Position numbers and translations under genes: made by a program. A DNA stretch of 64,000 bases from Luteolibacter rhizosphaerae (lineage in GTDB: Bacteria > Verrucomicrobiota > Verrucomicrobiia > Verrucomicrobiales > Akkermansiaceae): positions 682,001-746,000 of the forward strand of contig NZ_JAPDDR010000001.1 in assembly GCF_025950095.1 (NCBI RefSeq), given 5' to 3'. Within the stretch, counting starts at the first letter, position 1. The number at the start of each line of letters is the position of its first letter. Below the pieces are notes generated by a model, which made no database searches, had not been told where the DNA came from, and saw only the letters and a program-made list of their open reading frames with translations. Below are positions 1 through 64,000 of this stretch, one piece after another.

Positions 1-375
1 TCCCTGACGAGAGGTCACGAGCCGGAACTCCTCCTCCTGAGCTTGCTCCGGAACGATATACCAGTGGAAGTCCGGCTGGGCGGAGAAATCGCCCGGCATG
101 CCGAACATCCAGAACACATGGCCTTCATGCCACTCCGGGGTGGTGAAGCGAAAACCGGTGAAGTAGCGGTCCTTCCATTTTAGCTGGGATTTGATGGGCG
201 GCATGGTGTGGACACGCGCGAAGGGGATCTTGTCGCGACCGAATCCAACCATGGGGAAGCTCTCCCGGTTCTCCCGCAGCCAGCTTTCGAAATGGGCCCT
301 ATTATCCTGCGCGGAGGCGAAACCGCTGCAGAGGATGCAGATGAAAGCCGCGAGGCGATGAAAGGGAATGGGCAT
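1..375 (-). CDS. Secreted hypothetical protein (partial, C-terminus outside window)
   Basis: An open frame of 125 codons runs from an ATG at 375 off the left edge, so only the N-terminal part is visible. The first 22 residues form a signal peptide (hydrophobic AAFICILCSGF core, then FASAQ as a likely cleavage site). The mature part is rich in aromatics (SWLRENRESFPMVGFGRDKIP, then FHWYIVPEQ) and matches no family I can name with confidence. An in-frame upstream ATG at 426 would add 17 residues, but the n-region would then be unusually long, so 375 is preferred. Neither start has a clear Shine-Dalgarno site. It is divergent from the sulfatase at 492, so the 376-491 gap should hold both promoters. 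Confidence 0.6.
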   Translation of the reverse strand, partial: MPIPFHRLAAFICILCSGFASAQDNRAHFESWLRENRESFPMVGFGRDKIPFARVHTMPPIKSQLKWKDRYFTGFRFTTPEWHEGHVFWMFGMPGDFSAQPDFHWYIVPEQAQEEEFRLVTSRQG

Positions 376-491
376 GATGGGATGAAGCCCAAAGCGGCTG
401 ACCGGGGCAAGACCAACTAATTTCATCGGGGAAATGCAGGAAATCAGTGGCACGCTTTCCCTTCCGACGAAATCACTGCATGTAGCTCCTT

Positions 492-1901
492 ATGAAAGTT
501 AGAATCCTCGCGTCGTTTCTCATGCTCGTTCCCCCACTCTCCGCGGTGGAGCGGCGGCCGAATGTCGTGGTGGTGTTGATCGACGACATGGGTTGGGGGG
601 ACTTCTCCTGCTTCGGGAATACGGAGGCGAAGACGCCGAACATCGACCGGCTGGCGAGCGAGGGGCTGAGGTTCCGGCAATTCTATGTGAACTCGCCGAT
701 CTGCTCGCCTTCGCGTTGCGCGCTGACGACGGGGCAGTATCCGCAGCGCTGGAAGATCACGTCCTTCCTGAACAACCGCGCGGACAACGAGCGGCGCGGG
801 ATGGCGCAGTGGCTGGATCCGAAGGCTCCGACGCTGGCGAGATCGCTGAAGGCGGCGGGCTATGCGACCGGTCACTTCGGCAAGTGGCACTTGGGCGGCC
901 AGCGGGACGTGGCCGAGGCACCGGCGATCACGGAGTATGGCTTCGATGTGAGTCTGACGAACTTCGAGGGAATGGGGCCGAAGCTGCTGCCGCTGACGCT
1001 GAAGCCGGGCGAGACGACGCCGGGGAAGATCTGGGAGGATGCGGAGCGTCTGGGAGGACCGGTGACTTGGATGCAGCGCTCGAAGATCACGACCGGATTC
1101 GTCGATGCGGCGATCCCGTTCATCGACAAGGCGGCGGAGGCGAAGAAGCCTTTCTTCATCAACCTGTGGCCGGACGATGTGCACTCGCCCTTCTGGCCGC
1201 CGGTGAACCAATGGGTGGAGGGGAAGCGCGGGATGTATCTCTCGGTGCTGAAGGAAATGGACCGGCAATTGGGCAAGCTCTTCGACCACATCCGGGCCAC
1301 GCCGGAGCTGAGGGACAACACGCTGATCATCGTGCTCTCCGACAACGGGCCGGAGCCGGGTGCGGGGAAGGCGGGAGAATTCCGCGGAGCGAAGGGAACC
1401 CTGCTGGAAGGCGGGGTGCGTTCGCCGCTGGTGGTGTGGGGCCCGGGTTGGACGGAGAAGGCGAAGGCGGGGAGTGCGAACGATGCTTCCGTGTTTGCGG
1501 CCTTCGATCTCGCGCCCTCGCTCTTGAAGATCGCGGCGGTGGAAGCACCGGAGGTGAAGTTCGACGGAGAGGATGTTTCGCCGACGCTGTTAGGGAAATC
1601 GCAGGACTCGCGGAAGGGTGCGATCTACTGGCGGCGCCCGCCGGACCGGAAGAATGCGAACGGGCCGAAGCCGGATCTGGCGGTGCGGGAGGGCAAGTGG
1701 AAGCTGCTCTGCGAGTATGATGGCACGAAGACGCGCCTGTTCGACGTGGTGGCGGATCCGGGTGAGGCGAAGAATCTGGCAGGCGAGGAGAAAGGGACGG
1801 CGGAGCGTCTGGCGAAGGCTGCGGTGGCGTGGCACCAATCGATGCCAGCGGACAAGGGGCCGGAGCTGGGACGTGAGGCGCCGAAGAAGAAGGCGCGTTA
1901 G
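492..1901 (+). CDS. Secreted S1-family sulfatase (arylsulfatase type)
   Basis: A 469-aa sulfatase with an N-terminal signal peptide (residues 1-18). Family S1 enzymes hydrolyse sulfate esters using a formylglycine made from Cys in C-x-P-S-R. Here C71 sits in ICSPSR followed by ALTTG, the full maturation signature. Metal-site residues are visible: D31/D32 (LIDDMGWGD), K131/H133 (GKWHLGG), H231, and D284/N285 (LSDNG). Length is normal for the family. It is the Cys type, so it needs a formylglycine-generating enzyme, and none is encoded in this window. The substrate cannot be read from the sequence; polysaccharide or mucin sulfate esters are usual in Verrucomicrobiota. It is monocistronic, with a MOSC gene 72 bp downstream. 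Confidence 0.95.
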   Translation: MKVRILASFLMLVPPLSAVERRPNVVVVLIDDMGWGDFSCFGNTEAKTPNIDRLASEGLRFRQFYVNSPICSPSRCALTTGQYPQRWKITSFLNNRADNERRGMAQWLDPKAPTLARSLKAAGYATGHFGKWHLGGQRDVAEAPAITEYGFDVSLTNFEGMGPKLLPLTLKPGETTPGKIWEDAERLGGPVTWMQRSKITTGFVDAAIPFIDKAAEAKKPFFINLWPDDVHSPFWPPVNQWVEGKRGMYLSVLKEMDRQLGKLFDHIRATPELRDNTLIIVLSDNGPEPGAGKAGEFRGAKGTLLEGGVRSPLVVWGPGWTEKAKAGSANDASVFAAFDLAPSLLKIAAVEAPEVKFDGEDVSPTLLGKSQDSRKGAIYWRRPPDRKNANGPKPDLAVREGKWKLLCEYDGTKTRLFDVVADPGEAKNLAGEEKGTAERLAKAAVAWHQSMPADKGPELGREAPKKKAR

Positions 1902-1973
1902 ATCCGATGATGATACGGGTGGGTACCAAAAGGTGCCCGCTTGACCCCCGGCGCGGGCTTGAGAGAATGCGGC

Positions 1974-2672
1974 ATGCTGATCTTGGCGCTCCATACGGCA
2001 CCCGCATGCGAGGTGGCATCCCAAGGTAGCGGCGAGTGGTGGGACAAGGAGTGGCGGACCGGCTTTCACAAGCAGGCGCAGGAGGGCCCGCGTTGGCTCG
2101 GCTATCAGGGCTTCCGCGGGGACGAGGTGGCGGACACCCGCTATCATGGCGGCGTGGACAAGGCGGTCTGCGTGTATGCCAGCGAGCATTTGGACTACTG
2201 GCGTGCGCTCCCGGGATTGGGCGAGATGGCGAGCGGTGCCTTCGGCGAGAATCTCAGTACGCAAGGACTGACGGAGGAGGAGGCCTGCATCGGTGATATC
2301 TATCAGATAGGCGAGGCGCTGGTGCAGGTATCGCAGCCGCGGCAGCCGTGCTGGAAGCTGGCGCGGCGCTGGCGGGTGAAGGATCTGGCGGCGCAGGTGG
2401 AGCGGAACGGCAAGACGGGTTTCTACTTCCGCGTGCTGCAGCACGGGCATGTCTCGGCAGGCGACGGCATCGAGCTGCGCGAGCGGGTTTGGCCGCAGTG
2501 GAGCATCGCGCGGAGCAACGCGATCATGCATCACGGCGAAGGTGGTGCCGAAGCTGCGCGGGAGCTTTCGGAGTGTCCGCTGCTCTCCGGGAGCTGGAAG
2601 GACGGGCTGTGGATGATGTCCCAATCGGCGAGGAGAAAGGATACCTCCACGCGCACGAACCAGCCTTCGTAG
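1974..2672 (+). CDS. MOSC domain-containing protein (YiiM-like)
   Basis: A 232-aa MOSC-domain protein. MOSC domains bind or transfer sulfur to the molybdenum cofactor or to hydroxylated substrates through a conserved Cys; YiiM reduces N-hydroxylated bases with Moco. Visible marks are YHGGVDKAV (about residues 58-65), GAFGENLS (88-95), and the catalytic Cys C126 in QPRQPCWKL, followed by FYFRVL and GD. The frame opens upstream at 1941, but the homologous region begins at MLILALH (1974), which I take as the start. The C-terminal tail (about residues 190-232) contains W and basic residues and resembles the YiiM tail. The gene ends 4 bp before the convergent SHD1-like gene. Confidence 0.88.
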   Translation: MLILALHTAPACEVASQGSGEWWDKEWRTGFHKQAQEGPRWLGYQGFRGDEVADTRYHGGVDKAVCVYASEHLDYWRALPGLGEMASGAFGENLSTQGLTEEEACIGDIYQIGEALVQVSQPRQPCWKLARRWRVKDLAAQVERNGKTGFYFRVLQHGHVSAGDGIELRERVWPQWSIARSNAIMHHGEGGAEAARELSECPLLSGSWKDGLWMMSQSARRKDTSTRTNQPS

Positions 2673-2676
2673 GCGG

Positions 2677-3588
2677 CTACTTCGGCGCGGTGATGAGCGG
2701 CTTCTGACCGGGCTTCTTGGTCAGGGTGACCGGGACCTCGCGGACTTCGGACCAGTATTTGATGATGACCTTCACGGGGCCGTTGGCTTTCGCGACTTCG
2801 ACCGAGTCGGTGTAGTCCTTGTCACCGGCGACGATGGTTTGGCTGATGATGCGGGGATCATCCTCGGCGACGACGACGGCGTATTCCTCGATTTTCTTGC
2901 CGGCATCGACAGGCTTGCCGAAGGGAGAGTCGGAAGGTTTCGGGCGACCGATGAGGGCCACGCGGAAGGGGCCGAGCTCTTGGAACTTGCGGTCGCTCAT
3001 CCCGGTGGGCAGATCGAAGGTCGCGGTGAGTTCCTTCGGCGTGCCGCCCTGCTGCATGTAGAGGGTGGCTTGGAGATCGGTCTTGTCGATCGAGCGTTCG
3101 TCGAGCTTGGCCGGATCGATCTTGGCGCGGATGACGAGATTGCTGCTCTTGAGCGGGACTTCGCGGGCGAAGGGATCCTGCGAGATGCCGCCGGACCAAT
3201 CGGTGGCGACGATGGTGCTGGCACCCAAGATGAAGCGCTTCACTTCCACCGGGGTCTCCGCGGCTCCGATGAAGCCCGGGGCGGCGACATCGAAGGAGAA
3301 GCTGATGTTAGAGTCGTCGAGATCCGACTTGAGATAGCGGGTTTCAAAGCGCGGCCGCCACTTGCGGGCGCGGGCTTGATCGGCGGTGGAGAGATCGGAG
3401 AGAGCCAGGCTGATTTCCTTGGCGGCCCGGGTCTTGAAGTGGACCAAGGTATCGGTGCCGCTGCCGCTGAATCCGGAGATTTCCATCTCGGCGGTCTTAC
3501 CGTCCTTGTTGGTCCATTTCTCGAAGGCCGCGTGGGAAGGGTATAGGCTTGCGAGGAGAAGAAGGGAGGCGAGGGCGGGGCGCTTCAT
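2677..3588 (-). CDS. Secreted protein with N-terminal SHD1-like domain
   Basis: A 303-aa protein with a clear signal peptide (residues 1-20, ends SHAAF). Residues about 21-76 (FEKWTNKDGK ... FKTRAAKEISLALSDLSTADQ) have the pattern of the SLA1-homology (SHD1-like) domain often attached to secreted Verrucomicrobia/Planctomycetes proteins: W-T-x-x-D-G-K followed by L-x-x-L-S-x-A-D-Q. The remainder (about 80-303) is beta-rich and ends in a basic tail (TKKPGQKPLITAPK); I do not recognise it. It is convergent with the MOSC gene (4-bp gap) and divergent from the caspase-like gene. Confidence 0.75.
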   Translation of the reverse strand: MKRPALASLLLLASLYPSHAAFEKWTNKDGKTAEMEISGFSGSGTDTLVHFKTRAAKEISLALSDLSTADQARARKWRPRFETRYLKSDLDDSNISFSFDVAAPGFIGAAETPVEVKRFILGASTIVATDWSGGISQDPFAREVPLKSSNLVIRAKIDPAKLDERSIDKTDLQATLYMQQGGTPKELTATFDLPTGMSDRKFQELGPFRVALIGRPKPSDSPFGKPVDAGKKIEEYAVVVAEDDPRIISQTIVAGDKDYTDSVEVAKANGPVKVIIKYWSEVREVPVTLTKKPGQKPLITAPK

Positions 3589-3779
3589 GGACGATCCGGG
3601 TGCATAGCGGGCGCTTCCGGCCCGGCAAGCTTCATCCGCGGGAAGGGACGGGAGAATGTCTTTGGAGAGCTTCTAGTCCGCCTCGGCGGCGGGGTCGGTT
3701 TCACCACCTTCCGGTGTATTTACCAGCTCCGGGGAGGAAGGGCAGGGTGCGGTGGCTGCCTCATCCCATGACCCTTCCC

Positions 3780-6068
3780 ATGAGAAATATCCTGAGATTG
3801 TTATTAGTGCTGATGTTGCCGGTGGGCGCGCTGGCGGCGGATGGTTTCGAAGCGAGCTCCGCCTACTTCGATAGCCAGGGGCGATACACCGTGGAGGTCG
3901 ACGTGCCACCGGGTTCGCGCCACGCGGTTCTGGAATCACATGTCCAAGGGCCGCCGATGAGGTGGAAGAACTTGGTCGCAGGTGCCTTGGATGGTCGCGC
4001 GGCACGGGTGATCTTCCGGGTGCAGGCGGGATTCAGCACGAAGGAGATCCTGCGGGTGAGGACGGGGCCGGAAACGACGGTGCCCGCGGCGCAGTTGAGC
4101 GATCCCACGCTCTACACGGTGATCTACGAGAGTGGTCTGGGCGAGCAGGTGAAGCTGGATTTCCTGCGCGACGCCTCGGCCAAGATGCGGGAGTGGGCGT
4201 CGCTGCCAAGGGCGGAGTATCAGGCGCGGCTGATCGGATGGGCGCATACCAAGCCGCTGGTGGCGGTGGCGTCGGTGTCGATGCCTGCGGACAATGTGGC
4301 GATCCGCTTCACCGACGGCGATGTCTGCGTGCTGCTGAACAAGCAGAGGGATTCCGAAACGCTTGTTCCCGAGTCTGCACCTGCCGGAACCTACCGGACG
4401 GACACGGAGCTCTCCCGCAAGTTTGCCGCGGCGGTGGAGATGAGGCGGAGGGAACGTGGGCCGGAGGCACCCTTTACCGAGAGCTTGGGCTTGCCAGCTA
4501 GCAACCGGGCGGTGACCGCGCACTCGCTCGAGGCTTTCTTTCCTGACTCCGCACCGACCATCGGGAACTGGCTCGCTTCGTCAGGCTATAGCGTGAAGAA
4601 GGTCAGCGGCACGACGGTGGATGAGGTGAAGAGCTGGTTCTCCTCGGGTTCGCTCGGAGTGCTCTTCTGGCATGTGCACGGCTGCTCCTATGAGAAGGAT
4701 GGCGTGCAGAGCGTGGGGCTGGTCACGCGCCAATTCGCCAGCGTGGCGCTGAGCCAGGGTGCCTACAAGGCGATGCGCGACAGCGGCGAACTGGCGCTGG
4801 CGATCGATCGCGGGCAGACGGTGCCCTACTACGTGATCACCCCCACCTTCGTACGGAAGTACATGCGCTTCGCCGCGAATTCGCTGGTGGTTATCGACGC
4901 CTGCCATGGCACCAATGCCGAACTGGCCCAGTCCTTCATCGACTCTGGCGCGGGCTCCTACGTCAGTTGGGATTGGGAGTCAGGCAAGCGCAGCGGTGAA
5001 TCCTGCCGGAAGATCTTCGACCGGATGCTGGGCATGAATCAGGAGGCACCCATCTCCACCGTGAAAGAGCGCTCGTTCTCGCAGCCGATCGTGGAGACGT
5101 GGATGTGGCAGCAAGGCTATGAATTCGACCCCAGCCCGAAGTATCCGGGGCAGACTCGCTCGAATGCACAGTTGATCTGGAAGCAACATCCGCTCACGCC
5201 GGCCTATGTGCTGAAGCCGACGATTATCCGGATCCTGAATCAGGTGGCAGGGCCGGACCAGCGTTTCAGCGCGCTGATGATCGAAGGCAACTTCGGCGAG
5301 GATCCGGGGTCCGGGCAGAGGAGTGTAATCTGGGGCGGGCAAGTCTTGCCGGTGCTGAGATGGGAGGGCGCGGACCGCATTTACGTCCGGGTGCCGAATC
5401 CGGCGCCGGTTGGCAGCGTGCAGGTCGTGGTGAGCCGCGGCTTCGTCTACGATGCCTTTAGTAATGAGGTTCCGATCACGGAGTGGACGGTGCCTTTTAC
5501 CTGGAACTTCAACGAAGCGGGAAGTCTTAGCGAGAAGATGGTAATGAACGTGAAATTCCGCGCGGACTTGCGCGGCGAACGGATCTATCCGGAGGCACCG
5601 GTGGTCTATCAGAATACGAGCTTCTGGTGCATCGCCGATTGCACCGGTATGATGAGTGCCGCGGGCACCTATAGTCCGATGGAGGGCGTGACCCTGAGCT
5701 ATCACGGCGGCTCCACGATGAAGTCCTTCGATCTCGTGAGCGATCACGTGCCGGAGGGACACATGCTGACGAATTCCGGAACCATGAGGGGGAACGGCAG
5801 CTTCTCCGCGTTCCATCTGCGTGCCAGCGGCGCCTATGAGCAGACCTACACTTACGTCCTGCCGGATGGAGGAACCTTTTCTCAGACGGTACCTGCCGCG
5901 AGCAGTTTCGACGGGGCCTCGTTCTTCGCGCCGCTGCCGAGTTTCAATCCGGCAACCTTCGTGCTGGGCGCGGGGAACAAGACCATCTCGGAGGGAGCCT
6001 CATCCTCCACCTTGTCTTGGCCCGCCACCAGTCCGGCAGCCATCCCGACGGCGGAGACGCCGCGCTAA
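3780..6068 (+). CDS. Secreted caspase-like (clan CD) protein with IPT/TIG-like domain
   Basis: A 762-aa protein counted from ATG 3780 (in-frame ATG 3768 is the alternative; the frame extends further but would overlap the divergent gene). Residues 1-20 are a signal peptide. Residues about 262-400 carry the pattern of caspase/gingipain/CHAT-type cysteine peptidases: NWLASSGYSVKKV, then VLFWHVHG (H298 and H300) and VVIDACHG (D373, C375). This matches the His-Gly and D-A-C-H motifs that hold the catalytic dyad in clan CD. Residues about 482-567 look like an IPT/TIG immunoglobulin-like domain (IEGNFG ... RVPNPAPVGSVQVVV ... SNEVPI). The C-terminal 190 residues are beta-rich and unrecognised. Function is inferred: a secreted peptidase or a pseudo-enzyme. 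No prodomain was identified. Confidence 0.7.
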   Translation: MRNILRLLLVLMLPVGALAADGFEASSAYFDSQGRYTVEVDVPPGSRHAVLESHVQGPPMRWKNLVAGALDGRAARVIFRVQAGFSTKEILRVRTGPETTVPAAQLSDPTLYTVIYESGLGEQVKLDFLRDASAKMREWASLPRAEYQARLIGWAHTKPLVAVASVSMPADNVAIRFTDGDVCVLLNKQRDSETLVPESAPAGTYRTDTELSRKFAAAVEMRRRERGPEAPFTESLGLPASNRAVTAHSLEAFFPDSAPTIGNWLASSGYSVKKVSGTTVDEVKSWFSSGSLGVLFWHVHGCSYEKDGVQSVGLVTRQFASVALSQGAYKAMRDSGELALAIDRGQTVPYYVITPTFVRKYMRFAANSLVVIDACHGTNAELAQSFIDSGAGSYVSWDWESGKRSGESCRKIFDRMLGMNQEAPISTVKERSFSQPIVETWMWQQGYEFDPSPKYPGQTRSNAQLIWKQHPLTPAYVLKPTIIRILNQVAGPDQRFSALMIEGNFGEDPGSGQRSVIWGGQVLPVLRWEGADRIYVRVPNPAPVGSVQVVVSRGFVYDAFSNEVPITEWTVPFTWNFNEAGSLSEKMVMNVKFRADLRGERIYPEAPVVYQNTSFWCIADCTGMMSAAGTYSPMEGVTLSYHGGSTMKSFDLVSDHVPEGHMLTNSGTMRGNGSFSAFHLRASGAYEQTYTYVLPDGGTFSQTVPAASSFDGASFFAPLPSFNPATFVLGAGNKTISEGASSSTLSWPATSPAAIPTAETPR

Positions 6069-6110
6069 GCCTGCAACATTTCGGGGGAGGGTGCGTATGG
6101 GTGGACCGCA

Positions 6111-8201
6111 ATGGTCCGCTCTTTCACCGCCCTCTTTCTTTCGTTTTTTTCCTGCCTGCTCACGGCAGGGGAACTGCGGCTGATTCCTGATCCGCAGGGC
6201 ACGAATGACCTTCAGCTCAGCGATCTGGGGAACGGAGAGTGGGAAGTGCGGACCACGGGCGCCGATCCCTACCTGCTTCTCAAGACAGATGGCGCCGCAT
6301 TGGATCTTCGGGCCACGCCGATGCTTTCGCTGGAATACTTCAGTACCACCGGGGTAGGGCGGACCTTGGTATTCCTGGGGCCTGCGATCGATGTGCCACA
6401 CATGATCACGGTGGACATGGGGCGCCGCGAGGGATGGGGCGAGTTCGCGGTGGATTTGAGAGAAACACTGGAGAGGCCGCAGGGACCGGTGACTTCGATG
6501 CGTCTGACACTCGGCCAAGGGCCCGGGGTGGTGGCGCGCTTGAGGAATTTCCGGGCGCGAGAAGCGATAGGGCAGGAGCTTCGTTTGGCGGCCTCTCGCA
6601 CGGCGCGGCTTGAGGCGGATGCGGCCCATGCGGAGCGTTTGCGGGCTTATTTTTCCAAGGAGTTCCCCGCCCGGATCACGAAGGTAAGTGCTAGTGCCGG
6701 AACGATCACGGTGGAAGGGAAGCTGGGGCATGCGGGCCGCGATTGTCAGCTCGCCGAGGTGCCGATGTGGGAGGATGTGACCGCCCTCAAGATCCCCGCG
6801 AGCCTGCATGGACTTGATCCGGATGATGCGGGGAATTTCAAAGTGAGCATCTCGCGGGCGGCGGTTGAGGATCGCGAGCCGTTGCTTTCGGGATGGGCCG
6901 TGGTGCGGATGAGTGATGGCGTGCCGGAACTGCTCTCGGCGATGCGCTATGTGGAGGACCAGATCCCCCGTGCGGATCTGCCGGCGGCGAAGCCTCGCTC
7001 GAAGAAAGGCATCGGCGGTTGCCCCTTCGACCATCCGGACATGCAGGAACTGGGGATCGCGTCCGTCACGCTGAACATTATCTTGAACGAGCTTCTGCAT
7101 GCCGAGGCCGGCCCGGGGCGCACGCCCCATGTTTTTGCCGGGAGGACCTGGCATACGGAGGACGCGGCGGTGGCACGCTACGACCGGGATATGAAGATCG
7201 CGGCGGAGAACGGGTGGATGGTTTCCGCGATCGTGCTGCTGCCACCGGTCCGCAACGCGCCGGAGAACGCTTGGATTCGCGAGGCGGCCCATCCCGAAGC
7301 CGATCCGGGCGCGGGCTTCGTACTGCCGGACTTCACCAGCAAGACCGGGGTGAATGCCTACGCGGCGGCGATGAACTTCGTGACCCAGCGCTATAGCCGA
7401 CCGGACGGACAGTATGGCCGGGTGCACCACTGGATCATGCACAACGAGATCAACAGCGGCTTCTTCTGGGCTAGCGCCGGGCAAAAGACCGATCTCACTT
7501 ACATGGATCTTTATCAGAAGTCCATGCGCGTGGCCTGTCTGCTGGCGCGACAGTATGATCCGAATGCAAAGCCGCTGATATCGCTGGAGCACTGCTGGGG
7601 CCGTCGCGCTGATGTTCGGGGCTATGCGGGGCGGGATCTCATGGAGCACATGGTATCCTTTGGTCATAGGGAAGGGGATTTCCCGTGGGCGATCGCACAC
7701 CATCCCTACCCACAGGATATCTTCAATCCGCGGACCTGGGAGGATTCGCAGGCGACCTTCGATTTCGCGACGCCCTATCTGACCTACCGGAACATCGAGG
7801 TGCTCGACGCTTGGGCGCGGCAGGAGCGGGTGCGCTACCGGGGCCAGCCGCGGGAGATCCAGCTCACCGAGCAGGGGCTCAACTCACCGGACTACTCCGA
7901 GAAATCGCTGCGGGACCAAGCGGCGGGTATGGCCTACGCGTGGGAGAAGATCGCGCCCTTGGACACCGTCACCGCCTTTCAATATCATCTCTGGGCGGAC
8001 GATCGCGGCGAAGGCGGCCTGAGGCTGGGGCTACGGAAATTCGGCGACGATCCCCAGGATTCGCACGGCATCAAGCCGATCTGGCATCTGTACAAGGCCT
8101 TGGGGACCGAGGGGGGCGCGGCGGCCTCGCAGCCCTACCTGGAGGTGGTGGGCGCTAAGGCTTGGGATGAGGTGCGATTCCACGGGGAGGTGAAGAAATA
8201 G
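6111..8201 (+). CDS. Secreted DUF5722-type protein, probable GH clan A-like enzyme
   Basis: A 696-aa protein with a signal peptide (1-19). Residues about 20-150 look like a carbohydrate-binding-type beta-sandwich. Residues about 295-685 resemble DUF5722 and have TIM-barrel glycoside hydrolase features: HHWIMHNEINSG puts E446 after Asn, as the acid/base does in clan GH-A, and EIQLTEQGLNS puts E587 at the expected place of the strand-7 nucleophile. AHHPYPQDIF and FQYHLWAD add more aromatic and His active-site-like residues. A glycosidase role is therefore an inference from motif geometry, and the substrate is unknown. The gene follows the caspase-like gene by 42 bp and may share its transcript. 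Confidence 0.75.
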   Translation: MVRSFTALFLSFFSCLLTAGELRLIPDPQGTNDLQLSDLGNGEWEVRTTGADPYLLLKTDGAALDLRATPMLSLEYFSTTGVGRTLVFLGPAIDVPHMITVDMGRREGWGEFAVDLRETLERPQGPVTSMRLTLGQGPGVVARLRNFRAREAIGQELRLAASRTARLEADAAHAERLRAYFSKEFPARITKVSASAGTITVEGKLGHAGRDCQLAEVPMWEDVTALKIPASLHGLDPDDAGNFKVSISRAAVEDREPLLSGWAVVRMSDGVPELLSAMRYVEDQIPRADLPAAKPRSKKGIGGCPFDHPDMQELGIASVTLNIILNELLHAEAGPGRTPHVFAGRTWHTEDAAVARYDRDMKIAAENGWMVSAIVLLPPVRNAPENAWIREAAHPEADPGAGFVLPDFTSKTGVNAYAAAMNFVTQRYSRPDGQYGRVHHWIMHNEINSGFFWASAGQKTDLTYMDLYQKSMRVACLLARQYDPNAKPLISLEHCWGRRADVRGYAGRDLMEHMVSFGHREGDFPWAIAHHPYPQDIFNPRTWEDSQATFDFATPYLTYRNIEVLDAWARQERVRYRGQPREIQLTEQGLNSPDYSEKSLRDQAAGMAYAWEKIAPLDTVTAFQYHLWADDRGEGGLRLGLRKFGDDPQDSHGIKPIWHLYKALGTEGGAAASQPYLEVVGAKAWDEVRFHGEVKK

Positions 8202-8325
8202 TCACGCGCGACCCTGCGGATCACTTTTCCCCGTCCTTGCGGCTGCTTCGGGGTGTTGCCCGTCCTTGGAGCTTGGCGCAATCGGGTATTGAAAAACCCG
8301 GTTTCCGTTGCAGTCTCTCCGCCCC

Positions 8326-10200
<1,875 letters not shown>

Positions 10201-10219
10201 GGGGACGGGGAGAATGGTG

Positions 10220-10243
10220 GCCCGCACAGGTCGCTGTGCGGGC
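10220..10243 (+). terminator. Hairpin downstream of thrS
   Basis: Perfect 10-bp GC-rich stem (10220-10229 pairs with 10234-10243) with a GTCG loop, 20 nt after the thrS stop. No T-run follows, so it is either a factor-dependent or weak terminator, or an mRNA 3' stabilising hairpin. Confidence 0.5.
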
Positions 10244-10278
10244 GACGCCAGTCCATCCATCCACAGCATGATTATTTC

Positions 10279-10312
10279 GACCGCGCGGGGAACCGTGCGG
10301 TCGTCCTTTCTT
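10279..10312 (+). terminator. Probable intrinsic terminator after thrS
   Basis: 10-bp stem (10279-10288 with 10293-10302, one G-U pair) closed by a GGAA tetraloop and followed by the T-rich GTCCTTTCTT. It would end the thrS transcript before the infC promoter candidate. Confidence 0.65.
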
Positions 10313-10340
10313 CGATCGGTTTCCCGCCCGAAAATCCCGC

Positions 10341-10371
10341 TTGCCCGGGCGCTCGGGTGTGGGTATATACT
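10341..10371 (+). promoter_or_regulatory. Candidate infC promoter
   Basis: TTGCCC at 10341-10346, a 17-nt spacer and TATATA at 10364-10369, overlapping TATACT at 10366-10371. This would be a sigma-70-like promoter giving an infC leader of about 240 nt. It is based on consensus matching only. Confidence 0.4.
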
Positions 10372-10606
10372 CGGCTCAGTCGCCCGCGAAGCTGGATACA
10401 GCCACCGCGTCTCATGCGACTTTCCGGCCTAAGTGCCACGTAATGATTTTGTTGGAACGATACTCGAAGAATCTGCGAATCGGCCGCTTTGGCCGCTCAC
10501 TCGCTTGCGGTCCCGTATGATCCCGGATCCGGACCGACGTTCCACGTACCCCTTCGCAGGCGAAGGCACGGATTTATCGTGCCCGCCTGTGTCGCATCGA
10601 ACCCAC

Positions 10607-10611
10607 GGAGG
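10607..10611 (+). promoter_or_regulatory. Shine-Dalgarno site deciding the infC start
   Basis: GGAGG at 10607-10611 is 8 nt before the ATC at 10620, ideal spacing. The first in-frame ATG (10668) is 56 nt downstream of this site and has no Shine-Dalgarno site of its own. This is the strongest ribosome-binding site noticed in the window and supports the ATC start. Confidence 0.7.
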
Positions 10612-10619
10612 ACAAAGCC

Positions 10620-11336
10620 ATCGCTAAGCCATCAAAGAATAACTTCAGGGGTCGTCAGCAGCGCGATATGACGCGCGTGAACGACCGGATTCGTGCGCCC
10701 AAGGTGCGCGTCGTGCTGTTCAACGGCGACCAGCTCGGAGTGATGAGCTCCCGCGAGGCGCTGGACAAGGCGAAGATGATCGGGCTCGACTTGGTCGAAA
10801 TCGCCCCGAACGCCGATCCGCCGGTCTGCCGCATCGTGGACTACGGCAAGTACAAGTACGAGCAGTCCAAGCTGAAGAAGGTGAAGTCGAAGAACTCGAC
10901 CCGCATGAAGGAAGTGAAATTCCGGGTGGGTACGGGAACGCACGACTATAACATCAAGATGGGCCGTGCCGAGGGCTTCCTCGATACGGGCCACAAGGTG
11001 CGCATGGTCCTTCAGTTCCGCGGCCGTGAAAACGCGCACAAGGAACTCGGCTTCGTGATGATGAAGCGCATCATCGAGGATTTGAAGCAGATCGCTCACG
11101 TCGACCAAGAGCCCCGGCTCAACGGTCGTGCGGTCGGCATGACCCTTTCGCCGCTCCCGCAGCATCAGCGCAAGCGGAAGTTCCACCTCTTCCACGGCGA
11201 ACTGATGGAAGAAGACGACTTCGAGGACGACGAGGAAGGCGAAGGCTTCGACGAGGACATCACCAATGACGACGCCGCCGAGGTGAAGTCCGAGGCGGAT
11301 GCTTCCTCCGAGGAAGCTACGGCCGAGAAGGAGTGA
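10620..11336 (+). CDS. infC: Translation initiation factor IF-3, non-canonical ATC start
   Basis: IF-3 binds the 30S subunit and discriminates against wrong start codons and initiator mismatch. From the ATC at 10620 the protein has 238 aa. The N-terminal extension AKPSKNNFRGRQQRD leads into the conserved MTRVNDRIRAPKVRVV. The N-domain (LGVMSSREALDKA ... LDLVEIAPNADPPVCRIVDYGKYKYEQ), the linker and the C-domain (KEVKFR ... HDYNIK ... GHKVRMVLQFRGRE) are intact. The C-terminus carries an acidic tail of about 45 residues (EEDDFEDDEEGE and on) beyond the normal end. An ATG-only call would begin at 10668. E. coli infC starts at AUU and is autoregulated through it; the same is likely here. rpmI and rplT do not follow; a HAD gene overlaps instead. 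Confidence 0.92.
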   Translation: MAKPSKNNFRGRQQRDMTRVNDRIRAPKVRVVLFNGDQLGVMSSREALDKAKMIGLDLVEIAPNADPPVCRIVDYGKYKYEQSKLKKVKSKNSTRMKEVKFRVGTGTHDYNIKMGRAEGFLDTGHKVRMVLQFRGRENAHKELGFVMMKRIIEDLKQIAHVDQEPRLNGRAVGMTLSPLPQHQRKRKFHLFHGELMEEDDFEDDEEGEGFDEDITNDDAAEVKSEADASSEEATAEKE

Positions 11337-12031
11337 TCGACCGCGTGAAGGCGGCGAAGCTTTGGCTATTCGACATCGACGGCACCCTGGTGGATACCGG
11401 AGGTGCCGGGATGCGGGCCCTGCAGGAAGCGGCCCAGGAGTGCTACGGCGGTGAAGGTCCTCCCCTGGATCTGGCCGGTAACACCGATCTGGGAGTCCTT
11501 GCGGGGATTCTCGCTCACTTTGATCTGCCGCATGGCGCGGACGAAGGGGAGCGATTCTTCGCCGCCTACCTGAAGCGTCTGGAATGGAATCTCGCCCATG
11601 GCGGTTATGCCGGGCGAGTGCTGCCCGGCGCGGCAGCTTTGCTAGAGGACCTGGAGCGGCGAGATGGCGTGACCGTCGGGCTGCTGACCGGAAACATCGC
11701 GGAGGGAGCGGGGGCGAAGATGCGGCACTACGGGCTGGACCGGCATTTCGGTTTCGGGGCCTACGGCTGCGACCACGCCGACCGCAATTTGTTAGGGCCG
11801 GTGGCCTTGGAGCGTGCGGCGCTGCATGCGGGAAGGGACTTCTCCCCTGAGGAGACGCTGGTCATCGGCGACACGCCGAAAGACATCGCCTGCGCGAAGG
11901 CCATGGGTGCCCGCTGTCTGGCGGTGGCGACCGGGAAATTCAGTGCGGAACAACTCCGTGCCTGTGGGGCGGAGATGGTGGTGCAGGGGCTGGACGATCC
12001 GGCGATTTTGCCTGCATTCGGATTGCAGTGA
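11333..12031 (+). CDS. HAD-superfamily phosphatase (phosphoglycolate phosphatase-like)
   Basis: A 232-aa HAD subfamily I hydrolase. Motif I is FDIDGTL (D14 nucleophile, D16), motif II is LLTGN, and the C-terminal acidic motif is IGDTPKDI. The cap lies between about residues 20 and 95. The family dephosphorylates small phospho-metabolites; Gph-like or pyrophosphatase-type roles are possible, and the substrate is not readable. The start is a GTG at 11333 that overlaps the infC stop (GTGA), so translation is probably coupled to infC. That coupling is an unusual neighbour for IF-3. Confidence 0.9.
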   Translation: MIDRVKAAKLWLFDIDGTLVDTGGAGMRALQEAAQECYGGEGPPLDLAGNTDLGVLAGILAHFDLPHGADEGERFFAAYLKRLEWNLAHGGYAGRVLPGAAALLEDLERRDGVTVGLLTGNIAEGAGAKMRHYGLDRHFGFGAYGCDHADRNLLGPVALERAALHAGRDFSPEETLVIGDTPKDIACAKAMGARCLAVATGKFSAEQLRACGAEMVVQGLDDPAILPAFGLQ

Positions 12032-12048
12032 CCTAACAGGTCCTTCTT

Positions 12049-12054
12049 TTGACA
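12049..12054 (+). promoter_or_regulatory. Perfect TTGACA (-35-like) before the sensor operon
   Basis: TTGACA at 12049-12054 lies 48 nt before the ATG at 12102. No good -10 is found at 16-18 nt spacing, so it is only a candidate promoter element for the 12102-15201 operon. Confidence 0.25.
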
Positions 12055-12101
12055 TCGATTTGACCCGGAGGGATGGCAATCCCTGCGAGGGTGGCGACGT
12101 T

Positions 12102-12947
12102 ATGAAAATCCGAACTGCAATTCTCGTCGCGGGTTTCTTCGCCTGCCCCGCGCTGCATGCCCAAGTGCCCGGAGCAGCCCAGCCTACTCCTCCGGCCGCG
12201 ACACCGGCGGCTGGTGGCGGAGCCGGCACGGCCCCCGCCGCCGATCCTTTCGTTCGCCAGCCTCCCGATGCCCCTCCCGGAGTTGTCGAAGAGGACTGGT
12301 CGCCCCGGCATCTCTCGGTTTGTGTCGAGTCCTTCTCGGTCGATCTCGCGGATGCCGCGGAGCTTCACCGCACGATCTCGAACGATCAGGAGCTTTATAA
12401 GGTGATCCTCGAGCGTGTCGGCAAGGGCACCGCTACTCAGGAATCCTTCTCGGTGATCTGTGCCCGCTCCGGAGAAAAGTCGGCGGTGGAAAGTGTCTCG
12501 GAGATCTCATACCCGACGAAGTATGACCGGCATGTCGACCCGACCTTCGGCAATACGGTCGCGAAAAATGCCGGAGGCGGCCAGACCAAGGAAGTCGTCG
12601 CAGCGGCAGATGTTCTCGGGCCGCTGGTCCCGACCGAGTTCAATACCCGGGGAGCCGGAACGATCGTCGAGATCGAGCCGACCTTGGGACAGAACAACGA
12701 CATCATCGACCTGCGCATCTCCACCGAGATGAGCGCCCAAGTGGACTTCACCAGATGGGGCAAGGGAGATGGGGAGCTTGAAACCCCTGCTTACGAGAAC
12801 CAGCGCGTGATGATGGCGCTGACGCTGCGTCCGAAGACCCCGATGCTGATGGGGACACCGAGTCGTCCGCCCAAGTCGAAGATCGATCCGGCAGCGGCGA
12901 AAAAGGTCTGGTTCTCTTTCGTCACCGTGAATGTTATCAAGGTGTAA
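12102..12947 (+). CDS. Periplasmic protein with secretin-like beta pattern, operon with sensor kinase
   Basis: A 281-aa protein from ATG 12102. A signal peptide (1-20, ends LHAQV) is followed by a Pro/Ala-rich linker (about 21-60) and a folded domain. Residues about 190-275 (RGAGTIVEIEPTLGQNNDIIDLRISTE ... RVMMALTLRPKTPMLMGT) resemble the C-terminal beta-domain pattern of type II/IV secretins, but the protein lacks the N-domains and gate of a real secretin. The gene ends by overlapping the kinase ATG by one base (TAATG), so the two are co-translated. It may be a periplasmic partner of the kinase; this is inference. No family name is offered. Confidence 0.7.
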   Translation: MKIRTAILVAGFFACPALHAQVPGAAQPTPPAATPAAGGGAGTAPAADPFVRQPPDAPPGVVEEDWSPRHLSVCVESFSVDLADAAELHRTISNDQELYKVILERVGKGTATQESFSVICARSGEKSAVESVSEISYPTKYDRHVDPTFGNTVAKNAGGGQTKEVVAAADVLGPLVPTEFNTRGAGTIVEIEPTLGQNNDIIDLRISTEMSAQVDFTRWGKGDGELETPAYENQRVMMALTLRPKTPMLMGTPSRPPKSKIDPAAAKKVWFSFVTVNVIKV

Positions 12948-14524
12948 TGCGGCCTCTTTGGACCACTCTTGTTCCGATGCTCGGCGTCGCCGCCCTGGTG
13001 CTCTGGGGCGGTGAACGCTTGGCGCGTCGCAACGTGGAGGAGCGTGTCCCCGCGGACCGCGGGCGGCTTTTCGATTTCTCCGAGTCGATGCGCGTCGAGC
13101 TCGAGCGCTTGGAGTCTCTCTATACCGGACATCTCGGGTCGATTGCGTCCTTCGCGCCCTACGACCGGCAGGACCTGCTGGCGAAACGTTGCGAGAACGT
13201 GGTGGGGGTTCGCCGCTGCGAGGTATTCTTGAGCGGGCAGAAGAGATTCGAAGCGGAGGGTATGAAGCCACCGGTGGGGCAGGGATATCTCGTCCCGCAG
13301 CTTGTCGTGGAAGGCGAGGGGGGCCGGATGTCCTCGCGCAACACGGTGGTCATCCGGAGGGAGGTCTTCGAATCAAGTCACGAGAGCAGCGGCTGGATTC
13401 CCGCGCCTGATAACAGGCACCGCGTTTACTGGAAGTGTGTCTCGCCGGGAGAATTGGTATTCGAAGTGATCGATCAGGCGGAGGTGGACTCCCGTCTGCA
13501 CGAGCACTTCGAGTTTTGGCGGCGGCTGCCCTTTTCACCGCTGAGCGATGCGGGTGAGATGGTGGCGGTGGAAGGGCCGGGACGCAGGGAGTGGGCGACG
13601 ACTTTGGCGGGACAGCGCACCGGACCTGCGGCGCTGGTGATTCCGCTACGCTCGGCGCTCGGGGAGTGGCAGATTCTGGCTTGGGACCGCTTAAGCACGC
13701 GGGCAAGCTATGATGCTGGCACCTTGGCAGCGGCTTGCGGAATCGCCGGTGTTCTCGTTCTAACAGGAGCCTTGTTGCTGGCGCAGCAACGCAATGCGAT
13801 CCGCTTGGCCGAGGAACGCGTATCCTTCGTGAACCGGGTGTCCCACGAACTGGGAACACCTCTGACGAACATCCTGCTCAATCTCGATCTCGCGAGCCGG
13901 TCGATGGAGCTGTGTCCTGTCGAGTCACGACGCCGGCTCGGACTCGTGCATGAGGAAGTGCAGCGCCTCGGCCGCCTCGTCTCGAACGTCCTGACCTTCT
14001 CTCGCGGCGAGCGAAAGACGCTCGAGCTGCGCAACACGCCTGCCATTCCGGACGAGGTGATCGCAGGTGTTCTTGAGCAGTTCCTGCCATCGCTGGACCG
14101 CCGCAAGGTGAAGGTGGATTGGCAGCGAGGGGCGGGGATTCATACGCGCTTGGACCCTGACGCCCTGGCCCAGATCACGGGCAATCTCATTTCAAATGTG
14201 GAGAAGTATGCCAGCGGTGGCGGCTGGATCGGGCTTGAGACCAAGATGGACAAGGATCGCTTGCGCCTCCGCGTGAGCGATCAAGGTCCGGGCATTCCAC
14301 CGGCACAACGCGAGCGCATCTTCGAAGCTTTCGAGCGCGTGCATCGAGGTGTGAGCGAAGGCTCCAGCGGCACCGGGTTGGGCTTGGCCATCGCGCGGGA
14401 TCTGGCCCGCCGCATGGGCGGGGATCTCGTGCTCGTTCCCGTTTCCCGGGGTTCTGCTTTCGAACTCGATCTACCCGCAGCTCCGCATCTCTCCTTGGTA
14501 TCCTCGAACGAATCCGTCGCATGA
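12947..14524 (+). CDS. Sensor histidine kinase
   Basis: A 525-aa membrane histidine kinase. A TM near residues 6-22 and a second at about 250-272 (AAACGIAGVLVLTGALLLA) bracket a periplasmic sensor domain of about 225 residues. The H-box is SHELGTPL with the phospho-accepting H300, and the N-box is GNLISNVEKYA. The G1/F/G2 boxes are DQGPGIPP, IFEAFERV and GTGLGLAIA, so it is a complete catalytic domain. No HAMP domain is apparent. The gene overlaps the periplasmic-protein gene upstream (1 bp) and the response-regulator gene downstream (ATGA at 14521-14524). The signal sensed is unknown. Confidence 0.95.
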   Translation: MRPLWTTLVPMLGVAALVLWGGERLARRNVEERVPADRGRLFDFSESMRVELERLESLYTGHLGSIASFAPYDRQDLLAKRCENVVGVRRCEVFLSGQKRFEAEGMKPPVGQGYLVPQLVVEGEGGRMSSRNTVVIRREVFESSHESSGWIPAPDNRHRVYWKCVSPGELVFEVIDQAEVDSRLHEHFEFWRRLPFSPLSDAGEMVAVEGPGRREWATTLAGQRTGPAALVIPLRSALGEWQILAWDRLSTRASYDAGTLAAACGIAGVLVLTGALLLAQQRNAIRLAEERVSFVNRVSHELGTPLTNILLNLDLASRSMELCPVESRRRLGLVHEEVQRLGRLVSNVLTFSRGERKTLELRNTPAIPDEVIAGVLEQFLPSLDRRKVKVDWQRGAGIHTRLDPDALAQITGNLISNVEKYASGGGWIGLETKMDKDRLRLRVSDQGPGIPPAQRERIFEAFERVHRGVSEGSSGTGLGLAIARDLARRMGGDLVLVPVSRGSAFELDLPAAPHLSLVSSNESVA

Positions 14525-15201
14525 AGATCCTGCTCGCTGAAGATGACCCGCTGACTTTGGACGCGCTCACGGCCTGCTTCGAGGAGGAGGGCTTCCACAC
14601 CTTGGCGGCACCGGATGGGAAGCAAGCGCTGGAGCTATGGCGGGAACATCGTCCGCAACTCCTGTGCCTCGACATCATGATGCCGGAGATCGATGGCTTC
14701 GAGGTCTGCCGTCGTGTGCGGGCGAAGGATCCCTTGGTCCCCATTCTCTTTCTCTCTGCGAAGAACGAGGAGATCGATGTGGTGGCTGGGCTGGGATTGG
14801 GTGCGGACGACTTCATTCGCAAGCCCTTCACCCGAGCCGAGGTCATGGCCCGCATCCGCGCGGCACTGAGACGATCACAGCCCTCGAATGGCAAAGGGCG
14901 CTGTATCCGGATGCGGGACTTGAGCGTGTATCCGGATGCCCTGATGGCGGAGCGGGGAGGTCACGAGATCGAGCTGACGCGGCGGGAGGTCTCAATTCTG
15001 GAACTGCTGCATCGCCATGCCGGGCTGCCGGTGAGTCGCGACGCCTTCCTCGATGAATGCTGGGGGATGGATTACTTCCCCGACTCGCGAACGCTCGATC
15101 AGCACGTGCTGATGCTTCGCAAGAAGATCGAGGCGGATCCAGCGAAGCCCGCCGTCATCGCCACCGTGCGCGGTACGGGCTACCGCTACTCCGAGGTCTG
15201 A
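14521..15201 (+). CDS. OmpR/PhoB-family response regulator
   Basis: A 226-aa two-domain regulator. The receiver has the acidic pocket E7/D8/D9, the phospho-acceptor D51 (LDIMMPEIDGF), S79 in the Thr/Ser position, and K101 (IRKPF). The winged-helix DNA-binding domain spans about residues 128-226 (ELTRREVSILELLHRHAG ... TLDQHVLMLRKKIE ... VRGTGYRY). It overlaps the kinase by 4 bp and is surely its cognate partner. Targets are not visible; autoregulation is plausible. Confidence 0.96.
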   Translation: MKILLAEDDPLTLDALTACFEEEGFHTLAAPDGKQALELWREHRPQLLCLDIMMPEIDGFEVCRRVRAKDPLVPILFLSAKNEEIDVVAGLGLGADDFIRKPFTRAEVMARIRAALRRSQPSNGKGRCIRMRDLSVYPDALMAERGGHEIELTRREVSILELLHRHAGLPVSRDAFLDECWGMDYFPDSRTLDQHVLMLRKKIEADPAKPAVIATVRGTGYRYSEV

Positions 15202-15211
15202 AGGCCACGAA

Positions 15212-15242
15212 AAAGGGGAGAGATCCAAGATCCCTCCCCTTT
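15212..15242. terminator. Bidirectional terminator
   Basis: 14-bp stem with one A/C mismatch (15212-15225 with 15229-15242), loop CAA. A-rich on the left arm and T-rich on the right. It lies between the convergent response regulator and transglutaminase genes and can serve both. Confidence 0.8.
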
Positions 15243-15269
15243 GAAATCGTTTGCTGCGAGTCAGCCCTC

Positions 15270-17489
15270 TTAGAGCGCGCCGCGCTCGGCGAGCCTGAGC
15301 AGACGCTGGTAACGCTTCTCCAGCAATTTCGCGCGGCCCTCGTCTCCCACCTCGCGGTAGTAGCCGACGATCATCTGATAAATGGTCGACTCGGTATTGG
15401 CGCGGAACCAATCCTTGCTGCCGGTTTCGACCACACGCTTGAAGGCGAGTTCGATATCGCGGACAGCTTTGCGAGAAACCTCGGTGTCGCCCTTGGAGAA
15501 GTTGTAGTAATCCTCCGCCATCATCTTGAAGCCGGTGATGCTGCCGCCGTATTCACGGAGAGCGGTATCGTAGAGGCGGCCGATGTCGCGGGCGGCGGTG
15601 GGTTCGCCACGCTTCTTGATGAGATCTCCCTGACGCTTGAGGTTGGTGGCGATGAGATCCTTTTGCTCGCCGGCATCGCGCTCGACGCGGCGGCGCTCGC
15701 GCTTCATGGCACGGGCCACTTCATTGCCGTCAGCATAGGGATAGACGTGCTCGTCCTCCGCGCGTGCGGCGAGTGCGGCCATGCGCGGGTTCTCACGGAA
15801 CTCGCGGCGCATGTCGGCGGCGAACTCACGCCAGACCGCCACGATCTTCGGATCGGCGAAGGTGGAGTAGTCGTCCTGCTGTTGCTGCTCCTCCATCACC
15901 TCATAGAGGCGATTCCAGGTTTCCGGGAAGGAGCGGCCCAATTCGTTGGCGAGCTTTGCGGTGGCGAGGGTATCGTTGATCTTGCCGAGCGCGGCGTAGA
16001 GATCGGCCAGCCAGAGGTGGCGGTAGACCGACATCGTGATTACCGGGCTCTGGTGGGCGCGGTCGTTCCAGAGCCAGATTTCCTGTTCGCTGATCGAGCC
16101 GCCGAGCTGGGCGTTGCCGCCCTCACCCTTTGACACCCCGCCGATGCGACCCACGTTGGTGTCCCATTCATCGGGCTGGGTCTTCACCGCCGCCCAAGCG
16201 TGGCCGCCCAGATCGGTTTCACCCGCGAGGATGAGGGCCGGGATGCCGTGGGCGCGCGCGGTATTCACGCAGAAGTAGGATTGGTCACCACAGATGCCGC
16301 CCTCTTTCTTGATCTCGGCGAAGCTGTATTCCTCGTAAGGATTCAGGCCCTTCACCGCGCGCTCCATGAGATACTCGATGAGGCCGTAGTTGTTGCCCCA
16401 GTTTTTCCGGCTGCCGGAGAGCTTGTCGATGGCCCACTCGAGTTCCGAGGTGGCGACCGGGGCACAGACCACCCAGGTCAGGTCGCGGGCGCTGCTGCGG
16501 TGGACGGGCGCGGTCAGCTTCCCCTTCTCATCCTTCTCGATGTACCAGAGGTAGCGGCTGAGCGGATTGACGGTGGATTCCCCCCCGAGCGGTTCGGCGA
16601 TGGCAACGTCACGATCGAAGACAACGGCGCAGGCCACGGCCAGGTTGAAGAATTTCGGGAACTTGTCGGAGTTCGCGGTCCATGCGTCCTTCAGGAAGAC
16701 GAGCACCTTCGCGGAGTCGTCCTCGGGACGGATGGTGAGGAGCAATTCCTCCATCGCGGAGGGGTTCTCCATCAACCACTTGAACATCTCCCGGGCATAG
16801 GAATCGTGCGAGATCGCTGCGATGTCCGCCTGCGAGAAGCGGTCGAGCATCTGCCAGCGGAGGAAGGCCTTGTAGAAGGGGGCTTCCGCCCACAGCGGAT
16901 CGAAGCGATTGCGACCTTCCGTGCCGGCCAGCTCCGGCATGGCGGCCGAGAGCGAGCGCTCAAGCAGCCCGCGGTAAGCGTCGTAAGCATTCGACATCAT
17001 CGTCATGCTCAGCATCTCCGCGTCGCGCTTGAGCGCGGTGTCGCGACCAGCATCGATCCCTGTGAGGAGAAGCGGTTCGGCCTCCTTGAGCGCGGCGATC
17101 GCGGGATTCTCCGGATCCGGGCCCTTGGTGGTGCCGGTCATCTGCCCCGGTTCAGCGGCTGCTTCCGCGGCCGCCTGCGTTTTGGCAGCCTCCGCTTGCT
17201 TGGCCGTGGCGGCCTCGAAATCGAAAATCTTTTTGGCCTCGGCCTCCGGGCGATCGGCGGGCACGGTGACGGCCTCCATCTGGCCGGTCTCCGCATTCCG
17301 CACCATGATCACACGGGTCTTCTTGCTCTCCATCTTCCACCAGACGCCGCCCGCGACCACGGCCATGAAGGCGAAGGCCGCCACGGAACCGGTCGCATTT
17401 GCCTGCGCACGGCGGACGAAGCGCGCGGAGGCGCTCAGCGGGCGTGGGCCGGAAGAAACCGGTGCAGGAGTTCTACGTTTTGGCTTCAT
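15270..17489 (-). CDS. Membrane-anchored transglutaminase-like protein
   Basis: A 739-aa protein with a basic N-terminus, one TM helix (about residues 34-51), an Ala/Glu-rich linker (about 85-115) and a large extracytoplasmic part. Residues about 390-445 carry a transglutaminase-like triad: GGICGDQS (C400), GGHAWAAV (H430), then D440 or D443 (PDEWD). In this fold it is a Cys-protease-like or amide-processing active site. The C-terminal 250 residues are helical and may be TPR-like (YAALGKINDTLATAKLANELGRSFPETWNRLYEV). The substrate is unknown; it may act on cell-envelope protein or peptide. It ends against a bidirectional terminator. Confidence 0.75.
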   Translation of the reverse strand: MKPKRRTPAPVSSGPRPLSASARFVRRAQANATGSVAAFAFMAVVAGGVWWKMESKKTRVIMVRNAETGQMEAVTVPADRPEAEAKKIFDFEAATAKQAEAAKTQAAAEAAAEPGQMTGTTKGPDPENPAIAALKEAEPLLLTGIDAGRDTALKRDAEMLSMTMMSNAYDAYRGLLERSLSAAMPELAGTEGRNRFDPLWAEAPFYKAFLRWQMLDRFSQADIAAISHDSYAREMFKWLMENPSAMEELLLTIRPEDDSAKVLVFLKDAWTANSDKFPKFFNLAVACAVVFDRDVAIAEPLGGESTVNPLSRYLWYIEKDEKGKLTAPVHRSSARDLTWVVCAPVATSELEWAIDKLSGSRKNWGNNYGLIEYLMERAVKGLNPYEEYSFAEIKKEGGICGDQSYFCVNTARAHGIPALILAGETDLGGHAWAAVKTQPDEWDTNVGRIGGVSKGEGGNAQLGGSISEQEIWLWNDRAHQSPVITMSVYRHLWLADLYAALGKINDTLATAKLANELGRSFPETWNRLYEVMEEQQQQDDYSTFADPKIVAVWREFAADMRREFRENPRMAALAARAEDEHVYPYADGNEVARAMKRERRRVERDAGEQKDLIATNLKRQGDLIKKRGEPTAARDIGRLYDTALREYGGSITGFKMMAEDYYNFSKGDTEVSRKAVRDIELAFKRVVETGSKDWFRANTESTIYQMIVGYYREVGDEGRAKLLEKRYQRLLRLAERGAL

Positions 17490-17618
17490 GATCTGGAGGA
17501 GTGCGCAAAGACAGGTTTCGCGCGGAAACCTGCCGAATCCTGTGTCATAACTCCGGAGACGGCAATTCGTTTCTCCCCGGGTGGAAATTCTTCATACAAG
17601 CGCCACCCGGCCCCGGAT

Positions 17619-18311
17619 TTATCGGTGCTGAAGCATCATCCATGCAAAAAGCGCGGGATCCTTGTAAGCGGGAATCCAAGACTCGTGGGCCTCCTCCGGA
17701 TAATAAGTCACCAGCAGCTTCTTGCCACCGGCGTCCAGAATCGCCTTTTCCATTTCTTGGGTCTTCGTCACTGGCACGGCTTGGTCCTTGTCGCCATGGA
17801 AGGTCCAGATCGGGATTTTCTTGAGAATCTCCCCCTTGCTGGGATCGCCGCCGCCGCAGATCGGTACCCCGCTGGCGTAGAGCTCGGGCTCCTTGGCGAG
17901 GCAGGCCCAGGTGCCGAAGCCGCCCATGCTGATGCCGGTGAGGTGGATGCGCTTGGTATCGACCTTCAGGGTTTTGGCGAGGTGCTTGGTCAAGGCGATG
18001 ATCTCGTCCGGATTCCACCAGCGGCCCTGCGGGCACTGGGGCGCGGCGAGGATGAAGGGGAACCCATGGCCGTTCATCGCGACCATCGGCGGGCCGTGCT
18101 TCTTGATCTGATCGAGATTGTCGCCGCGCTCTCCAGCCCCATGGAGGAAGATGACGAGCGGCAGGCTGCCCTTTGCTGCCGCCTCATAACCTTCCGGGAG
18201 GTATTGGAGATAGGAGAGTTTTTCACCCTTGTTCCATTCCAGCGATTCGCGGGACTCGGTGGGGGCGGCGAGGGCGGTGAAGGGAATGAGGAGCAGGGCG
18301 AGAAGTCGCAT
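17619..18311 (-). CDS. Secreted alpha/beta-hydrolase (PHB depolymerase/esterase type)
   Basis: A 230-aa secreted esterase with a signal peptide (1-16). The oxyanion motif HGAGERGDN, the nucleophile elbow GISMGG (S128), the acid D174/D176 (HGDKDQAVP) and the catalytic H209 (EEAHESW) are all present. The length and the LHGAGERG motif fit the phospholipase/carboxylesterase and poly-hydroxybutyrate depolymerase-like group found in secreted Verrucomicrobia proteins. The natural substrate could be acetylated or feruloylated polysaccharide or a polyester. It is monocistronic. Confidence 0.88.
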   Translation of the reverse strand: MRLLALLLIPFTALAAPTESRESLEWNKGEKLSYLQYLPEGYEAAAKGSLPLVIFLHGAGERGDNLDQIKKHGPPMVAMNGHGFPFILAAPQCPQGRWWNPDEIIALTKHLAKTLKVDTKRIHLTGISMGGFGTWACLAKEPELYASGVPICGGGDPSKGEILKKIPIWTFHGDKDQAVPVTKTQEMEKAILDAGGKKLLVTYYPEEAHESWIPAYKDPALFAWMMLQHR

Positions 18312-18417
18312 CCGCCTACTCCACGCGGCGGCGGAGAAAAGCCAAGCGGGAACTTGGGCACGCGCGATGCCCCGTGAAGAACTTGCCCGAGAGGCTCCGG
18401 GGCTCTAGCTAGCGGGC

Positions 18418-19338
18418 ATGGAGACGATTCGAGCAGGGGTGGCGGGAGCAGGGTCGATGGGGCGCAACCATGCCCGCGTTTACAGCCTGATCCCCGGGGC
18501 GCAGCTGTGCGGGGTCTACGACGCGGATTTCGAGCGGGCCAAGGCGGTGGCGGAGGAGTTCGGCACCGTGCCGGTGGCCTCACTGGAGGAGCTGGCGTCG
18601 CTGGCGGAGGCGATCAGCGTAGCGGTGCCCACCGTGGCTCATCGCGAGGTTGGCTGCCGGCTGATGGAGCTGGGCTCGGACGTCCTGATGGAGAAGCCGA
18701 TCGCGCCCTCCGTGGAGGATGCCCGGATCCTGGTGGAGACGGCAAAGCGCGAGGGCAAGATCCTGCAGGTGGGTCATATCGAACGCTTCAATCCGGTGCT
18801 GCGGCAGCTTGAGCAGCGCCTGACTCATCCGAAGTTCATAGAGGCGCACCGCCTTTCGCCCTTCCCGAACCGCAGCATCGACATCGGCGTGGTGCTGGAC
18901 CTGATGATCCACGATCTGGAGATCATCCTGCACTTGGTACGTTCGCCGGTGGAAAGCATCGATGCGGTCGGGGTGCCGGTGCTCATGCCTTCCGAGGATA
19001 TCGCGAACGCCCGGTTGCGCTTCCGGAATGGCTGCGTGGCGAATGTGACGGCCAGCCGCATCAGTCCGGAGAAGATGCGCAAGATCCGCGTCTTCCAATC
19101 GGACTGCTATCTCTCCCTCGATTACCAAGAGCAGGCTGGCCAGATCCATTGGCGCGAGGGGATGTCGATCCAGCGCGGTGAGGTGGAGGTGGAGAAGGAC
19201 GAGCCCCTGAAGCTCGAGTTGGCCGCCTTCATTGCCAGCGTGGCTCACGGTCACGATCCGGCGGTCACGGGCCAGCAAGGAACGGCGGCACTGGAGTTGG
19301 CCTTGGAGATCACCCGGATCATCCACTCCCAAGCTTAA
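18418..19338 (+). CDS. Gfo/Idh/MocA family oxidoreductase
   Basis: A 306-aa NAD(P)-dependent sugar dehydrogenase. The Rossmann motif is GAGSMG (10-15), MEKPIA (K93) is the conserved catalytic-Lys motif, and DLMIHDLEI provides the active-site His. HIERFNPV after the EKP motif is typical of the subgroup that includes UDP-GlcNAc 3-dehydrogenase (GnnA-like, lipid A with amide-linked 3-acyl chain), but no lpx gene is adjacent, so the substrate remains open. It is transcribed alone and is followed by a bidirectional terminator. Confidence 0.9.
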   Translation: METIRAGVAGAGSMGRNHARVYSLIPGAQLCGVYDADFERAKAVAEEFGTVPVASLEELASLAEAISVAVPTVAHREVGCRLMELGSDVLMEKPIAPSVEDARILVETAKREGKILQVGHIERFNPVLRQLEQRLTHPKFIEAHRLSPFPNRSIDIGVVLDLMIHDLEIILHLVRSPVESIDAVGVPVLMPSEDIANARLRFRNGCVANVTASRISPEKMRKIRVFQSDCYLSLDYQEQAGQIHWREGMSIQRGEVEVEKDEPLKLELAAFIASVAHGHDPAVTGQQGTAALELALEITRIIHSQA

Positions 19339-19354
19339 GCCGGCCGGCAAAGAA

Positions 19355-19382
19355 AAGGGCGAGCGGGATACCGCTCGCCCTT
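19355..19382. terminator. Bidirectional terminator
   Basis: Perfect 12-bp stem (19355-19366 with 19371-19382), loop GATA, with A-rich and T-rich ends, between the convergent oxidoreductase and DUF7452-like genes. Confidence 0.85.
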
Positions 19383-19411
19383 GGAATTGATATTTGCTAT
19401 CAGTCCTGACT

Positions 19412-20308
19412 TCAGGGAGTCAGAGGATAGGAGCTTACCACGAAAGCGCGGTTTGCGGGCATGGCCGAGGTATCTTGCGTGAAGATCCGCCAAGTGCCAC
19501 CCGAATACCAGACTCCGAGAGGGGTATCTTGATAAGTGCTGCTTCCGAAGCCGTACACGTGGGTGACGAAAACAACTGCGTTGGGTTTATCGTTCGTCAC
19601 GGAGTTGTTGATGATCCCTTGGTTGGCCGAGGTGTTTCCGGCGGTCGTGGTGAAGACGAAAGAATTAGCCACCCCTCCGATCTTCGTTTTTGAAACGTCG
19701 GCAATATTAAAACCCACCACCGGCAGGTCGCCGCCATCTTCAGTGTAGACGCTCCATTTGTTGTAATACAGCGGATAGGTGGAGCCGGTGCCGGTGTAAT
19801 AGGTTCCGATGTTCCTCGGGAGAAGATTGCCCGGGAAATTGAGAACCGGATTTACGATATGCGTGGCAAGCAGCAGCGCATTCGGCTTGTTGAACTGATA
19901 AGTGAAAGTGGTGACATTATCCCAGACGGAATCGACCGTGGTTCCCACCCGCTTGCTGGAGGCGGGGATCAGAACATTGAAGCAAGCTCCCGCGGGGATC
20001 GCGGCAACGTCTTCGTTCCTGATCTGCCATCGGCCGTTGGCGGGATCGTATTGGACCCCGACGGGGTGGTTGTTATAAACAACACCCGGGCCCAAGCGCT
20101 GGGTAAGGATAAGGTTGAGCTTCGGCTTCCCGTTTAGCAGGGGGTGGTCCAGCGTCATCGTGCTTCCGGCGGTATTCACCACGCTGGAAGTAAATTGAAG
20201 GGCCTTGGGAGAAGCGGCCTGTGCCGGGGAGCCAAGTGCCAGCAGGGTGATCGCGAGGCTTGCGATTCCGCCGCGGAGAGCGGCTTGGATGAGCGACTTT
20301 GTTTTCAT
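19412..20308 (-). CDS. Secreted protein with three DUF7452-like repeats
   Basis: A 298-aa protein with a signal peptide (1-31, ends AQAAS). Three repeats of about 60-70 residues follow. Each has a hydrophobic strand, a (T)H or Q turn, a N/G-rich segment, a GV/GTxY motif, W-x-I/V-x-x-D and a FNV/FVV end: NLILTQ...HPVGVQYD...RWQIRNEDV...CFNVLI; LLATHI...NIGTYYT...KWSVYTEDG...GFNI; VFVTHV...PLGVWYS...TWRIFTQDT...AFVV. This matches the DUF7452 pattern. Function is unknown; it is probably a surface or binding module. Its base composition is visibly more A/T-rich than its neighbours. Confidence 0.75.
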   Translation of the reverse strand: MKTKSLIQAALRGGIASLAITLLALGSPAQAASPKALQFTSSVVNTAGSTMTLDHPLLNGKPKLNLILTQRLGPGVVYNNHPVGVQYDPANGRWQIRNEDVAAIPAGACFNVLIPASSKRVGTTVDSVWDNVTTFTYQFNKPNALLLATHIVNPVLNFPGNLLPRNIGTYYTGTGSTYPLYYNKWSVYTEDGGDLPVVGFNIADVSKTKIGGVANSFVFTTTAGNTSANQGIINNSVTNDKPNAVVFVTHVYGFGSSTYQDTPLGVWYSGGTWRIFTQDTSAMPANRAFVVSSYPLTP

Positions 20309-20379
20309 GGGAGTACGTTAGGTTTCAAACGCAATTCCACGGTGTTCTGTTTGTTTAGAACGGTCAATCTCTTAGTTAG

Positions 20380-20420
20380 GGGGAAGGCCTAGTTCGATAA
20401 GTATCGAACCGGGCTTCCCC
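20380..20420. promoter_or_regulatory. Long inverted repeat, operator or terminator
   Basis: The core is a perfect 8-bp inverted repeat around a 2-nt centre (20392-20399 with 20402-20409). It is flanked by 7-bp outer arms (20380-20386 with 20414-20420), with a small bulge between. It lies upstream of the DUF7452-like gene and downstream of the membrane-protein gene at 20465. It could be an operator for the former or a terminator for the latter; no T-run follows on the minus strand. Confidence 0.45.
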
Positions 20421-20464
20421 GAAGATAAGGTGATCCGCGTCTAACAACTGACCGAGCCCTTTCC

Positions 20465-21145
20465 TCAGGGTTGCGGCTTTTGCTTAACCTTGTCGTAATA
20501 TTCCGCGATCCGCGCTTCCGCATCGTGCTCGATCACCCGGGCGCTATACAAGTCGGAGGCCAAGCTCTTCGCCGCGGCGATTTCCAGGTCGGAGGGGGGG
20601 GCTTCAACCTTCGAGGGGAGGCGCAGCTCGAGGTTGGGAACGATCTTCTCCATTCCGGGGGATAAGGCGGGATCGATGATGTTCGAGACCTTCGGCTGCG
20701 GGATCACGTCCGGCACCGTACCCTTGTCCAAATAGTCGCGATATTCCACGCGTGTGAGCAGGCCCATTTGCTCCGCGTGTTGATAGGCGCGGAGCATGGT
20801 ATCGCGGGCGAGCTTCTCGCGTGTGGGATACTCCTCGAACTCGTCGTTGATCGGCTTCTCGCTCTTCTTGTCGCGGCGGAATACCTTGTCGAAGAAGGCG
20901 GAGGGCTCCAGGCCGAGCGACTTGGCGCGGTCGATCACGGTGATCCCGCGCAGGAGCACGGTGTGCGCGTTCTCGGTGGTGGGACAGCGGTAGAATGAAG
21001 GGTCGGACACGAGTGTCCGCATCTCCGTGGCGAGCGCTTCCTTCTTGGTGTAGCGCCGGTAGTGTTTCGAGGTAAACGAGAACAGGAAGAGGCCGACCAT
21101 CGCGAAGAGGGCCAGCTTGAGTGTGGTAACAACGCGGGGATCCAT
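20465..21145 (-). CDS. Membrane-anchored hypothetical protein in pilT operon
   Basis: A 226-aa protein with one N-terminal TM (about 8-25, LKLALFAMVGLFLFSF), then a charged, mainly helical region (YRRYTKKEALATEMRTL ... EEYPTREKLARDTML) and a Pro-containing linker. No family was recognised. Its ATG overlaps the pilT stop by one base (TGATG), so it is co-translated with the ATPase and is probably a small component or regulator of the pilus machinery (inference). Confidence 0.65.
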   Translation of the reverse strand: MDPRVVTTLKLALFAMVGLFLFSFTSKHYRRYTKKEALATEMRTLVSDPSFYRCPTTENAHTVLLRGITVIDRAKSLGLEPSAFFDKVFRRDKKSEKPINDEFEEYPTREKLARDTMLRAYQHAEQMGLLTRVEYRDYLDKGTVPDVIPQPKVSNIIDPALSPGMEKIVPNLELRLPSKVEAPPSDLEIAAAKSLASDLYSARVIEHDAEARIAEYYDKVKQKPQP

Positions 21146-22242
21146 CAGGTCCAGATTGATTTCTGTTTCTTAGGCTCTTCCGCGGGAGGTTCGGGGAAGT
21201 TCCGCTTTTCGCGGCAATTGAAGAGAGCTTCTTCGCGGGTGATGTAACCGCTTTCGAGGAGCATCGCGATGGTCTGGTCGATCGTGCGCGAGCCGTCCTT
21301 GAAGCCGATTTCCATCAAGCCGACGATCTGTTCCAGCTTGCGCTCGCGGATGCAGGCGCGGATGCCGTGGCTGGCGCGTAGCACTTCGGACGCCAGAATG
21401 CGGCCATGACCATCGGCCCGCTGCAGCAGGCGCTGGGAAACAATCGCCTCCAGCACGCCGGAGAGCTGGGTGATGATCTGAGGCTGCTGGTCGGGAGGGA
21501 AAACGTCCACCAGACGGTCGATCGACTGCGGCGCATCCACGGTGTGGAGCGTGGCGAGCACGAGGTGACCGGTCTCCGCCGCCGTAAGGGCAATGCGGAT
21601 GGTCTCAAGATCCCGCATTTCGGACACCACGATCACGTCCGGGTCCTGGCGCAGCGCTTGGCGCAGGGCGGTCGGGAAGGCCTTGGTATCCGCTCCCACC
21701 TCGCGCTGCTTGATCAGGCAGCTCGAGTGGCTGAAGACGAATTCGATCGGGTCTTCGATCGTCACGATCACCCCGGAGCGGTTCTCCGAGATCCGTTTGA
21801 TCATCGCGGCAAGCGTGGTCGACTTGCCCGAGCCGGTGATGCCGGTTACGAGTACCAAGCCGCGGCGAAGCTGGCAGATATCGTGCACCACGGCGTGGTG
21901 GCCCAGCTCGCCCAAATCCGGGACGTGCTGCGGGATGTAGCGGAAGGCGGCCTCATGGCTGCCGCGGGCGATGTGGACATTGCCACGGAAGCGACCGATG
22001 CCCTCGACCTGCAGGGCGTAGTCGAGTTCCCAGCTCTGCTCGAGCGAGGCGCGCTGGGCCTCCGAGAGGGTATCGAGAATCAGTCGGCGGGTGGCCTCCG
22101 GATCGAGGATGAAGTCCTCCAGTGGAACCAGATTGCCGCCCACGCGGGCAGCCGGCGGCGCCCAAGCGGAGAGGTGGAGGTCCGAGCCCCCCAATTCGAC
22201 GGTCTGGCGGAGGTAATCGGTGATTTCGCGGATCTGGCTCAC
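21145..22242 (-). CDS. pilT: PilT-like type IV pilus retraction ATPase
   Basis: A 365-aa hexameric secretion ATPase of the PilT/PilU group. The N-domain begins with GGSDLHLSAWAPP (the ASDLH-type motif of PilT). Walker A is GITGSGKST (K140), the Asp box is VTIEDPIEF, Walker B is VIVVSEMRD, and the His box is HLVLATLHT. It drives pilus depolymerisation and twitching. The tail ends in a short Pro/Glu-rich extension. The second PilT-like gene lies 20 bp upstream on the same strand, so the two are probably co-transcribed. Confidence 0.92.
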   Translation of the reverse strand: MSQIREITDYLRQTVELGGSDLHLSAWAPPAARVGGNLVPLEDFILDPEATRRLILDTLSEAQRASLEQSWELDYALQVEGIGRFRGNVHIARGSHEAAFRYIPQHVPDLGELGHHAVVHDICQLRRGLVLVTGITGSGKSTTLAAMIKRISENRSGVIVTIEDPIEFVFSHSSCLIKQREVGADTKAFPTALRQALRQDPDVIVVSEMRDLETIRIALTAAETGHLVLATLHTVDAPQSIDRLVDVFPPDQQPQIITQLSGVLEAIVSQRLLQRADGHGRILASEVLRASHGIRACIRERKLEQIVGLMEIGFKDGSRTIDQTIAMLLESGYITREEALFNCREKRNFPEPPAEEPKKQKSIWT

Positions 22243-22262
22243 GATGGTGGTATAAGGTATAA

Positions 22263-23324
22263 CTATGAAATGCCGCGCATGGCGCGATCAAAATCCTGCG
22301 GCCGGTCCGTCGCGGAGCGGGCGATGACTGGATCGATGATGCCTTGGTTGGTGGCGGCGATCAGATAGCGCAGGAAGGAGCAGCCGACGGACTCATCGGC
22401 CTTGTTGAGGTAGTCCTTGATCTCGTCGTAACGGCCCTCCTCGATCCACTTGCGGGTTGCACCCACGTTCTCGAAGTACTCGAGCACGGCCACCACGCCG
22501 CCATCGATGCGGGGCAGGAGCTGCTGGGCAATGACCCCGACAAGCTGGTGGGAGAGAAGGCTGGCGGCACCCGCGCTGCCGGAATCGCTGAGGATGCGGT
22601 TCAGGCGTTCCATGGCGGTCGGCACGCCTGCCACGCCCGAGCCGTGGAGGGTGGAGATCACCAGGTGACCCGTTTCTGCGGCACGCAGGGCGGTGAAGGC
22701 GGATTCCGCATCGCGGATTTCGCCGAAGAGGATGATGTCCGGGTTTTGGCGCAGCGCGGCGCGCAGGGCCACGTTGAAGTTCTCGGTATCCCGCCGCACC
22801 TCGCGTTGGGAGAAGAGTGCCCGGTCGTTCTCGAAAAGGTATTCGATCGGGTCCTCGATGGTGACGATGTGCCGCGCCTGATTCCGGTTCACCCACTGCA
22901 GGCTGGAGGCGATGGTCGTGGACTTGCCCGAGCCGGTGGGACCGCAGACGATGATCAGACCGGACCGCCGCTGCATCCAGGAGGCGAGCATGTTCCCCGG
23001 CAGGCCGAGCTCGTCGAACTCCGGGATGACTTTCTTGATCGGGCGGAGCGCCACGGCTAAGCGTCCCAGCGAGCGATAGAGGTTGGTTCGCAGGCGGCCG
23101 ATTCCCTCCACAGCGATGCTGGAGTCTCCATCGGTGGTGGTCTCCGGATCGTAGCCGCAGGTCCGCCAGATATCGGCGATGTCCTCGCGGTCGATGGGTC
23201 CGCCGTGGGCGATGATGATCTCCCCGTCGCTCCGAACCCGCGGGCGCTCGCCCTCGATCATGAAAACGTCGCTGGCTCCGGCGTTGAAAGCATGCTCCAG
23301 CAGGGAGCGGATATCGGGATTCAC
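22263..23324 (-). CDS. PilT/PilU-like pilus ATPase paralogue
   Basis: A 353-aa ATPase of the same family: GASDVFMIEGERP N-motif, Walker A GPTGSGKST (K134), IVTIEDPIEYLF, Walker B ILFGEIRD, and HLVISTLHG. It is only distantly alike to the neighbour and carries a Gly-rich stretch (SDSGSAGAASLLSHQLVGV) not seen there. Pairs of PilT-type ATPases let cells tune retraction; PilU-like auxiliary function is likely. It is the first gene of the three-gene minus-strand operon. Confidence 0.9.
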   Translation of the reverse strand: MNPDIRSLLEHAFNAGASDVFMIEGERPRVRSDGEIIIAHGGPIDREDIADIWRTCGYDPETTTDGDSSIAVEGIGRLRTNLYRSLGRLAVALRPIKKVIPEFDELGLPGNMLASWMQRRSGLIIVCGPTGSGKSTTIASSLQWVNRNQARHIVTIEDPIEYLFENDRALFSQREVRRDTENFNVALRAALRQNPDIILFGEIRDAESAFTALRAAETGHLVISTLHGSGVAGVPTAMERLNRILSDSGSAGAASLLSHQLVGVIAQQLLPRIDGGVVAVLEYFENVGATRKWIEEGRYDEIKDYLNKADESVGCSFLRYLIAATNQGIIDPVIARSATDRPQDFDRAMRGIS

Positions 23325-23432
23325 GTGGGGGATGCTAACAGGAAAAGCCCGGTTCCGGGGAAGGGGAAATACCGTCCCCGCCCCCTTTTCACCGGAGCTT
23401 CATGGAATCCGCAAAGAAGCCGCGGGGAGTCC

Positions 23433-24062
23433 TTAAAGCATGCGGTAACCGCTCAAATCCGGGGTGAAAACGGCCGGATCGATCTTCGGATTGATCTTCG
23501 CTTTTGAGAACACGGTCCGGATCCGCGACTTGTCCTCCATCTCCAGATCCAGCGCCCGGAGCTCCTGAGACTTCATGTCGATGTCCAGGAACATCCAGCT
23601 CACATGCTTGCGCATCTGCTTGTCCTTGGGGCGCACGGTCAGCTGGTAGATGCCCTCGGTGACCCGGGATTCGACTAATTCGAAGGCATCCTGGAAGCCG
23701 GCCAGGTCTTGGAAGGCCTGATTCGAGAGCATCGTGAACTGGCGCGCTTCCGAGGAATCGGCGTCGATCCGCTTGCCGCGCTTCTTGGCGACATCGACCA
23801 AGGTCATCGTGCTGCCATCGGAGACGGCCATGGTCTTGACCGGTTGGCCGAGCTCCCAGAGCAGCTTGCCGGGGCGCTCCATGCGCAGGCGTCCGGGTGT
23901 GGAAATGGGCTTTTTCAGCGAGGGGAGCTTGCGCTCTTGCACGAAGTCCGCCTCCAGGCTCTTCAGATCCTTCTGCCGGGCGATCCATGCCTCCAGCGGC
24001 TTGATGTCCAGCTCGGCCCGGGCAATCGAGATCAGGGAAAAGAGGACCAGCAGTGCTCGCAT
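23433..24062 (-). CDS. LolA-like outer-membrane lipoprotein carrier
   Basis: A 209-aa protein from the ATG at 24062 with a signal peptide (1-16, ends ARAEL). The body has the LolA/LolB pattern: SLEADFVQERKLPSL, PGRLRMERPGKLLWEL, KTMAVSDGSTMTLV, and a late DPAVFTPDLSGYRML. The open frame continues upstream, but that part is the antisense of the exporter gene. The canonical LolA length is about 200 residues. It is divergent from the MMPL exporter across a 122-bp gap; LolA-like proteins that pair with MMPL exporters handle lipids rather than lipoproteins (known association, inferred here). Confidence 0.82.
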   Translation of the reverse strand: MRALLVLFSLISIARAELDIKPLEAWIARQKDLKSLEADFVQERKLPSLKKPISTPGRLRMERPGKLLWELGQPVKTMAVSDGSTMTLVDVAKKRGKRIDADSSEARQFTMLSNQAFQDLAGFQDAFELVESRVTEGIYQLTVRPKDKQMRKHVSWMFLDIDMKSQELRALDLEMEDKSRIRTVFSKAKINPKIDPAVFTPDLSGYRML

Positions 24063-24108
24063 GGGGGAATAGGAAGCGCGGAAGCGGGGCCTTCCAAGCG
24101 CCTTTTCA

Positions 24109-24120
24109 CCGAATATTCGG
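24109..24120. promoter_or_regulatory. 12-bp palindrome in divergent promoter
   Basis: CCGAATATTCGG, a perfect 12-bp palindrome midway between the divergent lolA-like and exporter genes. Palindromes of this size are expected by chance many times in 64 kb, so this is a weak operator candidate. Confidence 0.2.
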
Positions 24121-24184
24121 GATCCGGTGCCAGATGCTCGATGTTCGCCTTTCCAATCCCGCCGCCAGTCTCTTCCCTCCGCGC

Positions 24185-26569
24185 ATGCGGAAATGGTGGC
24201 TCTACGGAATGCTGCTCGCGGCGGTGGCCGTGGCGGCATGCGGGCTTTCGCGGCTGCGCTTCGATACGGACATCCTTTCCATGCTGCCGGGCGACCTGCC
24301 GGAGGTGAAGGGGCTGAAGGCGCAACATCGGGCCTTTGCCCGGGAGGACGAGGCAATCCTGCTGGTGGAGAGCAATCACGGCGGATCGCCTTCCGAGGCC
24401 GCACAGTCGCTGTCCAAGGCGCTCGAGGCATCGGGTGCGGTGAAGAAGGCCCGCTGGCAGCCGCGCTGGCAGGAGGATCCGCAGGGGCTGGCGCAGTTGC
24501 TGGCCTATCTTTGGCTGAACGGCGACCCCGCGGAGGCGAAGGCCTTGGCGGAGCGGCTCTCCGCGCAGAACTCGCAGGCGCAGATAGAGGAGGTGCTGGA
24601 GAGCATCGCGACTTCGATCGAGGGCCAGGATCTGGCAATGCAAGCGCACGATCCCTTCGGCTTCCTTTCGCATCCCGCGGTGGCGCAGGTGTTGGCATCC
24701 TCGGGGGAGGGCAGCGCGGCTTTCGCCAGTGCGGATGGCACCGCCCACCTCATCTTCGTGGATGCTCCGCAAGAGGTGCACGGCTACCGCCAGGCGGGGG
24801 AATGGGTGAAGAAGATCCGGGCGGAGTCGGCGGTGTGGGAAACAGGGGAGGGGCAGGGTTTCACGGTGCGGATGACGGGCGAGCCGGTCTTCTCCTCGGA
24901 GATCGGTATGGCCATGGAGGAGGATCTCAGCGGCTCAATCGGCCTGACCCTGACTTTGATCGGCCTGCTTTTCTGGTGGATGCAGCGGCGCCTGATGCTG
25001 CTGGGCGGGCTGATCGTGACGCTTTGCCTGGTGTTCGCGGTCGCGCTCGGTGTGGCGGGCTGGATCTACGGGGAGCTTAGTATCATGGCGCTGAGCTCGG
25101 CGGAGATTCTGATTGGCTTGGCGACGGACTACGGGCTGGTGATCTGTCAGGAGGCCAAGGTGGCCGGGCACAACCGGAAGGAACTGCTGCACGCCAGCGG
25201 CAAGCCGGTGCTCTGCGGTGCTGCCACCACCGGGGTGGTCTTCTTGGCTTTGAATCTGGGCGGCCTGCCCGGCATGGCCCAGCTCGGCAGCATCGTGGCC
25301 TACGGTTTGGTAGCCGCCGGTGTGCTGATGATCGTGTTCTACCTGCCATGGGTGGCCAAGTTCGGGGTGAACCGGGCTCCTGCCGATGACGAGGCGAAGT
25401 GGCTGCCCCGGCGCAGGAAGTCGTGGATTTTCACCGGTGCACTGGTGGCGACCGCCGTGGTCGTGCTGATGGCTCTCGGCCTGCCGGGGCTGATTTACGA
25501 TTCGAACATCATGCGCCCCCGCAATAGCGTGGCGATGCAGTCCTTCGAACGGATGCGGGAGAAGTTCCCGGATCGGGATTCGCGCTTGCTGCGGGTGATC
25601 ATCGAGGCGGAACGGGACGAGGAGATGCTGGCCCGGATCCACGAAGCGGAGTCGCGCCTCGAGAAGGGCAAGGCGGAGGGTATTCTGTTAGAAGGCGCGA
25701 TTCCCCTCGGCTGGTGGCCGGATCCGGACTGGCAGCGGGAAAATGCCGGGGCGCTGCAAGCGCTCTCGAAGGACGGCCCGCGTTTGCTGGCGGAGGCGGA
25801 TGAGGCCGGATTCACCGAAGAGGGCACGGCCTTGGGGCGACAGGTTTTCGAACTGCTCGGCAAGGCCGTGGGGCAGGCCGGTTCTTTCTATCCCGATTCT
25901 CCGGCCGCGCGCGAGATCATGCGGCTCTTCATCCAGCGCGATGAGAAGGGTGGGGGATTGGTGCTTGGTTCGGTAATTCCGGCGGATGAAGTGGGGCCGG
26001 ACACCGAAGGCTACCCACGACTCCGCGCGTTGAATGGCGATGGTATCTGGCTCAGCGGTTGGAGCCTCTTCAAGCCCGCCATCTCGGGCCTGGTGAAGGA
26101 TGATACCGCCAAGATGCTGCTGCCGATGGGCGTGCTTCTGGTCGGGATGATGGCCTTCATCTTCCGCCGTTTCCGGGACGTCGCCTTCGCCCTGCTCGCC
26201 ATGGTGGTCAGCACCGTGGTCATGCTCGCGGTGATGCGGGTTCTGGGGCTGAAGTGGAACTTCATCAACCTGATGGCCACGCCGCTCTTGTTAGGGACGG
26301 GCATCGACTATGCGATCCATGTCACGCTCTCGCTCAAGCGCACCGGCATGTGCTTTAAAGAGCTCTGGAACGGCACCGGCAAGGCCCTGCTCTTCTGCGG
26401 CGCCTCAAACGTCATCGGCTTCGGCTCGCTCTGCTTTTCGTCCAGCGACGCCTTGGTAAGCCTCGGTCAAGTCGCCGTGATCGGCATTCTCCTCAGCATG
26501 GCTGTCTCGATCTTCCTGCTGCCGGGCTGGCATGCTCGCGCCGCGAAGGGCGATCTGGGCGAGGGCTGA
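24185..26569 (+). CDS. MMPL/RND-superfamily lipid exporter
   Basis: A 794-aa protein from ATG 24185 (MRKWWLYGML). It has an N-terminal TM, a periplasmic loop, a six-helix block (about residues 255-440), a second periplasmic loop and another helix block (about 640-790). The pattern GLATDYGLVI in the first half and GTGIDYAIHVTL in the second are the paired G-x-x-x-D-Y motifs of the MMPL/HpnN-like family. These pumps move lipids or hopanoids rather than drugs. The adjacent LolA-like carrier fits export of a lipid to the outer membrane. Start choice: in-frame ATGs at 24134 and 24053 are poorer. Confidence 0.88.
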   Translation: MRKWWLYGMLLAAVAVAACGLSRLRFDTDILSMLPGDLPEVKGLKAQHRAFAREDEAILLVESNHGGSPSEAAQSLSKALEASGAVKKARWQPRWQEDPQGLAQLLAYLWLNGDPAEAKALAERLSAQNSQAQIEEVLESIATSIEGQDLAMQAHDPFGFLSHPAVAQVLASSGEGSAAFASADGTAHLIFVDAPQEVHGYRQAGEWVKKIRAESAVWETGEGQGFTVRMTGEPVFSSEIGMAMEEDLSGSIGLTLTLIGLLFWWMQRRLMLLGGLIVTLCLVFAVALGVAGWIYGELSIMALSSAEILIGLATDYGLVICQEAKVAGHNRKELLHASGKPVLCGAATTGVVFLALNLGGLPGMAQLGSIVAYGLVAAGVLMIVFYLPWVAKFGVNRAPADDEAKWLPRRRKSWIFTGALVATAVVVLMALGLPGLIYDSNIMRPRNSVAMQSFERMREKFPDRDSRLLRVIIEAERDEEMLARIHEAESRLEKGKAEGILLEGAIPLGWWPDPDWQRENAGALQALSKDGPRLLAEADEAGFTEEGTALGRQVFELLGKAVGQAGSFYPDSPAAREIMRLFIQRDEKGGGLVLGSVIPADEVGPDTEGYPRLRALNGDGIWLSGWSLFKPAISGLVKDDTAKMLLPMGVLLVGMMAFIFRRFRDVAFALLAMVVSTVVMLAVMRVLGLKWNFINLMATPLLLGTGIDYAIHVTLSLKRTGMCFKELWNGTGKALLFCGASNVIGFGSLCFSSSDALVSLGQVAVIGILLSMAVSIFLLPGWHARAAKGDLGEG

Positions 26570-26609
26570 TCGGGCTTGAATGCAGGCTTTTTGGTGTCAA
26601 AGTATCGTC

Positions 26610-26852
26610 GTGAATGAGAGGATCCAGATTGATCCCCGGATTTGTCACGGGAAGCCCGTGATTCGCGGGACTCGCGTGCTCGTCTCGACCTTGCTGGGAG
26701 CGTTGAGTGGAGGAGACTCCCAAGAGTTGGTTTTGGAAGACTATCCTTCGATCACCGCAGGAGATCTCGCAGCCGCCCTTGAGTTCGCAGGACGTCTATC
26801 CGACTACCAAACCTCGGGATACGATGCCGTGCATGAGGTTTCTCTTGGATGA
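26610..26852 (+). CDS. DUF433 antitoxin
   Basis: An 80-aa protein from a GTG start at 26610 (an ATG at 26580 gives a longer, unconserved N-terminus). The sequence opens NERIQIDPRICHGKPVIRGTRV, the DUF433 signature, followed by helices typical of this HTH antitoxin family (TAGDLAAALEFAG). It overlaps the toxin gene by 20 bp. The region is less GC-rich than its flanks. Confidence 0.85.
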   Translation: MNERIQIDPRICHGKPVIRGTRVLVSTLLGALSGGDSQELVLEDYPSITAGDLAAALEFAGRLSDYQTSGYDAVHEVSLG

Positions 26853-27204
26853 GAACTTCCCGAAAGCTGCCATTGGGATCTTGGTGGAATTGGGGCACGA
26901 CGTCGTCGACTTCCGGGGAACTCCGGACGAGGGAATGGAAGATCAGAAAGTATTCGAGAAAGCTCAAAGCTTGGGGGCCATCCTGCTGACTACCGACCGA
27001 GATTTCTTCCATACGATCCCCATCCTCTTCCCTCGGCATGCTGGAATTATAGTAGTCGCCCTAAGGCAGCCGAATCGGGCCGGAATCATTTCCCGGCTCA
27101 AGGCGATTCTTGAGCGAATACCTGAAGAGGCTTTTCGCGACCGTGCCTTCCAATTGCGAGACACTACTTGGCTTGCGTTTCCCCCGCTCGATCAGAGCTT
27201 ATGA
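26833..27204 (+). CDS. DUF5615 PIN-like toxin
   Basis: A 123-aa protein from ATG 26833: MRFLLDENFP with the metal-binding Asp at residue 6, ELGHDVVDF, then FEKAQSLGAILLTTDRDFF with a second acidic cluster. It is the PIN-like nuclease family usually paired with DUF433 (VapBC-like). The start is fixed by the RFLLDENFP motif; the frame extends upstream inside the antitoxin gene. Its last 6 bp overlap the stop of the convergent halogenase-like gene. RNA targets are unknown. Confidence 0.85.
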   Translation: MRFLLDENFPKAAIGILVELGHDVVDFRGTPDEGMEDQKVFEKAQSLGAILLTTDRDFFHTIPILFPRHAGIIVVALRQPNRAGIISRLKAILERIPEEAFRDRAFQLRDTTWLAFPPLDQSL

Positions 27205-28776
27205 CACCTCCGCCATCCGCGCCTTTGGCGTGCTCATCGCGGGCTGGGGCAGTTCCTCCGCAGGACGAACGAACATGGTCTCCGCCTCCAGCTTCAGCCA
27301 GACACGCATGCCGCCGAAGAGATGGCGCACGGCCTTCATGTTCGGCTCGAAGGGCATGCGAACCAAGTGGCGGTGCTTGAGGTTGTTCTTCCCGTAAGTT
27401 CCTGCCGTGAGTCTCTTCCGCGCGATGGTCTCCAGGCGGCGGTTGTAGAAGCGCATCAGCTTCGCGAAGATTGCTCCGCCGGGGCCGTTGTAGGGCATGG
27501 TGGAATACTCGCGGTGGGTATCCGCATAGACCGCGCGGACAGGGCCGATGAAGTAGGCGGCGATGTCCATGAGGAAGGCCGCGTGCATCAGGTCGGCATC
27601 GCCGAGATACTGATACTTGTTCTTGTAGAGGCCGTGGAACCATCGCTGGTAGGACTGCGGGTAGATCACGTTGTGATGGGCCAGTGCCATCTTCACGCAT
27701 TCGCCGTTCAAGGCCTTCCCAATGATGTTGTGCGCGCAGTAGGTCGCGTGCGCGCAGTAGTCGAGACCCTGCGAATAAAGCGGATCCATGAAGCCCGCGG
27801 CATCTCCCGCGAGCACCCAGCCATCGCCGCACACTTCGGTGGAATAGTAGGGCAGGTGCTTGTAGATGCGGGCGTCGTTTTCGATCGCCACGGCATCGGC
27901 GAACATCAGCTTGCCGATCGGATGGTTCAGCAGGTGCTGCTTCACCCGCTCGCCAATCGGGCCTTCGGAAGGCGGCGTGAAAATCCGTTCGTCCCAAGTC
28001 ACCCCGGCGGAGAAATCACCATTGGAAAGGGGGATGATCCACGACCACCAGCCGCGGCCCATCAGGTGATTGGTGGCGCTGGCACGCGCCACGCTGGGGC
28101 CGTCTTTCAAGCTCGGTGCCTTCACCCGCGCCTCATGCGAGTCGAGCGTCATCACGTTGCTGTAGCGCACCCACATCGAGTGCACCGGATGATCGTCGAG
28201 CTTGCGCCAGGTGCCTTGCTGGCGGGCGACAAGTGCCGCCTTGCCGGAGCAATCCGCCACCCAGCCGGCGGTGATCGTGCGGGTCTCGCCCGCGTGCTTT
28301 AGCGTGACCGAATTCTTACCCGCACCCTTCAGCTCGAAGGATTTGATCGAAGCCGGGCGAAGGATCTCGCAGCCCTCCTTGCCCGCCATCTCCAGCATGT
28401 GCTCGTCGAGCAAGGAGCGATCGAGCTGGAAGGTGGGAAAACGGGCCTGCGAGTTCGGCCCGATCTCCGAGCAGCAGTTCGGGCAATCGTTGTCCGGCGT
28501 GGTAAACCACATCCGCAGCCCGTGCTTCTGGAAATGCTCGCAGGCGAGGTAGTGGGACAGGCCGAGCACCCGAGTGAGGAAACATCCGGCCACCTCCGAG
28601 GTCGATTCGCCGACCTTGCGGTCAAAGGCTTCCGATTTCTCCACAATCAGCACCCGCGTCTGCGGTCGTGCCCGCTTCAGCAGCAGCGCCAGCGCCGAGC
28701 CGGAGAAAGCGCCGCCGAAGATGACAACGTCATAGTCGGTGGCGGGCATGGAGGAATCTGGGGCGTGACTTACCAT
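27199..28776 (-). CDS. FAD-dependent halogenase/monooxygenase-like protein
   Basis: A 525-aa flavoprotein of the tryptophan-halogenase/geranylgeranyl-reductase type. FAD-binding GGAFSGSA is near residues 20-27, with VEKSEAF, DRKVGESTS, WWSWIIPLSNG (the W-x-W-x-I-P halogenase-type motif), and GDAAGFMDPLYSQGLD near residue 320. The C-terminal 150 residues are helical. The W-W-IP motif suggests halogenase-like chemistry, but related oxidoreductases in aryl-polyene clusters also carry it, so halogenation is not proven. It sits downstream of the RND pump with 63 bp between. Confidence 0.8.
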   Translation of the reverse strand: MVSHAPDSSMPATDYDVVIFGGAFSGSALALLLKRARPQTRVLIVEKSEAFDRKVGESTSEVAGCFLTRVLGLSHYLACEHFQKHGLRMWFTTPDNDCPNCCSEIGPNSQARFPTFQLDRSLLDEHMLEMAGKEGCEILRPASIKSFELKGAGKNSVTLKHAGETRTITAGWVADCSGKAALVARQQGTWRKLDDHPVHSMWVRYSNVMTLDSHEARVKAPSLKDGPSVARASATNHLMGRGWWSWIIPLSNGDFSAGVTWDERIFTPPSEGPIGERVKQHLLNHPIGKLMFADAVAIENDARIYKHLPYYSTEVCGDGWVLAGDAAGFMDPLYSQGLDYCAHATYCAHNIIGKALNGECVKMALAHHNVIYPQSYQRWFHGLYKNKYQYLGDADLMHAAFLMDIAAYFIGPVRAVYADTHREYSTMPYNGPGGAIFAKLMRFYNRRLETIARKRLTAGTYGKNNLKHRHLVRMPFEPNMKAVRHLFGGMRVWLKLEAETMFVRPAEELPQPAMSTPKARMAEVS

Positions 28777-28839
28777 CGGGTGGCTCCGAGCTTAGACGGA
28801 TCGTTGGACTTGGCAAATGGTGAAAAACCTCCCGGCGAG

Positions 28840-31800
28840 TTATGCCGGATCCTCGGTGGGCTCTTCCACCGTCGGGGCATCCTCGCGGATGAAAGGCTTT
28901 TTATACCAATCGATGCCCTTCTTCACCCATGCCACCGCATCCTCCACCGCCAGATAGGCGGAGGGCACCAGCAGCAACGTGATGAAAGTGCCGAAGAGCA
29001 TGCCGAAGCCGATCGATACCGCCATGGGATTCAGGAACTGCGCTTCCGGCGATTTGTCAAAGATCGTCGGGATCAGGCCCACGAAAGTGGTAGTCGAGGT
29101 CAGGAAGATCGGCCGGAAACGGCGGATGCCGGACTGCACTACGGCATCGAAGAGCGGCACTCCCATCCGGCGGCGCTGGTTGATGAAATCCACCATCACC
29201 AGCGAGTCGTTGATTGCCACCCCCGCCAGTGCCAGCAGGCCGAAGATTGAAAGGTAGGACGGCACGATGTCCATGATCATGTGCCCGAAGAGCGCCCCGA
29301 GCACCGCGTAAGGGATCGCGATCATCACGAAGACCGGCTGCAGGATCGAGCGGAAGGGGATCGCCAGCAGGATGTAGAGCGCGACCAGCAGGGAGACGCC
29401 GAGGATCCAGAAGCGCAGGCCCGTCTCCCGATGCTCCTCGATGTAGCCCTTGAATCGCCAGGTCAGCTCCGGGTGACCTTGCAGGAGCGCATTGATGCGA
29501 GGCTCGATCGAGTCGGCAATCGAGGTGATCTCCACCGTTTCATCCACCGGCTTTGCGGCGATGGTGCTGACCTGTGCACCATCCCGGCGGCGGATGTCGG
29601 ACTGCGCCTTCTCGAAGCGGGCATCGGCCACGGAGCGGAAGGGCGCTGCACCTCCATCCGGGGTCAGCACCCGCATCTCCTCCAGTGTGTGCAGCGACCG
29701 GCGCTTCTCCAAGGGCAGCCGCACCATCACGCGCACATCATCCCGCCCGCGCTGGATTCGCTGCGCTTCCTCGCCGAAGAACGCGGCACGGACCTGATTG
29801 GCCAGATCCCGCTGCGTGATCCCCAGGGCCTCACCCTCGGGACGGATCGTCACGTGCAGCTCCTCTTTGGAGCGCGAGTCATCGGTCCAGGAATCCTGAA
29901 TGCCGGGGTAAGATTCCAGCAGAGCGGAGATCTGGTCGGTGATCTCTTCTTTTTCCGCCGTCGCGGGTCCGCGGAGCTCTACTTCCAAGGCTTCGAGCTC
30001 GTTGTCGCCGCCGCCGAAACCGCCACCCTGGTCGCCGGAGATCCAGAACTGCTGGGCGTCCTTCATGTCACCCACGAGTTCTTGCCAGCGCTTGGCGATC
30101 TCCTTGTTGCGTGGCCCGGGGACCGAGCGCTCGCCGGGATCAAGGATCTCGGCGACGACGAATCCTTGGCGCGCATCCACACGGTTGTCGCCCGCCCAGC
30201 CGCCGGTGCTGGTCAGGACGTCTTGGATGATTGACTCGCCGGTGCCGGGGTCGATGAACTCTTTCTTCAGCTGCTCGGCCGCAGCCTTGATGTGCAGGAT
30301 CCTCTCGTCGGTTACCCGCATCGGGGTATCGCGCGGCATGGTCAGTGCCGCGGTGATCCGGTTGCGATCAATCGAGGGCATGTTCACGAAGCCCAAGCGA
30401 CCGCTTGTCAGGATCGCCACGCTCACCATCGCCACCGCGGCGAAGATCGCCAGGGTGGTGTAGCGGTTCCGCGTGGCCACCAGGATCAAGGGCTTGTAGA
30501 TGCGGTCGATCAGCATTTCCAAGCCGTTCGATACCGACTGCTGGAAGCGGTCGAAACGCAGAAAGAAGCGCGGCTCCAGCGTGGTGTTCTTCAGGTGGCA
30601 GGGCAGGGCCAGCTTCGTTTCGATCAGCGAGAAGGCGATGGTGGCGATCACCACCGGCGGGATCTGCCGGGCGAAGGTGCCGTAAAAGCCATCGAAGAAC
30701 ATCAACGGCAGGAAAGCGACACTGATTGTGATGGCGCCGAAGGTCACCGGGATGGTCACTTCCTTAGCCCCCTCGATGGCCGCTTCCAGACCACTCTTCC
30801 CTTCCTTCAGCTTGGTGAAGACGTTTTCGGACGTGACGATCGCATCGTCTACCACGATGCCCACCGCGATAATGAACCCGAAGATGCTCATCGGGTTCAG
30901 GGTCATGCCCATCGCAGCCATCACGATGAAGGCCCCCGCGAAGGAGATGGGAATGCCGAGCACCACCCAGATCGCGATCGATGGCCTCAGGAAAAGCCCG
31001 AGAATGATCAGCACCAGTACACTGCCTTGTGCGAGGCTCTCGATCAGGCTGCCGATGCGTCCGCGTAGCTCGATCGAGCTGTCATCCCAGATGCCGAGGT
31101 GAATGCCCTGCGGGAAAGATGCCTGCGAATCTTCCGCATACTTCTTCACCCGGTCCGCGATCTTCAGCGCGTCCTCGTGCGGCAAGCGTAGCACCTCGAT
31201 CAGCAGGGCCGGCTTGCCGTTGTAGCGGATCAGCTTGCGGTTCTCTTCGAAGTCGTCGCTGATCTGCGCCAGATCGCGCATCTTTACTTCCGCACCGTTG
31301 GCATTGCGCACCACGATGTTCTCGAAGTCATCGCGGGTGTAGGCTTGGTTCTTCGAGCGGATGACCAGCGAGCCTTCATCCGTCTGGACCTGACCCGCGG
31401 GCAGGTCGAGCGAACTGCGGCGGATCGCATTCGTCAGGTCGGAGAAGGTCATCCCGAAGTCGCGGAGCCGCTCCGGGTCCGCCTCGATGCCCACTTCAAA
31501 GGGCGAGGCCCCCTGGATCGTCGCTTGCGAAATCCCGGGCAGGCCGGTCAGGTCGTCGCGGATGCGGCGCGCGGCGCTGAGTAGATCCTTCTCATCCATC
31601 TCGCCGTAGACGGCGATTTTGATCACATCGAACCACTTCGAGCTGTGGGGGATCTCGTAGCGCGGTGGCTCGGTCTCCTGCGGGAAGGTGGTGATGCCAT
31701 CGATCAGCGGCTTCACATCCTCCAGTAGTTCCTCGGGCTTGGTGCCCTTGGTCGTGCGGAGCACCACGTTGCCGCGGCCCACGTTGGCCCGGGATTCAAT

Positions 31801-32034
31801 TGTCTCGATCCCCGGGAGATTCTCGACCGCCCTCTCGATCGGGATCACCACTGCCTTCTCCACGTCTTCCGGGCTGCCGCCGCGGTAGTTCACGTCGATC
31901 CGCACCTGGTCGAAGTGCATGGTCGGCTGCACCTCCGGCTGGACCTTCTCGACATAGCACCAGACCCCGATCGCGATGATGAGGCCCATCATCAGATTCG
32001 AGGCGATGGAATTGGTCGCGAACCAGCGGATCAT
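28840..32034 (-). CDS. RND efflux permease, HAE1-type
   Basis: A 1064-aa inner-membrane RND pump of the AcrB/HAE1 group. The N-terminus MIRWFATNSIASNLMM starts TM1. The TM4 proton-relay motif GIVVDDAIVTSENVF has the conserved Asp pair. Porter-domain repeats and a second helix block (LLVALYILLAIPFRS ... GVAINDSLVMVDFINQRR) are present. The length is normal. It needs a membrane-fusion protein and an outer-membrane channel; neither is adjacent, so partners must be elsewhere. The C-terminus ends in an acidic tail. Substrate unknown. Confidence 0.93.
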   Translation of the reverse strand: MIRWFATNSIASNLMMGLIIAIGVWCYVEKVQPEVQPTMHFDQVRIDVNYRGGSPEDVEKAVVIPIERAVENLPGIETIESRANVGRGNVVLRTTKGTKPEELLEDVKPLIDGITTFPQETEPPRYEIPHSSKWFDVIKIAVYGEMDEKDLLSAARRIRDDLTGLPGISQATIQGASPFEVGIEADPERLRDFGMTFSDLTNAIRRSSLDLPAGQVQTDEGSLVIRSKNQAYTRDDFENIVVRNANGAEVKMRDLAQISDDFEENRKLIRYNGKPALLIEVLRLPHEDALKIADRVKKYAEDSQASFPQGIHLGIWDDSSIELRGRIGSLIESLAQGSVLVLIILGLFLRPSIAIWVVLGIPISFAGAFIVMAAMGMTLNPMSIFGFIIAVGIVVDDAIVTSENVFTKLKEGKSGLEAAIEGAKEVTIPVTFGAITISVAFLPLMFFDGFYGTFARQIPPVVIATIAFSLIETKLALPCHLKNTTLEPRFFLRFDRFQQSVSNGLEMLIDRIYKPLILVATRNRYTTLAIFAAVAMVSVAILTSGRLGFVNMPSIDRNRITAALTMPRDTPMRVTDERILHIKAAAEQLKKEFIDPGTGESIIQDVLTSTGGWAGDNRVDARQGFVVAEILDPGERSVPGPRNKEIAKRWQELVGDMKDAQQFWISGDQGGGFGGGDNELEALEVELRGPATAEKEEITDQISALLESYPGIQDSWTDDSRSKEELHVTIRPEGEALGITQRDLANQVRAAFFGEEAQRIQRGRDDVRVMVRLPLEKRRSLHTLEEMRVLTPDGGAAPFRSVADARFEKAQSDIRRRDGAQVSTIAAKPVDETVEITSIADSIEPRINALLQGHPELTWRFKGYIEEHRETGLRFWILGVSLLVALYILLAIPFRSILQPVFVMIAIPYAVLGALFGHMIMDIVPSYLSIFGLLALAGVAINDSLVMVDFINQRRRMGVPLFDAVVQSGIRRFRPIFLTSTTTFVGLIPTIFDKSPEAQFLNPMAVSIGFGMLFGTFITLLLVPSAYLAVEDAVAWVKKGIDWYKKPFIREDAPTVEEPTEDPA

Positions 32035-32369
32035 CGGGGCGGGCGTTTTAGGGAGGGAGGACGATGGCGTCGAGCCCTAGGAGGCCGATTCCGGGACGAA
32101 ATTCCGGATTTGCTCTTCCCTTGGTTAAGGCAGGGACCGTCGCTCCGCGCGGTCCGGCTGAGGGCGTCCTCGATCCTCCCGCCGTTATCGATCTTCAGCA
32201 CGGCTCCGCCTGAGTCCGAGCAGGTAAGAGCCATATGAGATGCGATGGGATGGGCTCTGTCCCCGCCGGACCGTGGAGTCGACGACAGGTCTGTTTGATC
32301 AAGCGATATGTCAGATGGCTTCTTGTGGGCCAGGCGCCCGCGCATCTGTTGAAGCCGGGCCTTCCCCGG
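32035..32369. other. Non-coding gap between RND pump and DUF1552 gene
   Basis: 335 bp without a supported gene. It should hold the promoter of the RND gene on the minus strand. A 7-bp hairpin at 32353-32371 overlaps the DUF1552 stop codon and may help end the DUF1592-DUF1552 transcript. I see nothing else convincing. Confidence 0.5.
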
Positions 32370-33677
32370 CTAAACGTTGCCGAAGATGCCCGTGGAATCT
32401 CCAATTCGGTCCGCCTTCACCCCCATTCGATCGAGGAGCGAGAGGTAGAGATTCGTCATCGGCGTGCCCTTGGGCGCGTCGATCAGGCGGCCCGGCTTCA
32501 GCGTGCCGTTGCCCTTGCCCGCCAGGATCACCGGCAGGTCATCATGGTTGTGGCGGTTGCCGTCCGCGATGCCGCCGCCGTAGACGATCATCGAGTGATC
32601 GAGCAACGAGCCCTCGCCATCGGGGGTGTCGCGCATCTTCTTCAGGAAGTAGGCGAGTTGCTCCACGTAGAAGCGGTCGATCTTGCCGATGTTCTCCAGC
32701 GTCTGCTCGTTGCCGCGGTGGTGGGAAAGCTCGTGGTGGGCGGACAGCACGCCGATCTCCGGGAACACTCGGTTCGAGCCATCGTGCGCCAGCAGGAAGC
32801 TCGAAACGCGCGTGGTGTCGGTCTGGAACGCAAGATGCATCAGGTCGAACATCATCCGCATGTGCTCGCCGTAGCCCTCCGGCACGCCGTTCGGGCGCTT
32901 GTCTTCCGGCACTTCCTTGCGGAATTTTTCGGCCTTCTCGATCCGCTGCTCCACGTCGCGCACCGCCGTCAGATACTCGTCCATCTTCCCGCGATCGGTT
33001 GAGCCGAGGCGGGTCTGGAGCCGCTTTGCATCCGCCATCACGAAGTCGAGGATGCTCTTCCGGTAGGCGCGGCGGCGGGAGTCCTCCGTTTCGTTGCCGG
33101 AGCCGAACATCTTCTCGAAGACCAGTCGCGGATCCCGCTCCGCCGGGGCGGGGGTGGTCTCGTTGATCCAGGAGAGATTGAATTGATACGCGCAGGAGTA
33201 GCCGGAGTCGCAGTTGCCGGAACTGCGGGCGGGATCGGTGGAAAGCTCCAGCGAGGACAGCCGTGTCTGCTGGCCTACATGGCGGGCGGCGATCTGGTCC
33301 ACGGACTCGCCCAGCTCCACATCCGCTCCCGCCGTCTTGCGAGCCTGCACGCCGGTCAGGAAGGTCGCATTTGCCCGCGCGTGGTCGCCTGCACCGTCCC
33401 CGTTGGCGAAGGCCTTGTCGTGATCCAGCCCGCGCAGCACCGAGAAGTGTTCCCGGAGTTCCGCCAGCGGCTCCAAGGTCTTGGAGATCGTGTAGTCCTT
33501 GCCCGAACCTTGCGGCCGCCACAGGTCCAGATTCACCCCGTTCGGGATATAGATGAAGGCCATGCGTGTCGGCGCTCCAGCCGCCCGTGCCGCGCGGGTG
33601 GCGGCTTGCAGGGAAGGGAATGCCGGCACCGCCAGCGTGGCGGCGATGCTCTTCAGGAAGGTGCGGCGTGGGGTCAT
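32370..33677 (-). CDS. DUF1552 secreted protein
   Basis: A 435-aa protein beginning MTPRRTFLKSIAATLAVPA, a twin-arginine-type signal. The body is DUF1552: FIYIPNGVNLDLWRP, HFSVLRGLDH, ANATFLTGVQARKT, GESVDQIAA, SLELSTDPA, and the late IVYGGGIADGNRHNHDDLPVILAG. The family is restricted mostly to Planctomycetes/Verrucomicrobia and resembles sulfatase/alkaline phosphatase-fold proteins; its activity is not known. It is 18 bp downstream of the DUF1592-type cytochrome, and the two always co-occur. Confidence 0.93.
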   Translation of the reverse strand: MTPRRTFLKSIAATLAVPAFPSLQAATRAARAAGAPTRMAFIYIPNGVNLDLWRPQGSGKDYTISKTLEPLAELREHFSVLRGLDHDKAFANGDGAGDHARANATFLTGVQARKTAGADVELGESVDQIAARHVGQQTRLSSLELSTDPARSSGNCDSGYSCAYQFNLSWINETTPAPAERDPRLVFEKMFGSGNETEDSRRRAYRKSILDFVMADAKRLQTRLGSTDRGKMDEYLTAVRDVEQRIEKAEKFRKEVPEDKRPNGVPEGYGEHMRMMFDLMHLAFQTDTTRVSSFLLAHDGSNRVFPEIGVLSAHHELSHHRGNEQTLENIGKIDRFYVEQLAYFLKKMRDTPDGEGSLLDHSMIVYGGGIADGNRHNHDDLPVILAGKGNGTLKPGRLIDAPKGTPMTNLYLSLLDRMGVKADRIGDSTGIFGNV

Positions 33678-33695
33678 GGCGATGGTGTCAGGCTT

Positions 33696-35981
33696 TCAGG
33701 AATCTCCGCGGCGGTATTGGAAAGGAACGGAATCGATCACCGCGCGCAGCATCGCGCGGGAGTTGCCTCCGGCCTTCTCCGTATCGGATACGATCCGGTC
33801 GAGGGCCGGCCTATCATACCATTCCAAGCCGCGCCCGAGGGCATAGGTGAGCATCTTGGTGGCCACGGAGCGGTAGAATTCCGGCCGGTGATCTTCCACC
33901 AGCGCTTTCCGCAGGTCATCCACGCCCAGAATCTTACGCCCGCTCATCAGCTCCCCCGCGGTGTCGATCTGCTTGCCGTTCTCCTGATCGCGCCAAGCAC
34001 CGGCGGCGTCGAAATTCTCCAGTCCGAAGCCGATCGGGTCCATCAGCGCGTGGCAGGAGGCGCAGGAAGGATCCTCGCGATGCTTCTCCAATTGCTCGCG
34101 CAGGCTCTGCTGGTTCCCCTTGTGACCCGGCGGTTCAAGCTGCGGCACGTTCGGCGGCGGCGGGGGAGGGGCGGTATCGAGCAGGTTTTCCAGCACATAC
34201 TTCCCGCGTAGCACCGGGGAAGTCCGTAGCGGATAGGAAGTCAGCAGGTGGAAGGAACCTTGGCCCAGAATCCCGCGCCGGTGGCTGTCCTTCAGCGTGA
34301 CCTTCTGGAATTTGTCTCCCTTCACATCCGGGATGCCGTAGTAGTTCGCCAGCGTCTCGTTCAGGAAGGTGAAGTCCGCATCCAGCAGTGACTCCATCGG
34401 CAGCCCTTCCCGGATGATGTGGCCGAAGAACATCTCGGTCTCGCGCCGCATCGAGTCGCGCACCTTGCCGGTGAACTTCGGGAAGAACTTCTCCGCCGGG
34501 CGCGTGGAAGGCATGTCGCGCAGGCGCAGCCATTGTCCGGTGAAGTTTGAAATGAACTGCCGCGAACGATCATCCCCGATCATCCGGTCGATCTCGCTAT
34601 CCAGGTTCTTCCGCAGTTCCCCGCGGCTCGCCAGCTCCATCAGCTTCTGGTCCGGCATCGTGCTCCAGAAAAAATAGGAGAGCCGTGTCGCCAGGGAATG
34701 CTCGTCGATCAGGTGAATCTTCTTCGAGTTGTCCGGCTCCGGTTGAGGCTCCTCGCGGAAGAGGAAGGCAGGGGAGACCAGCATCGCTTCCAGCGCCAGC
34801 CGGATGCCTTCTTCCACGCCCTCGCCCTGTTTCTTGGCTAGTGCCACCAGTTGCAGGTAACGCTTTGTTTCGCCCTCCTGCGAGGGTCGGCGGAAGGCCT
34901 TGCGGGCGAAGCCGTTCAGCACGCGCAGCGCATAGGCCTCGTCGTTCTCCCCGGCCTCGCGCTTGCCGTAGATTCGTTTGTGGCTCTGCGGCTTCTCAGG
35001 CGGAGGGCCATCGAGCGGGCCGGTGATCTTCAGCGCGTTCACCATCAGGTTGCGGTCGCGCTTTTTCGGATCGGGGTGGTCTTCCTGGTAGAAGTCGTTG
35101 GTGAAGACCACGCCCATTTCCACCGGCTTCTCGTCGTTGATCTTGAATTCGTGGGTGAACTCCTTCGGCTGCTCCAAGCGGGCATCCACATCCCACTCGC
35201 AGATCGTCTCGCCGTTCTCGTGGAATTCCATCTTCGGCGGGCCATCCCCACCCAGCGTGCCGCCGGCTGTCACCGTCACGCGGTAGGTTCCCGCCCGCTG
35301 AGGCTTGAAGCTGACCTTCGCCTCGCCCGCCATGAAGAGATAGTGACCTTCCTCGGAGCGGTGTCCGTTGCCTTTCATTTCGCGACCGGCAAAGGCGGCT
35401 TCCGGTGGCGGCATTTGGCCGGGATACACCGCCTTGTCCAAGGCCACCCGCGCAGCCTCCAGATAGCGCTCGAGATGGGCAGGGGAGAGGGTCAGCACGT
35501 CACCGATATTGTCGAAGCCGTAGCCCGAGTCATCCGGCGGGATCAGGTCCATCACGTTCACGCTGACCCCCAGCAGGTCCCGCAGGGTGTTCTGGTATTC
35601 CACCCGGTTGAGCCGCCGCAGCGTGACACGGCCGGGATCGGGGTTCTTCGGGTCGACCGGGAACACCGCGGCATCGATCCAATCGAGAATCTTCTTCCGC
35701 TCCTCTGCGCTCGGCTGGTCCTCGTCCAGCGGCGGCATCAGTTGGTGCTTCAGGTGATCCTGGATGCGCTTCCACACATCCCGGTTCGCTTGCATCTCGG
35801 CGATGTTGTCGAACTTGTCGATCGCCAGCTCGCCCTTCTTGATACCGTCGCCGTGGCAGTCGTAGCAGTACGTTTCCACCAGCGGCAGCACCTCCTTGTC
35901 CCAGCGCACGGAGAGATCCCCTTGGCCCCAAGCGGGGGAAAAGGCGGCGGTCAGGAGCAGAGAGTTGGCGGTTTTCCCCAT
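33696..35981 (-). CDS. DUF1592/DUF1588-type c-heme protein
   Basis: A 761-aa secreted protein with the planctomycete-type architecture: a signal peptide (1-20), an N-terminal c-heme site CYDCHG (about residue 40), and the DUF1587 region ([16 protein letters not shown]). DUF1592 ([15 protein letters not shown]), DUF1588 ([27 protein letters not shown]) and DUF1585 ([14 protein letters not shown]) follow. [19 protein letters not shown] is a second CxxCH. A family-specific carbohydrate-binding-like insert lies near 200-300. It is thought to take part in extracellular redox-linked polysaccharide degradation (literature inference). It is first of a pair with DUF1552. Confidence 0.93.
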
Positions 35982-36032
35982 GGACAGCCCGTTTTACGGC
36001 GGTTTTCGCGCCAAACTCACAGGAAAGTAGCG

Positions 36033-36047
36033 CAACTTTACAAGTTG
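36033..36047. promoter_or_regulatory. Small inverted repeat in divergent promoter region
   Basis: CAACTT-TAC-AAGTTG at 36033-36047, between the divergent DUF1592 and FMN-oxidase genes. Short and possibly a chance event; listed as a weak operator candidate. Confidence 0.2.
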
Positions 36048-36119
36048 TATGCAGCTCGCGGCAGGCCCTGCCTGGTGCTCGCCCCTGCCCGCTTGCGCCG
36101 CCTGCTAGCCTCCCTCCAC

Positions 36120-37205
36120 ATGCCGCTCCCGCCGCTTGAAAGCATCCCTGCCTCCATCGTCTCCCTCGACGACTACGAAGTCTTGGCGCGTGACCGCGTG
36201 GAGGATTCGATCTGGGCCTACCTCTCCGGTGCCGCGGCGGATGAAGTCACTCTCCGCGAGAACCGCGCCGGCTTCGAGCGGATCCAACTGCTCCCGCGCA
36301 TCTTCAGGGTCCTTTCCCAAGCCAGCACCGGGCTCACGCTCTTCGGTCGCCATTACGCCCACCCTGTCTTCATCGCGCCTACCGCCTTTCACGGCATGTT
36401 CTATCCCGGCGGGGAAGTGGTTACCATGTTGGGCGCCTCCGCAATGGATGCTTGCATGACGGTCAGCACCCAGGCGGGCATGGCCATCGAGGATATCGCG
36501 CGCGGTGCTGCGGTGCCGCCTTGGTTCCAGCTCTACATCCAGCCGGACCGTGCCTTCACTGCCGAACTCGTGAAACGCGTCGAAGCTGCCGGTTGCGCTG
36601 CCTTGGTCATTACTGCAGATGCGCCGCTTCACGGCCTCCGCAACCGCGAGCAGCGCGCCGCCTTCCGCGTGCCGCCCGGCCTGGAGCCCGTGAATCTCCG
36701 CGGCATGGAACCGGTGCCTCCTGCCGACAGGATCTTTGGCAGCCACCTGCTGGCGAAGGCTCCGACTTGGGAAGATTTGGCTTGGCTGCGCTCTCTAACA
36801 AAGCTGCCGCTCGTCCTGAAAGGCGTGCTCGATCCGGCGGATGCCTTGCAAGCGGAAGCCCGAGGCGTGGATGGAATCATCGTCTCCAATCATGGCGGGC
36901 GCACGCTGGACACCGTGCCCGCCGCGATTGAAGTGTTGCCCTCGGTCGCGGCTGCCATCGGAGACCGTCTTCCCATTCTCCTCGATGGCGGCATCCGCCG
37001 GGGCACCGATGTGCTCAAGGCCTTGGCCTTGGGGGCCAGCGCGGTGATGGTCGGGCGGCCGATCCTCCACGGTCTTGCGGCAGCCGGTGCCACCGGTGTC
37101 GCGCATGTCCTCAAGATCCTGCGCACCGAACTCGAGATCGCGATGGCTCTAACGGGTCGTGCCACGCTCGACGAACTCGATCCTTCGGTGATCTTCGCAA
37201 AGTAG
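36120..37205 (+). CDS. FMN-dependent alpha-hydroxy-acid oxidizing protein
   Basis: A 361-aa protein of the glycolate oxidase/lactate oxidase family. LDDYEVLARDRVEDSIWAYLSGAA starts the fold. FIAPTAFHGMFYPGGEV, FQLYIQPDR and LVITADAPLHG are conserved, the catalytic His is H258 in SNHGGRTLD, and the FMN-phosphate site is DGGIRRGTDV...MVGRP. It oxidises a 2-hydroxy acid with O2 or quinone; the exact acid is not readable. The open frame extends 1.27 kb upstream, but that part is antisense to the DUF1592 gene; ATG 36120 fits the family start. Confidence 0.92.
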   Translation: MPLPPLESIPASIVSLDDYEVLARDRVEDSIWAYLSGAAADEVTLRENRAGFERIQLLPRIFRVLSQASTGLTLFGRHYAHPVFIAPTAFHGMFYPGGEVVTMLGASAMDACMTVSTQAGMAIEDIARGAAVPPWFQLYIQPDRAFTAELVKRVEAAGCAALVITADAPLHGLRNREQRAAFRVPPGLEPVNLRGMEPVPPADRIFGSHLLAKAPTWEDLAWLRSLTKLPLVLKGVLDPADALQAEARGVDGIIVSNHGGRTLDTVPAAIEVLPSVAAAIGDRLPILLDGGIRRGTDVLKALALGASAVMVGRPILHGLAAAGATGVAHVLKILRTELEIAMALTGRATLDELDPSVIFAK

Positions 37206-37214
37206 GCCGGGCCC

Positions 37215-37907
37215 TCACATCTCCGCCCACTGGCGCAGGAGATTGTGATACACGCCGGTGAGTTGGATCGCCGATTGGTTTGCTGCCGGATGCTCCGGCA
37301 GGGCTCCGGAGATCCGCTGGATCGCCAGGTCCAGGTCGTAGAGGATCGAGCGCTGCTCGTCCGAGCGGATCATGCTCTGCACCCAGAAGAAGGAGGACAG
37401 TCGGCTGCCGCGTGTCACCGGGGTCACCCGGTGCAGGCTGGTTGCCGGGTAGAGCACCATGTGGCCCGCCGGGAGCTTCACGGACTTGCTGCCGTAGGTG
37501 TCCTCGATGATCAGCTCGCCGCCGTCGTAGTCTTCCGGCGGGGTGAAGAAAAGAGTGCAGGAGAGATCGGTGCGGAGGCGGTGACCGGTGCCGGGGATCT
37601 GGCGGATGGCCGCATCGATGTGCTGCCCGTAGGTCTGGCCGCCCGAGTAGCGGTTGAACATCGGCGGCAGGAAGTGCAACGGCACCGCCGCCGACATGAA
37701 GGTGGGATTCACCGTCAGAGCCCGCATGATCCCTTCGCCGACCTGCCGGGCCACCGGATGCGTCGCGGGGATCTGCATGTTGTCCTTGGCTTTGGAGGCC
37801 AGATGCCCCGCCGTCGCCTTGCCGTCCTCCCAGTCCGCATCTTCCAGCATGTTGCGGAACTGGCGCGTTTGTTCCGGAGTCAGGACGTCGGGGATGCACA
37901 CGATCAT
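37215..37907 (-). CDS. piuC: PKHD-type 2-oxoglutarate/Fe(II) dioxygenase, PiuC-like
   Basis: A 230-aa protein from ATG 37907 (MIVCIPDVLTPEQ). The Fe(II) triad is H96/D98 (YGQHIDAA) and H159 (TSLHRVTPV), and R169 binds 2-oxoglutarate. Length and motifs match the PKHD-type hydroxylase YbiX/PiuC, which is linked to siderophore uptake. It is divergent from the TonB receptor, as piuC commonly is near Fiu/PiuA-type receptors. Its substrate is not known. Confidence 0.88.
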   Translation of the reverse strand: MIVCIPDVLTPEQTRQFRNMLEDADWEDGKATAGHLASKAKDNMQIPATHPVARQVGEGIMRALTVNPTFMSAAVPLHFLPPMFNRYSGGQTYGQHIDAAIRQIPGTGHRLRTDLSCTLFFTPPEDYDGGELIIEDTYGSKSVKLPAGHMVLYPATSLHRVTPVTRGSRLSSFFWVQSMIRSDEQRSILYDLDLAIQRISGALPEHPAANQSAIQLTGVYHNLLRQWAEM

Positions 37908-38113
37908 GGCGCGCTTCTCTGCCCACTTCAGGCCCCACGGGGTCAAGCGATTTCGCCCGCTCCGGCGCTTTCCCGGGCCTTGGCTAGCGCTCGCTTGCAT
38001 TTTCTGTTGGAGGGCAAAATTTTCTCTTTGACTTCACGGGGCTAATGAGACGCAGTCGCAACAACTCCTCGCTGCGTGAGTCCATTCGCAGCATTTGCAG
38101 CCACTCCAGCCTC

Positions 38114-40354
38114 ATGAAATCCGCCCACGAATCGCTCCGGCTCCGCGCTGAAGGTCTTGCCGTCACTGGCACTCTTCTTGCCGTCGGCCAGCTCGCCGCC
38201 CAGACCACCGCCCCTGCCGAGAAAAAGAAGGAAGAGGCCCAGAACAACGAGGAGCTCGCCGAGATCGTCGTGAAGGCGAATGCCGACCGCACCCTCTACA
38301 AGCCGGAGAATCTGCAGTCCCCTAAGGTGACCCAGCCGCTGCGCGACGTGGCGAAGACCGTGACGGTCATCCCCGCGGAGGTGATGAAATCGCAGAACGC
38401 CAGTAACCTGCGCGACGTGCTGCGCAACGTGCCGGGCATCTCGATGCAGGCCGGAGAAGGTGGCGGCGGCCCCGCCGGTGACAACCTTTCCATCCGCGGC
38501 TTCTCGGCCCGCTCGGATATCTTTGTCGATGGCATGCGCGACACCGCCGGCGGCGGTTACAGCCGTGACCCCTTCAACTTCGAGCAAGTCGAAGTGACCA
38601 AGGGCCCAAGCTCGACGACCACTGGTCGCGGGTCCACCGGTGGCTCGATCAACATCGTCACCAAGACCCCGCGCCTTGAGGATGCTTACAACTTCAATCT
38701 TGGCGGCGGCACCGACGAGTATCTTCGCGGCACCTTCGATCTGAATCAGGGGATCCCGAATCTCAACGGCGTGGCCGTGCGTCTCAATGGCGTCTACCAC
38801 ACCCAGCAGCTCCCCGGCCGCGATTACGTCGAAAACGAACGCTGGGGCATTGCTCCTTCGATCGCCTTCGGCTTGGGCACGGACACGCGCTTCACGCTGA
38901 ACTACATGCACCTCGATCAGGACAACGTGCCTGATTACGGCATCCCATGGGTTGCGCGCACCAGCACGAATCCGATGCTGCCCCCGGGCATCCCTTACGG
39001 GGTCGGCTTCGACAGCTACTACGGCAACCTGAACCGCGACTACGAGAAGACCATCACAGACATCATCACCGGGACCTTCGAGCACGACTTCAGCGAGGAT
39101 CTCCGTCTCCGCAGCACGCTGCGCTACGGCCACAACGTCCGTGACTCCGTGACCACGGCGCCGCGTTTCGTGAACGTCAATGCCGGCACGACTCTCAACC
39201 AGCAGTTCCAGTCCCGCGACCAGACCGATGAGTCCTTCTATAGCCAGACGGACCTGCGCTATGACTTCAACACCGGCTCCGCGGAGCACCAGGTTGTCGC
39301 CGGTCTTGAGCTCGGTCGCGAAGACTCGATCAACCACGGCCGTACGGCCTACAATCTCGATGGCACGCCGGCCACCGCCCCGCAGACCGACCTGTGGTTT
39401 CCGAATCCCTTCGGCAATCCGAGCCTGGCGATCCGGAATGGCTCCTTCACCGAGACGACTTCGGACATCGTGGGCCTGTATCTCTTCGATACCGTCACCC
39501 TCACCAAGCAGTGGGAGATCAACGGCGGTCTCCGTTGGGATTACTACGATACCGATTACACCTCCCGCACGGTCGCTGGCGTCGTCGATCAACTGCAGCG
39601 CGATGACTCGATGCTGAGCTATCAGGCGGCGATCACCTACAAGCCGGTGGAAGAGGGCAGCATCTACCTGTCCTACGGCACCTCCTTCAACCCTTCGACG
39701 GAGAACCTCACCTACATCGCCGCTCCGACGGGTGGCAACACCACGCGAAGCCTCTTCAACACGGATCCGGAAGAGAACGAAACGATCGAGCTCGGCGCGA
39801 AGTGGGAATTCTTCGACGACAAGCTTCTCGTTTCGAGTGCCATCTTCCGCACCGAGAAGACCAACGCCCGCACCACCGATCCGGCTGACCCCAGCGTTGT
39901 GACCCTCACCGGCGAGCAGGTGGTGGAAGGCTTCGAACTCGGTGCTACCGGCCAGATCACGGAGAACTGGAGCATCACGGGGGGCTACACCTACCTCTCC
40001 AGCGAGGTGAAGGCTTCCGCGGTGACCGCTGAAGTCGGCAGCGAGGTGAGCAACACCCCGGAGCACTCCTTCAGCCTCTGGACCGACTACAAGCTGCCGA
40101 AGGGCTTCAATATCGGTGGTGGCGCCCAGTTCGTGGACAGCCGCTTCAACAACAACAACAAGGGAACCCGCCAGACGGCTCCGAGCTTCACCATCTTCAA
40201 TGCGGTGGCGGGCTATCAGGCGACTGAGAACCTTTCCTTCCAGCTTAACCTCAACAACCTCACCGACGAGGACTACATCGACCGTGTCGGAGGTGGCCAC
40301 TTCGTCCCGGGTTGGGGACGCTCCGCCGTGTTGAGCGCCTCGATGACATTCTAA
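38114..40354 (+). CDS. TonB-dependent siderophore receptor
   Basis: A 746-aa outer-membrane receptor from ATG 38114 (MKSAHESLRL; ATG 38045 would add 23 residues with no signal-peptide role). A signal sequence (about 1-30) is followed by a Lys/Glu-rich stretch and a plug domain with PLRDVAKTVTVIPAEVM, RNVPGISM, DNLSIRGFSARSDIFVDGMRD and EVTKGPSSTTTGRGSTGGSINIVTK. The 22-strand barrel ends in the C-terminal Phe (ASMTF). Plug wording and the PiuC neighbour place it in the Fiu/CirA catecholate-siderophore group (inference). It is probably iron-regulated, though no clear Fur box was found. Confidence 0.93.
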   Translation: MKSAHESLRLRAEGLAVTGTLLAVGQLAAQTTAPAEKKKEEAQNNEELAEIVVKANADRTLYKPENLQSPKVTQPLRDVAKTVTVIPAEVMKSQNASNLRDVLRNVPGISMQAGEGGGGPAGDNLSIRGFSARSDIFVDGMRDTAGGGYSRDPFNFEQVEVTKGPSSTTTGRGSTGGSINIVTKTPRLEDAYNFNLGGGTDEYLRGTFDLNQGIPNLNGVAVRLNGVYHTQQLPGRDYVENERWGIAPSIAFGLGTDTRFTLNYMHLDQDNVPDYGIPWVARTSTNPMLPPGIPYGVGFDSYYGNLNRDYEKTITDIITGTFEHDFSEDLRLRSTLRYGHNVRDSVTTAPRFVNVNAGTTLNQQFQSRDQTDESFYSQTDLRYDFNTGSAEHQVVAGLELGREDSINHGRTAYNLDGTPATAPQTDLWFPNPFGNPSLAIRNGSFTETTSDIVGLYLFDTVTLTKQWEINGGLRWDYYDTDYTSRTVAGVVDQLQRDDSMLSYQAAITYKPVEEGSIYLSYGTSFNPSTENLTYIAAPTGGNTTRSLFNTDPEENETIELGAKWEFFDDKLLVSSAIFRTEKTNARTTDPADPSVVTLTGEQVVEGFELGATGQITENWSITGGYTYLSSEVKASAVTAEVGSEVSNTPEHSFSLWTDYKLPKGFNIGGGAQFVDSRFNNNNKGTRQTAPSFTIFNAVAGYQATENLSFQLNLNNLTDEDYIDRVGGGHFVPGWGRSAVLSASMTF

Positions 40355-40380
40355 CTAGCCCGCATATCGGTTGTAGCAAT

Positions 40381-40414
40381 GGAACGGGAAGCGCTGCGCA
40401 GCGCTTCCCGTTCC
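40381..40414. repeat. 34-bp perfect palindrome, intercistronic hairpin
   Basis: Two 17-bp arms (40381-40397 and 40398-40414) are exact reverse complements with no spacer. It lies 26 bp after the TonB receptor stop and 19 bp before the PepSY gene. Only a weak T-rich tail (GACTTTCC) follows, so it may be a partial terminator or an mRNA stabilising stem that sets the receptor-to-downstream ratio. Confidence 0.8.
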
Positions 40415-40433
40415 GACTTTCCAAGGATCACGC

Positions 40434-41099
40434 ATGCAAGTCGCCGAGAAGCCGGAACCGACGCTTTCGCCAAGTGCCGCCGCCAAGAAGCGGAAGGCAT
40501 TTTGGACCAAGCAATTCTATCTCTGGCACTGGGTCAGCAGCGCGATCTGTCTGGCGGCGATGCTGCTCTTCGCGGTCACCGGCATCACCCTGAATCACGC
40601 GGGGCAGATCCCGGCGAAGCCGGAGGTGACGGAGAAGAAGCTCATCTTACCAGACAATCTCCGCGGCCTGATCGCGGCGCAGGAAGGCGAAGAAGAAAGG
40701 AAAGAAGAGCTTCCCGCCGAGTTGGCGAAGTGGCTGCGCTCCGAGCTCCGCACGCCCATCGCCGGCAAACTTGCCGAATGGTCGGAGTTCGAGATCTATG
40801 TGAGCCTCCCGCGCCCCGGTGGCGATGCGTGGATGAGCATCGATCGCGAGAGCGGCGAGGTCGTTCATGAAGTGACCAAGCGCGGTGCGATCTCTTACCT
40901 CAATGACCTCCACAAGGGCCGCAACACGGGCCCCGCTTGGTCCTGGTTCATCGATATTTTTTCAGTCGCGAGCGTCATTTTCTGCATCACGGGGTTGATG
41001 CTCCTGTGGGTTCACGCGAAGCGCCGCCCGAGCACTTGGCCGATTGTTGCCGCCGGCGTGCTCCTGCCCGTGGTGCTCATCGTGTTCTTCGTTCACTAG
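40434..41099 (+). CDS. PepSY-associated TM helix protein
   Basis: A 221-aa membrane protein with TM1 at about 30-51 (WHWVSSAICLAAMLLFAVTGI), a periplasmic PepSY-like region (about 55-150), TM2 at about 167-190 (SWFIDIFSVASVIFCITGLMLLWV) and TM3 at about 200-220. The WHW and LHKGRNTGPAWSWFID motifs are typical of the PepSY_TM family, which is often encoded beside TonB siderophore receptors and thought to act as a ferric-siderophore reductase partner. It is the second gene of the iron-uptake operon. Confidence 0.85.
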   Translation: MQVAEKPEPTLSPSAAAKKRKAFWTKQFYLWHWVSSAICLAAMLLFAVTGITLNHAGQIPAKPEVTEKKLILPDNLRGLIAAQEGEEERKEELPAELAKWLRSELRTPIAGKLAEWSEFEIYVSLPRPGGDAWMSIDRESGEVVHEVTKRGAISYLNDLHKGRNTGPAWSWFIDIFSVASVIFCITGLMLLWVHAKRRPSTWPIVAAGVLLPVVLIVFFVH

Positions 41100-41110
41100 C
41101 CATTTTTATC

Positions 41111-41626
41111 ATGAGGAAATTCCTGATCGCTCCTTTGTTCGCCGCCACCGCTTTGGCGGGCGATATCTCGCTCACCATCGAGATCCCGCGCCTTGAAGTG
41201 GCAGAGTATCATCGCCCCTATGTCGCCGCTTGGGTGGAGAAACCCGATGGCTCAGTCGCCGCCAATCTCGCCGTCTGGTACGATGTCGAGATGAAGGACA
41301 AGGAGGGCGAGACTTGGCTCAAGGATATCCGCCAGTGGTGGCGCAAGACCGGTCGCGAACTCAAGCTGCCCGTCGATGGCGTCAGCGGCCCGACTCGCCC
41401 CGTCGGAACGCATACGATCACCATTCCCTCGAAGACGACCAATCTCCCGGCGCTGGCCGAGGGCGAATACCGCCTCGTCGTGGAAGCCTCCCGTGAAGTG
41501 GGCGGCCGCGAGATGCTGAAGCTGCCCTTCAAATGGGATGGCAAGGCAGCAGCCGAAGCCTCCACCCAGGGCAAGACCGAGCTGGGCAAGATCCAATTCT
41601 CCATCAAAGCCGAAACTTCGAACTGA
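41111..41626 (+). CDS. DUF2271 secreted protein
   Basis: A 171-aa protein from ATG 41111 with a signal peptide (1-16, ALAGD). The DUF2271 pattern is YHRPYVAAWVEKPDGS...WLKDIRQWWRK...DGVSGPTRPVGTH...LPALAEGEYRLVVEASREVGG. The family is found in operons with PepSY and DUF4198 genes and TonB receptors; its biochemical function is unknown. It starts 12 bp after the PepSY stop. Confidence 0.9.
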   Translation: MRKFLIAPLFAATALAGDISLTIEIPRLEVAEYHRPYVAAWVEKPDGSVAANLAVWYDVEMKDKEGETWLKDIRQWWRKTGRELKLPVDGVSGPTRPVGTHTITIPSKTTNLPALAEGEYRLVVEASREVGGREMLKLPFKWDGKAAAEASTQGKTELGKIQFSIKAETSN

Positions 41627-41636
41627 GATCATCATC

Positions 41637-42458
41637 ATGAAGAACATCGCCAAGAATGCCCTCGGGCTCGCCACGCTGCTCGTCCTCGCCGCGCAACCCG
41701 CCGCCGCACACCGCTTCTGGATCATCCCTTCCGCTTCCGTCCTCTCCGGGGAGAACCAGTGGGTGACCATCGATGCCGCCATCTCTAACAATCTCTTCTT
41801 CGCCAACCACGTCGCCGCCCCGCTGCAGGCGATGACCGTGACCGGACCCGATGGCGAGGCAGTGGAGATTCAGAACGGTAAGGAAGGCAAGGTCCGCACC
41901 ACCTTCGACATCGAGCTCACCAAGCCCGGCAGCTACCGCATCGCCACCGTGCGCGACATGCTCGCGGCACAGTGGAAGGAAGGCGAGGAAACCAAACGCT
42001 GGCGCGGCCCGGCCAAGGACTTCGCCGCCGCCGGCCTCAAGGGCAAGCCGGAGCTGAAGGTCTTCGAGAACAACTCGCGCACCGAAACCGTCGTGACCTC
42101 CGGCGCCCCCAGCACCGGCGCGCTCAAGCCGACGGGCAAGGGCCTGGAGCTCGTTATCGGTGAGAATCACCCCACCGATCTCTTCGCTGGCGAGAAGTCC
42201 AAGTTTACCCTGCACCTCAATGGCAAGCCTGCCGCCAATGTCGAAGTGACGGTGGTGAAGGGCGACGACCGCTACCGCAACGAAGCGGGCGAAACCAAGA
42301 TCACCACCAGCGCCGACGGCAGCTTCGAAGTGAGCTGGCCGGAAGCCGGCCGCTACTGGCTGAATGCCACCGTGGAAGGGGAAGGCGGCGAGATCGAAGG
42401 CGTGCCCTTCTCGCGCCGTGCTTCCTACACCGCCACCTTCGAGGTGCTGCCGGAGTAA
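41637..42458 (+). CDS. DUF4198 periplasmic protein
   Basis: A 273-aa protein from ATG 41637 with a signal peptide (1-24, PAAAH). HRFWIIPSASVLSG immediately after cleavage is the DUF4198 hallmark; the N-terminal His may bind metal. The second half is an Ig-like domain (LHLNGKPAANVEVTVVKG...GSFEVSWPEAGRYWLNATVE). The family resembles the NikM-type periplasmic part of metal transporters, so a metal-handling role is likely. It is the last gene of the iron operon, followed by a strong terminator. Confidence 0.9.
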   Translation: MKNIAKNALGLATLLVLAAQPAAAHRFWIIPSASVLSGENQWVTIDAAISNNLFFANHVAAPLQAMTVTGPDGEAVEIQNGKEGKVRTTFDIELTKPGSYRIATVRDMLAAQWKEGEETKRWRGPAKDFAAAGLKGKPELKVFENNSRTETVVTSGAPSTGALKPTGKGLELVIGENHPTDLFAGEKSKFTLHLNGKPAANVEVTVVKGDDRYRNEAGETKITTSADGSFEVSWPEAGRYWLNATVEGEGGEIEGVPFSRRASYTATFEVLPE

Positions 42459-42486
42459 GTTTCCCGGGAGCCAATCATGACCGAAG

Positions 42487-42521
42487 GCGCGGAGGCTGGA
42501 AACGGCCTCCGCGCTTTTTTT
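42487..42521 (+). terminator. Intrinsic terminator of the iron operon
   Basis: 10-bp GC-rich stem (42487-42496 with 42505-42514), 8-nt loop, then seven Ts (42515-42521). Strong rho-independent terminator. Confidence 0.95.
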
Positions 42522-42533
42522 GCCTGCAGCAGA

Positions 42534-43871
42534 TCAAGCCATCTGCATCGCCTTCTGCAGCTCCGCCAGACGATGGTCGGCGATCTTCAGCGTCTTGAGG
42601 ATCTTCTGCTGCTTCTCGGTATACTCCGGATCCAAGGTCGAAGAAGCGGCTCGTTGCGCCACTTCATTCACCGCTTGCTGCAGCGCTCGCGCCGCGGCTG
42701 CTTGGAATCGGGAGTCCTCGAAGGGCGCTCCGGGAGACATCTCCGGGTCCATCGACTCGATCAGGAAGTCGGCGAAGAAATGTGGCTGGCACACACGGTA
42801 AACGTGCAGGCCCAGCTGGAAGAGATCGCTGGCCAGAGGGCGCAGCGCGGTCACGCCTTGTTGCTCCCAGAAGCGCTCGACGGCCAAGGCTTCTTCGACC
42901 GTGTCGGTCGCATCGCCGATCCAGTCCTCCGCGATACCCGGGCCCTTGCGGTTGCTATCGAGCCACGCCACCAGGGCATGGGCGAGAAGGTGGCGTGCCT
43001 GCAGCGCCATCTCCGCCGGGGCGGGGTGGCTGCGCTCGTGCTGGGCGATCAGTTCCAGCACCTGGCGCGCGTCGGCAGCAGTGGCCTCGGTGTCATCCGC
43101 GGTCTGCAGCGAGTGACGGCCGCGGTTCAGCATCGCATTGCAAAGCGTGAGAAGCTGCTGCGGATTCTGCGGGTTCGAGAGCAGCTTGATGCACTCGTCG
43201 AAGCAGCGGCGTGCCTCGGCGGGGTCTTCCACCACCAAGCCGCGGTTGGCCCACGCCAGCGCATAGCGCTGCAGCATGCCGGGGTTCTCCGCATAGGGAA
43301 GCTGCTTGAGATGCTCGATCGCCTCGTCGTAGGCGGCCACGGCTTCGGCATCACGCTCGCCCAAGCGATGAAGCACGTCGCCGCGATTCATCAGCCCGGC
43401 GGAGAGACCCCAGCGGTAACCCGGATCTTCTTCCAGCGGCAGTTCCTTGCGCAGGGCGATCGCCGCATCGAAGTCTTCCAGTGCGGCCGGGAAGTGCTCA
43501 GGGTCACCGGCCGTCAGGCGGCAGATCCCGCGGTTGGTGTGAAGGTTCGCCAACTCGTTTTTGCCGCGCGAAGTCCCGTCATTGATGTCCGCCGGATTGG
43601 CCAGCGCGGCATCGTAGAAGGGGATCGCATGGTCCAGCAGGCCATGGTCGCGGTGAATGTTGCCCAGCACCATGCGCGCCAGCACCCGGATCGAGCGGCC
43701 GGATGCATCGTCGTGGCTATCGAGAACTTCGATGACATTGTTCAACTCCTCGGTCGCCGTCGCGAAATCCTCCTCGCTGAAAGGCACGGAGGCATCCCGC
43801 CATTTGAGGACGGTGGCGAGGGTTTCGGGCAAACCGGCGGTTTGTGCGGTGGAGCGGAAGACTTCGGCCAT
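42534..43871 (-). CDS. Tetratricopeptide-repeat protein
   Basis: A 445-aa cytoplasmic protein from ATG 43871 (MAEVFRSTAQ; upstream frame extension reads through the ribF start region). It has TPR-like helical pairs throughout: HGLLDHAIPFYDAALANP, AALEDFDAAIALRKELP, AVAAYDEAIEHLKQLPYAENPG, EARRCFDECIKLLSNPQNP. No enzyme domain is seen. It is probably a scaffold. The repeats are typical of Verrucomicrobia TPR proteins. Confidence 0.8.
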   Translation of the reverse strand: MAEVFRSTAQTAGLPETLATVLKWRDASVPFSEEDFATATEELNNVIEVLDSHDDASGRSIRVLARMVLGNIHRDHGLLDHAIPFYDAALANPADINDGTSRGKNELANLHTNRGICRLTAGDPEHFPAALEDFDAAIALRKELPLEEDPGYRWGLSAGLMNRGDVLHRLGERDAEAVAAYDEAIEHLKQLPYAENPGMLQRYALAWANRGLVVEDPAEARRCFDECIKLLSNPQNPQQLLTLCNAMLNRGRHSLQTADDTEATAADARQVLELIAQHERSHPAPAEMALQARHLLAHALVAWLDSNRKGPGIAEDWIGDATDTVEEALAVERFWEQQGVTALRPLASDLFQLGLHVYRVCQPHFFADFLIESMDPEMSPGAPFEDSRFQAAAARALQQAVNEVAQRAASSTLDPEYTEKQQKILKTLKIADHRLAELQKAMQMA

Positions 43872-43983
43872 GTGGTGCGAGGCGGAAGCTTCGCGGGAGA
43901 AGGTCGCAGGTCCAGCGGGAATTGGGGCAATCCTCCACGGATTGGAGATTGGAAGATCGCGGATTAGCGATTTTCCTCCCCGC

Positions 43984-44922
43984 GTGCTCCGTTTCACCGC
44001 CATCGAAGACCTCGCGCTCGTCCGCGGACCGCATCATCTGGCGCTCGGGGTGTTCGACGGCGTTCATCTGGGCCATCAGGAAGTCATCGCCAAGGCCCTC
44101 GCCGCCCGCGAGCGGGAGGGCGGCACCTGTGGCGTCCTGACCTTCGATCCCTATCCGATCCGCGTGCTCGCCCCGGAAAAGGCCCCGCGCCGCCTGCTCG
44201 CCTCTCTCGACCACAAGGCGGAGATCCTCGACCGCATGGGCGTGGATTTCCTCCTCGCGTTGCATTTCGATCTCGATCGCGCCTCTCAGGACGCAGGGGA
44301 GTTCGTCCGGGAAATCGCCGCCGCTGGCGTCAAGACGATTGCGGTGGGGGAGGACTGGCGTTTCGGCAAGGGCCGCCAAGGCGACGTGGCCATGCTGAAG
44401 GCCATGACAACGGAGTTGGGCTTCGATCTCCAGGCGCTCCCTCCTGTCATGATGGAAGGGGAGCGCATTAGCAGCACCCGCATCCGGCAAGCCGTCCGGG
44501 ATGGCAGCATGGCGGCGGCCGCCCGCATGCTCGGGCGCCCCTACACCGTGGAGGGGAAAGTCGTGGAGGGCCGGAAGCTCGGCCGCCAGCTTGGCTTCCC
44601 CACCGCCAATGTGGAGCGGGGCGAGGAACAGTTTCCCCCGGACGGCGTCTGGGTGGTCCGGGCCAGCACCGGCCCCAAGGTTCTGCAGGGGGTGGCAAAC
44701 CTCGGGGTGAGGCCCACGGTCGATGGCGAGCAGCGCCTGCTGGAGGTGCACCTCTTCGATTTCGCCGGGGATCTCTATGGCGCTACCCTGGAGGTCGAAT
44801 TCGTGAGCTTTCTGCGCCCCGAGCAAAAGTTCGCATCCCTTGATGAGTTGAAGGCCCAGATCCGCTCCGACGCCGAGCAGGCAATGTATATACTCCGTGG
44901 CGCGGAGCCGGGCATGGCATGA
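43984..44922 (+). CDS. ribF: Bifunctional riboflavin kinase/FAD synthetase
   Basis: A 312-aa protein from GTG 43984 (VLRFTAIEDLALVRGP). It phosphorylates riboflavin to FMN and adenylates FMN to FAD. The N-terminal nucleotidyltransferase domain shows GVFDGVHLGHQ and ISSTRIRQAVRDG; the C-terminal kinase domain shows GRPYTVEGKVVEGRKLGRQLGFPTAN and GVANLGVRPTV. Length matches RibF. The frame is open further upstream, but there it is antisense to the TPR gene. It lies head-to-head with the TPR gene (112-bp gap). Confidence 0.95.
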   Translation: MLRFTAIEDLALVRGPHHLALGVFDGVHLGHQEVIAKALAAREREGGTCGVLTFDPYPIRVLAPEKAPRRLLASLDHKAEILDRMGVDFLLALHFDLDRASQDAGEFVREIAAAGVKTIAVGEDWRFGKGRQGDVAMLKAMTTELGFDLQALPPVMMEGERISSTRIRQAVRDGSMAAAARMLGRPYTVEGKVVEGRKLGRQLGFPTANVERGEEQFPPDGVWVVRASTGPKVLQGVANLGVRPTVDGEQRLLEVHLFDFAGDLYGATLEVEFVSFLRPEQKFASLDELKAQIRSDAEQAMYILRGAEPGMA

Positions 44923-44933
44923 ATTTTCCCGGA

Positions 44934-44956
44934 TTTTCCGCTTACCCTGCGGAAAA
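44934..44956 (+). terminator. Hairpin after ribF
   Basis: 8-bp stem TTTTCCGC/GCGGAAAA (44934-44941 with 44949-44956), 7-nt loop, just after the ribF stop. No T-run follows, so termination is uncertain. Confidence 0.35.
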
Positions 44957-44984
44957 CTGCCCTCTATAGATCGCGGAAACCCCG

Positions 44985-47465
44985 ATGCCGATCTCCGATC
45001 GTTACCACGCCATCACATCTCGCGCCCGCCTTTTGGCCATCGCGCCGCTGACCTGTCTCCTGCTCGCGCAACCGCTTGCAGCCCAGACCCGCTCGGCACT
45101 TGCGGAAGCCGAATTGCAGCGCCGCGCGAACAACGCGCAGGAAGCTCAGGAACTACTCAAGAAAGGCGACGAGTCTTACGAGGCGGGTCGCTGGAAAGAT
45201 GCGGTCGCCGCCTACACCGGTGCCCGCGAGTTGCTCCCGGATGCCCCGGCCACGGCCACCCTGCGGGACGCCGCCACCGAGCGCCTCGTCCAAGCCTCCG
45301 TGGAGCTTGCCCGCCAGGAGCGCCGCTTCGGCGATGTCGAGGGGGCGAAGGAAACCGTCGCCAAGGTGCTCGATTCCTCGGTCGCTCCCGGGGACACCTC
45401 CGCCGCGCAGGTGGAGGACGAGCTCAATGACCCGATCCGCACCAATCCGGCCGCCACGCTCGAGCATGGCAAGGATGTGGAGCAGGTCCGCATGCTTCTC
45501 TACAAGGCCGAGGGCTACAAGAATCTCGGCGAATTCCGCAAGGCCGGCCTCACCTTCGAGGATGTCCTCCGCATCGACCCGACCAACAAGGCCGCTCGCC
45601 GCGGCATGGAGCAGGTCACCAATATCCGCACCGACTACTACCGGGCCGCGCACGATCACTTCCGCTCGGAGATGTTGGCTGATGTGGACAAGGCTTGGGA
45701 GCTTCAGGTCCGTCCCACCATTTCCATTCCGGATGCCATCGGTCCCGCCGACAACGGCGTGGCGGACGAGCGCATGCTGATCTCGAACAAGCTCGACCGT
45801 TTGATCCTGCCCTCGGTGGATTTCGAGGGCACCAATATCCAGGAGGCGCTGGACTACCTCCGTGCGCAATCGATCAAGCTGGACACCTTTGAAACCGATC
45901 CGGCGCGGAAGGGCGTCAACTTCGTGCTCGATCTGGGTGCCGCGGATTCCGAGGCGGCCAAGGGCGTGATGGCCACACCCATCAACATCTCCCTGCGGAA
46001 CGTGCCGATGTCGCAGGTTCTCTCTTACATCGGCGAGATCACCCGCACCACTTATGCGCCGCAGCAGTTCGCCGTGGTGGTTCACGCCTTGGGTGCCAAG
46101 TCGGCCGAAATGGTCACCCGCACCTACCGCGTGCCGCCGGATTTCCTCAGCAGCGGTGGAGCCGCTGCCGGGGGGGAGGGCGAGCTCGATCCCTTCGCGG
46201 AAGACAAGCCCGGCGAGGGCCTGCTCACCAGGAAGATGGATGCGATCACCGTGCTGAAGGGCCTCGGCGTGACCTTTCCTGAAGGTTCGACCGCCGTCTT
46301 CAACCCGGGTAACAGCACCCTGCGCGTGATCAACACGATCGATAACCATAGCCTTGTGGAACAGGCGGTGGATCAGGCGCAGAACACCCAGCCGACCATG
46401 GTGACGGTTCAGGTGCGGATGATCAAAACCCAGGAGCGCACGCTCAAGGAGCTGGGCTTCGACTGGCTGCTGTCCGACTTCCGCCTCGGTGGTGACGGGT
46501 TGACTCCCGGGATCCCCGTCGGCCACTTGAGCGGTGGTACCCAGAACCCGGCGAATCTGGCGGATGTCGCCCTGCCGCCCGGCGAGTATTTCCGCAATGC
46601 TCTCACCGCGGGTAACCGCAGTGGCACCGAGGCCATCACCGGCGACGCGATCGACGCGCGCATCCTTCAGCAGCAGCTCGGCTTCGCGCCGGGAGCTGCG
46701 CGCGCTCCGGGTGTTCTCTGGGCGAATGGTATTCTCAACAACACGAACCTGACCATGCTCATGCGCGGTCTGGATCAGAAGAAGGGCGTGGATTTCGTGG
46801 TCAGCCCTTCCACGGTGACGCGCAGTGGTCAGCAGTCGACCATCGAGATCATCCGCGAGTTCATCTACCCCGAGGAATACGAGCCCCCGGAATTGCCGAA
46901 TACCGTCGGCGGTGGGGATGATATCATCGATCTGGATACCGGCGATATCTTCACCGAACCTGCTCCCTTGGTGCCGATCACTCCGGCGACTCCGACCTCC
47001 TTCACCAAGAGGGACGTGGGCGTGGTGCTGGACGTGCTTCCCACTGTTAGCGGCGATCGCCACTATGTGGATATTGCCCTGAAGCCGAGCCTCACCGACT
47101 TTGACGGCTTCATCAACTACGGCACGCCGATCACGAGCGCTGCTCCCGGCGGTATTGCAGGGAACCTCGGCATTACGCCGGCTTCCACGGTCGTGCTGAC
47201 CAGCAATGAGATCCTGATGCCGGTCTTCTCGGTGATGAAAACCGAGACGAACCTCACCATCCAGGATGGTCATACCCTCGTTATCGGCGGCATGATGGAG
47301 TCCCGCGTCCAGGCCTTCGAAGATAAGACCAAGTTCTTCGGGGACATCCCGGTCATCGGTCGCATGTTCCAGAATGAAGGTTACGCGCCGGTCCGCACGG
47401 CGATCGTGTTCCTCGTCACCGTGAAGGTGCTGGATCCCTCGGGGGAAACTCCACGCGGTAATTGA
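44985..47465 (+). CDS. Amuc_1098-type pilus secretin
   Basis: An 826-aa secreted protein with a signal peptide (about 1-33, ends LAAQT). A TPR-like N-terminal part (about 35-230, DESYEAGRWKDAVAAY ... FRKAGLTFEDVLRIDPTN) is followed by ring-building/STN-like regions (QEALDYLRAQSIKL, INISLRNVPMSQVLSYIGEITRT) and the secretin core. The C-terminal motif runs DVGVVLDVLPTV, VDIALKPSLTDF, FSVMKTETNLTIQDGHTLVIGGMMES and DIPVIGRMF. This architecture matches the Amuc_1098 family of type IV pilus-associated secretins. It would form the outer-membrane pore for pili. PilT genes lie 22 kb away. Confidence 0.9.
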   Translation: MPISDRYHAITSRARLLAIAPLTCLLLAQPLAAQTRSALAEAELQRRANNAQEAQELLKKGDESYEAGRWKDAVAAYTGARELLPDAPATATLRDAATERLVQASVELARQERRFGDVEGAKETVAKVLDSSVAPGDTSAAQVEDELNDPIRTNPAATLEHGKDVEQVRMLLYKAEGYKNLGEFRKAGLTFEDVLRIDPTNKAARRGMEQVTNIRTDYYRAAHDHFRSEMLADVDKAWELQVRPTISIPDAIGPADNGVADERMLISNKLDRLILPSVDFEGTNIQEALDYLRAQSIKLDTFETDPARKGVNFVLDLGAADSEAAKGVMATPINISLRNVPMSQVLSYIGEITRTTYAPQQFAVVVHALGAKSAEMVTRTYRVPPDFLSSGGAAAGGEGELDPFAEDKPGEGLLTRKMDAITVLKGLGVTFPEGSTAVFNPGNSTLRVINTIDNHSLVEQAVDQAQNTQPTMVTVQVRMIKTQERTLKELGFDWLLSDFRLGGDGLTPGIPVGHLSGGTQNPANLADVALPPGEYFRNALTAGNRSGTEAITGDAIDARILQQQLGFAPGAARAPGVLWANGILNNTNLTMLMRGLDQKKGVDFVVSPSTVTRSGQQSTIEIIREFIYPEEYEPPELPNTVGGGDDIIDLDTGDIFTEPAPLVPITPATPTSFTKRDVGVVLDVLPTVSGDRHYVDIALKPSLTDFDGFINYGTPITSAAPGGIAGNLGITPASTVVLTSNEILMPVFSVMKTETNLTIQDGHTLVIGGMMESRVQAFEDKTKFFGDIPVIGRMFQNEGYAPVRTAIVFLVTVKVLDPSGETPRGN

Positions 47466-47480
47466 CCTCCGCTTGATTGG

Positions 47481-47508
47481 GGTGGAGCTTCGCGCTCCAC
47501 CTTTTTTT
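47481..47508 (+). terminator. Intrinsic terminator before the 47520 gene
   Basis: 8-bp stem (47481-47488 with 47494-47501), TTCGC loop, then seven Ts (47502-47508). It ends 11 bp before the ATG of the next same-strand gene, so that gene depends on readthrough or its expression is attenuated. Confidence 0.9.
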
Positions 47509-47519
47509 GCCACCCGCCA

Positions 47520-49064
47520 ATGCCATCACCCGACTCGGAACCGGAGAACTATTCCATCGACGACATGATGGACCGCTTGCGGTCGCGAGGCGAGGGAAGT
47601 TCTGACGGAGAAGCGCAGCTGGTCACCCGGGAAGACGGGACCCAGGTTTACAAGATGCGGAAGCGCAAGCGCCGCAGCCATCAGCCCAAGAAGGACAAGG
47701 AGCGCCGCAAGAAGCAGTTCCGGGTCGTTCAGGTCGTGGCCGCGGTGGGCTTGGTCGCAGTTACCGGTGCCGCCTTCCTGGCATCTTTCCTCTATCTCAA
47801 CAGCGGCTCTTACAAGGACTCGGTCGTCGAGCGCATCGGTATCTGGACTGGGGCGGAGCCGAAGGTGACGGAACTCCGCTTGACCCCGGTGACCGCCGCG
47901 GCTTCCACACTCGAGTTGACGTGGCCGGAGGGTTCCATGCTCGGAAACCTGAAGTTTGGGCCCATCACCGGCGATCTGCAGACAGGCCCGCTCTTCGCGG
48001 GCAAGTGGAAAGGTAACGAGCTGCATGCGGCCCACGGCACACTCGTGCTGAAGAAGCCCGTGAAGGGTGGTGCGGCGGTGGCGTCCCGCCCCGCGGGAGC
48101 TGAATCGCCCTTCCAGTTCCGCTACCGTAGCAGCAAGTTCTCGGTGCTGGCGGGTGATCCTTCGAAGCCGGCCCTGTTCACGCGCGATGGAGAGGCATCC
48201 TTGCTCATGCTGCCGAATGCCGAATCGGCGAATTTCCAAATCGAGGGCGGCTCTCTCCAGATCGCTGGCTGGGGTGAGTTCGGCCTGAACTTCGCCTCGC
48301 TCCAGTTCGAGAAGGATACGATGCGGGTCGGCGGCCTGCGCCTTGCTCCTGTGATTGGAGACAAGGGCGAGCTCCGGATCGACAATCCGGGTGCCAAACC
48401 TTTCGATCTCGATGGCGGTGCCAATGAACTTGGCGTGAGATTGTTCCAAATGCCCGTGAGTGCTTTGCTCGGGCCATCGTTCGGCTCCTGGCTCACGATG
48501 ACGGTGGAGACCCCGGAGAATGCGGAGGGCGGCAAGCTTTCACTCCGGCTCGGGGATGATCCGGAGTTATTTCTGCGCGTTCCCTTCCAAGCCCTTTCCA
48601 CCACCGATACTTCGGCCTCCGCTCTGCCCATGTTCGAGGTGCTCGCTACCCACCTTCAGGAGCCGTGGTATCAGAGCCCGCGCTTTGAAGTGGAGGCGAA
48701 GGGCACCGTGGTGAAGACCGGCCAAGGGTCCGGCCTTGAAGATCTCAAGCTGGAGGCCCGCGGTCGTCTGGCACTCACGGGCAAGGTTTTCGCGAAGCCC
48801 GATGGAAGCTTGGATGGCACCTTGGAGGTAGGCCTTCCTGCCTCGGGCATGGGGAATGCAAGTTCTGAGCTCCGCTCCGTGTTCTCCCGGAAGGCGGGTG
48901 GCTGGCTCTGGGCCAGTGTCAAGATCAGCGGGAACTCCCGTAATCCCCAGGACAATCTGGAAACCCTGCTCGGCTCCTCCGCCGCGGCGGTTTCCCCTGC
49001 GAAGGGCGGCAACGACGCCTTGGAAGACGCCTTCAAGGAGCTCACCACTCCCGTCGCGAAGTAA
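47520..49064 (+). CDS. Single-pass membrane protein, AsmA-like beta pattern
   Basis: A 514-aa protein. A cytoplasmic N-terminus of about 75 residues with a basic patch (KMRKRKRRSHQPKKDKERRKKQ) precedes one TM (about 78-98, VVAAVGLVAVTGAAFLASFLYL). The large periplasmic region has repeated short beta strands (GSLQIAGWGEFGLNF, LEDLKLEARGRLALTGKV), reminiscent of AsmA/TamB-type proteins. No closer family could be named. It follows the secretin after a terminator and could belong to the same pilus locus. Confidence 0.65.
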   Translation: MPSPDSEPENYSIDDMMDRLRSRGEGSSDGEAQLVTREDGTQVYKMRKRKRRSHQPKKDKERRKKQFRVVQVVAAVGLVAVTGAAFLASFLYLNSGSYKDSVVERIGIWTGAEPKVTELRLTPVTAAASTLELTWPEGSMLGNLKFGPITGDLQTGPLFAGKWKGNELHAAHGTLVLKKPVKGGAAVASRPAGAESPFQFRYRSSKFSVLAGDPSKPALFTRDGEASLLMLPNAESANFQIEGGSLQIAGWGEFGLNFASLQFEKDTMRVGGLRLAPVIGDKGELRIDNPGAKPFDLDGGANELGVRLFQMPVSALLGPSFGSWLTMTVETPENAEGGKLSLRLGDDPELFLRVPFQALSTTDTSASALPMFEVLATHLQEPWYQSPRFEVEAKGTVVKTGQGSGLEDLKLEARGRLALTGKVFAKPDGSLDGTLEVGLPASGMGNASSELRSVFSRKAGGWLWASVKISGNSRNPQDNLETLLGSSAAAVSPAKGGNDALEDAFKELTTPVAK

Positions 49065-49108
49065 GGAGGGAGGGGATACCGCTTGGCATCCCCCCGCTCG
49101 AGTTCTTG

Positions 49109-51853
49109 TCAGTCGTCCGTCACGCGGAAGTAGCAGCGCGTATCGGTGAAGCGGTCGATCGATACCAACTCCTCATGGCTGCTTCCGCTGGCGACCACCG
49201 TGCGGATGTCGGTCCATGAGCTCAGGCCCGTGCTGCGCTGGATCTTGTAGGCGCGCCCGGGCACGGACTTCCAACGGAAGCGCATCTGGTCGCTCTCCAT
49301 CTCGCAGCTTTCGAGCTCGATCTTCTCGGCCGGGAGCACGCTGAAGAGGAAGCGGTTCGAGACCTCGGTGTAGGAGTCGTTCGTGAACATCGCCACGAAG
49401 TAATCGCCGGGCGGAAGATCCGGGAGTTGGAAAGTCACGCTGCCGGAACTCGCCCCGGCGAAGTAGAGGTAGGCTGTTAGAATATCCACCCCGGGCACAT
49501 CGCCTTGCTTGAAGAGGCCGATCCAATCTTTCGGAATACCCGGACCGTTGCTGAAGTTCACGCTGAAGTCCTCGCCCGCCGGCACCGTGGCGGATGCCAT
49601 GCTCACCGTGGTGATCTGCGTACCTACGGAGAATCGCACCCGGTCGGCGATTTCCTGGTAGCCGTCGTTCAAGCAGAAGGTGGCATAGTAATAACCCTTC
49701 GGCAGGTTGGCGAAGGTCCTTGTCCCCGCGGCCGTGGTGGCATAGCCCCACTGCACGGAAGGAGTGGCCGCCCCGGGATTCTGGTCGACCCGGTAAACGC
49801 CAATCCAATCCTTCGCCCCGGCAGGAGCATTCGCGAAGTCGACGGAGACTGTCTCCCCTTCGTCGTAGGCTTGCTCGGATGGTGTGAGCGTCACCTTGTT
49901 CCCGACATAGAAAGACACGCGGGGAGCAACCTCGGTGTAGCCGTCGTTGGTGAAGAAGGCGGCGAACCATTCGCCCACCGGCAGGTTGTAGTTCAGGTTC
50001 CGCGTCCCGTTCACCGGATTCGCGGCATCCACATAGCTCCACGTGGTGGAGGTGCTCGTGCCCGTGCCGCTGCCCGGGGTCTGGCCTTTCCGATAGATGC
50101 CGATCCAGTCCTTCGGCAGGCCGGGTCCGTTCTCGTAGGTGACTAGGATGTCCTCGTTCACGGGATAGACCGTCTTGGCCAGCTTGATTGCCGTAGGCCC
50201 GCCGGTGCTGCCTTCCACGGTGAAGCTCACCGCATCCGACCATGGCGACCACATCGCATTGGCGTCACGATGGCGCACGCGTGCGTGATAGCTGCCGTTG
50301 AAAAGGCCCGCCGCGGCGTTGTATCGCAGAATGTCGATCCCGGCGTGGATGTTCACAGGCTCATAGAGCGGTGCCCCGGTATCGCCGTAGAGATTCTCCA
50401 CATCGCGGATGCGGTCGATCTTCAGGTTGGTGAAGCCGTTGTCCGCGGCGACCTGGAACCAGGTGCTGTTGATCGCCTCGCCGCTGGCCGTCTGATAGGG
50501 CGAACTGACAAGCTCGAGCGGCAGCGTTACGGGACCCGTGAACGTGTTCGTGAGCGAGGGCTTCTGGGGTGCGGGCAGGCCGAGCTTGCGGTGAAAGCTG
50601 TCGATGACCCGGCTGTTGTAGTTCCAGCGCGTGGCGGCGGGGAGCTTCACGTTCGCTTCCGCATAGCAGGTGGCCTGCATGGTCTGCGCCGCGAGGTCGA
50701 AGTCGAGCAGCTGCCAGGCCCAGTGGGCGATGGTCTTCTGCACGTCGTCGAAGTCGATCTCGGAAGACTGCCCCCAGTACTGATCCCAGGCCGTGCCGCC
50801 GGAGATGATGTGATAGATCGGCCACTCGCGGGTCTGGCCGCGGGCGTAAAGGTGGTGATGCGCGCCGATGTTCAGCACATGCTTCGGCGTTTCCGCCAGC
50901 ATCGGCATGATCTCGCTGCGGAACCATCCCGAGATGTCTCCCACGTACTGCTCGGCCTGATAGGGGCGGTGCACCACGCTTACACACAGGTCCGTGCTCG
51001 CATCGGTCTTCAGCGCATCCACCAACGAGCGCAGCCATTGCTTCTGGGTATTGCCGGTATGCTCGCTGCTGGAATGAATGAACGCGACGTTCGCGAGCTG
51101 GTAGGCATAGTACTTCTCGCCCTCCGGTCCCGGCAGGTTCGCGTAGCTGATGTCGTCGTAGCGGAAGATCCGGCTGTAGAGCGAGAGACTGCTGTCGTAG
51201 TAGGTCTCGTGGTTCCCGACCGTGGTCATGATCGGGATGTTCGGCGAGATCAGCCCGCACTGCTTGAAGTGAAGGTTGCGGTAGTGGTCCAGCGTGCCGA
51301 CGTCCACTTGGTCGCCCGGCATCAGGATGAAGTCGATGACCTCCTCGATCGGCAGGCCATAGTCGGCTTCGATCTTCGCCTTCGCGCAGGCGATGAGCTT
51401 TTCATAGCGATTCTCGGCAATGATCTGGTTGTCGCCCATCACCAGCACCCGCAGTTTGCCCGTCTTCGTTCCCGCGGGCGGAGGCGTACGGAAGCGGAAG
51501 GTGGCCGAAACCGTGCTGCCGTTGCGGACACGATAGTAGTAGTAGCTCGAAGGGCTGAGTCCGGTGATCCGCCCGGCGTGGTAGTGGTAGCCGCTGCCCA
51601 GCACGTCGAGCTGGGCGGTGATCGTATTGCTCAGGTTGCCTGCGGATGTGCCCCATTCGATCTGGCCTTCCGGCGCATTGTCGGAGAACCACGACACCCA
51701 CATGGAGTCCGGGCGTGGGGTCTGGAGATAGGGGCGGATCCCGGCGGGAATGCCGGTGTAGCCTTCGGGCAGGGCGATGCCGCGCGCGGCCAGGCCGATG
51801 CCACCGAAGGCCGAGAGTCGTAGGAAGTCGGAACGCTTCATGGAGGCTCTCAT
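49109..51853 (-). CDS. Secreted metallophosphoesterase with three DWIG repeats
   Basis: A 914-aa protein. The N-terminus (KRSDFLRLSAFGGIG) is Tat-like. A purple-acid-phosphatase-type FnIII domain (about 35-125, PDSMWVSWFSDN...HYHAGRITGLSPSSYYYYRV) precedes the calcineurin-like core: MGDNQ, MPGDQVDVG, VGNHETYY, VVHRPYQ, IGAHHHLYARG. Then come three tandem repeats of about 95-105 residues, each with a (P/A)KDWIG(I/V/L)(Y/F)(R/K) motif and a later Y/F-x-A-x-F-x-NDxYxE motif (about 565-850). The C-terminus (RAYKIQRSTGLSSWTDI...CYFRV) is a W...FYR-type tail. Substrate: phosphate monoesters or nucleotides, by inference. Confidence 0.85.
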   Translation of the reverse strand: MRASMKRSDFLRLSAFGGIGLAARGIALPEGYTGIPAGIRPYLQTPRPDSMWVSWFSDNAPEGQIEWGTSAGNLSNTITAQLDVLGSGYHYHAGRITGLSPSSYYYYRVRNGSTVSATFRFRTPPPAGTKTGKLRVLVMGDNQIIAENRYEKLIACAKAKIEADYGLPIEEVIDFILMPGDQVDVGTLDHYRNLHFKQCGLISPNIPIMTTVGNHETYYDSSLSLYSRIFRYDDISYANLPGPEGEKYYAYQLANVAFIHSSSEHTGNTQKQWLRSLVDALKTDASTDLCVSVVHRPYQAEQYVGDISGWFRSEIMPMLAETPKHVLNIGAHHHLYARGQTREWPIYHIISGGTAWDQYWGQSSEIDFDDVQKTIAHWAWQLLDFDLAAQTMQATCYAEANVKLPAATRWNYNSRVIDSFHRKLGLPAPQKPSLTNTFTGPVTLPLELVSSPYQTASGEAINSTWFQVAADNGFTNLKIDRIRDVENLYGDTGAPLYEPVNIHAGIDILRYNAAAGLFNGSYHARVRHRDANAMWSPWSDAVSFTVEGSTGGPTAIKLAKTVYPVNEDILVTYENGPGLPKDWIGIYRKGQTPGSGTGTSTSTTWSYVDAANPVNGTRNLNYNLPVGEWFAAFFTNDGYTEVAPRVSFYVGNKVTLTPSEQAYDEGETVSVDFANAPAGAKDWIGVYRVDQNPGAATPSVQWGYATTAAGTRTFANLPKGYYYATFCLNDGYQEIADRVRFSVGTQITTVSMASATVPAGEDFSVNFSNGPGIPKDWIGLFKQGDVPGVDILTAYLYFAGASSGSVTFQLPDLPPGDYFVAMFTNDSYTEVSNRFLFSVLPAEKIELESCEMESDQMRFRWKSVPGRAYKIQRSTGLSSWTDIRTVVASGSSHEELVSIDRFTDTRCYFRVTDD

Positions 51854-51932
51854 GCTGGGGAGTGGACCCTCTCCCGCGTAACGGGCATTTTCGACAGGAA
51901 GGGCAGGAATATCGCCGCCCTTTTAAACGAAA

Positions 51933-51959
51933 AAGAGCCCGCCGGAGTGGCGGGCTCTT
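51933..51959 (-). terminator. Intrinsic terminator after the LamG gene
   Basis: Perfect 11-bp stem (51933-51943 with 51949-51959), 5-nt loop, with TTTCGTTT following on the minus strand. It ends the LamG-gene transcript before the phosphoesterase gene. Confidence 0.85.
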
Positions 51960-51988
51960 GGAGTTCGGGATTCTCGCTGCGAAGCGCT

Positions 51989-54490
51989 TTAGAAGCGCAG
52001 GCGGTAGAAGTGTCGTGGGCCGTCTGCCGGCAGGTAAGGGGATACCGCCGCCGGGACATCCTGCCAGCCGCCGAGGTTATCGGACTGCTGCAGAACCCCG
52101 TTCGACCACTCCAGGGTGATCACCCCGCCGGGCTTGGTGATCGTCAGGGGCACGGGACCGATGCTGGCGAGGAAGTGATTCCGCACCTGCGCTTCGCTCA
52201 GCGCCTTGTTGTAGATCGCGGCGTCGGTGATGCCGCCGGTGAAGTTCCGTTGGGCAATGGCGTCCGAGTTGGGGAAGCCAGGGCCGTTCTTCCAGCGCCC
52301 ACGTGCACCGATCGCCCAGTTGGCATTTGCCACCGTCGTCGGGCCCGTCGCATCGGCTCCGGTCGCTAGGACGCTACCATTGCGATACAGTGTCCAGGTC
52401 CCCGCATTCCATGTGCCCGCGAGATGGACCCAGGCACCCGTGCCGAGGTCCTCTGCCGGCACGGTCGCAGTCGCCTTCCCGCCGGTGCCACCCACCTCGT
52501 AGTTGCCGCTCTCGATTCGTAGGAATATCTCGCCGGAGAAGGTGTCATTGCCTCCGTGACCGATGATCACGTTAGACGGGTTAATCTGAAATCCCGGCTG
52601 CACCCACGCTTCCAAGGTGATCGGACCCGCGAAGTTCAGTCCGCTCGGGTTGCCCAGTTCCACGTAGGTATTGGCGCCGCGGAACGCGCTCGCACTGTTG
52701 TTCGCCTCGAAGCCCTTGTAAGCCGGTGCACTCGGGCCCGGGGTCTGCGCGGGGGAGTTTACCAACGTGCCCGCTGCCGCAGAGCCCAGTGTGCCGAGGT
52801 TGGCGGAGGGTGCCTTGGCCGCCTCGTTCATCCGGAAGTAGCCTACCGGCGCATCCGAGGCGATCAACGTGGCATAGGGAGTCGCCGGGGACGCGTTGAT
52901 CCCGTTGGCATGGTGGGCGCTGATCAGGGAAGCGGACAGCACCTTGTCGTAGAAAGCCACCTCGTCGATATCACCGTCGAAGGGGTTCTCGGTGCCGTTC
53001 GAGAATCCGCCGATGGACGGCACGATGTCGGTCTCGGGTGGATTGGGGGCGTAAGCGCCCAAGCTGGTCACTTGGCTGCCGGCGAGGACGCCGTTGATGT
53101 AGAAGGACGCCGTCTGGGTGGCCGAGTTGAAGGTCACCGCGAGGTGCTGCCATTGGCCGATGGTATAAGATCCCGGTACTGCGCCGGAACCGGCTGCGGT
53201 GGTGAGGTTGATCGTCGCATTGTTGCCGACTCCCGTGTAGAGACGCAGGTTCCAGCCGTAGCCACCGGGATGACCGGCGGGCGCCGTGGATGAGCCGCGC
53301 TGCCAGAGCACCCAGCCGGTCCGGGTTCCTCCCGGGTTGTGGTTCTTCAACAAGCATTGCGCGTTGGCGCGTCCCTCCGCGCTCGGCTTGACCCAACCTT
53401 CCCAGGTGAAGTTCGCGGTGTTGTATTCCGCCTTGGCAGGCAGCACGGTCGGATAACCGCCGTCGTTCGAGGTCTTATCGATGCTGTCGTAGCGCATCGC
53501 GGTATCGCCGCCCGCTGCCAGCGCGCCCGGCACCGAATGGGTCACCCCCGGGAAGTGAATGCCATGACCGCGCGGCGCGATCGTCCCTTGGTTCAGAGCT
53601 ACCGCCCGGCCCGCATCGTATTCGTCCATCCGGTGCTGCATAATCGCACCGTCACCCCGTACCAGGGAGTCATACGACTCCGCCGGGATCGCATCCAAGC
53701 CAGCTTGATAGTGTTCCTGTACCTGCGTTGCGGTGAGCGCGGACGGATAGTAGGCGACTTCGTCGATATCGCCGGTGAAGGGGTTTCCGCCGACCGGGTC
53801 GGAGTAGGCTCCGAATCCCATCGGGGTGGAGTTGTTCGGCATGTAGGTCCCCGCGGAGGAGGTGGTCCCGTTGCCATCGACATACAGCGTGGCCGTGCTG
53901 CCGTTCCACACCAGCACCACGTGCGACCAATCGCCCGTGGTATAGGTGCCTCCCGTCACATCGATGGAAACACCGCTTCCCGATCCGCTATACATCCGGA
54001 AGTTCCAGCCTTGCTGGCGGCTCGTGTCGTTGGTCGAAGCGCGCTGGAAGAAGACCCAGCCTTGGCGGTTGCCGTCGGTCTTGCGGTTGGAGAGCGGTGC
54101 TTGGCCCACCGCAATGTTCTCTTCCACCGTCGGGCGCAGCCATGCTTCGATCGTGAAGGGTTGGTTCGCCGCCGGGTTCAGCGCCGCGTTGTTCGGGACC
54201 GTGGTGATCGAGGACAGCGTGTTGCTCACCGTGCTGCCTTGGAAGAAGGAGGCCGGGTTGCCGCCCGCACTGATGGCTCCTGTCACATGGTGCTGCACGA
54301 AGCGGTGCACGCCGTTCAGTGCGGCACCCGCAGTGCCTTGGTTGATCGCCACATCGGTGGGCACGGCTTCACCGAGACCATGAAAAGCGAGCGGACCGTC
54401 CGCGAGAACGGCGGAGGAGTAGCTCTGCGCGTAGACGCAGAGGGGGGCGCAGCCGAGGAGGCCGGCCAGGAGGGCAGGGCTTGGATTCAT
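51989..54490 (-). CDS. Secreted protein with three LamG-like domains
   Basis: An 833-aa protein with a signal peptide (1-21, VYAQS). Three concanavalin/LamG-like modules follow at about residues 95-255, 345-530 and 600-775. Each has FT(W/I)E(A/G)W(L/V)xP, GNxxGWVFFQR- or GTRTGWVLWQR-like, and FxGDIDEVA(Y/F)Y...L or FTGGITDAAIYNKALSEAQV motifs. The C-terminal region (VITLEWSNGVLQQSDNLGGW...FYRLRF) is the tail found in Verrucomicrobia secreted proteins. It probably binds polysaccharide or a protein surface. It is divergent from the XylR-HAD fusion. Confidence 0.88.
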   Translation of the reverse strand: MNPSPALLAGLLGCAPLCVYAQSYSSAVLADGPLAFHGLGEAVPTDVAINQGTAGAALNGVHRFVQHHVTGAISAGGNPASFFQGSTVSNTLSSITTVPNNAALNPAANQPFTIEAWLRPTVEENIAVGQAPLSNRKTDGNRQGWVFFQRASTNDTSRQQGWNFRMYSGSGSGVSIDVTGGTYTTGDWSHVVLVWNGSTATLYVDGNGTTSSAGTYMPNNSTPMGFGAYSDPVGGNPFTGDIDEVAYYPSALTATQVQEHYQAGLDAIPAESYDSLVRGDGAIMQHRMDEYDAGRAVALNQGTIAPRGHGIHFPGVTHSVPGALAAGGDTAMRYDSIDKTSNDGGYPTVLPAKAEYNTANFTWEGWVKPSAEGRANAQCLLKNHNPGGTRTGWVLWQRGSSTAPAGHPGGYGWNLRLYTGVGNNATINLTTAAGSGAVPGSYTIGQWQHLAVTFNSATQTASFYINGVLAGSQVTSLGAYAPNPPETDIVPSIGGFSNGTENPFDGDIDEVAFYDKVLSASLISAHHANGINASPATPYATLIASDAPVGYFRMNEAAKAPSANLGTLGSAAAGTLVNSPAQTPGPSAPAYKGFEANNSASAFRGANTYVELGNPSGLNFAGPITLEAWVQPGFQINPSNVIIGHGGNDTFSGEIFLRIESGNYEVGGTGGKATATVPAEDLGTGAWVHLAGTWNAGTWTLYRNGSVLATGADATGPTTVANANWAIGARGRWKNGPGFPNSDAIAQRNFTGGITDAAIYNKALSEAQVRNHFLASIGPVPLTITKPGGVITLEWSNGVLQQSDNLGGWQDVPAAVSPYLPADGPRHFYRLRF

Positions 54491-54625
54491 AGGGCTTGAG
54501 TTGAAACAAAACGATACGGGGTATCTCTTTCTTACGGGTCAAGCCATCACTTCGTTTAGCCTGTCCCCCAAAGATGCGAGTGAACAATTTGTAAGATTCG
54601 CCACCCTCGGGCAGGGGATGCCTGC

Positions 54626-56566
54626 TTGCCACCGCCGCCGCGGCTTGTCATTCCATGCGGAGAACACGTGACCGAGCCCGCCATCGTACGCCGCAGCGTC
54701 GCCATCCGCCATCCGGTATGGTCCTCCTTTGGCCCCTTGGTCACGGCCGGGGTGGTGGACTTCATGCGCGGCCATGAAATGTGGCGCCTCGTCACCGGGA
54801 ACCGCTCTTATGGCGAGATGGAAGCGGTTGAGATCGACCGTGGCTGGCATGGCGACGGGCTGATCCTTTTCCGCGCCAGCGAGGAAGAACTCGCCGCCTA
54901 CCGCCAACGCGGGCAAGCCGTCGTGCTCACCAGCACGGAAGGTCCCGACCTCGGTTTCCCCCGCGTCATTCCGGACAATGCGATGATCGGTCGCATGGCT
55001 GCGGAGCACTTGATCGAGTGCTCCGTGCCGCACTTCGCCTTCCTCGCCCGCGGCGAGACCTTCTACCGCGAAGCGGAGTTTGCCCCCGGCCTGCGCCGCT
55101 ACGCCCGCGAGCGCTTGGCCGGCTATCGCGCCCGGCTCGCGGAGTATGCCTTGGAACCCTCGGTGCATTACCTGAAGGGCCGCCCGCTTTGGAAGGAGCA
55201 GACATGGCGCGAGGTGGAGACGGAGGTGATGGCCTTCCTCGATCTCCTGCCCAAGCCCTGCGGCCTCTTCGTCGCGGATGATTCGCTCGGCGCCGTTGCC
55301 TTGCGCGCGGCGGATCGCCTCGGCCTCCTCGTCCCGGCCGAACTCGCCGTCATCGGCTTCGGAGACGACCCCGCCTACTGCTTCTCCACCTTCCCCGCGC
55401 TCAGCAGCATTCCCTATCCCGGCCGCGAGGTCGGTCGCATCGCCGCCGAGCTGCTCTGGCGGCAGATGAAGGGGGAGTCCGTCACTTCAGGCCGCACCGA
55501 GATCCCGCTGCAGGACACGATTCTGCGCGAGTCCAGCGACACGCTCGCCATCGCCGATCCTGACATCCGCGAACTCGTGCGCCTGATCCGCCTCCGCGCC
55601 CCGCACGATGCCCTTCAAGTCTCCGAGCTCGCCGAACTCAGCACGCTCTCGATGACCACCATCAAGTCGCGCTTCTCTAGCCTCCTCGGCCACGGCCCCA
55701 AGCAAGAGATCCAGCGCGTGCGCCTCCGCCATCTCCAGCGTCTGCTCGCGGATTCCTCGCTCAGCCTCGCCGAGATCGCCCGCCGCATGAAGTTCGGCTC
55801 CGCCCATGAGCTCAGCCGCTTCTTTCTCACCGAGACCGGCCAGCGCCCCAGCGACTATCGCGAGAAGCTCACGCTTTCCTCACCGCGCACCGGGACCAAG
55901 ACCGTCATCTTTGACATGGACGGCACCCTCTTCGATACCGAGCCGCTCTACTGCGAAGCCTTCCGCGCCGCCTTCGCGAAACAGGGCGGCACCCTCGACC
56001 GCGAGGAGTACTTCCGCGAACTCATGGGCCGTTCAAACCTCAGCATCGAGACCTACCTCGCGGCCAAAGCCACCGGCAGCTTCGATGCTGCCCGCTTCTC
56101 CAGGGAATGGCGCCGCGAATGGAAGTCCATCCTCGCTGCCGAGCGTCTCGAAGTCCTCCCCGGCGTGAAGGAGCTTCTCGAAATGCTCGTCGAGCAAGGC
56201 GTCCGCATCGGTCTCGCCAGCTCCAGCGACCGCGAGGATATCGAGCTCAGTCTCGAAGCCGCCGGCCTCGGTAGCTACTTCCCGATCAAGGCGGGCGGCG
56301 ACGAAGTGAAAGCCGGCAAGCCCGCCCCCGACGTCTATCTACTCGCTTGCCAGCGCCTCGGCGTCGAGCCCGCCACCTGCATCGCCATCGAGGACAGCCG
56401 CCATGGCAAGGCCGCCGCCCTCGCCGCCGGCATGGATGTCGTATGGGTTACCGGATTGCCAGACGCTCCCGAATCCCGGGTGCGGAAAGTAAAAACCCTC
56501 GCCGGTCTCGGCGAGGGTGATTGGAAAAAACTCTTGGGAAGTACGATGGATCTCAGAGTTCTTTGA
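54626..56566 (+). CDS. XylR-type AraC regulator fused to HAD phosphatase
   Basis: A 646-aa single open frame. Residues about 22-300 are a LacI/XylR-type periplasmic-binding sensor (GLILFRA, IPDNAMIGRMAAEHLI, PCGLFVADDSLGAVALRAADRLGL, VIGFGDDPAYC, TILRESSDT). Residues about 318-413 are an AraC HTH (LAELSTLSMTTIKSRF, LAEIARRMKFGSAHELSRFFLTETGQRPSDYRE). After only about 10 residues a complete HAD domain begins: VIFDMDGTLFDTEP (D430, D432), ASSSDRED, AGKPAPD (K565) and IAIEDSRHG (D590), resembling beta-phosphoglucomutase. The start 54626 is the longest; a GTG at 54668 is an alternative. Its last 14 bp overlap the convergent DUF1080 gene. Confidence 0.9.
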   Translation: MPPPPRLVIPCGEHVTEPAIVRRSVAIRHPVWSSFGPLVTAGVVDFMRGHEMWRLVTGNRSYGEMEAVEIDRGWHGDGLILFRASEEELAAYRQRGQAVVLTSTEGPDLGFPRVIPDNAMIGRMAAEHLIECSVPHFAFLARGETFYREAEFAPGLRRYARERLAGYRARLAEYALEPSVHYLKGRPLWKEQTWREVETEVMAFLDLLPKPCGLFVADDSLGAVALRAADRLGLLVPAELAVIGFGDDPAYCFSTFPALSSIPYPGREVGRIAAELLWRQMKGESVTSGRTEIPLQDTILRESSDTLAIADPDIRELVRLIRLRAPHDALQVSELAELSTLSMTTIKSRFSSLLGHGPKQEIQRVRLRHLQRLLADSSLSLAEIARRMKFGSAHELSRFFLTETGQRPSDYREKLTLSSPRTGTKTVIFDMDGTLFDTEPLYCEAFRAAFAKQGGTLDREEYFRELMGRSNLSIETYLAAKATGSFDAARFSREWRREWKSILAAERLEVLPGVKELLEMLVEQGVRIGLASSSDREDIELSLEAAGLGSYFPIKAGGDEVKAGKPAPDVYLLACQRLGVEPATCIAIEDSRHGKAAALAAGMDVVWVTGLPDAPESRVRKVKTLAGLGEGDWKKLLGSTMDLRVL

Positions 56567-57227
56567 TCCGGATGTTCCGCCAGCGCACCTTGCAGGACTT
56601 GCCCGAGTGCACCTGCAGAGCGAAAAACCCTTCCGGGGTGAACTCCTTTGCCTCGTCGGTGTAGTCCACGCGTTCCTTGCCGTTCAGCCAGATCTGGATG
56701 TGCTTGCCCTTGCAGACGATGCGCACCTCGTTCCAGTCGTCCCACTTCGTCAGATCCTGCCCCTGCTTGGTAAAGTCGGCCTGCGCCTTCTTGTCCTCCT
56801 CGGTGTCCTTGTCGCCCTTCTTCGGCTCCAGCCAGCCGCGGCGCGCTTCATCGTAGAGGCCCGCCGTCCAGGCCCGGCCCTTGCCGTTGTCGTGTTCGCA
56901 CTGGTAGCCGTACACCCGGCCGTCATTGCCCTCCTTCTGCAGCCCGCGGAACATCATCCCGGAGTTGCCGCTCAGGTCGTCGAACTTCATTTCGAAGCGG
57001 AAGTCGAAATCTTTGTACGTCTTCTCCGTCCGCAGGAAGGTGTTCGACTTCACGTTCTCGCCGAAGCCGACGATCGCGCCATCCTCGATCTTATATTCGC
57101 CGTTGCCGTTCACCCGCTTCCAACCGCTCAGGTCCTTGCCGTTGAAAAGTTCGGTGAAACCCGCCTCGACCGCATGGGCGAGGGGAGTCGCGAAAAGCAG
57201 GGTGCAAATCAGGGTTTTGAACTTCAT
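56553..57227 (-). CDS. DUF1080 secreted protein (3-keto-disaccharide hydrolase-like)
   Basis: A 224-aa protein from ATG 57227 (MKFKTLICTLL; ATG 57242 adds five residues). A signal peptide (1-18) is followed by the DUF1080 jelly-roll fold: FTELFNGKDLSGWKRV, YKIEDGAIVG, FRFEMKF, NSGMMFRGLQKE, GYQCEH, WNEVRIVCKGKHIQIWLNGK, GFFALQVHSGKSCKVRWRNIRIKEL. DUF1080 proteins are abundant in Planctomycetes/Verrucomicrobia and include 3-keto-glycoside hydrolases; the exact substrate is unknown. Its stop is inside the end of the fusion gene. Confidence 0.92.
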   Translation of the reverse strand: MKFKTLICTLLFATPLAHAVEAGFTELFNGKDLSGWKRVNGNGEYKIEDGAIVGFGENVKSNTFLRTEKTYKDFDFRFEMKFDDLSGNSGMMFRGLQKEGNDGRVYGYQCEHDNGKGRAWTAGLYDEARRGWLEPKKGDKDTEEDKKAQADFTKQGQDLTKWDDWNEVRIVCKGKHIQIWLNGKERVDYTDEAKEFTPEGFFALQVHSGKSCKVRWRNIRIKEL

Positions 57228-57427
57228 AAATTTGTCAGACAACTTTTTTCATGCCGACGCCACCGCGCAAGCCTGAAATCCCAGACGCGCGGCTTCACTG
57301 GTAACTTTCATCCGGCCTCATACGGATTCCCGGATTGCGTGAATGCCCGTAAGTTCTTCGCCACCTACCTTTTCCTTGCGGCATGCGGCGTACCTGCTAG
57401 CTTCCGCGGCAATTACTGGGAAAAGGT

Positions 57428-58039
57428 ATGGTAGGGCATCTTGACCATCCAGTCCTCGTCCTCAACCGGTTTTGGCAACCGGTGCATACCTGCTCCGTCA
57501 GACGCGCGCTCAAGCTTTTGTTCTTGGGGCACGCCCAGGTGGTGCAGACTGAAGGCGAGGATCGTTTCAGAACTCACGACCTTGGTTCGTGGGTAGAGCA
57601 TTCGTCGCGAGAAATCATGGCGGAAATGATCCATACCGTGCGCCTCGCGCTGCGTGTGCCGAAGATCATCGTCCTCGGCCTCTACGAAAAGCTGCCCCGC
57701 ATGGAGGTTCGCTTCACCCGCCGGAATGTCTTCCTGCGCGACAAGCACACCTGCCAGTACTGTGCCAAAATCTTCACCGAGGCGGAACTCAATCTCGATC
57801 ACGTGATGCCGCGCGACAAAGGCGGGCGCACCACGTGGGAAAACATTGTCACCTCCTGCATCCGCTGCAATACGCGCAAGGCGAACAAGCTTCCGCACGA
57901 GGCGAACATGCATCCGCTGCGCAAGCCCGCCGCCCCGCGCTGGCGCCCTATGTTCGGGCTCCGGGAAAACGCGCACTCGGACGAGAGTTGGACCCACTTC
58001 ATTGATCCGGATCCGGCGGGGGTGAGACTGTCGGCCTAG
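57428..58039 (+). CDS. HNH endonuclease
   Basis: A 203-aa protein. The HNH core is near residues 105-165: RDKHTCQYC, LNLDHVMPRDKGG, WENIVTSCIRCNTRKANK, with the two CxxC zinc knuckles. The N-terminal region (LVLNRFWQPVHTCSVRRALKLLFLGHAQVV) is the standard N-domain of this stand-alone HNH group. No methyltransferase or phage gene is adjacent, so a defence role is not supported by context. Confidence 0.92.
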   Translation: MVGHLDHPVLVLNRFWQPVHTCSVRRALKLLFLGHAQVVQTEGEDRFRTHDLGSWVEHSSREIMAEMIHTVRLALRVPKIIVLGLYEKLPRMEVRFTRRNVFLRDKHTCQYCAKIFTEAELNLDHVMPRDKGGRTTWENIVTSCIRCNTRKANKLPHEANMHPLRKPAAPRWRPMFGLRENAHSDESWTHFIDPDPAGVRLSA

Positions 58040-58090
58040 GCTTGATGCCGTTAAGGGCACGTTCTCGGAGAGCAATCCATATGCTCTTAA

Positions 58091-58172
58091 GCCCCGGTAG
58101 GGGCGACATAGATTAGCCGGTGGCGTGAGCCACCGGTATCCCGGGGGGCGGCAACCGAGTCCCGGCAGGGAC
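58091..58172. repeat. REP-like palindromic repeats
   Basis: Three short stem-loops. GCCCC/GGGGC (58091-58104) and GTCCC/GGGAC (58159-58172) are two diverged copies of the same unit, each with a 4-nt GG-containing loop and followed by CGACA. Between them is an 8-bp stem with a GTGA loop (58117-58136). The arrangement resembles dispersed REP/RAYT-type elements of Verrucomicrobia. Confidence 0.6.
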
Positions 58173-58259
58173 GACACGGAGCCGATGACCCAGCGTCCAC
58201 GTTCATCCCATACCGCTCGCACGCTTTGCCCACCGGATGAAGCAGCTCCGGTGTCGTCT

Positions 58260-58607
58260 CTACTTGGACTTCCTAGATGGAGGCTTCGCCGATGTAGGCG
58301 TCACCCCGGAGACAGGTCCGGAAGCACCGGAGGCTCCCCGGTCCTTAACGGCATTGGGCCCAAGCTCGCACCCCAGATCCGCGATACCCCGGCCCGCTAG
58401 GCCGACCGCCAGCCAAGCCGGCAGCGTGACCAGATCGTAAGTCACCGCCACCGGCAGGGCGGCGGTGGCCAGATCATTCTGGATCTCCTCCGCCCGCGTC
58501 TTCGGCTCCGGAAGCGTGAAGATGGCCGCGGTCATGCAGGACGAAAGGCAAGGAACCGGTAGGATTGCGGCGACCCAAGCTAAAAGGGCTTTTCTCCAGT
58601 GAGGCAT
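58260..58607 (-). CDS. YceK/YidQ-like lipoprotein
   Basis: A 115-aa protein from ATG 58607. The lipoprotein signal ends in the lipobox LSSC. The body (RAEEIQNDLATAALPVAVTYDLVTLPAWLAVGL) resembles the YceK/YidQ family in its PxxxxxDLxTLP pattern, which is only moderately diagnostic. An upstream ATG (58649) lacks a signal. It is a minus-strand gene downstream of mlaE. Confidence 0.65.
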   Translation of the reverse strand: MPHWRKALLAWVAAILPVPCLSSCMTAAIFTLPEPKTRAEEIQNDLATAALPVAVTYDLVTLPAWLAVGLAGRGIADLGCELGPNAVKDRGASGASGPVSGVTPTSAKPPSRKSK

Positions 58608-58650
58608 GCTGGAGTTTTGCGGTTTCACCCTCAATGGGACGAATCGCAAT

Positions 58651-58670
58651 TCCCGATGAATGCATCGGGA
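58651..58670 (-). terminator. Hairpin between mlaE and lipoprotein genes
   Basis: 8-bp perfect stem (58651-58658 with 58663-58670), 4-nt loop, without a T-run on the minus strand. Possible factor-dependent terminator of the mlaE transcript. Confidence 0.4.
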
Positions 58671-58694
58671 TTATCGATGCCAAGCTGGCTCACG

Positions 58695-59492
58695 CTACTT
58701 CGCGCTCAGCCCTGCCGGGAAGATCACGTTTAGCAGCAGGGTCAGGAAGAAATTGAAGATCAGGATCGCCAGCGCGGAGTAGACCATCGCTCGCGTCGTG
58801 CTCCGCCCCACGCCCACCGCCCCGCCGCTCGCGCTCATCCCCTGGTGGCAGGAGATGCACACGATCAGGATGCCGAAGACCAAACCCTTGATCAGGGAGA
58901 TCCCCACATCGCTCAGGTCGGTATACTTGCCCATCTGGTTCATCCAGTAGGCGGCGTTCACATTGAAGGGGCCCGTGCCCACCGCCACCGAGGCTAGGAT
59001 CCCCAGCGCGGCAGATTCCCCGATCAGCAGCGGCATTGCGAAGAGCATCGCGATCAAGCGCGGGCTCACCAGGTAATCGACCGGGTGCACGCCCATCGAG
59101 CGCAGCGCATCCACCTGCTCCGTCACCCGCATCGTGCCGATCTCCGCCGCCATCGCCGCGCCCACCCGGCCCGCCAGCATCAGCGCCGTGATCGTCGGCC
59201 CCAACTCCCGCAGCATCGCCACGCTCACCAGAGCCCCCGCTCCGGTCTCCATCCCCAGCGTGCTGAATTGGAAGAGGGATTGCGCCGCCAGCACCGCTCC
59301 AGTGAAGGCTCCGGTGATCATCACCACCGGTTGCGAGCGGTAGCCGATCTCCGCGATCTGCTGCATCACCATCCACCAGCGGATCTTCCCGCGCACCAGC
59401 GAAACCGCGATCTCGGCAATCAGCATCGCGACCTCCCCGAGGTATTCGAGGAAGCCGGTGACCATGCCTCCGAGCAGCCGGAAAAGTCCCAC
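58695..59492 (-). CDS. mlaE: MlaE-type lipid ABC permease
   Basis: A 265-aa inner-membrane permease. IGYRSQPVVMITGAFTGAVLAAQSLFQF, ELGPTITALMLAGRVGAAMAAEIGTMRVTEQVDALRSMGVHPVDYLVSPRLIA and SCHQGMSASGGAVGVGRSTTRAMV are the MlaE family signatures. It works with an MlaF ATPase and MlaD; neither is adjacent in this window, so it is an orphan here. It is divergent from the MoxR gene. Confidence 0.93.
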   Translation of the reverse strand: MGLFRLLGGMVTGFLEYLGEVAMLIAEIAVSLVRGKIRWWMVMQQIAEIGYRSQPVVMITGAFTGAVLAAQSLFQFSTLGMETGAGALVSVAMLRELGPTITALMLAGRVGAAMAAEIGTMRVTEQVDALRSMGVHPVDYLVSPRLIAMLFAMPLLIGESAALGILASVAVGTGPFNVNAAYWMNQMGKYTDLSDVGISLIKGLVFGILIVCISCHQGMSASGGAVGVGRSTTRAMVYSALAILIFNFFLTLLLNVIFPAGLSAK

Positions 59493-59607
59493 GCGGCGGA
59501 GCCTAGGGATTGCCTCAGCGCTTGGCTAGCGGCGGCTGCCGCAAAAAGTCGAAACGAGTTTCAATCGAATGCAATTTGCCGTACACCCCCTGCGTAGAGC
59601 CGGGATC

Positions 59608-60615
<1,008 letters not shown>

Positions 60616-60630
60616 CGGGAAGCCTTTCTG

Positions 60631-61563
60631 ATGTCTTCGGATTCCCTCAAGCTTCCCGAGTGCATGCGTCTCCTGCCCGCGGAGACCATGGGCGTGATGA
60701 AGCGCCTGGAGTGGTACGCGCGCCGCCGCATGCAGGGCACGCTCACCGGGCGCCACAGCTCGCCGGACAAGGGCTTCTCGGTCGAGTTCGCCGAGCACCG
60801 CGAATACGTCCCGGGGGATGATCCCAAGGATCTCGACTGGCGCGTGATCGCGAAGAGCGATCGCAACGTCATTCGCCAGTACATCGAGGAGACGAACCTC
60901 CGCGCCACCCTGGCCATCGATGTCTCCGGCTCCATGAGCTACACCGGTGATTCCGCCGCCACGGTGGGGGATGTTCCTCTCTCGAAGCTGGAGTATGCCA
61001 AGCATCTCGCTGCGGCCCTCTCCTATCTCTTCGTGAAGCAGGGCGATGCCGCCGGGCTGGTGACTTTCGACAAGGAAGTCCGGGGCTTCGTCCGCTCCGG
61101 CAGCCGCCCGAGCCAAGTCCGGCGCATTCTTGAAGAGCTGCACGCCACCGAAGCCGGTGCGGACACCGACGTGGGCAAGGTCCTCCACGGCGTCGCCGAG
61201 CGCATCCCGAAACGCGGCCTCGTCATCCTCATCAGTGATCTCTTCGATGATCCGGCCAAGATCATCGAGGCTCTCCACCACTTCGATTTCCGCCAGCATG
61301 AGTTGGTGATCTTCCATCTCATGGCGGAGGAGGAACTCACCTTTCCCTTCAAGAGCTTCCAGCGCTTCAAGGATCTGGAGGGTATCGAGAAGATGCTCCG
61401 CATCGATCCGCAGGCCGTCCGCGCCGCCTATCTGGAGAAGGTGCGCGACTTCGTGAAGCGCATCGATGCTGCCTGCGGCAAGCTGCGTGCGGACTACGTG
61501 GCGGTGAACACGAAAACCCCGCTGCGGGATACCCTGCTGCGCTACCTGGGAGGCCGGAAGTAG
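60631..61563 (+). CDS. DUF58 domain protein
   Basis: A 310-aa protein. The DUF58 core shows RHSSPDKGFSVEFAEHREYVPGDDPKDLDWRV, and a vWA-like MIDAS motif DVSGSMSY follows, with LVILISDLFDD. It is the usual middle partner of MoxR operons (envelope stress/aerotolerance). It is directly followed, without spacer, by the BatA-like gene. Confidence 0.94.
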   Translation: MSSDSLKLPECMRLLPAETMGVMKRLEWYARRRMQGTLTGRHSSPDKGFSVEFAEHREYVPGDDPKDLDWRVIAKSDRNVIRQYIEETNLRATLAIDVSGSMSYTGDSAATVGDVPLSKLEYAKHLAAALSYLFVKQGDAAGLVTFDKEVRGFVRSGSRPSQVRRILEELHATEAGADTDVGKVLHGVAERIPKRGLVILISDLFDDPAKIIEALHHFDFRQHELVIFHLMAEEELTFPFKSFQRFKDLEGIEKMLRIDPQAVRAAYLEKVRDFVKRIDAACGKLRADYVAVNTKTPLRDTLLRYLGGRK

Positions 61564-64000
61564 ATGCTCTTCCTCAATCCATGGTTGCTCGCGGGATTGG
61601 CGGGAGTGGGCATCCCGATCATCATCCATCTGGTCCGTCGTCAGGCCGCGAAGCCGATCGAGTGGGGCGCCATGCGCTTCCTCTTCGATACCGTCGCCAT
61701 GCGTCGGCGCAAGATGGAGTGGGAAGATCTCCTGCTGATGGCCGCGCGCTGCCTCTTGCTGGCGCTGATCGCGTTGGCCTTGGCCCGCCCCTTTGTCCCG
61801 CCGGATTCCTCGGTGCCTTGGCTCTTCGTGCTGCCGGCCGCCTTGGTCGGCGTGGCCCTGCTCGGCGCGTCGTTCGTTCTCGCGGGGAAGATCCGCTGGA
61901 TTCTGAAGTTCGTCGCGGTCGCCTTGCTCCTCCTCGCCGCGGGCCTGGTCTTCCTGGAGCGTTCTCTCAATCTCAAACGTTTCGAGGCCAGTGGTCGCCG
62001 TGATGTGGCTCTGGTGATCGATGCCTCGGCTTCGATGGAGCTTTCGCTTGATGGCCGCACGGTCTTCTCGAAGGCGGTAGAGGAGGCCAAGCAGCTCGTG
62101 AAGGAAGCTCCGCGCGGCACCGCCTTCCTCGTCGTGCTCGGTGGTCCGGCACCGGAGGCGAAGACGGCCGCCCCGCTCACCCACCGCGCCGATGTGCTCG
62201 GGGTGCTTGATTCCCTCCGTCCCGTCGGCGGGACCTTCCGGGCCCATGAGGCGCTCGGCATGGCCACTCTCGGTCTGGCCGAGGGCTCGAATGCCTCGAA
62301 GGAGATCATCGTCTTCACCGATGCCCAGCGCGGCGGCTGGCGCTTTGATAGTCCGAACGCATGGGATGGCCTCGGCGAGGCATGGCAGGCCATGCCTGCG
62401 AAGCCGAAGCTCGTCCTCCGTGATTTCGGCTCACCCGCCGGTCTGCGCAATGTCGCGCTGGCCTCGCTGGAGACTTCCCGCTCGGTCGTCGGCACCGATC
62501 GCGAGGTGACTCTGAAGGCCACGGTGGAGAATACCGGCACCGCACCGGTCACCCCCGGCCCGGTCGTCATCGAGATTGATGGCAACAAGGTCGGTGAGAA
62601 GCCTGTCGGTCTGCTCGTCGCCGGTCAGAAGGAAACCGTGGAGTTTCGTCACCGCTTCGCGAAGGAAGGACCGCGCATCGTGGCAGCCCGGATGGAGGCT
62701 CGCGATGACCTTGCCGCCGACGACAAGGCGGAGCGCGTGGTGAATGTCCGCGGCAAGCTCCCGATTCTTCTGGTGGATGGAAATCCCGCCGGTTCCTTTT
62801 TTGAGCGCGCCTCCGGTTATTCCGCCCTTGCACTTGCTCCGTCTCCGGATCTCCGGAAGGGAAAAGGTGCCGGTGATTCCTATCTCATGGATCCCGAAGT
62901 GGTTCCCGCCCCGGAGCTGACCGATGAGGATCTGGACGGCCGCGCCGTCGTGGTGCTCGCGGATGTTCCTCGCCTCCCGGAGCGGCTGGCCAGCTTGCTT
63001 GCGGGTCAGGTCGCGGATGGCACCGGCCTGCTCGTCATCGCGGGCCCGCGTTCGGAGGCCGCCTTCTTCAATAATTGGAAAGCCGCCGACGGTCCATTGC
63101 TTCCTCTCCCGATCGGCCATGTCGCCGTGGATCCCGCGGGCATCTCGCCCTCGCCCGCGACCTTCCTTCATGAATCGGTTGCTCTCTTCAAGGATGAGAA
63201 AAACTCCGATCTGTCGTCCGCCAAGGTCAAGCAGTGGCGCAAGACCGGCGAGGCTGCAGGCGGGGTGCAGGCTGCCGCCTATCTGAATGGCGATCCCTTC
63301 CTCGCGGCGAAGAACTACGGCAATGGTCGTACCATGCTCGCCACCTGCGCCTTCGATGCCCGCTCGGGGAATCTCCCCGCCCTCCGCGCCTTTGTTCCCT
63401 TGCTTCATGAATTGGTCACCTGGACCGCAGGCACCGGGGTCGAGCTGAATGTCGATCCGTCATGGAGTCCTTCCGTGGCCATCCATGGCGCCAGCGGCGG
63501 TCTCACCGCCTCTTACTACCGGAATCAGGAATGGCGCGGCAGCCCGACCGTGGTGAGGGTCGATCCCGGCATCGACTTCCGTTGGGGCAATGACAAGCCC
63601 ATGGCCCGCCTGCCCAACGATCGCTTCTCGGTCGAGTGGCGCGGCCAGCTCGTGCCTCCCATGAGCGGAGAGTATGTCTTCTCTGCCGATGTGGATGACG
63701 AGATCGAGATCCGCCTCGGCGACCACGCCCCGCTGAAAGCGGACTACGGCACCGAGGAACTCGGACGTATGACTTTGGAAGGAAATGCCGCCGTGCCCTT
63801 CCATGCCAAATACCGCGAGGATGGCGGCGAGGCGAAGATCCGCCTTTTCTGGAATCCTCCGGGCGGTGAGAAACAGATCATCCCGGGCTTCGTCTTCCGC
63901 CCGGAGCGCGAGGAAGCAGGCGAGCCGATGCGTGTCCTCGATCCGCAGGGACTTGTCCGGGAGGCCCGCCTCAAGCCATCCCGCCGCGGCCGTGAATTGG
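61564..64000 (+). CDS. BatA/vWA aerotolerance-type protein with PA14 domain (partial)
   Basis: An open frame of 812 codons runs from the ATG at 61564, right after the DUF58 stop, to the right edge with no stop, so the C-terminus is missing. The N-terminus (MLFLNPWLLAGLAGVGIPIIIHLVRR) is the BatA-type signature, then MRFLFDT and two or three TM helices (to about residue 135). The vWA domain has VIDASASMELS. An extracytoplasmic Ig-like domain and a glutamine-amidotransferase-like segment (LPILLVDGNP, LLVIAGPR) follow. Residues about 645-745 are a PA14 domain (LTASYYRN...FSVEWRGQLVPPMSGEYVFSADVDDEIEIRLGD), unusual for this family. Third gene of the MoxR operon. Confidence 0.9.
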   Translation, partial: MLFLNPWLLAGLAGVGIPIIIHLVRRQAAKPIEWGAMRFLFDTVAMRRRKMEWEDLLLMAARCLLLALIALALARPFVPPDSSVPWLFVLPAALVGVALLGASFVLAGKIRWILKFVAVALLLLAAGLVFLERSLNLKRFEASGRRDVALVIDASASMELSLDGRTVFSKAVEEAKQLVKEAPRGTAFLVVLGGPAPEAKTAAPLTHRADVLGVLDSLRPVGGTFRAHEALGMATLGLAEGSNASKEIIVFTDAQRGGWRFDSPNAWDGLGEAWQAMPAKPKLVLRDFGSPAGLRNVALASLETSRSVVGTDREVTLKATVENTGTAPVTPGPVVIEIDGNKVGEKPVGLLVAGQKETVEFRHRFAKEGPRIVAARMEARDDLAADDKAERVVNVRGKLPILLVDGNPAGSFFERASGYSALALAPSPDLRKGKGAGDSYLMDPEVVPAPELTDEDLDGRAVVVLADVPRLPERLASLLAGQVADGTGLLVIAGPRSEAAFFNNWKAADGPLLPLPIGHVAVDPAGISPSPATFLHESVALFKDEKNSDLSSAKVKQWRKTGEAAGGVQAAAYLNGDPFLAAKNYGNGRTMLATCAFDARSGNLPALRAFVPLLHELVTWTAGTGVELNVDPSWSPSVAIHGASGGLTASYYRNQEWRGSPTVVRVDPGIDFRWGNDKPMARLPNDRFSVEWRGQLVPPMSGEYVFSADVDDEIEIRLGDHAPLKADYGTEELGRMTLEGNAAVPFHAKYREDGGEAKIRLFWNPPGGEKQIIPGFVFRPEREEAGEPMRVLDPQGLVREARLKPSRRGREL

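Follow-up and report, generated by a model that had tools for sequence, protein, structure and literature searches.

A single open frame in the 64,000-nucleotide stretch of DNA analysed here (the window) encodes a genuine fusion of a regulator with an enzyme, in which a XylR-type sugar-binding domain and an AraC-type HTH_18 domain are followed by a complete beta-PGM-like HAD domain, as judged from sequence. We favour, with modest confidence, the explanation that this is a selected two-function protein, which would act as a XylR-type one-component regulator of a phosphoesterase locus through a repeat with a 21-bp period and would also carry an active fused HAD-IA sugar-phosphate phosphatase. 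What the sequence data establish is the existence and conservation of the fusion, purifying selection and an intact set of catalytic residues, together with linkage of the genes and, at the promoter of the predicted target, a repeat that is conserved. Fused proteins of this kind are already present in sequence databases, and the arrangement resembles other regulator-enzyme fusions.

The sequence-only reading had described a protein of 646 aa; the frame 54626-56566 is indeed open across 646 codons with no interruption, but the coding sequence (54668..56566, + strand) likely begins at GTG 54668 rather than at the earlier TTG start at 54626, so that the protein would comprise 632 aa. The GTG is favoured because of a GGAG at 54659-54662, with a 5-nt spacing to it, and because of the starts of related sequences: among the 74 HAD-bearing rows of the homolog alignment, 44 start no more than three residues from this place (13 start farther upstream and 17 farther downstream), and the near-identical database entry P0002, which represented the window protein in the alignments and differs from it by three substitutions, starts at the same position. 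Pfam domains, all above cut-off, occur in the order Peripla_BP_3 (126-304), HTH_18 (335-413) and HAD_2 (427-608; 646-aa numbering). On the + strand of the window, the LacI/XylR-type periplasmic-binding-like sensor domain occupies 54695..55537 (Peripla_BP_3 itself spans 55001-55537 and the N-terminal edge is approximate), the AraC-type DNA-binding domain HTH_18 55628..55864 as assigned by Pfam, a short linker 55865..55897, and the HAD-IA/beta-PGM-like phosphatase domain 55898..56449, with the codon of nucleophile D430 at 55913, that of D432 at 55919, and K565 and D590 also present. The gap between the HTH and the HAD measures about 12 residues, and the linker varies among relatives; in the 632-aa form, residues 402-408 are modelled with a pLDDT below 50. 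The AlphaFold model (mean pLDDT 82.7) is fair to good inside the domains, and with a pTM of 0.54 the domain arrangement is uncertain.

Foldseek ranked E. coli XylR (PDB 4FE4/4FE7) first among the matches to the model, and it was also the best PDB sequence match to the regulator part; like the window protein, it places a Peripla_BP_3-like sensor before an AraC-type HTH. Its chains have 392 and 412 residues, however, whereas the window protein adds a HAD after the HTH. The window protein is XylR-type by its domains and not by its end: relatives of about 400 aa stop after the HTH, and it continues into the HAD. The order of sensor, central AraC-type HTH and C-terminal enzyme is that of E. coli Ada, in which, unlike the present fusion, the enzyme is an unrelated DNA methyltransferase and the signal is self-methylation. 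The fused HAD displays 28-30% identity and a matching fold to the HAD-IA phosphatases TM_1254 (3KBB), YniC/HxpB (1TE2) and CbbY (4UAR), and shares its catalytic motifs with the first two in alignments; in contrast to the fused domain, these are stand-alone enzymes. The family model for HAD-IA (TIGR01509) gave 65.7 bits against a cut-off of 29.4, and the DxDGT, Ser/Thr, Lys and acidic motif IV elements are all present, whereas the scores lie below the cut-offs of the beta-PGM equivalog TIGR01990 (96.6 bits, cut-off 189.4), of the beta-PGM/YqaB family TIGR02009 (132.9 bits, cut-off 153.35) and of the curated HxpB model NF008087. The domain is a HAD-IA enzyme by its motifs, then, and not a beta-PGM by score. 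The Pfam domains, structure matches and motif residues together bear out the original proposal of a XylR-type regulator joined in one frame to an intact HAD domain.

The predicted target of the regulator is a metallophosphoesterase gene (Pur_ac_phosph_N and Metallophos domains; 49109..51853, - strand), the start of which, in common with relatives, is ATG 51841. A relative of this gene (E<=1e-100) is present in 12 of the 12 genomes with the fusion, versus 24 of the 386 genomes sampled overall, and in 10 of the 12 it lies divergent from the fusion at a distance of 2.1-5.5 kb; in G175 the two genes are on separate contigs, and in G133 the regulator contig is just 4.5 kb long. HAD-less regulators (G025, G236, G307 and G004) are likewise found near a metallophosphoesterase, and eight of the 24 genomes (G317, G053, G056, G064, G077, G081, G154 and G174) possess the metallophosphoesterase without a regulator relative at E<=1e-60. 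The phosphoesterases of the locus are likely exported, a prediction made from their families. A protein of the endonuclease/exonuclease/phosphatase family is a recurrent neighbour (G221, both G264 copies, G175, G122, G349 and G324), and the C-terminal repeats of the metallophosphoesterase, matched weakly by SKICH in Pfam, are similar to the N-terminal portion of proteins of that family (L042, 7854-9959). A TPR-sulfotransferase gene also recurs near the regulator (L041, L050, L082, L083, L089, L091 and L092, and more weakly L046 and L048). A 3-keto-disaccharide hydrolase gene (PF06439; 56553..57242, - strand) lies tail to tail with the fusion in a 14-bp overlap, and such a gene is also downstream in G015, G009, G221 and G264. 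Of all the loci examined, just three (the window, G015 and G009) have a LamG-repeat protein gene as neighbour, which in the window is divergent from the regulator (51989..54490, - strand). A sigma-70 scan of 51800-54800 found nothing. A role in defence was rejected, PADLOC having returned no match.

As a rule, AraC-family regulators recognise DNA via tandem direct-repeat operators, and a tandem repeat of roughly KGGCAWWWTCGNCGG with a 21-bp period was found upstream of the regulator at fused as well as HAD-less loci. Half-site seeds were selected by visual inspection of seven loci (L046-L049, L054, L082 and L083), for which leave-one-out scoring is accordingly not fully independent. In that scoring the repeat exceeded every one of 300 dinucleotide shuffles at 11 of 19 loci, among them the non-seed loci L045, L041, L084 and L050. 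At L089, L088 and L090, respectively 1, 4 and 6 of 300 shuffles scored equally high, and the regulator-adjacent tandem site was absent in five of the 19 loci (the window, L038, L085, L091 and L092). Over 20 loci of the regulator or metallophosphoesterase, 22 pairs occur at spacing 21 (12 in the training set and 10 outside it), whereas any other spacing between 15 and 33 gave 0-3. Four sites were found in seven loci labelled ctl, which are not a true negative set because six of the seven hold a distant regulator relative and three of the four sites are upstream of such relatives. In L085 (7570-7604 and 10425-10459) and L088 (11931-11965), pairs resembling the operator were noted whose period is 20 rather than 21 bp.

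In the window, the predicted operator (51883..51918, + strand) consists of tandem 15-nt half-sites of 17.2 and 9.8 bits with a 21-bp period, and lies 41 bp ahead of ATG 51841, the likely start of the metallophosphoesterase gene. It was identified with a matrix trained on regulator-upstream sites alone, with no metallophosphoesterase promoter among them, and at 27.0 bits it is the best spacing-21 pair in the 64 kb, the next scoring 12.4; 100 shuffles of the window gave a mean of 11.9 and a maximum of 23.4 bits. At other spacings the best pair reached 18.0 bits (spacing 32), and single half-sites elsewhere scored 10.5-15.8 bits, including a lone strong half-site of 15.8 bits at 11999-12013 (- strand) with no partner at 21 bp. 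A site upstream of the metallophosphoesterase was present in seven of 15 loci (the window, L046, L048, L082, L083, L041 and L050, with one half weak in L082 and L041), always in one orientation and at offsets of 95-101, and none of 200 shuffles scored as high. The remaining eight of the 15 had no upstream site of this form: in six of these (L038, L045, L047, L049, L054 and L090) a same-direction gene ends close upstream of the metallophosphoesterase, and in L045 and L047 a site precedes such a gene; the other two are L086 and L089.

A terminator-like hairpin (51933..51959, - strand) sets the LamG gene apart from the predicted operator, and since only some 80-90 bp separate the hairpin (51959-51933) from ATG 51841, the predicted site is bound to overlap the core promoter or to abut it. 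Control of the divergent LamG gene, as had been suggested from the sequence, was not borne out: the intergenic region that this gene shares with the regulator holds no operator-like site (none in 54491-54667, and 3.9 bits is the highest half-site score in 54380-54700), and the 27-bit tandem site instead fronts the metallophosphoesterase gene. The regulator probably controls its neighbouring metallophosphoesterase gene through the predicted site at 51883-51918.

The same domain arrangement recurs well beyond the window, as a database search proposed at the outset has revealed. Of 5.8 billion proteins searched, 7,993 candidates were scored and yielded 151 homologs, and among the 120 listed the alignment shows the HAD to be present in 74 (the window's own counted) and absent in 46. 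Named carriers of the fusion include Luteolibacter and Haloferula, and the database names of fused proteins include HAD-IA family hydrolase and LacI family transcriptional regulator. In a sample of 386 genomes of the order, the window's own genome included, a regulator relative at E<=1e-60 was found in 31, and 12 of these match across the full fusion. The outcomes that would have spoken against the fusion, namely a stop at the junction in relatives or orthologues that are always split, did not materialise: 74 of the 120 listed homologs are fused, and in nine HAD-less loci of at least 45% regulator identity the available flanking DNA contained no HAD match beside the regulator (only 1,988 bases follow the stop in G004), and split orthologues next door were accordingly rejected. 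Elsewhere in eight regulator-only genomes that were checked, a HAD of approximately 45% identity was detected in G025 only; the best HADs of G004, G122, G236, G307, G349, G324 and G039 have 34-40% identity, the 40% value being a partial match in G004 (61% complete). The stand-alone HAD of G025 (C5:553100) is on a different contig from the closest regulator relative, and no relative of the regulator or metallophosphoesterase passed the thresholds within 16 kb around it.

Fused proteins did not originate as a single clade: this arrangement was rejected by an AU test (p-AU 0.00225) on a tree that comprised 25 genome-verified rows, of which 12 are fused and 13 are not, and that requires three changes of HAD state; the tool's cautions concern the group having been named beforehand and the long branches of G169, G039 and G025. 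A quick tree of 117 rows requires 12 changes, at least eight on starred branches; it leaves out P0065, P0098 and P0104, which were too short, and some of its 46 HAD-less rows are short metagenome contigs of unseen context. As the fused proteins are not one clade, the HAD has been gained or lost repeatedly, to judge from these trees. In a quick tree of the HAD itself (109 rows, with long-branch warnings), 68 of the 74 fused HADs fall in a single clade (99*), five (P0069-P0072 and P0075) and one further (P0047) lie among the stand-alone HADs, and the starred branches force just one change, so that one to three fusion events are possible. This tree omits P0168 and P0170, which bear HTH_18, the fragments P0171, P0175 and P0182, the listed matches after P0204, and P0169 (226 aa, from a contig of 1,591 bases, with 60% identity), which is either a cut fusion or a stand-alone protein. 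One genome, G264, carries a fused copy (C1:4446096-4447955) and a HAD-less copy (C1:79774-80955; L083 and L084, 66 and 63% identity), both near an endonuclease/exonuclease/phosphatase-family gene.

These findings bear on a first alternative, which we regard as somewhat unlikely, in which the HAD would be active yet functionally separate, gaining from the fusion only its co-expression with the regulator and no coupling. HAD-less homologs reach 72% identity to the regulator part of the window protein, and close ones (G004, G307, G025, G236 and G264b) occupy similar loci, from which it follows that the HAD is dispensable in such loci and that locus and sites are independent of it. That many homologs have similar sites and neighbours without a HAD is what this alternative would predict, as are the short and variable linker and the faster evolution of the HAD, which is 70% identical to its counterpart in G015 compared with 81% for the regulator part. 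Against it, the fusion is still found at full length in homologs of about 50% identity, and an adjacent split form was found in none of the nine HAD-less loci.

In a second alternative, considered improbable, the HAD would serve as a further ligand-sensing domain rather than an enzyme, by analogy with the shikimate-kinase-like domain of BzdR. In the report on BzdR (PMC3602430), that regulator is described as joining a DNA-binding domain to a shikimate-kinase-like enzyme fold which has lost catalysis and binds the effector; it thereby offers a precedent, and resembles the window protein in combining a DNA-binding domain with an enzyme fold, but the latter has a separate sugar sensor and has kept its catalytic residues, whereas BzdR lost its enzyme activity. 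The Asp pair D430 and D432 is invariant in all 74 HAD-bearing rows, and the catalytic residues as a whole are retained in 72-74 of the 74 (K565 in 73, D590 in 72, S532 in 73 and S533 in 72), which argues against a purely sensory role. Deviations are confined to P0062 (three of these sites), P0054 (in which Asn replaces the last Asp), P0041 and P0034. The first of these is a full-length fusion with a degenerate active site, as a second sensor would allow; with its HAD motifs partly gone (R433, T533, N565 and S590, window numbering), it is a natural candidate for a catalytically dead form.

Purifying selection on the HAD is consistent with the retention of the catalytic residues: in the four closest genome pairs its dN/dS was 0.060, 0.085, 0.110 and 0.152 (regulator part 0.055-0.076), and across all 22 pairs 0.060-0.408 (two not computable; regulator 0.055-0.228), all being rough values because synonymous sites are near saturation. 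The fused HAD is probably an active phosphatase, given that its catalytic residues are retained, and the earlier judgement that all of its motifs (D430, D432, S532/S533, K565 and D590) are intact and that it is likely active agrees with both lines of evidence. An assembly error or missed stop at the junction of HTH and HAD has a negligible probability, since full-length matches occupy one open frame in 12 of the 386 sampled genomes (own included), the junctions of which were read, and the junction is likewise open in 74 database rows.

Under the favoured explanation of a selected two-function protein, the fused regulator would bind the tandem repeat with its 21-bp period, and its sensor would bind a sugar or sugar phosphate made available by the working phosphoesterases, which are probably exported. 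Ligand binding would then alter occupancy at the site on or abutting the core promoter and so set phosphoesterase expression, while the HAD domain would dephosphorylate a related sugar phosphate in the cytoplasm. Given a regulator's copy number, the HAD would more likely tune a signal or clear a minor toxic phosphate than handle bulk flux. Weighing against the favoured explanation are the missing repeat beside the regulator in the window and four other loci, the eight metallophosphoesterase loci with no upstream site of this form and the weak halves in L082 and L041, the close HAD-less homologs, the faster change of the HAD, the altered catalytic residues of P0062 and P0054, and the separate contigs in G175. 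Coupling of the phosphatase and regulatory activities in the fused protein is plausible, and the link of sensing to detoxification or feedback that had been suggested from the sequence is possible; if the catalytic state were to alter DNA binding, the protein would belong with the trigger enzymes, in which catalysis governs transcription. A more specific version, which we hold to be rather unlikely, is a self-limiting one-component switch in which the HAD would destroy (or produce) the very sugar phosphate that is read by the fused sensor; if this were true, each regulator molecule would determine for itself how long its signal lasts at the phosphoesterase regulon's promoter, and HAD-less lineages would possess the same switch without the timer.

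Since members of the same regulator family occur in nature both fused to the phosphatase and lacking it, and their loci and sites are similar, the family constitutes a natural experiment on the effect of tethering an enzyme to its regulator, and the predicted operator and target gene make the regulatory reading directly testable. Among the titles and abstract openings that searches of open-licence PMC brought up, none described a sugar-sensing regulator to which an intact metabolic phosphatase is fused. The closest full-length stand-alone HADs are phosphatases of Verrucomicrobiales (P0172-P0174, P0176-P0179 and the G025 copy at C5:553100), which have 44-53% identity to the fused domain and, unlike it, are unfused. 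A search with the HAD part, limited to proteins of similar length, gave 101 matches among 7,998 candidates scored, and the sole DNA-binding regulator domain that the Pfam column reports among these outside the fusion family is that of P0153, a protein of 443 aa in which a MerR-type HTH is joined to a HAD and which represents another arrangement of regulator and HAD.
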